Assembly: GCA_947053545.1 (NCBI GenBank)
Contig: CAMRSY010000012.1
Span: 1-42,336 of the forward strand
DNA from: an uncultured Clostridia bacterium
GTDB lineage: Bacteria; Bacillota; Clostridia; Christensenellales; Borkfalkiaceae
DNA: 42,336 nt
Direction: 5' to 3'
The notes beneath the pieces are model-generated. The model ran no database searches, had not been told where the DNA came from, and saw nothing but the letters and a program-made list of their open reading frames with translations. Positions 1-42,336 of the stretch are shown here, piece by piece (the first letter of the stretch is position 1; every line of letters begins with the position of its first letter). Position numbers and translations under genes: made by a program.

Positions 1-54
1 AGCAGCTGATTCGTAATCAGCAGGTCGCCGGTTCGAATCCGGCCAGTAGCTCCA
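1..54 (+). tRNA. tRNA-Thr(CGT), 3' part, cut by window edge
   Basis: The first 54 bases are the anticodon arm onward of a tRNA. The anticodon stem GCTGA/TCAGC encloses the loop TTCGTAA, giving anticodon CGT, which reads the Thr codon ACG. The T arm is GCCGG-TTCGAAT-CCGGC. The acceptor 3' strand is CAGTAGC, followed by discriminator T and an encoded CCA at 52-54. A U discriminator is usual for bacterial tRNA-Thr. The 5' acceptor and D arm lie before the window. Confidence 0.93.
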
Positions 55-57
55 TAC

Positions 58-105
58 CCTTGGTTTCGGTTGAAAGTTTCAGTTTTCCGAAACCAAGGTT
101 TTTTT
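58..105 (+). terminator. Intrinsic terminator of the tRNA-Thr gene
   Basis: Perfect 12-bp arms CCTTGGTTTCGG (58-69) and CCGAAACCAAGG (87-98) are followed by seven T (99-105). It starts 4 nt after the tRNA CCA end. Confidence 0.95.
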
Positions 106-232
106 ATGCGCTGTAAAAAACAAATGATGAACCTGTATAAAGCAGTTAAAACAGCGTCGGCAATTTGCGGAATGTTGTTTTAATAATTTTAATTACTGCG
201 TCTTTATTATTTAATTTTTACAATAAAAAATG

Positions 233-261
233 TTTACGAAACGCGACATTTTCCGTATTAA
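233..261 (+). promoter_or_regulatory. Possible sigma-A promoter of the SPOR-like gene
   Basis: TTTACG (233-238) and TATTAA (256-261) are separated by 17 bp, 18 bp before the start codon at 280. The -10 match is modest. The rest of the 174-bp gap 106-279 is A/T-rich with nothing else recognisable. Confidence 0.45.
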
Positions 262-279
262 AAAAAATAAACTATTATT

Positions 280-954
280 ATGAATATTAACAAGAAAGCT
301 CGCATAATTATTGCGGGTTTAATTTCCGCGTTTGTCTTAATTTCAGTAATACTGTGTTTTACGCTGCCTTCTTGCGCGGGCAAATTAGGATTTAAAACAA
401 CTTTTTATTACGTCTGCTACGACACCCCGCCCGACGCGTCTTCTGCAGGTTCCGTCTCGTCGGTTGTGCGCAGCTACGGCGGCGCGGGTTACATAATTGA
501 GGACGGCGGCAATTATTTCGTTACGGTTTCGTGTTATTATAACCAACGCGACGCGGAAAATGTGGCGGCTACGCTGAATAAAAAGGGGCTGGGTTGCTCG
601 GTTGTGCAAGTAACTGCCGGCGATTACGAAATGCGTGGGTCGGCAAAACGCTACCGCGAAAAGTTTAAAGGCAATCTTGAAACGTTGCTGTCGCTTTCCC
701 GTCTGTGTTACGATTTGGCAAATTCTTTAGACGGCTATTCGTGCGGTCAGTCAACCGCGAAATCGGTGTTGGGCGACGTTAAAACGGGGCTTGACGGTTT
801 GGCGCGCATAAATACAGCCAACTGTTTTACGAAGGAAATCGAAAGACTTATGGCGGAATGTTCCGACGCGTCGGCGGGGTACGTATTTTCCTGCGACGTG
901 CGGCGTTTGCAAATAGCGGTTACCGACTGTATTGTAAATATCAGGCTCTATTAA
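280..954 (+). CDS. Membrane-anchored protein with a SPOR-like domain, hypothetical
   Basis: This is a 224-residue protein. Residues about 8-30 form one hydrophobic segment after a Lys/Arg-rich start, so it is a signal anchor. The stretch ending in LPSC at Cys32 could alternatively be a poor lipobox. Residues about 40-112 resemble a SPOR domain: an aromatic-rich first strand, a small-residue GGAGYI segment, a strand with YFVTVSCYY, a helix rich in Ala/Asn and a final strand after a KKG turn. SPOR domains bind denuded septal peptidoglycan, so a cell-envelope or sporulation role is plausible, but this is inference from pattern only. The remaining C-terminal half is helical and unrecognised. No Shine-Dalgarno sequence precedes the ATG; it is chosen because it gives a complete anchor segment. 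Confidence 0.7.
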   Translation: MNINKKARIIIAGLISAFVLISVILCFTLPSCAGKLGFKTTFYYVCYDTPPDASSAGSVSSVVRSYGGAGYIIEDGGNYFVTVSCYYNQRDAENVAATLNKKGLGCSVVQVTAGDYEMRGSAKRYREKFKGNLETLLSLSRLCYDLANSLDGYSCGQSTAKSVLGDVKTGLDGLARINTANCFTKEIERLMAECSDASAGYVFSCDVRRLQIAVTDCIVNIRLY

Positions 955-973
955 TTCAGGCGCAATCTTTTAA

Positions 974-1002
974 TTGACTAAACGGCAAACCTGTGCTAAA
1001 CT
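974..1002 (+). promoter_or_regulatory. Sigma-A promoter of thyA-folA
   Basis: TTGACT (974-979) and TAAACT (997-1002) have a 17-bp spacer. Transcription would start near 1009, before the thyA Shine-Dalgarno GGAGG at 1018-1022. Confidence 0.75.
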
Positions 1003-1028
1003 TTTATACGAAACGGCGGAGGTTTCTT

Positions 1029-1859
1029 ATGAGCGTTGCAGACAAAATTTTTGTTGACAATATGAAGGATATTATCGAAAACGGCGTATGGGATACGGAC
1101 AGGCCCGTCCGCCCTAAATGGGAAGACGGAACACCCGCGCATACCGTAAAAAAGTTCGGTATTGTCAACCGTTATAATCTGCAAAAAGAATTTCCCATAC
1201 TTACGGTTCGCCGTACCGCATTCAAGTCCTGCATACACGAGCTGTTGTGGATTTGGCAGAAAAAAAGCAATAACGTCCGCGATTTAAAACCTCATATCTG
1301 GGACCAGTGGGCTGACGAAAACGGCAGCATAGGCAAGGCTTACGGCTACCAGTTAGGCGTAAAACATAAATACAAAGAGGGCGAATTCGACCAGGTTGAC
1401 AGAGTGTTGTACGACCTTAAACACAACCCCGCAAGCCGAAGGATAATGACGAATATATATAATTTTGCCGACTTGCACGAAATGAATCTGTATCCTTGCG
1501 CATATTCTATGACTTTCAACGTTTCTGGCAACACGTTAAACGGAATTTTGAATCAACGTTCAAACGATATGCTTACGGCAAACAACTGGAACGTGGTTCA
1601 GTATGCGGTGTTGCTTATCATGCTTGCGCAGGTGTCGGGTTTGCAGGCGGGCGAGCTTGTTCACGTAATAGCCGACGCGCACATTTACGACAGGCATATT
1701 GAAATGGTAAAGGAAATAATCGCTCAGCCTCAGTTTGCGGCTCCTAAATTAGAAATTGACCCCGACGTCAAAAACTTTTACGATTTTACGGTCGACAGTT
1801 TCAATTTAGTCGATTATAAATTTAACGATAAAAAATACAGCATTCCCGTAGCGGAGTGA
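1029..1859 (+). CDS. thyA: Thymidylate synthase, Bacillus ThyA/phi3T type
   Basis: ThyA methylates dUMP to dTMP using methylenetetrahydrofolate and releases dihydrofolate in the cytoplasm. The 276-residue protein has the segments ELLWIWQ, HIWDQW, YPC with catalytic Cys157, QRSNDM, and the C-terminal DVKNFYDF block. The residue after the catalytic Cys is Ala where E. coli-type enzymes have His, and ELLWIWQ and DFYDFT-like blocks match the Bacillus subtilis ThyA/phage phi3T branch as I recall it. The ATG at 1029 is chosen over an in-frame GTG at 993 because GGAGG lies 6 nt before it and the likely transcription start falls after 993. The dihydrofolate product is reduced by folA, 95 bp downstream, so the two form a functional pair. 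Confidence 0.96.
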   Translation: MSVADKIFVDNMKDIIENGVWDTDRPVRPKWEDGTPAHTVKKFGIVNRYNLQKEFPILTVRRTAFKSCIHELLWIWQKKSNNVRDLKPHIWDQWADENGSIGKAYGYQLGVKHKYKEGEFDQVDRVLYDLKHNPASRRIMTNIYNFADLHEMNLYPCAYSMTFNVSGNTLNGILNQRSNDMLTANNWNVVQYAVLLIMLAQVSGLQAGELVHVIADAHIYDRHIEMVKEIIAQPQFAAPKLEIDPDVKNFYDFTVDSFNLVDYKFNDKKYSIPVAE

Positions 1860-1954
1860 TAAATTTTTTGTCTTTGCGGCTGTTGCCGCGGCTGCGCGGT
1901 ATACAGCGGCGTAGTTTCCGTACGGCGGGATAATAAACTAAAACAAGGTGAGCG

Positions 1955-2455
1955 ATGAAAGCTATTTTACACGCGGATAAGGAGTGGGGCATAGGAAAGA
2001 AAAACGGTTTGATGTTTTCCATACCCGCCGATATGAAATTTTTCAGGGAAACGACTACGGGCAACGTCGTCGTTATGGGCAGCAATACGTTAAAGTCTTT
2101 CCCCGGAGGCAAACCGTTAAAAAACCGTACTAATATCGTTTTATATCCCGACGGAGAGGACAGGGACGACTGCAAAATTGTCCGCAGCTTAAACGAGTTA
2201 TTTGAAGAAATTAAAAAGTACGATAAAGACAGGGTGTTCGTAATAGGCGGAGCAATGCTTTATAAAACGCTGTTGCCCTACTGCGACGAGGTGCTGGTAA
2301 CCAAAGTTGAAGCCGTTGGCGGCGCCGACGCATATTTTGAAAACTTAGACGAAAACGACGCTTTCAAATTAATATATTCGTCCGAACCCGTGGAAACAAA
2401 CGGATACGAAGTTAAGTTTACAACATATAAAAATCTTGCGCCCAAACCTTATTGA
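1955..2455 (+). CDS. folA: Dihydrofolate reductase
   Basis: DHFR reduces dihydrofolate to tetrahydrofolate with NADPH, recycling the product of the neighbouring ThyA. The 166-residue length is typical. Visible family marks are WGIG (11-14), the active-site acid Asp26 in the PADMKFF helix, the cofactor segment VVMGSNTLKSFPGGKPL, and VFVIGGAMLY for the second cofactor-binding turn. The residue before the catalytic helix region reads MFS rather than the common PW, a mild deviation. The Shine-Dalgarno sequence is AAGGTG. The 95-bp gap after thyA holds a small GC-rich hairpin (1876-1889) without a T run, so read-through from thyA is likely. Confidence 0.95.
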   Translation: MKAILHADKEWGIGKKNGLMFSIPADMKFFRETTTGNVVVMGSNTLKSFPGGKPLKNRTNIVLYPDGEDRDDCKIVRSLNELFEEIKKYDKDRVFVIGGAMLYKTLLPYCDEVLVTKVEAVGGADAYFENLDENDAFKLIYSSEPVETNGYEVKFTTYKNLAPKPY

Positions 2456-2478
2456 CGGCGCGGTAACGAAGTGAATAA

Positions 2479-3435
2479 ATGAAATTAAAGTCCAGAATCG
2501 CAATTTTAACCTTAAACACGCTTTTTTGCGCGGCGATAGTCCTTCTAACCTTATTTTGTATGCGCGGGTGGGGCACGCTTGTAAAAGTGCTGTTATACGG
2601 TACGGCGGCTCTGGGCTTTATTATTTGCGCCGTAACGTTTTTTTTAAATAAGCAAACTGTTTTTAAAAGCGCTTTCGTACTGGTTTGTTGCGCGGCGGTA
2701 GTCGTGGCTTCTTTTGCGGCAATAAGCGAATTGGGGCATTTAAACGATTACCCTACCGACGCGGAAAAGACTGAACGGCTTGTAGAAATTATAAAAGGTT
2801 TTGGCGGCTGGGGTATGTTCGTTTACTTTCTGATACAGGTGTTGCAGGTCGTGGTTCTGCCTTTGCCCGCCGCCGTGTGTTATATCCCCGGCAGCCTGAT
2901 ATGGGGGCCGCTTTACGCAACGCTTATAGCATCGGCGGGGGTGATAGTCGGTTCGGTTATAGCATATTTTATAGGCAGGTTTTTCGGCAAGCGCGCGGTT
3001 ATATGGATTGCGGGCAAAGAAACCACCGAAAAATATTCGGCTTATCTGTCCAAACGCGGCAAAGTGCTGTTCGTATTAATGCAGATTTTACCCTTTTTCC
3101 CCGACGATATTTTGTGTATGGTAGTGGGGCTGACCGGGATGAATTTCTGGTTTTTTGTGTCTTCGATAGTTATCGTTCGTCCGTTTATAATCGCGGCCTA
3201 CTGCTATCTCGGCAGCGGTACGGTAATACCTTTCAGCGGCTGGGGCATAGCCGTCTGGATTGCAGTATTCGCCGTATGCATAGTGCTTGCCGCGCTGTCG
3301 TTTAAGTATCAGGAAAAATTTGAAAACTGGCTTGTAAATAAATTTATGCGCAAAAAGCGCGGGGAGCACTCGGGCGTAAACGCTGAAAACCCAACGGCCG
3401 CTCCCGATAACGAGGAAACAGATGAAAATAATTGA
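2479..3435 (+). CDS. TVP38/TMEM64 (VTT, DedA-related) membrane protein
   Basis: This 318-residue integral membrane protein has about three N-terminal hydrophobic segments (residues 8-30, 34-53, 63-82), then a VTT core at about 105-270. The core shows a Pro-rich re-entrant segment near 120-140 (VVLPLPAA, GSLIWGP), a Gly-spaced helix ending in YFIGRFFG, and a second re-entrant block with MQILPFFPDD and GLTGM. The family includes lipid scramblases and undecaprenyl-phosphate flippases; the exact substrate is not deducible here. The last 30 residues are charged and probably cytoplasmic. It ends 14 nt inside the next gene, so the two are translationally coupled. Confidence 0.85.
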   Translation: MKLKSRIAILTLNTLFCAAIVLLTLFCMRGWGTLVKVLLYGTAALGFIICAVTFFLNKQTVFKSAFVLVCCAAVVVASFAAISELGHLNDYPTDAEKTERLVEIIKGFGGWGMFVYFLIQVLQVVVLPLPAAVCYIPGSLIWGPLYATLIASAGVIVGSVIAYFIGRFFGKRAVIWIAGKETTEKYSAYLSKRGKVLFVLMQILPFFPDDILCMVVGLTGMNFWFFVSSIVIVRPFIIAAYCYLGSGTVIPFSGWGIAVWIAVFAVCIVLAALSFKYQEKFENWLVNKFMRKKRGEHSGVNAENPTAAPDNEETDENN

Positions 3436-4330
3436 CGCGCACGCGCATGTCGTGCAATGTATAGCGGGATTTACGTCTCGCGGGGAGCTTAGGGCGGCGG
3501 GCGGCGGAAACGCCGTTTATGCCGACGGTACAACTTTTAAAATGCTGCCGGACGGAATGGGCGAAACACAAGCTACGCCCGAAGACCTTTTAAAAGTTAT
3601 GGATGATAACGGAGTTGAAAAAGCGGTTCTTTTGCAGGGGCAGTTTTTCGGCTTTCAGAACGAATATACGGCGCAGGCGGTAAAAAAATATCCCGAAAGG
3701 TTTGCAGGCGCCGGTTCGTACGACCCGTTTTGCGTAAACGCTGTTGCAGTAAAAAACAGACTGTTTAAAGAGCTGGGTTTCAAGGCGGTTAAGTTCGAGT
3801 TGTCCAACGGTTCGGGACTTATGGCATATCATCCGCCCGTGGACGTAAACGGCGAAATTATGCGCGGGGAATATTCTTTTGCGCGCGAAAACAATTTAAC
3901 GGTAGTTTTAGATATAGGCAGGCCGCGCAACTGCTGCTGGCAAACTGACGCGCTGGCAAAAGCGGTTAGCGACTTTCCTCAGGTAAAATTCGTAATATGT
4001 CATCTGCTGGCGCCCCAGAGCGGCGACGGCGAACTTTTAAAGCGCGAATTAAGCAAATTTGCGCTGCCCAACGTCTGGTTCGATTTGGCGGCTCTGGCGG
4101 CAAACCAAAAGCCCGAAACTTATCCGTATCCCACGGCGGTTAAGCATCTGCAAACGGCGAAAGAGGTGCTTGGCGCCGACAGACTTATGTTCGGTAGCGA
4201 TATGCCGTCAACGCTCTGCCGCGAATCTTACGACCGTTTGGTAAGCTATATTGCGGAAAGCGGAGTATTTGACAAAAACCAACTGGAAGAGGTTATGTAT
4301 TGGACTGCGGAAAGAGTATACTTTAAGTGA
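3422..4330 (+). CDS. Amidohydrolase-family (amidohydrolase 2 type) TIM-barrel hydrolase
   Basis: This 302-residue protein is a metal-dependent hydrolase or decarboxylase of the amidohydrolase superfamily. It begins with IDAHAHV, the first metal-binding HxH strand. It keeps the barrel marks: a KAVKFE strand around residue 120, FVICHLL with a likely metal His near 190, and MFGSDMP near 257 with the conserved Asp. The substrate is unknown. A 45-residue insertion after the HxH motif carries Gly/Ala-rich sequence. Its start overlaps the VTT membrane gene by 14 nt, which supports co-expression. A weak 6-bp hairpin without T run (4332-4346) follows the stop codon. Confidence 0.85.
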   Translation: MKIIDAHAHVVQCIAGFTSRGELRAAGGGNAVYADGTTFKMLPDGMGETQATPEDLLKVMDDNGVEKAVLLQGQFFGFQNEYTAQAVKKYPERFAGAGSYDPFCVNAVAVKNRLFKELGFKAVKFELSNGSGLMAYHPPVDVNGEIMRGEYSFARENNLTVVLDIGRPRNCCWQTDALAKAVSDFPQVKFVICHLLAPQSGDGELLKRELSKFALPNVWFDLAALAANQKPETYPYPTAVKHLQTAKEVLGADRLMFGSDMPSTLCRESYDRLVSYIAESGVFDKNQLEEVMYWTAERVYFK

Positions 4331-4389
4331 TATAAGCAGCGCTTATGCTTCGTATAAAAAACAACGATAGCTCAAGTTGTGTATAAAAT

Positions 4390-4418
4390 TTGCATAACAA
4401 CTAACTTTATAGTATAAT
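4390..4418 (+). promoter_or_regulatory. Sigma-A promoter of gdhA
   Basis: TTGCAT (4390-4395), a 17-bp spacer and a perfect TATAAT (4413-4418) lie 36 bp before the gdhA start codon. Confidence 0.85.
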
Positions 4419-4439
4419 TACGGCAAATAAACAACGTAA

Positions 4440-5789
<1,350 letters not shown>

Positions 5790-5816
5790 ATTTATTGCTG
5801 CACGCAAAACGCTTAG

Positions 5817-5969
5817 TTTGCGGTAGACGAAACCGATACTCGGCAAATAGAAAAGCGGCAAAGCGGCGGTGTTGCTCCTTTGGTGTGGGCTGCAGCGGCG
5901 GGTGGCGGCGTTTCGGTTACCGCGGCAATCGTTACCGCGGTAATTATAAAAAAGAAAAGGCGCGGTTGA
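5817..5969 (+). pseudogene. Possible decayed gene tail: C-terminal membrane anchor remnant
   Basis: After gdhA, in the same reading frame, an open stretch without a usable start codon runs from just after TAG (5814-5816) to TGA (5967-5969). It reads 50 residues ending with a Gly/Ala/Val hydrophobic segment and a KKKRRG tail, which is the form of a C-terminal membrane or cell-wall anchor. A 15-nt spaced direct repeat, GTTACCGCGG at 5916-5925 and 5931-5940, keeps the frame (VTAAI/VTAVI). No sorting motif such as LPxTG is seen. It could also be chance open frame in intergenic DNA. Confidence 0.35.
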
Positions 5970-5992
5970 AACCAAAGGTTTTTGTTGAAAAA

Positions 5993-6028
5993 GGATAGTT
6001 TGCATTTATGCGGACTATCCTTATTTAT
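5993..6028 (+). terminator. Intrinsic terminator between gdhA and proB
   Basis: Arms GGATAGT (5993-5999) and ACTATCC (6014-6020) are followed by a T-rich tail (6021-6030). The proB promoter -35 box starts right after it. Confidence 0.75.
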
Positions 6029-6057
6029 TTGACTAATTATGCAAAAATGTTTATAAT
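6029..6057 (+). promoter_or_regulatory. Sigma-A promoter of proBA
   Basis: TTGACT (6029-6034), a 17-bp spacer and TATAAT (6052-6057). The expected transcription start near 6064 lies after an in-frame ATG at 6058, which excludes that ATG as the proB start. Confidence 0.88.
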
Positions 6058-6075
6058 ATGCAAAAGAGGTGCAAT

Positions 6076-6846
6076 ATGCGAGCGGTTATAAAAATAGGCA
6101 CGTCAACGCTAACTTATTTAAACGGCAACTTAAATGTGCGCGCGTTTGAAAATCTTTGCAAAGTAATAGCGGATTTAAAAAACGCGGGTAACGAGGTTAT
6201 AGTGGTGTCTTCGGGCGCGATAGCGTTAGGTAAAAGTAAACTCGGTTTAACCGAACGTCCTTCCGATATCCCTTCTAAGCAGGCGGCAGCGGCGGTTGGT
6301 CAAAGCGAACTTATGTGTTTTTACGACAGAATTTTTAGCGGGTACCACCACACGGTTGCGCAGGTGCTTATTACCGCCGAAGATTTGGAAAACGAACAGC
6401 GCAAAACCAATTTTGCAAACACTTTGGAAAGGCTGTTGTCTCTCGGCGCGCTGCCCGTAATAAACGAAAACGATACCGTTGCCACCGCGGAAATATCGGT
6501 AAGCGACAACGATACGCTGTCGGCGCTTGTCGCGGTAAACGTCAAAGCCGATATTTTGGTGCTGTTGTCAGATATCGACGGACTTTATTCCGCCGACCCG
6601 CACAGCGACAAAAGCGCGCGGCTCATTTCCGTTGTCGAAACCGTTACGCCTGAAATCGAAAAACTCGCCGGAGGTTCGGTCAGCGGGGTGGGCACGGGCG
6701 GAATGGCTACAAAAATTCATGCCGCAAAAATATGTACAGCCGCGGGCTGCGATATGGTAATCGCAAACGGAGCCAAGCCTGAAAATTTGTATTCGGCAAT
6801 AAATCGAGGCAATGCGGGCACGCTTTTTAAGGGTAAAAATATATGA
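6076..6846 (+). CDS. proB: Glutamate 5-kinase, short form without PUA domain
   Basis: ProB phosphorylates glutamate to gamma-glutamyl phosphate, the first step of proline synthesis. The 256-residue protein is an amino acid kinase domain: VIKIGTS at the start, VVSSGAIALG for the phosphate-binding loop, NENDTVATAE, LLSDIDGLY, and GTGGMATKIHAA near 213-224. It stops after this domain, so it lacks the C-terminal PUA domain of the E. coli enzyme, as in several shorter bacterial and plant-type kinases. The start at 6076 is chosen because AGAGGTG (6065-6071) precedes it and the promoter places the mRNA start after the alternative ATG at 6058. It overlaps proA by 4 nt. Confidence 0.94.
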   Translation: MRAVIKIGTSTLTYLNGNLNVRAFENLCKVIADLKNAGNEVIVVSSGAIALGKSKLGLTERPSDIPSKQAAAAVGQSELMCFYDRIFSGYHHTVAQVLITAEDLENEQRKTNFANTLERLLSLGALPVINENDTVATAEISVSDNDTLSALVAVNVKADILVLLSDIDGLYSADPHSDKSARLISVVETVTPEIEKLAGGSVSGVGTGGMATKIHAAKICTAAGCDMVIANGAKPENLYSAINRGNAGTLFKGKNI

Positions 6847-8087
6847 CCACAGAAGAAATGATTGCATCGGTTGCCGCGGCGAAAAGATATATTTCAAGAT
6901 TGCCGTCCGCCGGAAAAAACGCGGCGCTGAACTCGGTTGCAGACAGTATTGAAAAGTATGCGGCGGAAATATTGCGGGCCAACGCCGAAGATATGAGGGC
7001 GGCGCAAAATTCCGTTTCGCAGGTTATGCTGGACAGGCTTGAGCTAACGCCCGAACGCATAAAGGCAATGGCGGAAGGTGTGAGGTGCGTAGCCGGTCTT
7101 CCCGACCCTGTAGGCAGGGTGTTAAGCGGACAGACCCGCCGCGACGGGCTTACGATAACCAAAGTTGCGGTGCCGCTGGGCGTCGTGGCAATTATTTACG
7201 AAAGCCGCCCCAACGTGACAAGCGACGCGGCCGCGCTGTGTATAAAAAGCGGCAACGCATGCATATTGCGCACTGGCAAAGAAGCGCACCGCTCGGCTGC
7301 CGCAATAGTCAAAGCAATGCGCGCCGGGCTGGAAGCCGCGGGCTTAAACGGCAATATTATCGGCTTTGCGGAGGATATTTCAAGGGACAGTGCAACCCGA
7401 CTTATGCGCGCCAAAGGTTACGTCGATTTGCTTATTCCGCGCGGCGGCGCGGGACTGATAAAGGCCTGTGTGGAAAACGCCACGGTGCCGTGTATAGAAA
7501 CCGGAACCGGTATATGCCACGTTTACGTCGACGGAAAGGCCGATTTTTCCAAGGCGCTTAAAATTGTCGAAAACGCAAAATGCTCGCGTCCTTCCGTTTG
7601 TAATGCGGCGGAAGTGTGCCTTGTCGACGTCTCTGTTGCCGAAAAGTTTTTGCCGCTGCTTTATGAAAAACTTGCGGGTAAGGTACAATTTTTCGCCGAC
7701 GGAACGGCTTTCGGAATATTGCGCGGTAAAAGCGGTGTGTTCCCCGCGGTGGAAAGCGATTTCGATACCGAGTTTTTAGATTATAAACTTGCCGTTGCCG
7801 CGGTGGAAGGGGTCGAAGGTGCGGTTGCTCATATTTTTATGCACTCTACGGGACACAGCGACTGTATTGTAACCGAGGATAAAGCGGCTGCTGAAAAGTT
7901 TACCTCGCTTGTCGACAGCGCGGCGGTATATGTAAACGCTTCGACAAGATTTACCGACGGCGGCGAATTCGGGCTGGGGTGTGAAATGGGCATTTCAACG
8001 CAAAAACTGCACGCCCGGGGACCTATGGGTTTAGAGGAACTTACCACGTATAAATATATTATTTCGGGCAACGGTAACGTAAGATAA
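6843..8087 (+). CDS. proA: Gamma-glutamyl phosphate reductase
   Basis: ProA reduces gamma-glutamyl phosphate to glutamate semialdehyde with NADPH, which cyclises toward proline. The 414-residue length is normal. Family marks include VPLGVVAIIYESRPNVT near 112-128, the LIPRGGAGLI segment near 198, and the catalytic Cys in the block KCSRPSVCNA near 247-256. The C-terminal GPMGLEELTTYKY block is typical. The ATGA overlap with proB indicates translational coupling, and ProB and ProA are expected to channel the labile phosphate. No proC lies in the window. Confidence 0.96.
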   Translation: MTTEEMIASVAAAKRYISRLPSAGKNAALNSVADSIEKYAAEILRANAEDMRAAQNSVSQVMLDRLELTPERIKAMAEGVRCVAGLPDPVGRVLSGQTRRDGLTITKVAVPLGVVAIIYESRPNVTSDAAALCIKSGNACILRTGKEAHRSAAAIVKAMRAGLEAAGLNGNIIGFAEDISRDSATRLMRAKGYVDLLIPRGGAGLIKACVENATVPCIETGTGICHVYVDGKADFSKALKIVENAKCSRPSVCNAAEVCLVDVSVAEKFLPLLYEKLAGKVQFFADGTAFGILRGKSGVFPAVESDFDTEFLDYKLAVAAVEGVEGAVAHIFMHSTGHSDCIVTEDKAAAEKFTSLVDSAAVYVNASTRFTDGGEFGLGCEMGISTQKLHARGPMGLEELTTYKYIISGNGNVR

Positions 8088-8104
8088 TTTTATGCCCTCA
8101 CCGT

Positions 8105-8133
8105 TTGACATCTTAAAAAAGTTTTGATAGAAT
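8105..8133 (+). promoter_or_regulatory. Sigma-A promoter of the AEC transporter gene
   Basis: Perfect TTGACA (8105-8110), 17-bp spacer, TAGAAT (8128-8133), 25 bp before the start codon. Confidence 0.85.
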
Positions 8134-8158
8134 AACTCGTTGAAAAAGAGGTGCGGTA

Positions 8159-9271
8159 ATGCTGAATACGCTTTTAACCACTGTAAACGCCGTTATACCT
8201 ATAATACTTTTAATTCTGCTCGGTTACTTTTTAAAACGTATAAAGTTTATCAGCAAAGAATTTGTAAAACTGGGCAATAAGTTTGTTTTCAGGGTGTGTT
8301 TGCCCTGTATGCTGTTTATAAACATATACGACAGTATGAAAAGTTTTTCCGATATACGTTGGGATGTCGTTTTGTATTCTGTGTCGGTAATAATTATTAT
8401 CTTCGGTCTGGGGCTGTTAACCGCAGTTCTTACCACAAAAGAGGGTAAGCGCCGCGGCGTTATTTTACAGTGTACGTTCCGCAGTAATTTTGCAATAATC
8501 GGTTTAACGCTGGTTGAAAGGCTGGGCGGCAACACCGCAATAGCGGGTATCGTTTCCGCTTTTTCAATACCCGTATTCAATATTTTGGCAGTGGTTGCGC
8601 TGTCGATATTTACGGAAAAAGATAAAAACCTTGCCGCGGACAGTCAGATAACTATAGAAGAAACAGTTGCCGAAAGCTCGGAAACGGCGGCTAAAACGGC
8701 GAAATCGGCTAAAAGCGGCAACATAAAAGGCATAATTTTAAACATAATAAAAAATCCGCTTATAATAGGCGTTTTTGCAGGGCTGGTTTTTGTGGGTATT
8801 AGGGAAATCGAAGCCGCGTGTTGCCATGTTGCGGCGGCGGACGTGCCTTTCCGTTTCGACAACCAGTTAAAATTTTTATATACGGCGGTAAAGGATTTAA
8901 AATTAATCGCGTCGCCGCTTGCTTTAATAGTTTTGGGCGGGCAGTTCGAGTTTTCGGCGGTTAAAGGAATGACAAAAGAAATTGTCGTCGGCACTGTTTG
9001 GCGCATTGTTCTGGCGCCGTTGCTAGGCATAGGGCTTGCGGTAATTTTCAGTAAATTTACACCGCTGTTTAATTTCGGTAAAGATATTTATCCCACGCTT
9101 ATTGCAGTGTTCGGAACCCCGGTGGCAGTTTCCAGCGCGATTATGGCGGGGGAAATGAAAAGCGACGAACAGCTTGCAACACAGCTTGTGGTATGGACGA
9201 GCATAGGCTCGATTTTAACAGTGTTCGTCACAGTATTCGTACTAATGTCGTGCGGATTGCTTGCGGTGTAA
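8159..9271 (+). CDS. AEC (auxin efflux carrier) family transporter
   Basis: This 370-residue inner-membrane protein has about ten hydrophobic segments in two bundles of five. The N-terminal bundle has VIPIILLILLGYFLK and the conserved Asn-containing KLGNKFVFRVCLPCMLF. A second-half counterpart ends in PTLIAVFGTPVAVSSAIMA. A charged Glu/Ala/Lys-rich cytoplasmic loop at about 160-190 links the halves, and LIVLGGQFEF fits the family. AEC members carry organic acids such as malate or other anions; the substrate here cannot be assigned. The Shine-Dalgarno sequence is AGAGGTG. It has its own promoter and appears to be a single-gene unit. Confidence 0.88.
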   Translation: MLNTLLTTVNAVIPIILLILLGYFLKRIKFISKEFVKLGNKFVFRVCLPCMLFINIYDSMKSFSDIRWDVVLYSVSVIIIIFGLGLLTAVLTTKEGKRRGVILQCTFRSNFAIIGLTLVERLGGNTAIAGIVSAFSIPVFNILAVVALSIFTEKDKNLAADSQITIEETVAESSETAAKTAKSAKSGNIKGIILNIIKNPLIIGVFAGLVFVGIREIEAACCHVAAADVPFRFDNQLKFLYTAVKDLKLIASPLALIVLGGQFEFSAVKGMTKEIVVGTVWRIVLAPLLGIGLAVIFSKFTPLFNFGKDIYPTLIAVFGTPVAVSSAIMAGEMKSDEQLATQLVVWTSIGSILTVFVTVFVLMSCGLLAV

Positions 9272-9296
9272 TACGCTTGTTTAAGCAACACGGCGC

Positions 9297-9320
9297 GGCG
9301 TTAACTGGTTAATTAACGCC
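9297..9320 (+). terminator. Hairpin after the AEC gene, possible weak terminator
   Basis: Perfect 8-bp arms GGCGTTAA (9297-9304) and TTAACGCC (9313-9320) enclose an 8-nt loop. There is no T run, so termination is uncertain. Confidence 0.4.
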
Positions 9321-9328
9321 GGAGCGGA

Positions 9329-9356
9329 TTGGACGGGCGTTTAAAAAGTATATGAT
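9329..9356 (+). promoter_or_regulatory. Possible promoter of the flavodiiron gene
   Basis: TTGGAC (9329-9334) and TATGAT (9351-9356) with a 16-bp spacer, 60 bp before the start codon. Confidence 0.5.
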
Positions 9357-9416
9357 TAAAATTCCGCGGATTAGCCGTGGTACGGAACTTAGCGGAAAAA
9401 TTTACGGAGGAGTAAG

Positions 9417-10577
9417 ATGCAAAAGTTATCGGCGGATATTTTTCGCGTCGGGGTTATTGACAGACAAATCGATTTGTTCGAGGGTATGTATGCCGTACCT
9501 GAAGGCGTAACTTATAATTCTTATGTAATAAAAGACGAAAAAACCGCCGTTATCGATTCGGTTGACGGCGCGTTCGGGTGCGAATGGCTTAAAAATATAG
9601 AAACTGTTTTAAACGGTACCAAACCCGATTATCTGATAGTGCAGCATATGGAGCCCGACCACAGCGCCTGCGTTGCCGAGTTTGTCAAAAAATATCCCGA
9701 TGCGGCTGTAATAGGCAACAGAAACACTTTCGTTATGATGGAAGAGTTTTTCGGGAAAGATATCGCCCCCAACCGTATTACGGTAAAGGACGGCGAACAG
9801 TTGAGCTTGGGTAAACATACTTTGAAATTTGTGTTTGCGCCGATGGTGCACTGGCCGGAAGTTATGGTTACTTACGAAACGGAAACTAAAACTTTATTTT
9901 CCGCCGACGCGTTCGGCAGATTCGGCGCGGACGATAATGCAGAATGGATGGACGAAGCTCGCCGCTATTACATAGGTATAGTCGGTAAATACGGCGTTCA
10001 GGTTAAAGGCGCGCTGAAAAAGATTTCCGAATACGAAATTAAAGCGGTAGCGCCTCTGCACGGACCCTGCCTTACGGGGAAAGCGTTAAACGAGGCTATG
10101 CGGGCATATTTGCTGTGGAGCGATTATAAACCCGAATCGGATAGGGGAACGTTAATTGCTTTCACCTCTGTTTACGGACATACGGCCGCCGCGGCGCGGA
10201 TGCTTGCGGACGAACTGGAAAAGCGCGGCGAACAAGTAAAAGTTTTAGATTTGGCGCGCGACGACTGGGCGGAGTGCGTTGCACAGGCTTTCCGTTTCCC
10301 CAAACTTGTTCTGGCTACAACCACGTATAATGCCGACGTATTTCCCGCGGCCAGGGAATTTATAGACAGGCTTACCGAACGCAACTATAAAAACCGCACC
10401 GTAGCTTTTATCGATAACGGAACATGGTCGCCCGTTGCGGCAAAAATTATGCGTGCAAAATTTGAAAAGTGCGCAAATATTAAATTTGCCGAAACCGAGG
10501 TAATAATTCGTTCCGCTTTAAACGGGCAGAGCATAGCTAAGGTAAAGGCGCTTGCCGACGAACTTATAACTTTGTAA
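9417..10577 (+). CDS. fprA: Flavodiiron protein, FprA family (O2/NO reductase)
   Basis: Flavodiiron proteins reduce O2 to water or NO to N2O in the cytoplasm of anaerobes, taking electrons from rubredoxin or a flavin partner. The 386-residue protein has a metallo-beta-lactamase-like diiron domain (about 1-250) and a flavodoxin domain (about 255-386). Diiron ligands are visible: His77, Glu79, Asp81 and His82 in HMEPDH, His145 in VHWPE, Asp164 in SADAFG and His215 in PLHGPC. The flavodoxin phosphate loop appears as SVYGHTAAAA. It has no rubredoxin extension. A Shine-Dalgarno GGAGGAG precedes the ATG. It implies an anaerobe coping with oxygen or NO. mscL follows after 25 bp and may be co-transcribed. 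Confidence 0.95.
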   Translation: MQKLSADIFRVGVIDRQIDLFEGMYAVPEGVTYNSYVIKDEKTAVIDSVDGAFGCEWLKNIETVLNGTKPDYLIVQHMEPDHSACVAEFVKKYPDAAVIGNRNTFVMMEEFFGKDIAPNRITVKDGEQLSLGKHTLKFVFAPMVHWPEVMVTYETETKTLFSADAFGRFGADDNAEWMDEARRYYIGIVGKYGVQVKGALKKISEYEIKAVAPLHGPCLTGKALNEAMRAYLLWSDYKPESDRGTLIAFTSVYGHTAAAARMLADELEKRGEQVKVLDLARDDWAECVAQAFRFPKLVLATTTYNADVFPAAREFIDRLTERNYKNRTVAFIDNGTWSPVAAKIMRAKFEKCANIKFAETEVIIRSALNGQSIAKVKALADELITL

Positions 10578-10602
10578 AATAAAATTTCAGGAGAATATAA
10601 AA

Positions 10603-11208
10603 ATGAAAAAGATTAAGGCACTTTTGGCAGAGTTCAAGGCGTTTATAACGCGCGGAAATGTGGTGGATATGGCCGTTGCGGTTATTATCGGCGCGGCATT
10701 CGGCGCAATCGTAACCGCTATGACAAACGGAATTATCAAGCCGCTTGTCGATTGGGCGATGAGCGGAATGAGCGGCGACGCCGCGGGGCTAATTACGGTG
10801 TTGAAACCCGTTTATACCCAGGTACCCGCCGCGGAAGGCAGCACCGAAATGGTAACCATTTTGGATAAAGCAAAGTCTATTTACATCGACTGGGGCACGT
10901 TTATTATGAAAGTTATCGACTTTCTGATTATCGCGCTTGTGCTGTTTGCCGTAATCAAAGTGTTTATGAGCCTTAAAAACGCTACGGGAAAGGCGCAGGA
11001 AAAGGCCAAGGCTAGGGTTGCAAAAAAGCTTAAAAAGCAGGGGTTGAGCGAGGAAGAGGCGCAGGCAAAAGCAGAAGAGCAGGTTGCCGCAGAGGCGGCT
11101 GCCGCCCCCGCGGAACCTCCCAGGCCTACCACCGACGAGCTTTTAACCGAAATCCGCGACTTGCTTGCGGCGCAGAATAAGGGCGGGTCGGATACGGGAC
11201 GCGAATAA
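10603..11208 (+). CDS. mscL: Large-conductance mechanosensitive channel with a long Ala/Lys-rich C-terminal insert
   Basis: MscL opens under membrane tension to release solutes during hypo-osmotic shock. The N-terminal helix and TM1 read FKAFITRGNVVDMAVAVIIG and continue AAFGAIVTAM, which is the family signature. TM2 lies at about residues 103-125. The ending TTDELLTEIRDLLA is the usual cytoplasmic bundle helix. At 201 residues it is longer than the usual 125-150: the extra part, about residues 126-178, is a highly charged Ala/Lys/Glu segment passing into Ala/Pro-rich sequence, probably a lengthened cytoplasmic helix and linker. The periplasmic loop is also somewhat long. A Shine-Dalgarno AGGAG is present. 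Confidence 0.95.
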   Translation: MKKIKALLAEFKAFITRGNVVDMAVAVIIGAAFGAIVTAMTNGIIKPLVDWAMSGMSGDAAGLITVLKPVYTQVPAAEGSTEMVTILDKAKSIYIDWGTFIMKVIDFLIIALVLFAVIKVFMSLKNATGKAQEKAKARVAKKLKKQGLSEEEAQAKAEEQVAAEAAAAPAEPPRPTTDELLTEIRDLLAAQNKGGSDTGRE

Positions 11209-11225
11209 ACGTCAGTTAAAATTAT

Positions 11226-11264
11226 GCCGCCGCGCAGTTAAATGCGCGGCGGCGCTATTTTTTT
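11226..11264 (+). terminator. Strong intrinsic terminator after mscL
   Basis: Perfect 11-bp arms GCCGCCGCGCA (11226-11236) and TGCGCGGCGGC (11243-11253) are followed by seven T (11258-11264). It may also stop leftward transcription from the DUF1294 gene. Confidence 0.95.
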
Positions 11265-11303
11265 GCCGTTAAATTAAAAAATTATTTCAAAATCATTTCC
11301 CTT

Positions 11304-11351
11304 TCGCAATATGTTGTGTTATAATATCAATGTATTTTGAAAATGTTGTGT
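11304..11351 (+). promoter_or_regulatory. Extended -10 promoter with NrdR-box-like motif, facing purE
   Basis: A TATAAT box (11320-11325) is preceded by TGT, an extended -10; the -35 is poor. The 16-mer at 11304-11319 matches the published NrdR-box consensus (acaCwAtATaTwGwgt) at all six strongly conserved positions. A weaker copy at 11336-11351 keeps five of six and lies 32 bp away centre to centre, the normal spacing of NrdR box pairs. Positions 11305-11325 are 18/21 identical to the nrdR promoter at 24488-24508. Rightward transcription would cross the DUF1294 gene antisense and reach purE. Its regulation by NrdR is inference. Confidence 0.5.
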
Positions 11352-11653
11352 TAAACGGCAACATAAGTTAAGCCCGAACGGAACGCAACTACGCAAAACC
11401 AAACGTTTATAACCGCTATAACGGGCAGTAAAATCATTAAAAGCATATTTTTCAGCTTAAACCGCGTTATAAACATTGTAACGTAAATTCCTATGGCTCC
11501 GCCGAGAAGGGCGGAAAGCAAAAGTTTGCCGTCGCCGGCATTCAACTTGTCTTCGTCCATAAGCGATTCGTTACGTTGCGTTAAAAGCAACATAACCGAA
11601 TAGACGTTAACGGCTATAATGTAAGCGCCGAAAACGATATATAAAAGCAGCAT
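11351..11653 (-). CDS. DUF1294-family small membrane protein
   Basis: This 100-residue protein reads leftward, alone among its neighbours. It has hydrophobic segments at about 1-22, 43-63 and 70-92. The central DEDKLNAG, a segment of three Leu, then SALLGGAIGIYVTMF and a basic FKLKN turn match the DUF1294 pattern of a DK..A element followed by an LLGGxxG helix. Family function is unknown. Its start codon lies 45 bp from that of purE, divergently. Its stop codon abuts the rightward promoter at 11304-11351, so any long purE leader would be antisense to the whole gene. No clear Shine-Dalgarno is seen. Confidence 0.75.
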   Translation of the reverse strand: MLLLYIVFGAYIIAVNVYSVMLLLTQRNESLMDEDKLNAGDGKLLLSALLGGAIGIYVTMFITRFKLKNMLLMILLPVIAVINVWFCVVAFRSGLTYVAV

Positions 11654-11698
11654 ACATTAAGTATGCCGCAAAACTTAAAGTTCATACGGGAGATTATT

Positions 11699-12196
11699 AT
11701 GGCAAAAGCGGCTGTCATTATGGGTTCAAAATCCGATTTAAACGTTGTAAAACCTGCGGTAACCGTGTTAAAAAGCTTTGGCGTAGAGGTTGTGGTTCGC
11801 GTAATTTCCGCGCACAGAACGCCCGACGAGGCGCACGAGTTTGCTAAAGGTGCGGAAAAGGACGGCGTAGAGGTCATAATCTGCGCGGCTGGCAAAGCGG
11901 CGCATTTGGGTGGCGTTATCGCGGCTTATACTACGTTGCCCGTAATAGGTTTGCCGGTTAAAACCGATATGATGGGCGGGCTTGACAGCCTGCTGTCTAT
12001 TGTGCAAATGCCTTCGGGCATACCCGTTGCCACGGTGGGGGTGAACGGCGGGGAAAACGCGGGTATTCTCGCGGCGCAGATTCTGGGAATAAAATATCCC
12101 GAGATATCGGTTAAACTTAAAGATTACAAACAGAAAATGAAAGATAAAATAAACGCAGACGACGCGTCCTTGCAGAAGGAAGCGGCGGAATTTTAG
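11699..12196 (+). CDS. purE: N5-carboxyaminoimidazole ribonucleotide mutase / AIR carboxylase, PurE
   Basis: PurE produces CAIR for purine synthesis. The 165-residue protein has MGSKSD near the phosphate site, SAHRTP with the catalytic His, AGKAAHLGG, and QMPSGIPVATV, which place it with class I PurE rather than the animal-type class II. Class I enzymes normally use N5-CAIR made by PurK, but no purK lies in this window; the usual class I AGGAAHLPG reads AGKAAHLGG here. The start at 11699 is chosen because GGGAG lies about 7 nt upstream; an in-frame ATG at 11663 has no such site. It leads the purine cluster. Confidence 0.95.
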   Translation: MAKAAVIMGSKSDLNVVKPAVTVLKSFGVEVVVRVISAHRTPDEAHEFAKGAEKDGVEVIICAAGKAAHLGGVIAAYTTLPVIGLPVKTDMMGGLDSLLSIVQMPSGIPVATVGVNGGENAGILAAQILGIKYPEISVKLKDYKQKMKDKINADDASLQKEAAEF

Positions 12197-12206
12197 CAAA
12201 CAAACT

Positions 12207-12229
12207 ACCCGCAAGTATTGCGGGTTTTT
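12207..12229 (+). terminator. Short intrinsic terminator or attenuator between purE and purC
   Basis: Arms CCCGCAA (12208-12214) and TTGCGGG (12218-12224) with a 3-nt loop are followed by five T. Since purC-purL continue in the same direction, it may lower rather than end expression after purE. Confidence 0.75.
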
Positions 12230-12276
12230 GCATTAAAAAATAAAAAATCTTTTTAAATAAAGGAGTTTTAATACAT

Positions 12277-12999
12277 ATGGAAAGAACAGAGCAGCTGTAC
12301 GAAGGAAAGGCAAAAAAAGTTTTTGCAACCGACAATCCCGATTACGTAATCGTATCTTATAAAGACGACGCCACCGCGTTTAACGGTTTGAAAAAGGGAA
12401 CGATTTCGGGTAAGGGCGTAATCAATAACAAGATGAGCAACCTCATGATGCAAATGCTTGAAAAGAAGGGTATTCCCACTCATTTTGTCGAGCAGATAGA
12501 CGACAGAAACACGGTTGTTAAAAAAGTTGAAATAGTTCCTTTGGAGGTAATTATAAGAAACGTTGCCGCGGGTAGCTTTTCAAAGAAATACGGCGTTGCC
12601 GAGGGTACGGCTCTTTTAAATCCCACCATAGAATTTTCCTATAAAAACGACGATTTGGGCGACCCATTAATCAACACGTATCACGCGCTTGCTTTGGGGC
12701 TTGCTACCAAAGAAGAAATAGATACCATAACGAAAATGGCGTTTGCCGTAAACGAGGCAATGAAAGAATTTTTCAAGCACCTTAATATCGACCTTGTCGA
12801 TTTCAAACTCGAGTTCGGCAGATTTAAAGGCGAGATTGTGCTTGCCGATGAAATTTCCCCCGATACGTGCCGTTTCTGGGAAGCGGGCACCTGGGATACC
12901 ACAAAGCACGTCAGCCTTGACAAGGACAGATTCCGCCGCGACCTCGGCGGTGTGGAAGACGCATATCAGGAAGTATTCAAGCGTCTTACGGGAGAGTAA
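12277..12999 (+). CDS. purC: SAICAR synthetase
   Basis: PurC joins CAIR with aspartate using ATP to give SAICAR. The 240-residue length is standard. It starts with [11 protein letters not shown] (ATP-binding strand), contains [10 protein letters not shown], the [17 protein letters not shown] block, and the signature [10 protein letters not shown] near 170 with [14 protein letters not shown]. Shine-Dalgarno AAGGAG lies 11 nt before the ATG. The purF-like gene starts 3 nt after its stop. Confidence 0.97.
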
Positions 13000-13002
13000 G
13001 TA

Positions 13003-14424
13003 ATGGGCGGATTTTTCGGCTCGGTTAAAAAGAGCAGCGCCTTGTTCGACGTGTTTATAGGCACCGATTATCATTCGCATTTGGGTACAAAACGCGGCGG
13101 TATGGCTGCGTACGACGGGGTTTTGGGTTTACAGCGTGAAATTCATAACATAGAAAACGCGCCTTTCAGAACCAAGTTCGAGCGCGTTTTGGGTGAAATG
13201 AAAGGTAACGCCGCCATAGGTTGCATAAGCGACACCGACCCGCAGCCGCTGCTGATGGTTTCGAAGGTGGGCACTTACGCAATATGTACTGTCGGCGTAA
13301 TAAACAACGCTGAAAAGCTTAAAAAGGACGTGCTTTCTTACGGCGGATATTTCGACGCGATGACTGGCAGTAAGGTAAACACAAACGAACTTATTGCCGC
13401 TTTGATAAACAGTAAAGACAGCTATGTCGAAGGTATACGTTTCGCTCAGGAACAGGTGGAAGGCACTGCGTCAATACTGCTTTTGACGGATAAAGGTACG
13501 CTTATCGCCGCGAGGGACAAGTTGGGAAGGCTTCCTATACATATAGGCAAGTGCTCCGACGGTTACTGCGCTTCGTTCGAAAGTTTTGCTTATAGAAAGC
13601 TTGGCTATACCGACGTGCGCGAACTTGGCCCCGGTGAAATCGTCGAACTTTCGCCGGAAGGCGTCGTACAGCTTGCGGCTCCCGGCAAAGAAATGCGCGT
13701 ATGCGCTTTCCTTTGGTCGTATTACGGTTATCCTACCTCCAATTACGAAGGTGTAAACGTAGAGATGATGCGCTGTAAAAACGGGGAAATTTTTGCGAAA
13801 AACGACGCCAAGACCCACGATATGCACGAAATAGATTACGTGGGCGGCGTTCCCGATTCGGGTACCCCGCACGCTATAGGGTACGCAAACGCCTGCAAGG
13901 TGCCTTTTGCCCGCCCCTACATAAAATATACACCCACATGGTCGCGCAGTTTTATGCCCGTTAACCAGACGGAGCGCAACAAGGTTGCGAAAATGAAGCT
14001 TATACCCGTGCACGAGTTTATCGAAGGCAAAAGGCTTCTTTTGGTGGACGACAGCATTGTGCGCGGCACCCAGCTTAAAGAAACGGTAGACTTTTTGTAT
14101 TCGCACGGCGCGAAAGCCGTGCATATGCGTTCGGCTTGCCCCCCCATAATGTACGGTTGCAAGTATCTCAATTTCTCGCGTTCTACAAGCGATATGGATT
14201 TAATTACCCGCCGCACCATGATGGAGCTCGAAGGCGAAGAGAGCCTGAAGCATATGGACGAATACAGCGACGGAAACACCGAGCGCGGCAAGGCGATGCG
14301 CAAGGCGATTTGCGATAAATTCCAGTTTGAAAGTCTGGAATTCCAGTCTATAGAAGGGCTTATCGAAGCGATAGGGTTAGAGCCTTGCAAACTTTGTACC
14401 TACTGTTGGACGGGGAAGGAATAA
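13003..14424 (+). CDS. PurF-like phosphoribosyltransferase lacking the glutaminase Cys nucleophile
   Basis: This 473-residue protein is homologous to amidophosphoribosyltransferase across its length: an Ntn-type N-terminal domain and a phosphoribosyltransferase domain with RLLLVDDSIVRGTQ near 345-358. It begins MGGFFG where active PurF has the processed Cys in CGVFG, so the glutaminase nucleophile is Gly. The usual ALQHRGQES turn reads TDYHSHLGTKRGG. Possible Fe-S cysteines are kept (the VCAFLW region, MYGCKYL and the final CKLCTYC). I recall similar GGFFG-type proteins from Bacteroides and Clostridia annotated as amidophosphoribosyltransferase. It may use free ammonia, act on another amine, or assist PurF; none is shown. 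It lies between purC and the true purF, so it belongs to the purine operon. Confidence 0.88.
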   Translation: MGGFFGSVKKSSALFDVFIGTDYHSHLGTKRGGMAAYDGVLGLQREIHNIENAPFRTKFERVLGEMKGNAAIGCISDTDPQPLLMVSKVGTYAICTVGVINNAEKLKKDVLSYGGYFDAMTGSKVNTNELIAALINSKDSYVEGIRFAQEQVEGTASILLLTDKGTLIAARDKLGRLPIHIGKCSDGYCASFESFAYRKLGYTDVRELGPGEIVELSPEGVVQLAAPGKEMRVCAFLWSYYGYPTSNYEGVNVEMMRCKNGEIFAKNDAKTHDMHEIDYVGGVPDSGTPHAIGYANACKVPFARPYIKYTPTWSRSFMPVNQTERNKVAKMKLIPVHEFIEGKRLLLVDDSIVRGTQLKETVDFLYSHGAKAVHMRSACPPIMYGCKYLNFSRSTSDMDLITRRTMMELEGEESLKHMDEYSDGNTERGKAMRKAICDKFQFESLEFQSIEGLIEAIGLEPCKLCTYCWTGKE

Positions 14425-14445
14425 ATTTATTCCTCGGTGGACTTA

Positions 14446-15855
14446 ATGGACGATTTGGGTGATGAAATGCACGAAGAATGCGGGGTGTTCGGCGTATACT
14501 CGCAGGAAAACCGCAATGTGGCGCACACCGTATATTTCGGACTGTACGCTTTGCAGCACCGCGGACAGGAAAGCGCGGGCATAGCCGTATCGTTTGCCGA
14601 TAAAATTTTTTACCATAAAGCTATGGGGCTCGTACCCGAGGTTTTTGCAGGTAATAAGCTGGACGGATTGCCCGAAGGCGACATAGCGGTAGGGCACGTG
14701 CGCTATTCGACAACGGGCGCAAGCCAGCTTTTAAACGCTCAGCCTGTGGTATTTACCGGCAAATGCGGTAAAATGGCTCTTGCCCATAACGGCAATCTTA
14801 CCAACACAAAGCAACTGCGCGACGAAATGCTTTCGGCAAACGCCGTTTTTCAGACGACAATCGATTCGGAGGTTATGGCTGTTATGATAAACAGCCTTTC
14901 CGACGGCGACGTACTAAAGGGCGTTATGCGCGCCTGTCCACGCTTCAAAGGCTCTTACGCCCTCGTAATTATGACTACGGACAAGCTTATAGCCGTGCGC
15001 GACTCGTACGGAATACGTCCGCTCTGCCTAGGTACGGTTGTTGACGATTACGTAGTCGCAAGCGAAAGTTGCGCGCTCGACGCCGTTTCTGCAAATTTTC
15101 TGCGCGACGTGGAGCCGGGTGAAATAGTAGTAATCGACGGCGAGGGGCTTCACTCGTACAAAATGGAAGGCATACCCGAAAAGAGCGGTATGTGCATATT
15201 CGAGTACGTGTACTTTGCCAGGCACGACTCCGTTTTGGACGGTTGCAGCGTATACGACGCGCGTTACAGTGCGGGCAGATTGCTTGCGCGCAATTACGGG
15301 GTGGAGGCGGATATTGTTTCAGGCGTTCCCGATTCGGCTAACGTTGCGGCGCGCGGATACGCGGAAGAGAGCGGAATACCGTTTGTCGAAGCGCTTGCCA
15401 AAAACAGATACGTAGGCAGAACGTTTATCCAGCCCGACCAGAGGCAGAGGGAAAACAGCCTAAGCGTTAAAATGAACGCAATGCGGGCTAACGTCAGCGG
15501 CAAGCGGATAGTTTTAATAGACGACAGCATAGTGCGCGGCACTACGATGCGCAAAATTATTAAAATGCTTCGCGAAGCCGGCGCGGAAGAGGTGCACGTT
15601 CGTATCTGCTCGCCGATAATAAAACATCCCTGTCATCTGGGCATAGATATTCAAACTTATTCGCAGCTTATCGGCGCATATAAAGACGAAGAGCAGATTG
15701 CCGAAAGCTTGGGCGCGGACAGCGTGAAATATCTTTCGGTCGAAGAACTTTTAAGCAGTTGCAGTAAGTCCAAACGCGGCTTCTGCCTCGGTTGTTTCAA
15801 CGGCGAATATCCCTATCCGCTCAACGGCGAAACGGACAAACTTAAATTAGAGTAA
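14446..15855 (+). CDS. purF: Amidophosphoribosyltransferase, Bacillus-type with propeptide and Fe-S ligands
   Basis: PurF makes phosphoribosylamine from PRPP and glutamine, the first committed purine step. The ATG at 14446 gives an 11-residue propeptide before Cys12 in EECGVFG, the same propeptide length as Bacillus subtilis PurF; an in-frame GTG at 14437 is an alternative. GGTGG at 14436-14440 can serve as Shine-Dalgarno. The protein has 469 residues. The glutaminase domain shows LYALQHRGQESAG and GHVRYSTTG; the transferase domain shows VSGVPDSA and IVLIDDSIVRGTT near 355. Fe-S cysteines are in MCIFEYVYFAR, KHPCHLG and FCLGC. It follows its Cys-less paralogue by 21 bp. Confidence 0.96.
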   Translation: MDDLGDEMHEECGVFGVYSQENRNVAHTVYFGLYALQHRGQESAGIAVSFADKIFYHKAMGLVPEVFAGNKLDGLPEGDIAVGHVRYSTTGASQLLNAQPVVFTGKCGKMALAHNGNLTNTKQLRDEMLSANAVFQTTIDSEVMAVMINSLSDGDVLKGVMRACPRFKGSYALVIMTTDKLIAVRDSYGIRPLCLGTVVDDYVVASESCALDAVSANFLRDVEPGEIVVIDGEGLHSYKMEGIPEKSGMCIFEYVYFARHDSVLDGCSVYDARYSAGRLLARNYGVEADIVSGVPDSANVAARGYAEESGIPFVEALAKNRYVGRTFIQPDQRQRENSLSVKMNAMRANVSGKRIVLIDDSIVRGTTMRKIIKMLREAGAEEVHVRICSPIIKHPCHLGIDIQTYSQLIGAYKDEEQIAESLGADSVKYLSVEELLSSCSKSKRGFCLGCFNGEYPYPLNGETDKLKLE

Positions 15856-15886
15856 CATAGAAAAAATATATTGAGGTGTTAAATAA

Positions 15887-16906
15887 ATGGCTATTTCTTA
15901 TAAGGACAGCGGCGTAGACGTAGAGCGCGGCTATCAGGCGGTTAAACTTATGCGTGAGCACGTTAAGTCTACGTATACGGACGGCGTTCTCGGCGACATA
16001 GGTTCGTTCGGCGGCTTTTTCGCAATGCCAAAGGGAATGGAAGAGCCCGTGCTTGTGGCGGGTACGGACGGCGTAGGCACCAAGCTGAAATATGCGTTTG
16101 TTGCCGACAAGCACGATACTATCGGCATAGACGCCGTGGCTATGTGCGTAAACGACATTGTTTGTCAGGGCGCCAAACCGCTGTTTTTCCTCGATTATTT
16201 TGCTACGGGCGCGCTCTCTCCCGAAACGGTTGCAACCGTTGTGTCGGGTGTTTCCGAGGGGTGCCGTCAAAGCGGTTGCGCCCTAATCGGCGGCGAAACT
16301 GCCGAAATGCCCGGTTTCTATTCCGCGGGCGAGTACGATATCGCCGGCTTTGCCGTAGGCGTCGTCGACAGGAAAAAGGTAATAAACGGTAAAGACATCA
16401 ATGCGGGCGACGTGCTTATCGGCATTCAGTCCAGCGGCGTTCACTCCAACGGTTATTCTCTGGTGAGAAAGCTTTGGGGCGAGGATAAGGCGGAACTTGA
16501 AAAGTACGACGAAAGGCTGGGCGGCAGAATAATAGACGTTTTGCTTACGCCCACTAAAATATACGTCAAGTCAATACTTGCACTTATTGAAAAGGTGCAG
16601 GTCAAGGGAATAGCGCACATTACGGGCGGCGGCTTTATCGAAAATATTCCCCGCATTTTCCCCGAAGGCATAGGGTGCGAGATAGATACTAAATCGTACG
16701 AGGTGCCCGCTCTGTTCAAGGTAATGCAGGAGAAGGCGGGCATAACCGACAAGCAGATTTACAACACATTCAATATGGGTATAGGTATGGTTGTCTGCGT
16801 AGCCGAAAAGGACGTTGAAGCCACTATATCCCAGCTTGAAAGCACGGGAGAAAGTTGCGTTGTGTTGGGCAAAACTGTTAAGGGAAGCGGGGTAACGTTA
16901 CTTTGA
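15887..16906 (+). CDS. purM: Phosphoribosylformylglycinamidine cyclo-ligase (AIR synthetase)
   Basis: PurM closes FGAM to AIR with ATP. The 339-residue length is normal. Features are the N-terminal YKDSGVDVERG, GTDGVGTKLK for ATP/phosphate binding, the AMCVNDI block, ALIGGETAEMPGFY, and HITGGGFIENIPRIF in the C-terminal half. Shine-Dalgarno GAGGTG precedes the ATG. Its TGA overlaps the TTG start of purN by 4 nt. Confidence 0.97.
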   Translation: MAISYKDSGVDVERGYQAVKLMREHVKSTYTDGVLGDIGSFGGFFAMPKGMEEPVLVAGTDGVGTKLKYAFVADKHDTIGIDAVAMCVNDIVCQGAKPLFFLDYFATGALSPETVATVVSGVSEGCRQSGCALIGGETAEMPGFYSAGEYDIAGFAVGVVDRKKVINGKDINAGDVLIGIQSSGVHSNGYSLVRKLWGEDKAELEKYDERLGGRIIDVLLTPTKIYVKSILALIEKVQVKGIAHITGGGFIENIPRIFPEGIGCEIDTKSYEVPALFKVMQEKAGITDKQIYNTFNMGIGMVVCVAEKDVEATISQLESTGESCVVLGKTVKGSGVTLL

Positions 16907-17517
16907 AGCGCATAGCAGTATTTGCAAGCGGCGGCGGTACGGATTTTCAGTCGGTTATCGACGCCAACGAAAAAGAAAAGTTTTGCGAAATTGCCTGTCT
17001 TATTGCTTCCAAGGACGGAATAGGTGCGATAGACAGGGCGAAAAAGCACGGCATAAAGACGGCTGTCTTTTCCAAAGCCGCATATCCCGATTTAAACGCT
17101 TTATATTCGGAACTTACGTATCTTTTAAATATCAACCGCGTGGACTATATAGTGCTTGCGGGTTGGCTGAAAATCATTCCCGAAAGTTTTATAAAGGCGT
17201 TCGAGGATAGAATTATAAATATTCATCCCTCGCTTATTCCCGCGTTCTGCGGGGCGGGTATGTACGGGCTTAACGTGCATAAAGCCGCGCTTGAATTCGG
17301 CGCAAAGGTTTCGGGCTGTACTGTGCATTACGTAAACGAAGTCCCCGACGGCGGCGCGATAATTGCGCAAGTTGCGGTAGAGGTAAAGGACGGCGACACG
17401 CCCGAAAGTCTGCAAGCGCGCATATTGGAAAAGGAACACGAGTTGTTGCCTTACTGCGTTAAAAAGCTGTGCGAAGGTAAAATCGAAAAGACGGGAAGAA
17501 AGGTGACAATAAAATAA
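16903..17517 (+). CDS. purN: Phosphoribosylglycinamide formyltransferase, folate-dependent
   Basis: PurN formylates GAR with 10-formyltetrahydrofolate. The 204-residue protein begins RIAVFASGGGTDFQSV, the GAR-binding loop, and has IINIHPSLIPAF with the catalytic His near 110, followed by GCTVHYVNEVPDGGAII with the catalytic Asp. The start is TTG at 16903, overlapping the purM stop codon in a TTGA arrangement, with GGGG upstream; no ATG fits the conserved N terminus. Coupled translation with purM is expected. Confidence 0.95.
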   Translation: MKRIAVFASGGGTDFQSVIDANEKEKFCEIACLIASKDGIGAIDRAKKHGIKTAVFSKAAYPDLNALYSELTYLLNINRVDYIVLAGWLKIIPESFIKAFEDRIINIHPSLIPAFCGAGMYGLNVHKAALEFGAKVSGCTVHYVNEVPDGGAIIAQVAVEVKDGDTPESLQARILEKEHELLPYCVKKLCEGKIEKTGRKVTIK

Positions 17518-17530
17518 AGAGGTTTTATAA

Positions 17531-19150
17531 ATGGAAATGAAGAAAAGAGCGCTTGTATCCGTATCGGACAAGGCGGGCGTAGTAGAATTTTGTAAAGGGC
17601 TTGTAGAAAACGGTTTTGAAATTATTTCTACGGGAGGAACAGCCAAGGCGTTAAAGGACGCGGGGCTTAAAGTTATAGGAATCTCCGAAATTACGGGCTT
17701 TCCCGAGTGCCTCGACGGCAGGGTAAAAACGCTTCACCCCAACGTTCACGCGGGGCTTCTCGCAATGCGTTCCAACCCCGAGCATATGGCTCAGCTGGAA
17801 AAGCTAAATATAAACACCATAGATATCGTATGCGTCAATCTGTATCCTTTTAAGGCGACGCTTGCAAAGGGCGCCGATTTTGCCGAGTGCGTTGAAAATA
17901 TAGATATCGGCGGACCTACAATGATAAGGGCGGCGGCTAAAAACTATCAGGACGTTGCCGTTATAGTGGACCCCAAGGACTACGGCAAAGTGCTTGCCGA
18001 GCTGGGTAACGGCGGTGTTACGCTCGAAACCAAAAAGTATTTACAGTATAAGGTGTTTGCGCACACGGCTGTATACGACAGCCTTATTTCCAACTATCTT
18101 GCGGCGCAGTTGGGCATAGAGTATCCCGACAGCGTTACCTTCGCTTACGAAAAGGCGCAGGAAATGCGTTACGGCGAAAATCCCCAGCAGTCGGCAGTTT
18201 TTTATAAAGAAGAGTTCCCCCGCAAGGGCAGTCTTGCTACGGCTAAACAACTTTGGGGCAAGGAACTTTCTTATAACAATATTAACGACGCGAACGGCGC
18301 GTTGGAGCTTTTGAAAGAGTTCGGTTCTACTCCCGCGGTTGTGGCCTGCAAACACGCAAACCCCTGCGGAGTAGGTACGGGCAAAGATATTCACGAAGCG
18401 TATCTGCGAGCATATAATTCCGACCCTGTTTCCGTTTTCGGCGGAATACTTGCAATCAACGGCGAGGTAGACGCGGCAACGGCGGAAGAAATAAATAAAA
18501 TTTTCATCGAAATCGTAATGGCTCCCTCCTATTCCAAGCAGGCGCTTGAAATTTTGGAGCAGAAAAAGAATATCCGCCTTTTGGTAATAGACGACATATC
18601 CGCCCGCAGAGAAGCTACGGCTAAGGATATGAAAAAGGTGTACGGCGGGCTTTTGGTACAGCAGTACGACGAGTGTCTTATAAAGGGCGAAGATATGAAA
18701 TTGTTTTCAACCAAGGCGGACGTAGAGGCGTCAACTTTGCCCAGCGGTAAAGAAAAAACTGTTTACGGTTGCGGTGTTGTTACAAAACGTGCGCCTACCG
18801 AAGAAGAAATCGAAGCGATGCTGTTTAACTGGAAGGTTGTTAAGCACACAAAATCGAATGCCATTGTTATAGGCAAAGAGGGCAGAACGACGGGCATAGG
18901 TATGGGACAGACCAACCGTATCTGGGCGGCTCAGCAGGCGATAGCGCACGCCGGCGCCGAAGCGAAAGGTTCGGTTATGGCTTCGGACGCGTTTTTCCCC
19001 TTCCCCGATTGCGTGGAGGAGTGCGTAAAGGCGGGCATTACCGCTATTATCCAGCCGGGCGGTTCCATTCAGGACAAGGCGTCGGTAGAAGCGTGCAATG
19101 CGGCTGGCATTGCAATGGTATTCGTAGGCGACAGACATTTCAAGCATTAA
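17531..19150 (+). CDS. purH: Bifunctional AICAR formyltransferase / IMP cyclohydrolase
   Basis: PurH performs the last two steps to IMP. The 539-residue protein has the N-terminal IMP cyclohydrolase (MGS-like) domain with VSVSDKAGV, STGGTA and GRVKTLHPNVHAG, and the C-terminal transformylase domain with RYGENPQQSA, CKHANPCGVG (Lys-His catalytic pair) and the final DAFFPFPDCVE and IQPGGSIQD blocks. It is slightly longer than the common 510-525. Shine-Dalgarno AGAGG lies before the ATG. A 147-bp structured gap follows, the only large one in the operon. Confidence 0.97.
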   Translation: MEMKKRALVSVSDKAGVVEFCKGLVENGFEIISTGGTAKALKDAGLKVIGISEITGFPECLDGRVKTLHPNVHAGLLAMRSNPEHMAQLEKLNINTIDIVCVNLYPFKATLAKGADFAECVENIDIGGPTMIRAAAKNYQDVAVIVDPKDYGKVLAELGNGGVTLETKKYLQYKVFAHTAVYDSLISNYLAAQLGIEYPDSVTFAYEKAQEMRYGENPQQSAVFYKEEFPRKGSLATAKQLWGKELSYNNINDANGALELLKEFGSTPAVVACKHANPCGVGTGKDIHEAYLRAYNSDPVSVFGGILAINGEVDAATAEEINKIFIEIVMAPSYSKQALEILEQKKNIRLLVIDDISARREATAKDMKKVYGGLLVQQYDECLIKGEDMKLFSTKADVEASTLPSGKEKTVYGCGVVTKRAPTEEEIEAMLFNWKVVKHTKSNAIVIGKEGRTTGIGMGQTNRIWAAQQAIAHAGAEAKGSVMASDAFFPFPDCVEECVKAGITAIIQPGGSIQDKASVEACNAAGIAMVFVGDRHFKH

Positions 19151-19297
19151 GCATTGGTTGCGGCGCAATACTGCGTCAAGCACAAATTTCCCTAAGTCAT
19201 TTACGCTTAGTAAACTCATTTCGGGAATTTGCACTTTCCTTGTCTTGCTTGTTTCTAAGCCGAGGAATAGTGGCGGAATATAATTAAGGAAAAAATT
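19151..19297 (+). repeat. Intra-operon gap with nested imperfect inverted repeats
   Basis: This 147-bp stretch between purH and purD holds no gene. It has nested pairs: TTTAC (19200-19204) with GTAAA (19210-19214), CTAAG (19192-19196) with CTTAG (19206-19210) as a competing pair, and an imperfect outer pair CAAATTTCCC (19183-19192) with GGGAATTTG (19223-19231). It could be a dispersed palindromic element or an mRNA processing hairpin. No second copy was noticed in the window. Confidence 0.45.
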
Positions 19298-20578
19298 ATG
19301 AACGTACTTGTGATAGGTAACGGCGGAAGGGAACACGCGGTACTGCTTGCATTGAAAAAGAGTCCGCGGGTAGAAAAACTGTACTGTATGAAAGGCAATG
19401 CCGGCACCGCGGAAATAGCCGAAAACGTAAACGTCGATTATATGGATAAAGAGGCGGTAAAGGCTTTTGCCCTCGCCAATCCTCATATAGATTACTATGT
19501 GGTTACTCCCGACGACCCTTTGGCAATCGGGTTAGTCGACGAGTTGGAAAGTATAGGAAAGCGCTGTTTCGGGCCAAATAAAGCCGCGGCGCAGATAGAA
19601 GCGAGCAAAGCCTTTGCCAAAGAGCTTATGCACAAATACGGCATCCCCACGGCTAAGAGCGCAACTTTCGACAACTACGGCGACGCGTTGGACTATGTAA
19701 GAAAAGAGGGCGCGCCGATAGTTCTTAAGGCGGACGGGCTTGCGCTGGGTAAAGGCGTATTAATCTGCGAAACGTTAAAGCAAGCCGAAGAGGGCTTGAA
19801 AGAGATTATGCTTGACAAAGCGTTCGGTTCGGCAGGTAACAAAATAGTTATCGAAGAATGTATGCGCGGCTTGAAATATACCCCCGGCGAAGAGGTTTCG
19901 GTGCTTTGTTTTACCGACGGCAACACAATCGTTCCGATGATTACGTCTTGCGACCACAAACGCGCGCTTGACGGCGACAAAGGTTTGAATACGGGCGGTA
20001 TGGGTACGTTTTCGCCCTGTCCTTTCTGGACCGAAGAGCTTGAAAAAGAGGTTTACGAGAAAATTCTTTTGCCTACAGTTAAAGCAATGAATGCGGAGGG
20101 TAAGCCGTTTAAAGGCTGTCTGTATTTCGGACTAATGCGCACAGATAAGGGAATGAAAGTGGTAGAATACAATTCCCGTTTCGGCGACCCCGAAACTCAG
20201 GTTGTTTTACCTATGCTTAAAACCGACCTTATGGATATCTTCGAGGCGGTAACCGACGGAAAGCTTGCCGATTTGAAAATAGAGTGGGATGACGGCGCTT
20301 GCATATGCGTGGTGCTTGCAAGCGGCGGATACCCCGTACACTATCAAAAGGGTAAGGAAATAACGATAGGCGATATCGGCGACTGTACGCTTGTACACGC
20401 GGGCACAACTTTAAAGGACGGAAAGCTGGTTACCAACGGCGGCAGGGTTTTAGGCGTAGTCGCCAAAGGCAAAGACGTGGAGACCGCGCGAAAGAAAGCT
20501 TACGCGGCAGTTGGAAATATTAGTTGGGAAGGTATGAGTTACCGTACCGACATAGGCGTTAAATACCGTAAAGGATAA
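19298..20578 (+). CDS. purD: Phosphoribosylamine-glycine ligase (GAR synthetase)
   Basis: PurD joins phosphoribosylamine and glycine with ATP, taking the unstable product of PurF. The 426-residue ATP-grasp enzyme starts MNVLVIGNGGREHA, contains VLKADGLALGKGV near 145-157, the TSCDHKRALDGDKG and NTGGMGTFSPCP blocks, and FGDPETQ. A Shine-Dalgarno AAGGA is present. The next small gene starts 1 nt after its stop. Confidence 0.97.
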   Translation: MNVLVIGNGGREHAVLLALKKSPRVEKLYCMKGNAGTAEIAENVNVDYMDKEAVKAFALANPHIDYYVVTPDDPLAIGLVDELESIGKRCFGPNKAAAQIEASKAFAKELMHKYGIPTAKSATFDNYGDALDYVRKEGAPIVLKADGLALGKGVLICETLKQAEEGLKEIMLDKAFGSAGNKIVIEECMRGLKYTPGEEVSVLCFTDGNTIVPMITSCDHKRALDGDKGLNTGGMGTFSPCPFWTEELEKEVYEKILLPTVKAMNAEGKPFKGCLYFGLMRTDKGMKVVEYNSRFGDPETQVVLPMLKTDLMDIFEAVTDGKLADLKIEWDDGACICVVLASGGYPVHYQKGKEITIGDIGDCTLVHAGTTLKDGKLVTNGGRVLGVVAKGKDVETARKKAYAAVGNISWEGMSYRTDIGVKYRKG

Positions 20579-20579
20579 A

Positions 20580-20765
20580 ATGAAAGAATACAGGGTAGAT
20601 ACTATAAGTACGGTTTTTAAAACCCGAAAAGGCTACGGCAAAGCATTGCAGAAACTGCTTGACGAGCGCGCTGCCGAGGGATATAAACTGCATACGCTGA
20701 ACACAACGATAGAGGTCGGTGTTGCGGTGTTTGAAAAAGAAAAGACGGGAAATGACAAAGGTTAA
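20580..20765 (+). CDS. DUF4177-like small protein in the purine operon
   Basis: This 61-residue protein has the DUF4177 layout: a first strand (EYRVDTIST), a helix with LLDERAAEGYKL and a last strand ending VAVFEKE. The AEG-Y/W turn after the helix is the family mark. Function is unknown. It is spaced 1 nt after purD and 2 nt before purL, so it is co-translated with both. It is not PurS, whose sequence is instead seen at the purL N terminus. The Shine-Dalgarno sequence AAAGGA lies inside the purD end. Confidence 0.8.
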   Translation: MKEYRVDTISTVFKTRKGYGKALQKLLDERAAEGYKLHTLNTTIEVGVAVFEKEKTGNDKG

Positions 20766-20767
20766 TT

Positions 20768-23700
20768 ATGATTTACAGAATTTTCGTGGAAAAAAAGGAC
20801 AATTTACAGGCGAAAAAGATTGCGGAAGATATTCGCACTCTGTTGAAAATCGACGTTAAAGACGTGCGCGTACTCATTAGGTACGACGTGGAAAATATCC
20901 TTAAAACCGAATTTAAGGCGGCGGTACCGTGCGTATTTTCAGAACCTCCGGTAGATAACGTTTATTTAGAAGAGGCGGAATTTTCCGACGATTATAAAGT
21001 TTTTGCAATAGCTTATCTTACGGGGCAGTACGACCAGCGCGCGGACAGCGCTGCGCAGTGCGTGCAGCTTTTAACGCAGAAAGAGCGTCCTTTAATAAAG
21101 TGCGCTACGGTTTACGCTGTAAAAGGCGTAAATTTAACCCAGCTTGCAAAAATTAAAAAGCACCTTATAAACCCCGTGGAAAGCGAGGAGGTGCCGCTTG
21201 AAAAGCCCGAAAGCCTCGCCCACGTCGCGCTTGCCGTGGAAGAGGTGAAAGAGGTTGAAGGTTTTAACGGAAAAACCGATGCGCAGATTGCCGAGTTCCA
21301 TTCGAAAGCAGGGCTTGCAATGAGCGTGGAAGATTTGAAATTTGTACGCGACTATTTTATAAAAGAGGGAAGAAATCCTACCGAAACCGAAATAAAAGTT
21401 ATCGATACATATTGGTCTGACCATTGCCGTCACACTACGTTTGCAACCGAAATTACGGGCGTTACGGTTCACAGCGATAATCCGCATGTAAACAAAGCTT
21501 TACAGACGTATAAAGGGCTGTTTGCCGAACTTTATAAAGACCGTACGGATAAATATCCCTGCCTAATGGATATTGCTACTATTGCGGTTAAAAAGCTTAA
21601 AAAAGAGGGGCTGTTAAATAACCTTGACGAAAGCGACGAAATAAACGCCTGCTCTATTAAAATAGATGCGGTTATAGACGGCAAGGAAGAAAAATATACC
21701 GTAATGTTCAAAAATGAAACGCACAACCACCCTACGGAAATCGAACCGTTCGGCGGTGCGGCTACCTGCCTTGGCGGCGCAATCCGCGACCCGCTGTCAG
21801 GCAGAACATACGTGTTGCAGTCTATGAGGGTAACCGGCTGCGCCGATCCTTCCGAGCCCATTGAAAACACGCTTGCCGGCAAGCTTCCGCAGCGCGTGAT
21901 AACTAAAACCGCGGCGGCAGGCTTTTCGTCGTACGGCAATCAGATAGGGCTTGCCACGGGGCAGGTAGATGAGGTTTACCATCCGGGATTCAAGGCAAAA
22001 AGGCTGGAAACTGGCTTTGTTGTAGGCGGTGCAAAATCAGATATGATTTACCGTGAAAAACCTGCAAAAGGCGATAAAATTATTCTTTTGGGCGGCGAAA
22101 CGGGGCGTGACGGCTGCGGCGGCGCCACCGGGTCGTCGAAAGCGCACGATAAAAAGTCGGTGCAAACTTGCGGAGCCGAGGTGCAGAAGGGCAACGCGTT
22201 GACAGAAAGAAAGCTTCAGCGCCTTTTCTTAAACGAAACTGCAACCCGTATGATTAAAAAGTGCAACGATTTCGGCGCGGGCGGCGTTTCGGTTGCCATT
22301 GGCGAGCTTGCGGACGGTCTTATAATCGAACTTGACAAAGTGCCCAAAAAGTACGAGGGACTGTCGGGCACCGAGCTTGCCATATCGGAAAGTCAGGAAC
22401 GAATGGCCGTAGTGGTTGCCGAAGAAAACGTGAAAGAGTTTATAGCGCTTGCGGCGGAAGAAAATCTTTCCGCAACGCCCGTTGCTACGGTTACAGACGA
22501 CAGAAGAATGAAAATGTATCACCGCGGCAAGGCTATAGTTGATATCTCGCGCGATTTTCTTGATACCAACGGTGTAAAACAGACAATTTCAGCTGAAATC
22601 AACGACAATATAACCCGTTTCTTCGATAAGCCCGAAATTTACGATTTCAAACAGACTGTTGCTCAAACGCTTATGCAGCTTAACGTTTGCTCTAAAAAGG
22701 GGCTTGCGGAGATGTTCGATTCAACGATAGGCGCAAAATCCGTTTATATGCCTTTCGGCGGCAAATACCAGCTTACGCCCGTCACTGCTATGGCGGCTAA
22801 AATAACGGGCGGCGAAACTGACGACTGCACCGTTTCGGCATACGGATACAGCCCCGAACTTTCATCGTCGTCGCCGTTTACGGGGGCAGTGTACGCGATA
22901 GTTGCTTCCGTTGCAAAAGTAGTGGCGGCCGGCGCCGATTACAGGGATATTCGCCTTTCGCTGCAGGAGTTCTTTATGCGTCTGCGCGACGATTCCAAAC
23001 GCTGGGGCGTGCCTTTGGCTGCGCTTCTCGGCGCGCTGTATGCTCAGGTAAATCTGGGGTTGGGCGCCATAGGCGGCAAAGACTCTATGAGCGGTACGTT
23101 CGAGGATATCGACGTTCCGCCCACGCTGATTTCGTTTGCGCTGGCACCTTCCAAAGCTTCCAAGCTAATAACCAACGTCGTAGAAAAAGCTGGTAAAAAG
23201 CTTTATCTTCTTCCTATGCGTAAAGACGGCTGTCAGATGCCCGATTTCGAGTATCTGAAAAAGTTATATTTCGTATTAAATTTGAACATCGAAAGCGGTA
23301 ATATCGACTTTGCAACGGTTATAGAAAAGGGCGGCGCCGTGCCCGCGGTTATTAAAAGCTGTTTGGGGAACGGACTCGGTTTCGATTTCTTCGGCGACAG
23401 CGGCTATCTGTTTGCCGAGCATTACGGAGATATAATAGTTTCGGCGGACGATATAACAAAACTCGGCAACGACATTGTGCGCGTGCTTTTGGGGACTGTT
23501 ACCGACGGCGCGTTTACTTACGGCGCCGACAGCGTTACGGTAAACCAGGCCACCGCATATTATACGGGCAAGCTTGCAAATGTTTTCCCCGCAACGGCAA
23601 AGGCGGAAGGGGTTGTGCCCCCCTGCGATTATTGCGGAGGAGCAAAATATTCTAACATATCTACAAAAACCACTTCGCCGCGCGTATTTATTCCCGCGTT

Positions 23701-24472
23701 CCCCGGCACAAATTGCGAGCTTGATACGGCAAGAGCTTTCAGGCTTGCCGGTGCCGAACCCGAAATTCTTGTTGTTAAAAACCGTTCGGCTGCAGATATA
23801 GAAGAAAGCGTAGAGGCAATTATCAAGGCAATCGATAAAGCGAACATAATCGCATTCCCCGGCGGCTTTTCTGGCGGCGACGAACCCGACGGTTCGGGTA
23901 AATTCATAGCTACAACTTTCAAAAATCCCGCCGTTGCAGAGCGCATAATGGAACTTTTGAACAACCGCGACGGTCTTGTACTGGGAATTTGCAACGGTTT
24001 TCAGGCGCTTATAAAACTGGGGCTTGTGCCTTACGGCAAAGTGAGCCCGCTAACCGAAAATTCGCCTACGCTTACTTACAACAATATTTCGCGCCACGTA
24101 TCCACTATGGTAAATATACGCGTTGCAAGCAATTTAAGCCCCTGGCTGTCCGGCTGTAACGTAGGCGACGTGTTTGCCGTTCCCGTATCTCACGGCGAGG
24201 GCAAAGTAGTAGCGCCGCAGTCCGAGCTGGATAAAATGCTTGCGGGCGGTCAGATAGCAACGCAGTACGTCGGTTTAAACGGCAAGCCTACAATGTTAAG
24301 CCCTTTCAATCCCAACGGCAGTATGTGGGCAATAGAGGGAATAACTTCGCCAGACGGAAGAGTGTTCGGTAAAATGGGACACTCCGAAAGGATAGGCAAA
24401 GACCTGTATAAAAATTACAGCGGCAATTTCGATATGAAAATTTTTGAAAGCGGTGTAAAGTACTTTAAGTAA
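20768..24472 (+). CDS. purL: FGAM synthase, large single-chain form (PurS-PurL-PurQ in one)
   Basis: PurL converts FGAR to FGAM with glutamine and ATP. The 1234-residue chain holds a PurS-like N-terminal region (about 1-90), the synthetase with SDHCRHTTF near 217-225, FKNETHNHPTEIEPFGGAAT near 317-336 and GGETGRDGCGG, and a C-terminal class I glutaminase from about 970. The glutaminase nucleophile is Cys1075 in LGICNGFQ and its His partner is His1142 in VSHGEG. This fused architecture explains why purS and purQ are absent from the operon. It is the last purine gene; nrdR follows after 63 bp with its own promoter. Confidence 0.97.
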   Translation: MIYRIFVEKKDNLQAKKIAEDIRTLLKIDVKDVRVLIRYDVENILKTEFKAAVPCVFSEPPVDNVYLEEAEFSDDYKVFAIAYLTGQYDQRADSAAQCVQLLTQKERPLIKCATVYAVKGVNLTQLAKIKKHLINPVESEEVPLEKPESLAHVALAVEEVKEVEGFNGKTDAQIAEFHSKAGLAMSVEDLKFVRDYFIKEGRNPTETEIKVIDTYWSDHCRHTTFATEITGVTVHSDNPHVNKALQTYKGLFAELYKDRTDKYPCLMDIATIAVKKLKKEGLLNNLDESDEINACSIKIDAVIDGKEEKYTVMFKNETHNHPTEIEPFGGAATCLGGAIRDPLSGRTYVLQSMRVTGCADPSEPIENTLAGKLPQRVITKTAAAGFSSYGNQIGLATGQVDEVYHPGFKAKRLETGFVVGGAKSDMIYREKPAKGDKIILLGGETGRDGCGGATGSSKAHDKKSVQTCGAEVQKGNALTERKLQRLFLNETATRMIKKCNDFGAGGVSVAIGELADGLIIELDKVPKKYEGLSGTELAISESQERMAVVVAEENVKEFIALAAEENLSATPVATVTDDRRMKMYHRGKAIVDISRDFLDTNGVKQTISAEINDNITRFFDKPEIYDFKQTVAQTLMQLNVCSKKGLAEMFDSTIGAKSVYMPFGGKYQLTPVTAMAAKITGGETDDCTVSAYGYSPELSSSSPFTGAVYAIVASVAKVVAAGADYRDIRLSLQEFFMRLRDDSKRWGVPLAALLGALYAQVNLGLGAIGGKDSMSGTFEDIDVPPTLISFALAPSKASKLITNVVEKAGKKLYLLPMRKDGCQMPDFEYLKKLYFVLNLNIESGNIDFATVIEKGGAVPAVIKSCLGNGLGFDFFGDSGYLFAEHYGDIIVSADDITKLGNDIVRVLLGTVTDGAFTYGADSVTVNQATAYYTGKLANVFPATAKAEGVVPPCDYCGGAKYSNISTKTTSPRVFIPAFPGTNCELDTARAFRLAGAEPEILVVKNRSAADIEESVEAIIKAIDKANIIAFPGGFSGGDEPDGSGKFIATTFKNPAVAERIMELLNNRDGLVLGICNGFQALIKLGLVPYGKVSPLTENSPTLTYNNISRHVSTMVNIRVASNLSPWLSGCNVGDVFAVPVSHGEGKVVAPQSELDKMLAGGQIATQYVGLNGKPTMLSPFNPNGSMWAIEGITSPDGRVFGKMGHSERIGKDLYKNYSGNFDMKIFESGVKYFK

Positions 24473-24479
24473 CACATTC

Positions 24480-24508
24480 TTTACAAACACAATGTTTTGT
24501 GTTATAAT
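24480..24508 (+). promoter_or_regulatory. nrdR promoter with an embedded NrdR-box-like palindrome
   Basis: TTTACA (24480-24485), a 17-bp spacer and TATAAT (24503-24508) form a good extended -10 promoter. The spacer contains ACACAATGTTTTGTGT (24487-24502), an inverted repeat ACACAA/TTGTGT that fits the NrdR-box consensus except mainly one core base. Its position between -35 and -10 suggests autorepression by NrdR. This is inference from position and motif. Confidence 0.7.
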
Positions 24509-24535
24509 TATTAAAAGCAAACTAGGGGACGCCAT

Positions 24536-24994
24536 ATGAAGTGTATGTTCTGCGGCTGCGAAGACAGTAAAGTTATCGACAGCCGTTCTGCCGACGAGGG
24601 CAGAACAATAAGAAGAAGAAGGGAATGCGTACAGTGCGGCAAGCGCTTTACTACGTACGAAACAATCGAGGATACTCCCGTGCTTGTTGTAAAAAGCGGC
24701 GGCACAAGACAGTCGTACGACCCGCTTAAAATTAAGAGCGGAATAATAAAGTCTTGCGAAAAGCGGCCAGTTTCTATGGAGAAGATAGACAAACTGGTCG
24801 ACGATATTACAAAGAGCGTCTACAATTCAATGGAGCAGGAAATTTCGTCTAAACATATAGGCGAAATGGTGATGGAAGGGCTTAAAAATCTGGACGAGGT
24901 AGCTTACGTCAGGTATGCAAGCGTATACCGTTCGTTTACCGATATCGACAGCTTTATGCAAGAGCTTCAGAAAATGATGGCTAACAGAAAATAA
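24536..24994 (+). CDS. nrdR: Transcriptional repressor NrdR
   Basis: NrdR senses dATP/ATP through its ATP-cone and represses ribonucleotide reductase genes by binding paired NrdR boxes. The 152-residue length is typical. The zinc ribbon uses Cys3, Cys6, Cys31 and Cys34, with RTIRRRREC and FTTYET following. The ATP-cone spans about 49-139. GGGG precedes the start codon. No ribonucleotide reductase gene is in the window; two NrdR-box-like sites are (24487-24502 and 11304-11351). Confidence 0.97.
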   Translation: MKCMFCGCEDSKVIDSRSADEGRTIRRRRECVQCGKRFTTYETIEDTPVLVVKSGGTRQSYDPLKIKSGIIKSCEKRPVSMEKIDKLVDDITKSVYNSMEQEISSKHIGEMVMEGLKNLDEVAYVRYASVYRSFTDIDSFMQELQKMMANRK

Positions 24995-25002
24995 TTATTA
25001 AA

Positions 25003-25022
25003 AAGGCAGTGCAAACTGCCTT
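25003..25022 (+). other. Intercistronic hairpin with GCAA loop, nrdR-ispG
   Basis: Perfect 8-bp stem AAGGCAGT/ACTGCCTT with a GCAA tetraloop sits in a 37-nt gap, 8 nt after the nrdR stop and 9 nt before the ispG ATG. No Shine-Dalgarno sequence lies between hairpin and ATG. No proper T run follows, so it is a poor terminator. Confidence 0.8.
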
Positions 25023-25031
25023 AAATTTTGT

Positions 25032-26087
25032 ATGGAAAGAAAGATTACAAAAACAGTTATTATCGGCGGCGTTAAGGTAGGCGGCGGCGAAAGCGTTAAA
25101 ATACAGTCTATGTGTACCTGTAAAACGTCGGATACAGTACGGTGTTCGGCTCAAATCAACGCGCTTGCAAACGCAGGCTGCGATATAGTAAGAGTGTCCG
25201 TTTTAGACGAAGACGACGCGGCGGCAATAAAAATCTTAAAGGCAAGTTGCTCGGTTCCGCTTGTTGCCGACATACATTTTTCGCACAAACTTGCGGTTGC
25301 GGCAATAGAAAGCGGTTGCGACAAAGTGCGCATAAACCCCGGCAATATCGGCGGTGAAAACCAAATTAAAATTGTGGCGGACTGCATTAAAGCGCACAAA
25401 ATACCCGTGCGCGTAGGCGCAAACACGGGTAGCCTTGAAAAGTCGTTTGCCGACAGATACGGTAAAAGCGCGCAGGCTTTGGTTGAAAGCGCAATGCAAA
25501 ACGTGCGTATTTTTGAAAAAAACGGAGTCGGCGATATAGTTGTGGCGGTTAAATCTTCCAACGTGCAGCTCACTTACGAAGCCTATACGCGGCTTTCGCA
25601 GATATGCGGATATCCTTTGCATATCGGCGTAACAGAGGCTGGTACGCGGCAAAACGCAATTGTAAAATCCGGCGCGGCGCTGGGCGCGCTGCTGTTAAAC
25701 GGAATAGGCGATACCCTGAGAATATCTATAACGGGCGATCCCGTTGAGGAGGTGTACGCCGCTAAACAGCTTTTACGCGCAGTGGGACTGGATAAAAATT
25801 TTGCCGAAGTGATTTCCTGCCCTACGTGCGGAAGGTGCCGCTGGAACGTAATGTCGCTAGCCGCAAAAGTAAACGAAAGGGTGAAAGACGTAAAAAAGCC
25901 GCTAAAAATAGCCGTTATGGGCTGTGTGGTAAACGGTCCCGGTGAGGCGGAAGATTGCGATTTGGGTATTGCGGGTTCGAAAGAGTACTGCGTACTTTTT
26001 AGGAAAGGCGAAATAATTAAAAGAGTTAGCGCAGAAAACGCGGAAGAAGAGTTTTTCAAAGAATTAAACGGTATTTTAAATGAGTGA
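25032..26087 (+). CDS. ispG: 4-hydroxy-3-methylbut-2-enyl diphosphate synthase (IspG/GcpE)
   Basis: IspG is a 4Fe-4S enzyme of the MEP isoprenoid pathway that converts the cyclic diphosphate MEcPP to HMBPP. The 351-residue protein has the TIM-barrel start with VKIQSMCTC, the DIVRVSV and VADIHF strands and RINPGN. Cluster cysteines lie in SCPTCGRC (Cys263, Cys266) and in the AVMGCVVNGPGEAEDCD block. The start codon lacks a Shine-Dalgarno sequence and follows a GCAA hairpin. In Bacillota, MEP genes often precede polC and rimP, and this order is kept here. It overlaps the next gene by 8 nt. Confidence 0.96.
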   Translation: MERKITKTVIIGGVKVGGGESVKIQSMCTCKTSDTVRCSAQINALANAGCDIVRVSVLDEDDAAAIKILKASCSVPLVADIHFSHKLAVAAIESGCDKVRINPGNIGGENQIKIVADCIKAHKIPVRVGANTGSLEKSFADRYGKSAQALVESAMQNVRIFEKNGVGDIVVAVKSSNVQLTYEAYTRLSQICGYPLHIGVTEAGTRQNAIVKSGAALGALLLNGIGDTLRISITGDPVEEVYAAKQLLRAVGLDKNFAEVISCPTCGRCRWNVMSLAAKVNERVKDVKKPLKIAVMGCVVNGPGEAEDCDLGIAGSKEYCVLFRKGEIIKRVSAENAEEEFFKELNGILNE

Positions 26088-27615
26088 TACGTTTTTAAAC
26101 GAAATACGTACAATTAAATCGCTCGAAACTGCCATAATTTCGTCGGTAACGCTTATTAAAGCAAAAAGCAACGTTGAAATAAGTATTGTAACCGACAAGG
26201 CGTATTCACAACAGGACGAAACAGCGGCAAAGAAAATTGCGCGCAGGTTTGTGCCCGAATTTTTTTCGTGTTCGCTTAAAATTGTAAAACTTACTCCCGA
26301 CGCTGGAATGATTGCCGAGAGTATATTCTCTTTGATAGGCTCGATTAACCGTCAGCTTGCCGCCTTTGTATCTAAAGACGACATAAAGGTTGAAAAAAAC
26401 GAAAACGGTTTTTATTTCGAGGTTGCCGTTGTTCATGCTTCGGCGTATACTGCCGACGTTGCCGAAAAACTTGCCGGCGAGCTTAAAAAGCGGTTTTGCG
26501 GCGGTTTTGCCGGGCGTTGCGTAGCTGTGGAAAGCAAGCTGGACGATATAAAAATAGAGGAAAAGCACGAAAATATTCAGTACGAAATTCCTCCTAGGTC
26601 GTTTGAAATTGCCGATTTTTCTTTTTTGGAGGGCGGGGTAACCCATCAACGCGCCGTATATATCGCCGATTTGAATTTTATAAGCGAAAGCGTGGTAATA
26701 TGCGGTGAAATTATCGATTTGCGTGAAAAAACTGTTACAACGTCCGGCGGTAAAGAAAAACTTATGTATAATTTTACCGTAAACGACACAACGGCTTCGG
26801 TGCGCGTAGGATATTTTACCAGACAGAAAAGTATTGAAAAGATAAAAAAGCTTAAAGTCGGCGACAGCATTGTACTTACGTGCAAAACCGAAAGTTTTAA
26901 CGGAACGGTTCGTCCCACGGCTAATTTTATCGATTTCGGCAGAGTGCCTGACGGTTTCGTGCCCGAAAAACGCATGTCAAAGCCTGTGCCGAAATATTAC
27001 GAAACTGTTTTCCCCGAACCGTACGTTGACTATATGCAAAGCAATTTATTTTTCGAAAGCAAATTGCCGAAATGTTTAACGGACAATACTTTCGTTGTTT
27101 TCGATTTGGAAACTACGGGATTAAACAGTTCTCCGTCCGCGGGAAATATGGATCGGATTATCGAAATAGGCGCTTATAAAATTATCGGCGGAGAAATAAA
27201 GGAAAGCTTTAACACGTTCGTCAATCCGCAAAGAAAACTTTCGGCGGAAATTATAAATCTTACCGGTATCGAACAGATTACCGTGGACGGCGCGCCGTCT
27301 TTTGAAAAAGTAATGCCCGATTTTTTCAAGTTTATACACGGTTGCTATCTTGTCGGACACAACGCCGCAAATTTCGACTATAAATTTGTAGATTATTACT
27401 GTTCTCAGTGCGGTTATGTGCCGGAGCGCAAATTATTCGATACTTTGCCGCTGGCGCAATCGCTTTTGCGTTTGTCTAATTATAAATTAAATACGGTAGC
27501 CGATTATTTCGGCATTACGTTTAACCATCACAGGGCGGCTGACGACGCTCTTGTTACGGCAAAAATATTTATTGAACTTATAAAAATAAAAAAATCTTTG
27601 CCAAATCTCTGTTAA
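26080..27615 (+). CDS. PolC-derived protein: N-terminal region, OB fold and DEDDh exonuclease, no polymerase
   Basis: This 511-residue protein occupies the place of polC, just before rimP, but carries only part of PolC. Residues about 1-185 resemble the PolC N-terminal region; about 190-287 form an OB-fold, nucleic-acid-binding type; about 335-505 form a DEDDh 3'-5' exonuclease. Exonuclease residues are all visible: Asp and Glu in VVFDLETTG, Asp in GHNAANFDYKF near 426-436, and His and Asp in HHRAADDA near 483-490. PHP, palm, fingers, thumb and duplex-binding parts are absent, and the OB fold joins the exonuclease through a short linker. It could proofread in trans, process RNA/DNA, or be a relict. 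It overlaps ispG by 8 nt. A separate full polC elsewhere cannot be excluded. Confidence 0.88.
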   Translation: MSDTFLNEIRTIKSLETAIISSVTLIKAKSNVEISIVTDKAYSQQDETAAKKIARRFVPEFFSCSLKIVKLTPDAGMIAESIFSLIGSINRQLAAFVSKDDIKVEKNENGFYFEVAVVHASAYTADVAEKLAGELKKRFCGGFAGRCVAVESKLDDIKIEEKHENIQYEIPPRSFEIADFSFLEGGVTHQRAVYIADLNFISESVVICGEIIDLREKTVTTSGGKEKLMYNFTVNDTTASVRVGYFTRQKSIEKIKKLKVGDSIVLTCKTESFNGTVRPTANFIDFGRVPDGFVPEKRMSKPVPKYYETVFPEPYVDYMQSNLFFESKLPKCLTDNTFVVFDLETTGLNSSPSAGNMDRIIEIGAYKIIGGEIKESFNTFVNPQRKLSAEIINLTGIEQITVDGAPSFEKVMPDFFKFIHGCYLVGHNAANFDYKFVDYYCSQCGYVPERKLFDTLPLAQSLLRLSNYKLNTVADYFGITFNHHRAADDALVTAKIFIELIKIKKSLPNLC

Positions 27616-27618
27616 AAC

Positions 27619-27647
27619 TTGCCAAACGGAAAATATAGTGCTATAAT
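27619..27647 (+). promoter_or_regulatory. Sigma-A promoter of the rimP-nusA-infB operon
   Basis: TTGCCA (27619-27624), 17-bp spacer, TATAAT (27642-27647). It starts right after the stop codon of the PolC-derived gene and gives a leader of about 68 nt. Confidence 0.88.
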
Positions 27648-27663
27648 TGAGGCAAGCTTAATA

Positions 27664-27702
27664 CTTAATGTTAAGATTGAGTGCCTTGACGAGGCACTCA
27701 AT
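27664..27702 (+). promoter_or_regulatory. Structured leader before rimP
   Basis: Two adjacent hairpins lie in the predicted leader: CTTAA/TTAAG (27664-27675) and a perfect 11-bp stem ATTGAGTGCCT/AGGCACTCAAT (27676-27702) with a 5-nt loop. There is no T run after it, so it is unlikely to be a plain terminator. A role in controlling the nusA operon is possible but unproven. Confidence 0.6.
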
Positions 27703-27721
27703 ACTTGTATTGTAGGGAAAA

Positions 27722-28180
27722 ATGAAATTTAAAGCCGTTGAAGAAATTACCGCAATGCTTAACGGCATAGCGGAACCGATGGGAATAGAAATCGTTGATA
27801 TCGAGTGCAACGAAAAGGCTGGGTCGCTTACGGTATTTATCGAAACCGAACAGGGCGTCGACTTAAACACCTGCGAAAAATTTCATAACGCAATTTTCGA
27901 ACCGATTGACGAACTCAACCCCAGTTTCGGGCAAGCGTATACTTTAAACGTTTCCAGCCCCGGATTGGACAGACCGTTTAAAACGGCAAGGGATTTCGAA
28001 AGAAATCTGAATAAAGAAATCGAAATGAAGCTTTATGCGCCTATGAAGGGCAAAAAGTTTTTGCAGGGCATTCTAATTTCGTTCGACGAAAATTCGGTTA
28101 GTATAATTCTGTCGGGCGAAGAGGTGAAAATTCCCCGCAATAAAATTGCAAAGATAAACAAAGCTATCAAATTCGAATAA
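27722..28180 (+). CDS. rimP: Ribosome maturation factor RimP
   Basis: RimP aids 30S subunit assembly. The 152-residue protein shows the N-terminal domain with GIEIVDIECNEK and VFIETEQGVDLNTCEKF, the YTLNVSSPGLDRPF signature near 78-92 and a C-terminal SH3-like domain ending in IAKINKAIKFE. GGGA serves as Shine-Dalgarno. First gene of the nusA operon, 48 bp before nusA. Confidence 0.96.
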   Translation: MKFKAVEEITAMLNGIAEPMGIEIVDIECNEKAGSLTVFIETEQGVDLNTCEKFHNAIFEPIDELNPSFGQAYTLNVSSPGLDRPFKTARDFERNLNKEIEMKLYAPMKGKKFLQGILISFDENSVSIILSGEEVKIPRNKIAKINKAIKFE

Positions 28181-28228
28181 CATTTTGCGCGTAAACCGCG
28201 TTCACAGATAAATTTAGGAGAAATCAAA

Positions 28229-29323
28229 ATGGTAAACAAGGATTTTTTTGCAGCTCTTGCAGACTTGGAAAAAGAAAAGGGCATACCTCAGGAAGTGTTC
28301 ATCGAGGCGCTTAAAAACGCATTGGTTTCCGCTTGCAAAAAGCAGAGCGCAGGCGCCGCGGGCGAGGTTGAATTAAAACTCGTTCCCGAAAAAGGCACTA
28401 TCGAATTTTATACTTGCAGAACGGTTGTGGAAGAGGTTACCGACAGAGAAACCGAAATATCTTTGGAGGAAGCGCGCACAATCAAAAAAAGTTATAAAGT
28501 GGGCGACAGGGTTACCGAAAAATTTACGCCCAAAGATTTTACGCGTATAGCTGCGCAAACTGCAAAACAGGTTATTTTGCAGAAACTGCACGAAACCGAG
28601 CGCGACGCCGCGATGAACGAGTTTTCTGATAAAGAGGGCGAGTTAGTCGTAGGCAAAATAAGAAAAATCGACCTGAAAAACGTATATGTCGAACTCGGTA
28701 AAGGTCAGGTTGAAGGGTTAATGTTGCCTTCCGACCAGGTTCCCGGCGAAAAGTACGAGGTAAACGATAAAATAAAGGTTTTCGTCAAGCGCGTAAAAAG
28801 CGGATTTAAGGGCGCGCAGGTGCTTGTAAGCCGTTCTTCCGCAGGGTTGGTAAGAAAGCTTTTCGAAGAAGAAGTGCCGGAAATTAAACAGGGTACCGTA
28901 ATTATCAAAGAGGTAAGCCGCGAGGCGGGGGCAAGAACCAAAATTGCCATTTATTCGGAAGACCAGAGGGTAGACGCTATCGGAGCTTGCGTCGGCAATA
29001 AGGGTGCGCGCGTTAACGCAATCGTCGAAGAACTTCACGGCGAAAAAATTGACATTATACCCTGGAGCGAAAACCCCCTTGAATTTATTGCTAAAGCGCT
29101 TTCACCCGCTAAGGTTATTTCCGTAACCCAGCTTGAGGGCGAAAATACTGCTATGGCGGTAGTCCCCGACGACAAGCTGTCGCTTGCTATCGGAAGGGAC
29201 GGTCAGAACGCCCGCCTTGCAGTTAGGTTGACAGGCTGGAAGATAGACGTTAAGAGCGAGAGTGCCGCCGCGAAACTTGGCATAGACGTAGTGGACGAGG
29301 AAACCAACGGGGAAAACGAATAA
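28229..29323 (+). CDS. nusA: Transcription termination/antitermination factor NusA
   Basis: NusA binds RNA polymerase and nascent RNA to control pausing, termination and antitermination. The 364-residue length matches Bacillota NusA, without the acidic repeats of E. coli. The N-terminal polymerase-binding domain is at about 1-125, S1 at about 133-200 (GKIRKIDLKNVYVELG), KH1 at about 230-280 (GACVGNKGARVNAIV) and KH2 at about 300-350 (AIGRDGQNARLA). Shine-Dalgarno AGGAG lies 8 nt before the start codon. Confidence 0.97.
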   Translation: MVNKDFFAALADLEKEKGIPQEVFIEALKNALVSACKKQSAGAAGEVELKLVPEKGTIEFYTCRTVVEEVTDRETEISLEEARTIKKSYKVGDRVTEKFTPKDFTRIAAQTAKQVILQKLHETERDAAMNEFSDKEGELVVGKIRKIDLKNVYVELGKGQVEGLMLPSDQVPGEKYEVNDKIKVFVKRVKSGFKGAQVLVSRSSAGLVRKLFEEEVPEIKQGTVIIKEVSREAGARTKIAIYSEDQRVDAIGACVGNKGARVNAIVEELHGEKIDIIPWSENPLEFIAKALSPAKVISVTQLEGENTAMAVVPDDKLSLAIGRDGQNARLAVRLTGWKIDVKSESAAAKLGIDVVDEETNGENE

Positions 29324-29327
29324 AGTT

Positions 29328-29603
29328 ATGCCTAAGGTAAAAAAAATACCGTTAAGACAATGCATAGCCTGCCGCGAGCTTAAAGAAAAAAAACAGATGC
29401 TGAGAATAACAAAGGAAGCGGAAGGTAAAATTTTTCTTGATTTTTCCGGCAAGGCAAACGGGCGCGGCGCATATATCTGCAACAATCCCGACTGCGTTAA
29501 AAAGCTTAAAAAGAACAGGCTTTTGGACAGGGTTTTTTCCTGCCGCGTGGACGACGGACTGTACGCCGCAATCGAGGAGGAGTATTTTGGCAGGCAAAAT
29601 TGA
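29328..29603 (+). CDS. ylxR: RNase P modulator RnpM (YlxR family)
   Basis: This 91-residue basic protein has the YlxR pattern IPLRQCIACRE near the start and GRGAYIC near 44-50, then a Lys-rich helix. YlxR/RnpM binds RNase P RNA in Bacillus subtilis. It starts 4 nt after nusA and overlaps ylxQ by 17 nt. Confidence 0.93.
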   Translation: MPKVKKIPLRQCIACRELKEKKQMLRITKEAEGKIFLDFSGKANGRGAYICNNPDCVKKLKKNRLLDRVFSCRVDDGLYAAIEEEYFGRQN

Positions 29604-29901
29604 AAGCTATCTGGGCTTTTGTTTAAGGGCGCGTAAAATAGCTTTAGGCAGCGGCTCGGTTGATATGCTGAAAAAGGGCGTTAAACTCTTAATAGTCTGT
29701 TCAACCGCCTCCGAAAATACTTTTAAACTGGCAATTAAATTTAAAAACAGATTTTCCTGTCCGCTTATGGTTTGCAACGTCGGGCTGGAAAATGCCGTGC
29801 ATAAGCAGGGATGTAAAATTGCTGCGGTGCGCGACGGCGAACTTGCGCGCGCAATAATATCAAACGCGGACGGGGATTACGAATTATATACCGAGAGGTG
29901 A
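29587..29901 (+). CDS. ylxQ: L7Ae-like RNA-binding protein YlxQ
   Basis: This 104-residue protein is an L7Ae/L30e/Gadd45-type fold: KIESYLGFCLRARKIALGSGS at the N terminus, a strand with KLLIVCSTASENT, and a helix-strand end. The family binds kink-turn RNA; YlxQ's role is unclear. The start is TTG at 29587, chosen because GAGGAGG lies just upstream and the homologous N terminus begins there; an upstream ATG at 29437 would add only out-of-context YlxR antiframe sequence. It overlaps ylxR by 17 nt and precedes infB by 10 nt. Confidence 0.92.
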   Translation: MAGKIESYLGFCLRARKIALGSGSVDMLKKGVKLLIVCSTASENTFKLAIKFKNRFSCPLMVCNVGLENAVHKQGCKIAAVRDGELARAIISNADGDYELYTER

Positions 29902-29911
29902 AAAAGTTTAT

Positions 29912-32449
29912 ATGGCGAAATACGAAAATATTGTGACCATTGCTAAAATTTTAAACGAGGGCAAGATTAGCGAGCTCTCGAAAAAAGTTTCGACTGCCGA
30001 GCGTACTGCAGCCGACATTTTAAAGCGCTTAAACGAATTGGAAAGCGCGCGCGTAGCAAAGCGCGCCGAGGAGGAGCGCCTTGCCCGCGAAGCTGCGCTT
30101 GCCGAAGAAGCTGCGGCAAAGGCTGTCGCCGAAGCGGAAAAGAAGGCGGCGGAACCGCAGCCCGTTATAGAAGAGGTTAAGCCTGCGGAAGTTAAAGAGG
30201 AGCAGCCGGTAAAGGAAGAAAAAGTAGCCTCACCGGTTCAGGAAAAACCGCAGGAGGTAAAAGAGGTTAAACCCGCGGCTCCTGCGGCGCCTGCAGTGCC
30301 CGAAAAACCCGCCAGACCTTCGTATATAGTGGCAAAGGCGGCGCCCGCGCCTGCAAAAACTTACGTTAATAAAGAAACCTCAAGGCCTTCGCGTCCCGCA
30401 TACGGCCAGCAGCAGCGTACGGGAGCGCCGTTAAATCAGTCCAGGGGCGGAGCCAAATACGTTGCGCCCGCCGCCGCTCAGCCGCCTAAGCCCGCAAAAA
30501 ATTTCGGAGCCGACAAGAAAAAGGGCTTTGAAAAGACGTACGTCGAAAAAGACAGACACGCTATTTCCAAGCGCGCGCTTGTTAAGCAGCAGGGAGCAAC
30601 GGTCGCCGATTTCGACGAAAACAAGAGCGGTTACCGCAAATTAAGGGTTAAAAAGGCAAAAAGCGCTCAAAGTTCGCAAACCGTAAAAATAGACCGCGCA
30701 GTGGTTACCACTAACGATATCCCCTTAAAAGTACTTTCCGAAAAAATAGGTATGTCCGCGGTAGAAATAACCAAATGGCTGTTTAAAGAAGGTATAATGA
30801 AAACCGTTAACGAGTCTATCGATTACGATACAGCGGCTTTGCTTGCGGCAAGTATCGATATCGAACTCGAATATAAGCCCGAGAAAACGGCGGAAGAAAT
30901 TTTAAGCGAAAAGCAGGCGGATACGGTTGAAGAAATAGAAAGCCTTGTTCCCCGCGCACCCGTCGTAACCGTTATGGGACATGTAGACCACGGTAAAACG
31001 TCGCTGTTGGATTATATCAGAAAATCGAATACCGCAGGCGGCGAAGCCGGCGGAATTACGCAGCATATAGGCGCCTATTCGGTTGGAGTTAAGGGTAAAA
31101 GCATTACATTTATCGATACCCCCGGTCACGAAGCGTTTACCGCTATGAGGGCGCGCGGAGCGATGGTTACTGATATAGTTATTTTGGTTGTAGCCGCCGA
31201 CGACGGCGTTATGCCGCAAACGGTGGAAGCCATAAACCACGCTACGGCGGCAGGCGTTTCTATTGTGGTAGCTGTAAACAAAATGGATAAAGTAGGGGCT
31301 AATCCCGAAAAAATAAAGCAGGAACTTACAACGCACGGACTTGTTCCCGAAGAGTGGGGCGGCACAACTCCCATATGCCCCATTTCATGCAAAACCGGCG
31401 AAGGCATAGACGAACTGTTGGAAAACGTTTTGCTTGTCGCCGAAATGAAAGAGTTGCTTGCAAACCCCGAAAGGCAGGCGCGCGGAGTTATTATCGAAGC
31501 GCAGCTTGACAAGGGCAAGGGCCCTCTTGCAACCGTGCTTGTTCAAAACGGAACGCTCCATACCGGCGACAACATTATTTCCGGCACTATCACTGGGCGT
31601 GTGCGCGCAATGATAGACGATAAGGGCAGAACTGTTAAGGAAGCAGGTCCTTCCAAGGCGGTTTACGTATTAGGTTTCGAGGAAGTACCCAATGCTGGCG
31701 ATTCCATATTTGCCGTAACGCAGGAACTTATGAAATCGGTTATCGAGGAGAGAAAGAGGAAAGAGAGCGACGAAAGGGGAAAAATCACCTCGAAGGTTTC
31801 GTTCGACGATATGTTCGGCGGGCTTGCCGCAGGCAACAAAAAAATACTCAATCTTATAATTAAGGGCGACGTGCAGGGTTCGGTTGAGGCCATTAAACAA
31901 TCTGTTTTGGAACTTTCCGACGAAGAGGTTGACGTTAAAGTTATTCACAGCGGCGCGGGCGCTATTACCGAATCGGACGTTATGCTTGCCGAATCGTCCA
32001 ATGCGATTATCCTCGGCTTCAACGTTCGTCCCGACGCAAAAGCCAGGGTAACTGCCGAGCGCAGTAAAGTAGACGTTAGAAGTTACAGAATAATTTACGA
32101 CCTTCTGGACGATATAAAAGCTGCGTTAAAGGGTATGTACACTCCCAAATATCAGGATGTTTATCTCGGCAAATGCGAGGTTCGCCAAACTTTCAGAATT
32201 ACTGGCGTGGGCACTGTTGCAGGCTGCTACGTTACCGAGGGCAAAATTATCCGCGGCGGCAAGCTGAGAATTTACAGGGACGACGTGCTTGTCGTTGAAG
32301 GCAACGTAAAACAGTTAAAGCGTTTTAAAGACGACGTTAAAGAGGTTGCGTACAACTACGAATGCGGTTGCGCAATAGACGGATTCAACGATATTAAAGT
32401 GGGCGATATAATCGAGTGTTACACAATCGAGGAGATTGCCGCAAAGTAA
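29912..32449 (+). CDS. infB: Translation initiation factor IF-2
   Basis: IF-2 is the GTPase that places initiator tRNA and joins the ribosomal subunits. The 845-residue protein has a long charged N-terminal part (about 1-260), first Ala/Glu/Lys coiled coil, then Pro/Ala-rich linker. The conserved IF2N helix follows near 270-320 (LSEKIGMSAVEITKWLFKEG). The G domain starts with GHVDHGKT at 356-363, then DTPGHEAFTAMR and NKMDK. Domains II, III and IV follow to the C terminus with IGFNDIKVGDIIE-like sequence. Start ATG has GAGAGGTG upstream. Confidence 0.97.
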   Translation: MAKYENIVTIAKILNEGKISELSKKVSTAERTAADILKRLNELESARVAKRAEEERLAREAALAEEAAAKAVAEAEKKAAEPQPVIEEVKPAEVKEEQPVKEEKVASPVQEKPQEVKEVKPAAPAAPAVPEKPARPSYIVAKAAPAPAKTYVNKETSRPSRPAYGQQQRTGAPLNQSRGGAKYVAPAAAQPPKPAKNFGADKKKGFEKTYVEKDRHAISKRALVKQQGATVADFDENKSGYRKLRVKKAKSAQSSQTVKIDRAVVTTNDIPLKVLSEKIGMSAVEITKWLFKEGIMKTVNESIDYDTAALLAASIDIELEYKPEKTAEEILSEKQADTVEEIESLVPRAPVVTVMGHVDHGKTSLLDYIRKSNTAGGEAGGITQHIGAYSVGVKGKSITFIDTPGHEAFTAMRARGAMVTDIVILVVAADDGVMPQTVEAINHATAAGVSIVVAVNKMDKVGANPEKIKQELTTHGLVPEEWGGTTPICPISCKTGEGIDELLENVLLVAEMKELLANPERQARGVIIEAQLDKGKGPLATVLVQNGTLHTGDNIISGTITGRVRAMIDDKGRTVKEAGPSKAVYVLGFEEVPNAGDSIFAVTQELMKSVIEERKRKESDERGKITSKVSFDDMFGGLAAGNKKILNLIIKGDVQGSVEAIKQSVLELSDEEVDVKVIHSGAGAITESDVMLAESSNAIILGFNVRPDAKARVTAERSKVDVRSYRIIYDLLDDIKAALKGMYTPKYQDVYLGKCEVRQTFRITGVGTVAGCYVTEGKIIRGGKLRIYRDDVLVVEGNVKQLKRFKDDVKEVAYNYECGCAIDGFNDIKVGDIIECYTIEEIAAK

Positions 32450-32458
32450 AGAGGATTT

Positions 32459-32836
32459 ATGAAAGGTATGAGAGGGGAACGGCTTTCAAGCCAGTTCCGT
32501 GAAGAAATTTACACTGTAATTTCTACCGATTTAAGAAACAAATATCCCTCAATGAGCGCGATAATAAGCGTTATAAACGCAGACGTGGCTCCCGATTTGA
32601 AAAGTTGTAAAGTTTATGTAAGCATCTTTGATACCGATGCCGATAAAAAAGAGGCGACTTTTAAAATATTAAAGGAAAACGCGGGATATATCAGGCATGA
32701 ACTTTCAAAAGTTTTGCGTATACGCACCGTGCCCGAACTTAGGTTCATTTTAGATGCCAGTATGGAGTACGGCGATAAAATTGACAAGCTTTTGAAAACA
32801 ATCGAAACCGACGGCGGAGAGGACGATGGCAAATAA
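32459..32836 (+). CDS. rbfA: Ribosome-binding factor A
   Basis: RbfA helps 16S rRNA 5' end maturation on the 30S subunit, notably in the cold. The 125-residue protein is a KH-like fold with RLSSQFREEI at the start, CKVYVSIFDTDADKK and the C-terminal LRIRTVPELRFILDAS signature. GAGGA precedes the start codon. It overlaps the nrnA gene by 11 nt. Confidence 0.96.
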   Translation: MKGMRGERLSSQFREEIYTVISTDLRNKYPSMSAIISVINADVAPDLKSCKVYVSIFDTDADKKEATFKILKENAGYIRHELSKVLRIRTVPELRFILDASMEYGDKIDKLLKTIETDGGEDDGK

Positions 32837-33794
32837 CAGCCTTGCGGAAATAGCCGCTATACTCAAAAATTGCAAAACGGCGGCAGTGTGCTGCCATATA
32901 CGTCCCGACGGCGACGCTTTGGGCAGCGGTCTTGCCCTTACCGCGGCGTTGGAAAACGCCGGTAAAAAAGTATATATGCTGTGTGAAGAACAGCCGCCTG
33001 AAAGACTGTCGCTTTTTCCGGCTATGTATAAAACATATCAAAGTTTGCCTGTCGGGCTTAACGATATCGATTTATTTATAGTTGTAGACAGCGCCGACGT
33101 ATCAAGGATAGGCAGTTTTGCCTCTCAGTTCGCCGCTTTTAAAGGCAATACTTTAAATATCGACCATCACATTTCGAATCCCAGGTTTGCAAAATATAAT
33201 TACGTTGTTTCCGACAGTACGGCTACGTGCGAAATTATGCCGGAAATTCTTGAAAAGGCAGGTTTCGAAATAACTGAAGAAATTGCTGATTTGCTTGCTT
33301 TGGGACTATTGACCGACAGCGGCAATTTTTCGCACCGCGACGTAAGCGCCAAAACTTTTTCGGTTGCGGCTAAACTTAAAGAACGCGGCGCAGATATCTG
33401 CGAAATTGGTTATCAGATGTTTACCCGGCAAACTAAGGCGCGCGCTAAGCTTTATGTTAAAGTTTTAAGCGGTATGCGTTTTGCCTTAGAGGACAAGCTG
33501 GTGTTTTTAACTGTTCGACAAAGCGATTTTGAAGAAACGGGAACCGACAAAAGCCACACGGAGGGGTTTGTCGATTTTCCCCTTTCTATCGACGGGGTTG
33601 AGGTTTCGATTTCCTTGATGGAGGTTAAAACAAACCAGTATAAAGCTTCGCTGCGAAGCAGAAGGGTAAATGTAAACGCGGTTGCCGAAAGGTTCGGCGG
33701 CGGCGGGCACGTGCTTGCAAGCGGCTGTATGCTTTTCGGCGAGTACGAAGAGGTTATAGACAGGATTACGCACGCAGTATATCAACAGATTTAA
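32826..33794 (+). CDS. nrnA: DHH-family oligoribonuclease / pAp phosphatase NrnA
   Basis: NrnA degrades nanoRNAs and dephosphorylates 3'-phosphoadenosine 5'-phosphate. The 322-residue protein has DHH motifs: RPDGDALGSG near 27-36, VVDSADVSRIG near 82, NIDHHIS near 113 and LLTDSGNF near 160. The DHHA1 C-terminal domain shows the GGGGHVLASG signature near 290. GGAGGA overlapping the rbfA end gives a strong Shine-Dalgarno. Position between rbfA and truB is normal in Bacillota. Confidence 0.95.
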   Translation: MANNSLAEIAAILKNCKTAAVCCHIRPDGDALGSGLALTAALENAGKKVYMLCEEQPPERLSLFPAMYKTYQSLPVGLNDIDLFIVVDSADVSRIGSFASQFAAFKGNTLNIDHHISNPRFAKYNYVVSDSTATCEIMPEILEKAGFEITEEIADLLALGLLTDSGNFSHRDVSAKTFSVAAKLKERGADICEIGYQMFTRQTKARAKLYVKVLSGMRFALEDKLVFLTVRQSDFEETGTDKSHTEGFVDFPLSIDGVEVSISLMEVKTNQYKASLRSRRVNVNAVAERFGGGGHVLASGCMLFGEYEEVIDRITHAVYQQI

Positions 33795-33798
33795 TTTT

Positions 33799-34647
33799 AT
33801 GACGGGATTTATAAACGTAAACAAGGCGGTCGGCGCAAGCTCGGCAAAGGAAGTTTCCGTTGTAAAGCGCATTACGGGAAAACCTTGCGGTCATATGGGA
33901 ACTTTAGACCCTATGGCAAACGGAGTTTTACCTGTTGCCGTGGGAAATGCCGCCAGACTGTTCGATTACTTTTTGCAGAAGGAAAAAACATATTTAGCGT
34001 CTTTCCGTTTCGGCGCCCATTACGATACGCTGGATACTACGGGAAACGTGTTGCAAAGCGGCGGCAGGGTTCCGCGGGAAGAAGAGATACTTGAAATTCT
34101 TCCCCTGCTTACTGGGAATATAATGCAGATACCGCCTAAATACAGCGCAAAAAATATTAACGGCAAAAGGGGATACGAACTGGCCCGCAGCGGCGTTGAA
34201 TTCGAACTGCCTCCCAAAAAAGTTTTTATTAAAAGTATAAAGCTTTTAAACCGAACCGCCAAAGACGAATTTGCGTTTGAAATTGAATGCGGCGGCGGCA
34301 CTTATATCCGCTCGATTGCGCGCGATATGGCTGAAAAGCTTGGCACTTATGCCGCTATGAGCGCGCTTACCCGCACAAAAAGCGGAATATTTTCCATTGA
34401 AACGGCTGTTGATACCTGTTGCTTAAACAAGGAAAACTTAAAAGATTATCTAATCCCCTGCGACAGCGTTTTACCGTATGACAGTATATACGCGCAGGGC
34501 GATACGGCGAAAAAATTATTTAACGGCTTGGCGGTTGCCTGCGGGTACGCGGACGGCACATATAAAATATATAACGGAGAACGCAACTTTTACGGTATAG
34601 CGGTCGTAAACGGCGGCTTATTGAAAGTGAGGACAAAACTATGTTGA
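33799..34647 (+). CDS. truB: tRNA pseudouridine(55) synthase TruB
   Basis: TruB makes pseudouridine at position 55 in the T loop of tRNAs. The 282-residue protein has KRITGKPCGHMGTLDPMANG with catalytic Asp37, the KYSAKNINGKRGYELAR block near 115, and GGGTYIRSIARDM near 165. The C-terminal domain is short. It overlaps ribF by 7 nt. The tRNA-Gly at the right end of this window has C at position 55 and so cannot be its substrate. Confidence 0.96.
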   Translation: MTGFINVNKAVGASSAKEVSVVKRITGKPCGHMGTLDPMANGVLPVAVGNAARLFDYFLQKEKTYLASFRFGAHYDTLDTTGNVLQSGGRVPREEEILEILPLLTGNIMQIPPKYSAKNINGKRGYELARSGVEFELPPKKVFIKSIKLLNRTAKDEFAFEIECGGGTYIRSIARDMAEKLGTYAAMSALTRTKSGIFSIETAVDTCCLNKENLKDYLIPCDSVLPYDSIYAQGDTAKKLFNGLAVACGYADGTYKIYNGERNFYGIAVVNGGLLKVRTKLC

Positions 34648-36437
34648 GTATAATCGAATACGGCAAAGACGAATACGAGTTCCCCGCGCTCATTGTGCTG
34701 GGTTGCTTTGACGCAATTCATTCCGGTCACAGGGAACTGTTGAAAAAAGCTAAATTGCAGGCAAAAATCAACGGTCTCGATTTAGGCGTTATGATGTTCA
34801 GGGAAGGGAAGAGCGGAAAACTTGTGTATTCATTCGAAGAGAGATGCGCGCTCTTAGAACAGTTTAACGTAAAATTTGTGCTTGCCGTAGATTTCAACGA
34901 GCAGTTCAAGGCGGTTGCCCCGCTTGATTTTTTAAATCAGGTTGAAGATAAAATTAACGTAAAAGCGTATATGAGCGGCAAAGATTTCCGTTTCGGTGCG
35001 CAGGCTAAGGGTAAATCGTCCACCCTTAAAAACTATGCGGAAGACGAAGAAAATGGCGTTTGGTATATGCCTGTTAAGGACGTTGTTTCCGACGGCGACA
35101 AAGTAAGCACAACGCTTATTAAATCGTGTATCCAAAACGGCGATATCGAAAAAGCAAACCGGTTGCTTGGGTCGGAATTTTTTGTGAGCGGCGAAGTTGT
35201 AAAGGGCGAAGGCCGCGGTACGGCGGTTGTGGGATTTCCCACGGTTAATATTGAATATCCCGAATGGAAATGTCCGCTTAAGTACGGCGTATACGGCATT
35301 AAGTGCATAATAGGCGAAACCGATTACAACGGCATTGCAAATTTCGGCAACTGCCCCACGTTTGGCGACGAACGTATTGCCCTCGAGGTTTATTTGGAAG
35401 GGTTCAGCGGAGACCTTTACGGACGTACGCTTACGATAAGGTTTTTAGAATTTATCCGTGAAATTGAAGAATTTGCATCGGCGGAAGAACTTAGCGGTCA
35501 GTTGAAAAACGATTTAAAAACAGTAAGCGACGAGGTTGTTGCTGCAGATTCGGAAGGACAGGAGCAAACAGAAGAAGAGCGTGCCGTAACAGAAGCGGAA
35601 ATTTCGGAAGAGATTGAACAACCCGCTCAATCGGACGAAACCGCAACGGATAACACGGAGTTAGTTGAGGAAAAGGCAGAAGGTGCGGCTGAAGATAAAA
35701 CTGAAGAAGAAATTTGTATTGCACCGAGTGCGGATTATATAGTGGAATCACATCACGTGGAAGAAACTATCGTAACTGAAGACGAAGCGGTAAGTTACGG
35801 CGAATATACTGCCGTTTTGGATGAGGATATGTCCGCAGAGGTTTTAGATACGGCAGACGACGGCTTGGACGATATAATGTCGGAAGAAGATAAAACTGCT
35901 TGCGAAGAAATTGCTGTTGCGGAAGGATTTGCGGAAACGGAAGAACCGACGTGTGATGAATGTTGTCGCACAGAAGAACAGAGCGGCATATCATGCGAAC
36001 CCGCTGAGGATAAAATTGCAGACAAACAAACTGTAATTTTGGAAAGCGCCGAAGCCGAACTGTCTGAAAACGATAACGTTTACGAAAACCCCGAAAGTGG
36101 TGAAAGCTTGGAAGAAGAAGCTGTTGAAAATGTAGAAAACGCAACCTGTGAATTCCGCGACGAATCGGTTTACGAAGGTATGTTGTATAGCGAAGGCGAA
36201 TCGGTCGGCGATAACTCTGCTGAAACACAGTTAACGGGTACCGAATCGGAAAGTATAATTGCGCAGAAGGATAACGACGGGCTTGAACAGCTTCAAATTC
36301 CGCAGCAAGACGGCGAGCCTTTAGTTGAAGACAACCAAATGCAAACGGAAGATAATCAAGACTGTGCTACATGTAACGACGCGGAATCGAATAAAGGCGG
36401 CGCAGATACCGAAAACGAAGACGGAGAGTTAAATTGA
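34641..36437 (+). CDS. ribF: Riboflavin kinase/FAD synthetase with a long acidic C-terminal tail
   Basis: RibF phosphorylates riboflavin to FMN and adenylates FMN to FAD. Residues about 1-185 form the FAD synthetase domain: LGCFDAIHSGHREL (the HxGH-type nucleotide-binding motif) and STTLIKSCIQNG. Residues about 185-293 form the flavokinase domain: GFPTVNIEYP, GIANFGNCPTFG and a final LEFIREIEEF. Normal RibF ends near 300, but here the frame continues to 598 residues through a tail extremely rich in Glu, with Asp, Ala, Thr, Ser and Gln and almost no Lys/Arg. It has one Cys-rich spot, CDECC. It is probably disordered. No internal stop or frameshift is visible. It overlaps truB and the next gene. 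Confidence 0.93.
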   Translation: MLSIIEYGKDEYEFPALIVLGCFDAIHSGHRELLKKAKLQAKINGLDLGVMMFREGKSGKLVYSFEERCALLEQFNVKFVLAVDFNEQFKAVAPLDFLNQVEDKINVKAYMSGKDFRFGAQAKGKSSTLKNYAEDEENGVWYMPVKDVVSDGDKVSTTLIKSCIQNGDIEKANRLLGSEFFVSGEVVKGEGRGTAVVGFPTVNIEYPEWKCPLKYGVYGIKCIIGETDYNGIANFGNCPTFGDERIALEVYLEGFSGDLYGRTLTIRFLEFIREIEEFASAEELSGQLKNDLKTVSDEVVAADSEGQEQTEEERAVTEAEISEEIEQPAQSDETATDNTELVEEKAEGAAEDKTEEEICIAPSADYIVESHHVEETIVTEDEAVSYGEYTAVLDEDMSAEVLDTADDGLDDIMSEEDKTACEEIAVAEGFAETEEPTCDECCRTEEQSGISCEPAEDKIADKQTVILESAEAELSENDNVYENPESGESLEEEAVENVENATCEFRDESVYEGMLYSEGESVGDNSAETQLTGTESESIIAQKDNDGLEQLQIPQQDGEPLVEDNQMQTEDNQDCATCNDAESNKGGADTENEDGELN

Positions 36438-37285
36438 TAAAATTCGGACCGAGCGGGAACAGCCAAAGTTTTTATTCTTCGGGATACAAACATACGGTGC
36501 AGGCTCCCGAATATCTTGATAAACTAAATCTCGACTGCTTTGAATATTCTTTCGGCAGAGGAATAACTATATCCGAAGCTAAGGCGCAGGAAATAGGTTT
36601 GGCATTTTCCGGTGGCGGCAAAGAAATAAGCGTTCATGCGCCGTATTTTATAAATTTTGCAAATCCATCCGACGAGGCGGCGCAAAAATCGTACAACTAC
36701 GTGCTTTCAAGCGCTAAATTTTTAAAATTTTTCGGCGGCAAACGGCTTGTTTTTCACCCTGCGGCGCAGGGCAAAGTAAGCCGCGAACAGGCTGTGGCTT
36801 TAACTTGCGAAAGGCTTAAAACTTTGCGTGATTACGTCTATTTAAACGGATATGAAGATTTATATTTCTGCCCCGAAACAATGGGTAAGCTTGCCCAGAT
36901 AGGTACGTTGGAAGAGGTTGTAGAATTCTGTAAGATAGATAAAATATATTTGCCTGCAATAGATTTCGGGCATTTGAACGCGCGCGAACAGGGCAGTTTA
37001 CAAACCAGTCAGGACTACAGGTTGCGCCTTGAATATATGGTTGACGAACTGGGTTACGACAGAGTTAAAAATTTTCACGTTCATTTTTCAAAAATTATGT
37101 ACAGTGCGAAAGGCGAAGTAAAACATCTTACTTTTGCCGACAATGTTTACGGACCGGAATTTGCCCCCCTTGCAATAGCTTTAAAACAATTAAAGTTAGA
37201 GCCGTATATCGTGTGCGAGTCAGACGGAACACAGGCTGAAGACGCCGCAACGATGAAAGAAATTTACAATAGTATTGACATATAA
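36434..37285 (+). CDS. Endonuclease IV-like TIM-barrel protein (AP endonuclease family 2)
   Basis: This 283-residue protein has the endonuclease IV barrel: FEYSFGRGI near 38, SVHAPYFINFANP near 73, VFHPAAQGK near 108, CPETMGKLAQIGT near 151, AIDFGHLNAR near 177, FHVHFSK near 214 and a final ESDGTQAEDA. His, Glu and Asp metal ligands typical of the three-zinc site are kept in these motifs. A role in cutting abasic sites is likely, but the family also includes sugar isomerase-like members, so no gene name is assigned. The start is TTG at 36434, overlapping the ribF TGA, with GGAGAG upstream. Confidence 0.85.
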   Translation: MIKFGPSGNSQSFYSSGYKHTVQAPEYLDKLNLDCFEYSFGRGITISEAKAQEIGLAFSGGGKEISVHAPYFINFANPSDEAAQKSYNYVLSSAKFLKFFGGKRLVFHPAAQGKVSREQAVALTCERLKTLRDYVYLNGYEDLYFCPETMGKLAQIGTLEEVVEFCKIDKIYLPAIDFGHLNAREQGSLQTSQDYRLRLEYMVDELGYDRVKNFHVHFSKIMYSAKGEVKHLTFADNVYGPEFAPLAIALKQLKLEPYIVCESDGTQAEDAATMKEIYNSIDI

Positions 37286-37306
37286 AATTATTTTTGGTAA
37301 AATATT

Positions 37307-38362
37307 ATGGTAAAAAATGCTATAAATCAGGTTTATAAGGCGGCCGGAGCCGAGGCTTTGGTTGTCGTTCAGGAAGATTTAAGATTTTATTTAACCGGCT
37401 TTCACAGCACGTTCGGCGTTTTGGTGGCAGACGGCGTTAAAAACGTTTTTTATACTGACAGCAGATATTTAGAGGCGGCGGAAAAAGCTTTGAAAGGTAA
37501 GGAAATAACCGTTTGCGAATATCCCAGAGGTACGCGTTTAGTAGAACTTTTAAAAGCCTATAAAAGCATTGCAGTGCCTTTAGACAGAATTACGGCCGAC
37601 GATTATATTTCGTTTACGGACGAGGGCTATATACTTTACGACAGCGCTTCTTCGTTTAAAACCGCAATGGCGGTAAAAACGGAGGATGAGATAAGGGATA
37701 TCAGTCTTGCTTGTAAAGCGGCGGATAAAGCGTATTTGGACTTGTTGCCGCAAATAAAAGAGGGAATGAGCGAAAACGACGTAGCCGCGCTTTTGGAATA
37801 TTTGATGCGAAAGCACGGTGCTAGCGGCGTAAGTTTCGAAACAATTTGCGCGTTCGGCGCAAACGCCAGTGTTCCGCACCACCTGACAGGTATGGCAAAG
37901 CTTAAGCTCGGCGACGAAATTTTGCTTGATTTCGGATGCAAAGTAAACGGATACTGTTCCGATTGCACGCGTACGGTTTTATTCGGCGACGACGGAAAGC
38001 ACGGTGAATTCAAGCAACTTTACGAAAAAGTTTTAACGGCGCATATGCTTGTGAAAGAGCGGTTTACCGCGGGTATGACGGGCAAACAGGGCGACGCGAT
38101 AGCAAGGGACTATTTAAAACAACACAGCCTTGCGCAGTATTTTACACATTCTTTAGGGCACAGTTTGGGCATTAATATTCACGAAAGCCCCAACCTTACG
38201 CCTACCGACGATACCGTATTTACAGACGGAATGGTATTTTCCGACGAGCCGGGCATATATATAGCGGGCAAATTGGGAATAAGAATTGAAGATACGGTAA
38301 CGCTTTCGGGCGGAAAAGTAGTTTCGCTTACGGACACCGATAAAAAATTAACCGTTTTATAA
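37307..38362 (+). CDS. M24 family aminopeptidase (Xaa-Pro aminopeptidase type)
   Basis: This 351-residue protein removes N-terminal residues before proline, by family. An N-terminal creatinase-like domain (about 1-120) has FYLTGFHST and [13 protein letters not shown]. The pita-bread catalytic domain keeps all five metal ligands: Asp208, Asp219, His285, Glu314 and Glu328. It directly precedes efp, a common pairing in Bacillota; both concern proline-containing sequences, one in ribosome stalling, one in peptide turnover. Confidence 0.94.
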
Positions 38363-38403
38363 TACGGAATTTATATTTAGCAATTTATAAGGAGAAAACA
38401 TAT

Positions 38404-38979
38404 ATGGCATCCATTTTAGCAGGCGACATCAGAAAGGGCGTAACATTCGAATATAACGGCAAGGGCGTGTATACCGTAACCGAGTTTCAGCACGTAAAGC
38501 CGGGTAAAGGCGCGGCATTCGTAAGGGCAACCCTTAAAAACGTTGTTACGGGCCAGGTTCTTTCCGACATTACGTTCAACCCTACGGCCAAGCTTGAAAC
38601 CGCTCAGGTTGAAACAAGGAAAATGAGCTATTCTTATACCGACGGCGAGTTCTATTATTTTATGGACCCCGATTCGTTTGAAATGATTACGTTAAATTAC
38701 GACCAGGTTGAGGACGCTTTGAAATATATAAAGGAAAACGACGTTGTAACCATCAAATTCCTTCACGGAACGGCGTTTTCAGTTGAGCCCGAAAACTTTG
38801 TCGAGCTTAAAGTTACCGAATGCGAGCCCGGTGTTAAGGGCAATACCGCTACAAACGCTTTGAAAAACGCAACGGTTGAAACTGGCGCTACCGTACAGGT
38901 TCCCATGTTCGTTGAGGAAGGGGAAATTATCCGAATCGATACCCGCAGCGGCGAATATATGTCGAGGGTAGGCAAGTAA
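38404..38979 (+). CDS. efp: Elongation factor P
   Basis: EF-P relieves ribosomes stalled at polyproline. The 191-residue length is slightly above the usual 185-188. The N-terminal KOW-like domain has the loop KPGKGAAF with the tip Lys35 (the position modified in many bacteria). The C-terminal domain ends with [15 protein letters not shown], the family signature. Shine-Dalgarno AAGGAG lies about 8 nt before the start codon. No known EF-P modification gene (epmA, earP, ymfI) is recognisable here. Confidence 0.97.
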
Positions 38980-38985
38980 TTTTAA

Positions 38986-39423
38986 ATGAAAGCCGTTGTG
39001 CAGCGCGTAGATAAAACGTCGTTGTCGGTAGACGGAAAGCTTATTTCGTCTATCAATTTCGGATTAGCAGTTTTTTTGGGAATAAAGCAGGGCGACGGCG
39101 AACAGCAAGCCGACCGTATTGCTTATAAAATTGCCAATCTGCGCATATTCGAGGATGACGGCGGCAAAATGAATCTGTCGGTAAAAGACGTCGGCGGTGA
39201 CGTTCTGCTTGTTTCGCAGTTTACCCTGTGCGGGGACTGTTCTCACGGAAACCGTCCCAGTTTTTCTTCGGCGGAAGAACCGAAACGCGCTAAGGCTTTA
39301 TATGAGTTGTGTGCCGAAAGGTTGCGCGGTTACGGAATTACGGTAAAACAGGGAGTATTCGGCGGCGATATGAAAATATCGCAGTATAACGACGGTCCCG
39401 TCACAATAATTTTGGAAATATAA
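38986..39423 (+). CDS. dtd: D-aminoacyl-tRNA deacylase
   Basis: Dtd frees tRNAs mischarged with D-amino acids or glycine. The 145-residue protein starts MKAVVQRV, has SQFTLCGDCSHGNRPSF near 78-94 (the conserved SQFTL motif) and ends with NDGPVTIILE, the GP cross-subunit motif. Only 6 nt separate it from efp; the Shine-Dalgarno is weak. Confidence 0.96.
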   Translation: MKAVVQRVDKTSLSVDGKLISSINFGLAVFLGIKQGDGEQQADRIAYKIANLRIFEDDGGKMNLSVKDVGGDVLLVSQFTLCGDCSHGNRPSFSSAEEPKRAKALYELCAERLRGYGITVKQGVFGGDMKISQYNDGPVTIILEI

Positions 39424-39430
39424 TTTAAGG

Positions 39431-39450
39431 CAGGGCGAGCAATCGCCCTG
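39431..39450 (+). other. Intercistronic hairpin with GCAA loop, dtd-MBL gene
   Basis: Perfect 8-bp stem CAGGGCGA/TCGCCCTG with a GCAA tetraloop lies in a 37-nt gap, 7 nt after the dtd stop and 10 nt before the next ATG. The only Shine-Dalgarno-like bases, AAGG, lie before the hairpin. It matches the layout at 25003-25022. Confidence 0.8.
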
Positions 39451-39460
39451 TATTGCTATT

Positions 39461-40297
39461 ATGAAAATTGCTTTTTTAGGTACGGGCGCGGCAGAAGGAG
39501 TGCCTGCAATGTTCTGCAGATGTCAGTTTTGCACTAAACTGAGAAAGGGCGGAGACGCAGAGTTCCGCACAAGGTCGCAGGTGTTAATCGATGGCAAACT
39601 GTCAATTGATTTTCCGCCCGAGGCGTATTCACATTCGCTTCGTTACGGCGTTGATTTATCGGAACTTGAATACCTGCTTGTCACACATTCGCATATGGAC
39701 CATTTTTACGCGCACGATTTTATTCTGCGCGGCTATAAGTACGCTGTAACGGGCGGTAAAAATCTTGCCGTTTTCGGCAATGCGGAGGTTAAGAAAGTTT
39801 ATGACGAGTGTACGCGCCGAGAAATGCGCGCAGAGGTTGCCGTCGGTATAAATTTTTATACTGTTAGGACTTTCGAAAATTTGCGTGCGGGCGGTTACCG
39901 TGTGTTAACCCTACCCGCAGTACACGGCACAGAGGAAGAGGCGCTTTTGTATTATGTGGAAAATGACGGCAAGGGATATTTGCATTTGTGTGATACCGGC
40001 GCATTATCTGATCGGGCAATAAATTTTCTGAAAGATAATAATGCGCATGCGCATTTAATTACGTTCGACTGTACTTTTTTAAATTCAATACCAAAGGCCG
40101 GAACAAGGCATATGTGTATTGCCGACAATATGGAAATAAAAAAGCGGTTAGACGCGGCGGGTGTTTCAGATGCAAATACAAAGTGCGTTATAACGCATTT
40201 TTCACACAACTCACAGCCTTCGCGCGAAAAACTTGCGGATATGGAAAAGAAATATCCCATTATTGCCGCTTACGACGGTATGACTTTGGAAATATAA
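39461..40297 (+). CDS. PhnP-like metallo-beta-lactamase fold hydrolase
   Basis: This 278-residue protein starts with FLGTGAAEGVPAMFCRCQFC, the pattern of PhnP-type phosphodiesterases where the cysteines bind a structural zinc. The catalytic motif HSHMDH uses His76, His78, Asp80 and His81. Later ligands are likely in LPAVHGTEEE, LCDTGAL near 185 and ITHFSHN near 246. The substrate is probably a cyclic or linear phosphodiester, by family; no phosphonate genes are nearby. The start has no Shine-Dalgarno and follows a hairpin, but the MKIAFLGTG N terminus fixes the start. Confidence 0.88.
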   Translation: MKIAFLGTGAAEGVPAMFCRCQFCTKLRKGGDAEFRTRSQVLIDGKLSIDFPPEAYSHSLRYGVDLSELEYLLVTHSHMDHFYAHDFILRGYKYAVTGGKNLAVFGNAEVKKVYDECTRREMRAEVAVGINFYTVRTFENLRAGGYRVLTLPAVHGTEEEALLYYVENDGKGYLHLCDTGALSDRAINFLKDNNAHAHLITFDCTFLNSIPKAGTRHMCIADNMEIKKRLDAAGVSDANTKCVITHFSHNSQPSREKLADMEKKYPIIAAYDGMTLEI

Positions 40298-40298
40298 A

Positions 40299-40838
40299 AT
40301 GCATTTTTTTAAACATTTAAGCACCGTGTGCAAACACCGCAGGCAGGTACGCAAAAACTGTTTTAAAGCGGGGCTGATTTGGCAGGGGTTAACGCACGAC
40401 CTTTCAAAATTTTCGGTAAAAGAATTTTGGCCGGGCGCCAAATATTATCAGGGAACCCGCAGTCCGCAGGCGCGCGAAAGGGAACTTTTCGGCTATTCAG
40501 CCGCTTGGCTGCACCACAAGGGCAGAAATAAGCACCATTTCGAATACTGGACCGACGTAAACGCGCGTGGAGAAACCGTATGCGTGGCAATGCCCGCAAA
40601 GTATTTTGCCGAAATGGTTTGCGACCGTATAGCCGCAAGTAAGGTATATAAGGGTAAGTTTTACACCGATGGTTGTCCGCTAGAATATTATTTAAGCCGC
40701 AGGGATAAAGTTGCGATGCACCCCGAAACTAGCGAGCGTTTAGAATATTTTTTAACCTTGCTTTCCGAAATGGGTGAAAAAGTGATGTTTAAAGAGTTGA
40801 AGACTTTCGTTAAAGAGAGTAAAAAGAAAAGCAAATGA
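40299..40838 (+). CDS. DUF5662-like protein
   Basis: This 179-residue soluble, basic protein starts 1 nt after the MBL hydrolase stop. It contains LTHDLSKFSVKEFWP near 32-46 and WLHHKGRNKHHFEYW near 66-80, a His/Asp-rich pattern that I associate with the DUF5662 family and that could bind metal. The Lys-rich end is probably flexible. Function is unknown. Confidence 0.65.
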   Translation: MHFFKHLSTVCKHRRQVRKNCFKAGLIWQGLTHDLSKFSVKEFWPGAKYYQGTRSPQARERELFGYSAAWLHHKGRNKHHFEYWTDVNARGETVCVAMPAKYFAEMVCDRIAASKVYKGKFYTDGCPLEYYLSRRDKVAMHPETSERLEYFLTLLSEMGEKVMFKELKTFVKESKKKSK

Positions 40839-40899
40839 AAAAAGTTCGGACGGAGTACTGGCTTTTGACGGTACTGTAATTACTTAAAAAAGTGAAATG

Positions 40900-40924
40900 C
40901 GGCGGGCGCAATTTGCGCCCGCCG
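40900..40924 (-). terminator. Convergent intrinsic terminator
   Basis: Perfect 11-bp arms CGGCGGGCGCA (40900-40910) and TGCGCCCGCCG (40914-40924) with a 3-nt loop. Read leftward it is followed by a T run (complement of A at 40886-40891), so it ends the ferritin-like gene. Rightward it follows the DUF5662-like gene with only a weak T tail. Confidence 0.85.
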
Positions 40925-40932
40925 ATGAAAAT

Positions 40933-42174
40933 TTATTTTGTTCTTGCAATTTCAACGTTGTCTTTCTTGCGGTCGCGCAGTGATTTTACGGGGTGGTCGC
41001 TGTCCTGATAGCGGTAGTCCTTACCCCATTTTTTTATCGCCTTTTCTATAACCAGATGCGAAGGATTTTTCTGCGGGTCGCCCGACATGTATTTCTGATA
41101 GTCGAAATACTGGTGGTCGTCGGAAAGCTTTTGAATATCGCGGTAGTCCATATTATCGGCTGTAAGCGTAACCGTACTGCCCAAAACGCGCCTTACATAG
41201 TCCTTGTTTTCGCCGTGTTTTAAAAGTTTGGGGAATTCGCCGCCGTTGCAAAGCTGTTCAAATGTTTTGCCTTCATATTTTTTTAACAGCTTAGCCGCGG
41301 CTTTTAGGTGCGAAACCTCCATTTTATAGTGTTCCGTCCAAATTTTTTTAATGTTTTCGTCCGTTTCGTCCTGCATTGCGGAGTAGTAAAGCCAACATTC
41401 GCAGTATTCGTGCATAACCCATTGTTCCAGCCACGTCATATTAGGGTCTTTAAGGCTTTCGTACTGGGTTACGTGCGCTTCCTCAATCATAGCAATTTCG
41501 GCATATAGTTTTCTTCCCAAATCGTTTTTATACCACTGAGCAATGTTCATATAGTAATTCATGGTCTGTTGTTCGGCGGCGGTAATGGTGGAAGCAACCA
41601 GTTTTGTATACAGGTCGGCAGAGTCTGCGTCCATATGCGGCTTTAAATCGTCGGAAGGATAGCGGTGCTCGGCTACTGTGGGGCGGCCGGGCATAATTTC
41701 CGTCATTTTTCCAACCAAAACGTCGGCTTCAATTCCTTTATCCATTTTTAAAAGGTTTGCATAGCGGTACAGGTGGTCGAAATCTTCCAACAGTGCAAAG
41801 TTTAACGCTTTAATATTGTTTTCATCCTTTTCATTGCGGGCAAGAGTTGCCGTCAAGTCGATTGCAAGCTGTTCGTATGCAATGGTAGTTTCCAATATAC
41901 TCTCGTTTATGGGCTTTAGACAACTAATGCGCTTTTGCTGTTGCTGCTCCTGTCTGCGCACAATGGCAAGAGTTTGCAATATCTCGGGTTCGTCGCAGTG
42001 GCGAGCAAACTGGTGCATAAACCATTGCGATTCAAACTCGGTACCGTTCATAAGTATTACGCGGGTTTTGGTGTATGGTGAAACCTTGTCTTTATTGTAA
42101 CTTTTGGGATACATTTTTCTTAGCGGTAAAAAATTGTTTTGCAATGATTTGCATTTTTCGTTAATAGGGTTCAT
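40933..42174 (-). CDS. Ferritin-like di-iron domain protein, uncharacterised
   Basis: This 413-residue protein appears to be a helical, ferritin-like bundle. Possible metal motifs are Asp131 or Glu130 with His134 in LLEDFDH, Glu231 with His234 in EEAH, and Glu286 with His289 in MEVSH, plus acidic residues Glu101 and Glu201 on other helices. The N-terminal 90 residues and C-terminal 100 residues are charged and unrecognised. Specific function is unknown; iron storage, peroxide handling or oxidation are family possibilities. The start at 42174 is chosen because GGAGGA (complement of 42181-42186) precedes it. An open frame continues upstream through the tRNA-Gly and is not coding. Confidence 0.8.
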   Translation of the reverse strand: MNPINEKCKSLQNNFLPLRKMYPKSYNKDKVSPYTKTRVILMNGTEFESQWFMHQFARHCDEPEILQTLAIVRRQEQQQQKRISCLKPINESILETTIAYEQLAIDLTATLARNEKDENNIKALNFALLEDFDHLYRYANLLKMDKGIEADVLVGKMTEIMPGRPTVAEHRYPSDDLKPHMDADSADLYTKLVASTITAAEQQTMNYYMNIAQWYKNDLGRKLYAEIAMIEEAHVTQYESLKDPNMTWLEQWVMHEYCECWLYYSAMQDETDENIKKIWTEHYKMEVSHLKAAAKLLKKYEGKTFEQLCNGGEFPKLLKHGENKDYVRRVLGSTVTLTADNMDYRDIQKLSDDHQYFDYQKYMSGDPQKNPSHLVIEKAIKKWGKDYRYQDSDHPVKSLRDRKKDNVEIARTK

Positions 42175-42221
42175 TATTAATCCTCCGCATAGGTTATTAA
42201 CATATTGAAAATTTTTTATAC

Positions 42222-42257
42222 GGAAAAAGAAAAAGAACGGCAAAAAACCGTTCTTTT
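42222..42257 (-). terminator. Intrinsic terminator of the tRNA-Gly gene
   Basis: Perfect 10-bp arms AAAAGAACGG (42231-42240) and CCGTTCTTTT (42248-42257). Read leftward, a T-rich tail follows (complement of 42222-42230). It starts 3 nt after the tRNA 3' end and lies before the ferritin-like gene. Confidence 0.9.
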
Positions 42258-42259
42258 GG

Positions 42260-42334
42260 TGGAGCAGGCGACGGGAGTCGGACCCGCCAAAATCAGCTTG
42301 GGAAGCTGACGCCATACCGATAGGCGACACCTGC
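42260..42334 (-). tRNA. tRNA-Gly(CCC) with unusual tertiary bases
   Basis: Read leftward this is a 75-nt tRNA with encoded CCA. The acceptor GCAGGTG pairs with CGCCTGC, and the discriminator is T, as in tRNA-Gly. The anticodon stem TCAGC/GCTGA holds the loop TTCCCAA, anticodon CCC. The D arm is only 3 bp (GCC/GGC) with loop TATCGGTAT. The T arm is GCGGG-TCCGACT-CCCGT, so position 55 is C rather than T. Position 15 is T and position 48 is G, opposite to the usual purine-pyrimidine pair. Confidence 0.92.
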
Positions 42335-42336
42335 AT

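Follow-up and report, generated by a model that had tools for sequence, protein, structure and literature searches.

A polymerase-less derivative of PolC at the ispG-rimP locus in the order Christensenellales

The stretch of DNA analyzed here (the window; 42,336 nucleotides of contig CAMRSY010000012.1, from an uncultured Clostridia bacterium of the order Christensenellales) encodes a 511-residue protein that descends from the replicative polymerase PolC and retains only its N-terminal domain (NTD), its OB fold, and its DEDDh exonuclease. The same short form takes the place of PolC in about half of the families sampled from the order, in which nearly every genome checked carried a single C-family polymerase gene, a DnaE. 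The reading that we favor, with somewhat better than even confidence, is that the short form is a clamp-tethered accessory factor of the DnaE1 replisome, left by the reduction of PolC, which proofreads in trans where its exonuclease is intact. The features of the locus, in window coordinates, are as follows:

25032..26087, + strand: ispG, the upstream neighbor, overlapping the ATG of the short form by 8 nt
26080..27615, + strand: short PolC-derived protein, 511 aa, stop codon included; clean ORF, intact
26080..26574, + strand: PolC-type NTD, about residues 1-165; profile-profile match to the PolC NTD
26641..26955, + strand: PolC-type OB fold, about residues 188-292; profile-profile match to the PolC OB fold
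26956..27081, + strand: linker, residues 293-334, in place of the first PHP half; PolC match absent
27037..27051, + strand: predicted clamp-binding-type motif QSNLF, residues 320-324; conserved across short forms
27082..27594, + strand: DEDDh 3'-5' exonuclease domain, residues 335-505; Pfam RNase_T, catalytic residues intact
27619..27647, + strand: promoter-like site ahead of rimP, TTGCCA-17-TATAAT; consensus match only
27722..28180, + strand: rimP, the downstream neighbor; ORF after the promoter-like site

An earlier note on this DNA had described an NTD-OB-DEDDh protein of 511 residues between ispG and rimP, without PHP or polymerase parts, and the ORF, Pfam, and profile-profile comparison with hhalign bear this description out. 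The exonuclease was matched by Pfam RNase_T over residues 339-497 (5.8e-40), and its nearest solved chain is the PolC exonuclease of T. maritima (2p1j; 2.2e-37). The frame is clean and the DEDDh residues are all present (D342, E344, D433, H484, and D489), as the note had stated. Alignment with PolC, which the note had proposed, gave 2.3e-6 for the NTD and 1.7e-16 for the OB fold, each a single comparison with a reference of eight PolCs, seven of them from the same order. The Pfam OB-fold match in the window's protein was under the gathering score (PF01336; 7.4e-5); PF01336 was found at E <= 0.01 in 15 of 17 short-form family members, and the short-form family profile also matched the OB fold of Geobacillus PolC (3f2b; 8e-9). 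The PHP segment of PolC was left unaligned with the short form, Pfam returned no PHP match, and the linker gave no profile-profile match to PolC (E 0.64), in agreement with the note, which had placed the exonuclease after the OB fold across a short linker. No polymerase core was found in the short form: its best NCBIfam model was that of PolC itself (PRK00448; 8.8e-50), reached with 169 bits against a full-length cut-off of 873. A structure model of moderate quality (mean pLDDT 67, pTM 0.34) gave block means of 71-90 over residues 1-150 and a poor exonuclease half; pLDDT was below 50 at residues 292-327, most of the linker, as expected of a flexible segment. The short form is under strong purifying selection in the window's genus: dS was computable for 4 of 10 within-genus pairs (one of them, the window against L032, with dS >2), and dN/dS in these four was 0.05-0.11, with 0.08 in the least saturated pair (dS 0.89).

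The promoter that the note had read as beginning 4 bp past the stop codon of the short form is there as a match to the consensus only. The note had also suggested looking for the short form between the same two genes in related genomes. Among 70 matching loci of short-form size, which include at least three same-contig duplicates and two other exonucleases (L107, L126), 63 had a recognized ispG upstream and 50 a recognized rimP downstream, with both neighbors recognized at 46; many of the remaining loci, without a recognized neighbor, lay at a contig edge or had lost the neighbor to the ORF filter. The related claim, that polC normally lies between ispG and rimP, held in part. Three of eight PolC loci of the order (full-length or partial) are so placed (f2, f12, f22), those in f4 and f11 adjoin ispG without a recognized rimP, and one further f22 locus shares a short contig with an incomplete ispG; the claim failed for f5 and f13, where PolC is not near ispG.

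Distribution was surveyed in an even sample of the order, 161 genomes from 33 families. The short form was counted from tables in 88 genomes (85 among the rows listed plus G139, G121, and G066; a few are partial, e.g. G153 and G080), 59 of the 161 reached the PolC cut-off, and in two PolC was in pieces (G084, G098). Sixteen families have the short form and 17 have PolC; in these 161 genomes and 33 families the two were never seen together in one family. Among the rows listed, 12 genomes had neither form, six from PolC families (G075, G101, G118, G136, G140, G170) and six from short-form families (G110, G123, G129, G157, G169, G195). Of the 36 other genomes in the window's genus, 35 matched the protein, a few as fragments only; the single member without a match, G019, likewise gave no ispG match. 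When six genomes without either form were checked for ispG, the gene was absent from G019, G075, G101, G118, and G140 and at a contig end in G170, so that these six assemblies lack the locus or truncate it. A class-wide sample (245 genomes, 234 of them from other orders) gave, among the matches listed, nine of full coverage, all in this order (f1, f28); those listed elsewhere were exonuclease matches, mostly within PolC-sized frames, and a strongly degenerate short form in another order could have escaped the matches listed. A 481-aa exonuclease frame in G333 (f91) was considered as an independent short form and rejected: its match begins after the OB fold, and in the same genome a full-length PolC adjoins ispG. 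An internal stop within the match was seen in one (G128) of the 85 listed short-form rows. The sets of 84 and 86 rows used below leave out identical sequences, the partial L036, the fragments of G005, G010, and G021, and L012 and L031, the last two lost to the ORF-overlap filter; because the 86 rows were chosen as open frames, their openness is no evidence in itself.

The note had suggested a search of the genome for a second polC and for dnaE, and had proposed that DnaE took over replication. The window's own genome, 85.6% complete, yielded one C-family polymerase gene, a DnaE (G000, contig C7), which is also its only PF07733 match. This DnaE exceeds the cut-offs of the DnaE models PRK06826 and PRK05673 (NF005298, 1393 bits, cut-off 1260; NF004226, 1280 bits, cut-off 1002), and has the PHP motif HHDHEHCDH and a clamp-type motif, QISLF, at 947. 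Such a PHP motif and a clamp motif are given as DnaE1 signatures in passages of PMC12926913 (section 14); judged by its sequence, the partner polymerase is of the DnaE1 type. C-family polymerases were checked in 55 genomes: 33 from short-form families, 19 chosen as PolC-bearing, and 3 from PolC families but without PolC. Exactly one C-family gene, a DnaE, was present in 32 of the 33 (in two of these the match was split within one frame), while G077 had no C-family match; among the C-family matches of the window's genome and the 32 other short-form-family genomes there was no second polC. The takeover by DnaE is thus supported. PolC and DnaE occurred together in 18 of the 19 PolC-bearing genomes, and G047 (86% complete) had PolC only. 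Three genomes of PolC families with DnaE alone (G075, G101, G140) were rejected as further losses of PolC; ispG was not found there either, which suggests that the PolC locus is probably absent from these assemblies.

The DnaE tree (quick method, 40 proteins from 41 loci, L079 dropped; unrooted, no outgroup) placed the 24 DnaEs of short-form genomes on one side of one branch, with SH-aLRT 100. If PolC with DnaE1 was the ancestral set, as in other Clostridia, this branch implies that the change was a loss and that it happened once. Homology, position, and the DnaE tree all support the note's view that PolC was reduced to an NTD-OB-exonuclease protein. The exonuclease-domain tree, weakly resolved and with long branches, gave two changes for the short form, since the f30 row falls among the PolCs; one origin is compatible with it. 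The PHP metal site HHDHEHCDH was intact in all 40 DnaEs, including 24 of 24 in the short-form clade, so that DnaE may proofread itself and might then have no need of the exonuclease. Clade-specific changes in DnaE were few and not telling: inserts at three places, each 2-5 alignment columns long, and three differences close to fixation. DnaX length, a possible sign of the NTD replacing tau domain V, varied with no clear pattern.

The earlier note overlooked three lineages that have retained the protein without its exonuclease catalytic residues. Of 86 aligned short forms, 68 have the full DEDDh set and 18 have lost it. The losses comprise every row examined from f16 (7) and from f19 (9) and the two g83 rows of f32, the other three f32 rows being intact. 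These exonuclease-dead lineages still have the reading frame, the NTD, and the OB fold; in f30 the OB fold has been lost and the exonuclease retained. Among 11 genomes with a full-length RNase_T match in the short form, that match was the sole one of the RNase_T family in 7 (five f28, one f8, one f24), and four (G061, G078, G038, G131) had further RNase_T proteins; the window's own genome had one other, weaker match. Of six exonuclease-dead genomes scanned, G083 (f19) had no RNase_T match at all, G080 had a partial one only, and G051, G102, G121, and G054 had other RNase_T proteins that could compensate.

A clamp-type motif in the linker had also escaped the note. The linker differs between families, yet has Q-x-[D/N/S]-[L/F/M/I]-[F/L] at residues 320-324, where the Q occurs in 55 of 60 rows and, among family representatives, in 13 of 16; the looser pattern Q-x-x-hydrophobic-[F/L/V] is present in 67 of 84 short-form rows. 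It is absent from 7 of 7 rows of f16, 6 of 9 of f6, 2 of 9 of f19, the sole f30 row, and one f1 row. In the exonuclease-dead lineages a Q-x-x-[F/L]-[V/Y] motif persists in f19 (7/9) and in g83 of f32 (2/2). The motif sits within the low-confidence stretch of the structure model and is closely preceded by another conserved element, Y-x-x-V-x-P. PolC's own clamp motif occupies the extreme C-terminal end and so belongs to the half that the short form lacks. The linker motif fits the clamp consensus QL[S/D]LF given in a passage of PMC3919608; clamp binding by QSNLF-type motifs is a prediction.

Compared with PolC (about 1300-1500 residues, against 511), the short form has a homologous NTD, OB fold, and exonuclease and, relative to f2, f12, and f22, the same place between ispG and rimP; it differs in lacking both PHP halves, the polymerase core, and the C-terminal clamp motif, and in an exonuclease joined to the OB fold by a linker that bears its own clamp-type motif. 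With epsilon (DnaQ) of E. coli it shares a polymerase-less DEDDh exonuclease, a clamp-type motif, and a genome in which the only C-family polymerase found is DnaE1, and it likely works as epsilon does. Unlike epsilon, it has an exonuclease closer to that of PolC, the added PolC NTD and OB fold, and a motif before the exonuclease, where epsilon's comes after it. The short form passed the broad DnaQ domain model TIGR00573 (99.6 bits, cut-off 71.5) but failed the epsilon equivalog models TIGR01406 (92.5 against 222.7 bits) and PRK05711 (89.9 against 196). Passages of PMC3919608 describe another domain-loss variant of PolC in Clostridia, the PolC without exonuclease insertion of some Clostridia and Negativicutes, which is the mirror image of ours: there the polymerase stays and the exonuclease goes. 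They also record some Clostridia with DnaE1 as the only C-family polymerase, as here, and contain no mention of a retained PolC front half. The noncanonical mycobacterial DnaQ is likewise a DEDDh protein beside a PHP-proofreading DnaE1, but is described in passages of PMC12926913 (section 14) as a DnaQ homologue, with PolC parts unmentioned. The actinobacterial PolA2/APEX resembles the short form in joining a clamp motif to an exonuclease domain able to lose catalysis and leave a tether, with QxxLF in the vestigial exonuclease domain; it differs as an A-family enzyme that retains its polymerase (PMC12926913, in part).

The order of events that we propose would be as follows. In the common ancestor of about half of the order's sampled families, polC would have been cut down to NTD, OB fold, and exonuclease through loss of the polymerase core, the C-terminal clamp motif, and the two halves of PHP. 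DnaE1, which this ancestor would have had alongside PolC like other Clostridia, would have become the sole replicative polymerase, and the linker replacing the first PHP half would have gained a QxxLF-type sliding-clamp motif. The clamp would then hold the short form at the replication fork, like the epsilon subunit in E. coli; the exonuclease, predicted to be active where its residues are intact, would proofread DnaE there in trans, and the NTD and OB fold may keep contacts with the clamp loader or DNA. The exonuclease of B. subtilis PolC proofreads DnaE in trans, according to part of PMC5627055, and this precedent, together with the clamp-type motif, makes trans-proofreading here more likely. 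Several observations count against this account: the dead exonucleases (f16, f19, g83), the rows without the motif, the presence of other RNase_T proteins as possible proofreaders, the intact DnaE PHP site (24/24), and the PolC loci of f5 and f13 away from ispG. Since exonuclease-dead lineages exist beside an intact DnaE PHP site, proofreading cannot be the whole story, and a scaffold role of the NTD and OB fold becomes its main rival or partner; we read the short form as best explained by a second, non-catalytic role besides proofreading, which may be that of a scaffold.

Taken further, the scaffold may have come first: the NTD, OB fold, and clamp motif would form a non-catalytic tether joining clamp, clamp loader, or ssDNA to DnaE, which would proofread through its own PHP domain and leave the exonuclease expendable. 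The three lineages that lost exonuclease residues and kept frame, NTD, and OB fold, the persistence of the motif in f19 and g83, and the intact PHP sites speak for this reading, as does a figure legend in PMC12926913 that relates N-terminal subdomains of PolC to domain V of tau. We nevertheless find it rather unlikely as the primary role, because DEDDh is intact in 68 of 86 and selection in the window's genus is strongly purifying; moreover, f30 has kept the exonuclease without the OB fold, f16 has lost the clamp motif along with the exonuclease, and in 2 of 4 f16 genomes scanned (G051, G102) other strong RNase_T proteins might have taken over. An exonuclease of repair or 3'-end processing, acting away from the fork and only incidentally of PolC descent, would be in keeping with the other DEDDh exonucleases of related genomes and with the fact that repair enzymes too can bear clamp motifs; it is improbable given that the PolC NTD and OB fold are retained and that PolC is replaced family by family. 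That the protein is a degenerating remnant of PolC, soon to be lost, is very improbable: relaxed selection would mean ratios near 1 and broken frames, against the low dN/dS of the four pairs and the single internal stop among 85 listed rows, even though exonuclease residues have gone in three lineages and the OB fold in f30. An error of assembly or binning, with the true polC elsewhere or missing, is hardly credible. Nearly all genomes are drafts, the named ones metagenome assemblies, and the window's own is incomplete, but the same form recurs in 88 genomes spread over 16 families, and among them are f28 genomes with completeness ratings of 98-100%; of the six genomes with neither form that were tested for ispG, five lacked it and one (G170) has it at a contig end.

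Surveys recognize three replication systems, DnaE1 alone, PolC with DnaE1, and PolC with DnaE3 (PMC12926913, section 14, and PMC3919608, both in part), and the abstract of the 2013 survey calls the Clostridial set of PolC and DnaE1 experimentally uncharacterized. No PolC reduced to its front half was found in the passages of PMC12926913 and PMC3919608, and a full-text literature search (by titles and abstract openings, with subscription papers mostly outside it) returned no published description of the short form. The 2026 polymerase survey, PMC12926913, states that it used complete representative genomes only, and the absence of the short-form group from it may reflect the mostly draft state of these genomes.

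The clade represents a natural route from PolC with DnaE1 to DnaE1 alone in which the non-polymerase half of PolC has been retained, a route directly relevant to how that half serves DnaE. A broader proposition, which we offer tentatively and think somewhat less probable than not, is that in Clostridia the front half of PolC had the original function of assisting DnaE in trans; after the takeover by DnaE1 it would have become a free-standing, clamp-bound replisome subunit with a conserved core of NTD, OB fold, and clamp motif and an optional exonuclease. On this proposition, an accessory subunit of DNA polymerase III, for which we found no earlier description, would have been made by decapitating a polymerase. 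If the accessory-factor reading is true, the exonuclease-dead lineages would be natural separation-of-function variants, and PolC-directed antibiotics should spare this group.

The short form, the PolC-derived exonuclease protein lacking PHP and polymerase parts, varied in size and domain content. A conserved Y-x-x-V-x-P element was observed in its linker (residues 307-312; window 26998-27015), on the N-terminal side of the clamp-type motif QSNLF. A variant of 448 aa was located at 2154-3500 of locus L113 (genome G066, family f30); it retained the exonuclease residues but had neither an OB fold nor the clamp-type motif. Extended short forms, with frames of 560-714 aa, were found at loci L104 and L106 (family f1, genus g27) and in genomes G138, G154, and G168. 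Two of these proteins, one of 581 aa and one of 555 aa, had about 95-120 residues ahead of the profile match.

Some short-form genomes also carried second exonuclease genes (L105, 1894-3078; L107, 1585-2934), in which a DEDDh-type domain occupied the N-terminal portion and an additional part the C-terminal portion. Within the window, a strong 12-bp hairpin (ATTGAGTGCC...GGCACTCAAT) was located at 27676-27702, flanked by the promoter-like site on one side and rimP on the other; it yielded no Rfam match at the gathering score. Both ends of the contig, which is the window itself, bore tRNA genes (1-51 and 42263-42334).

Compared with the DnaE of PolC-bearing families, that of short-form genomes had three small inserts specific to the clade and differed at three further points in a near-fixed manner, with example sites at residues 474-505 and 1018-1019 of the L040 protein. 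A full-length PolC from family f13 (G048; L059, 6024-10394) had, by alignment, lost the catalytic residues of its own exonuclease, a further case of exonuclease loss within the order that contains the short form. In G064, a genome with a completeness rating of 100%, the DnaX frame was just 410 aa (contig C1, 142565-143620), leaving scant space for a tau-type polymerase-binding tail.
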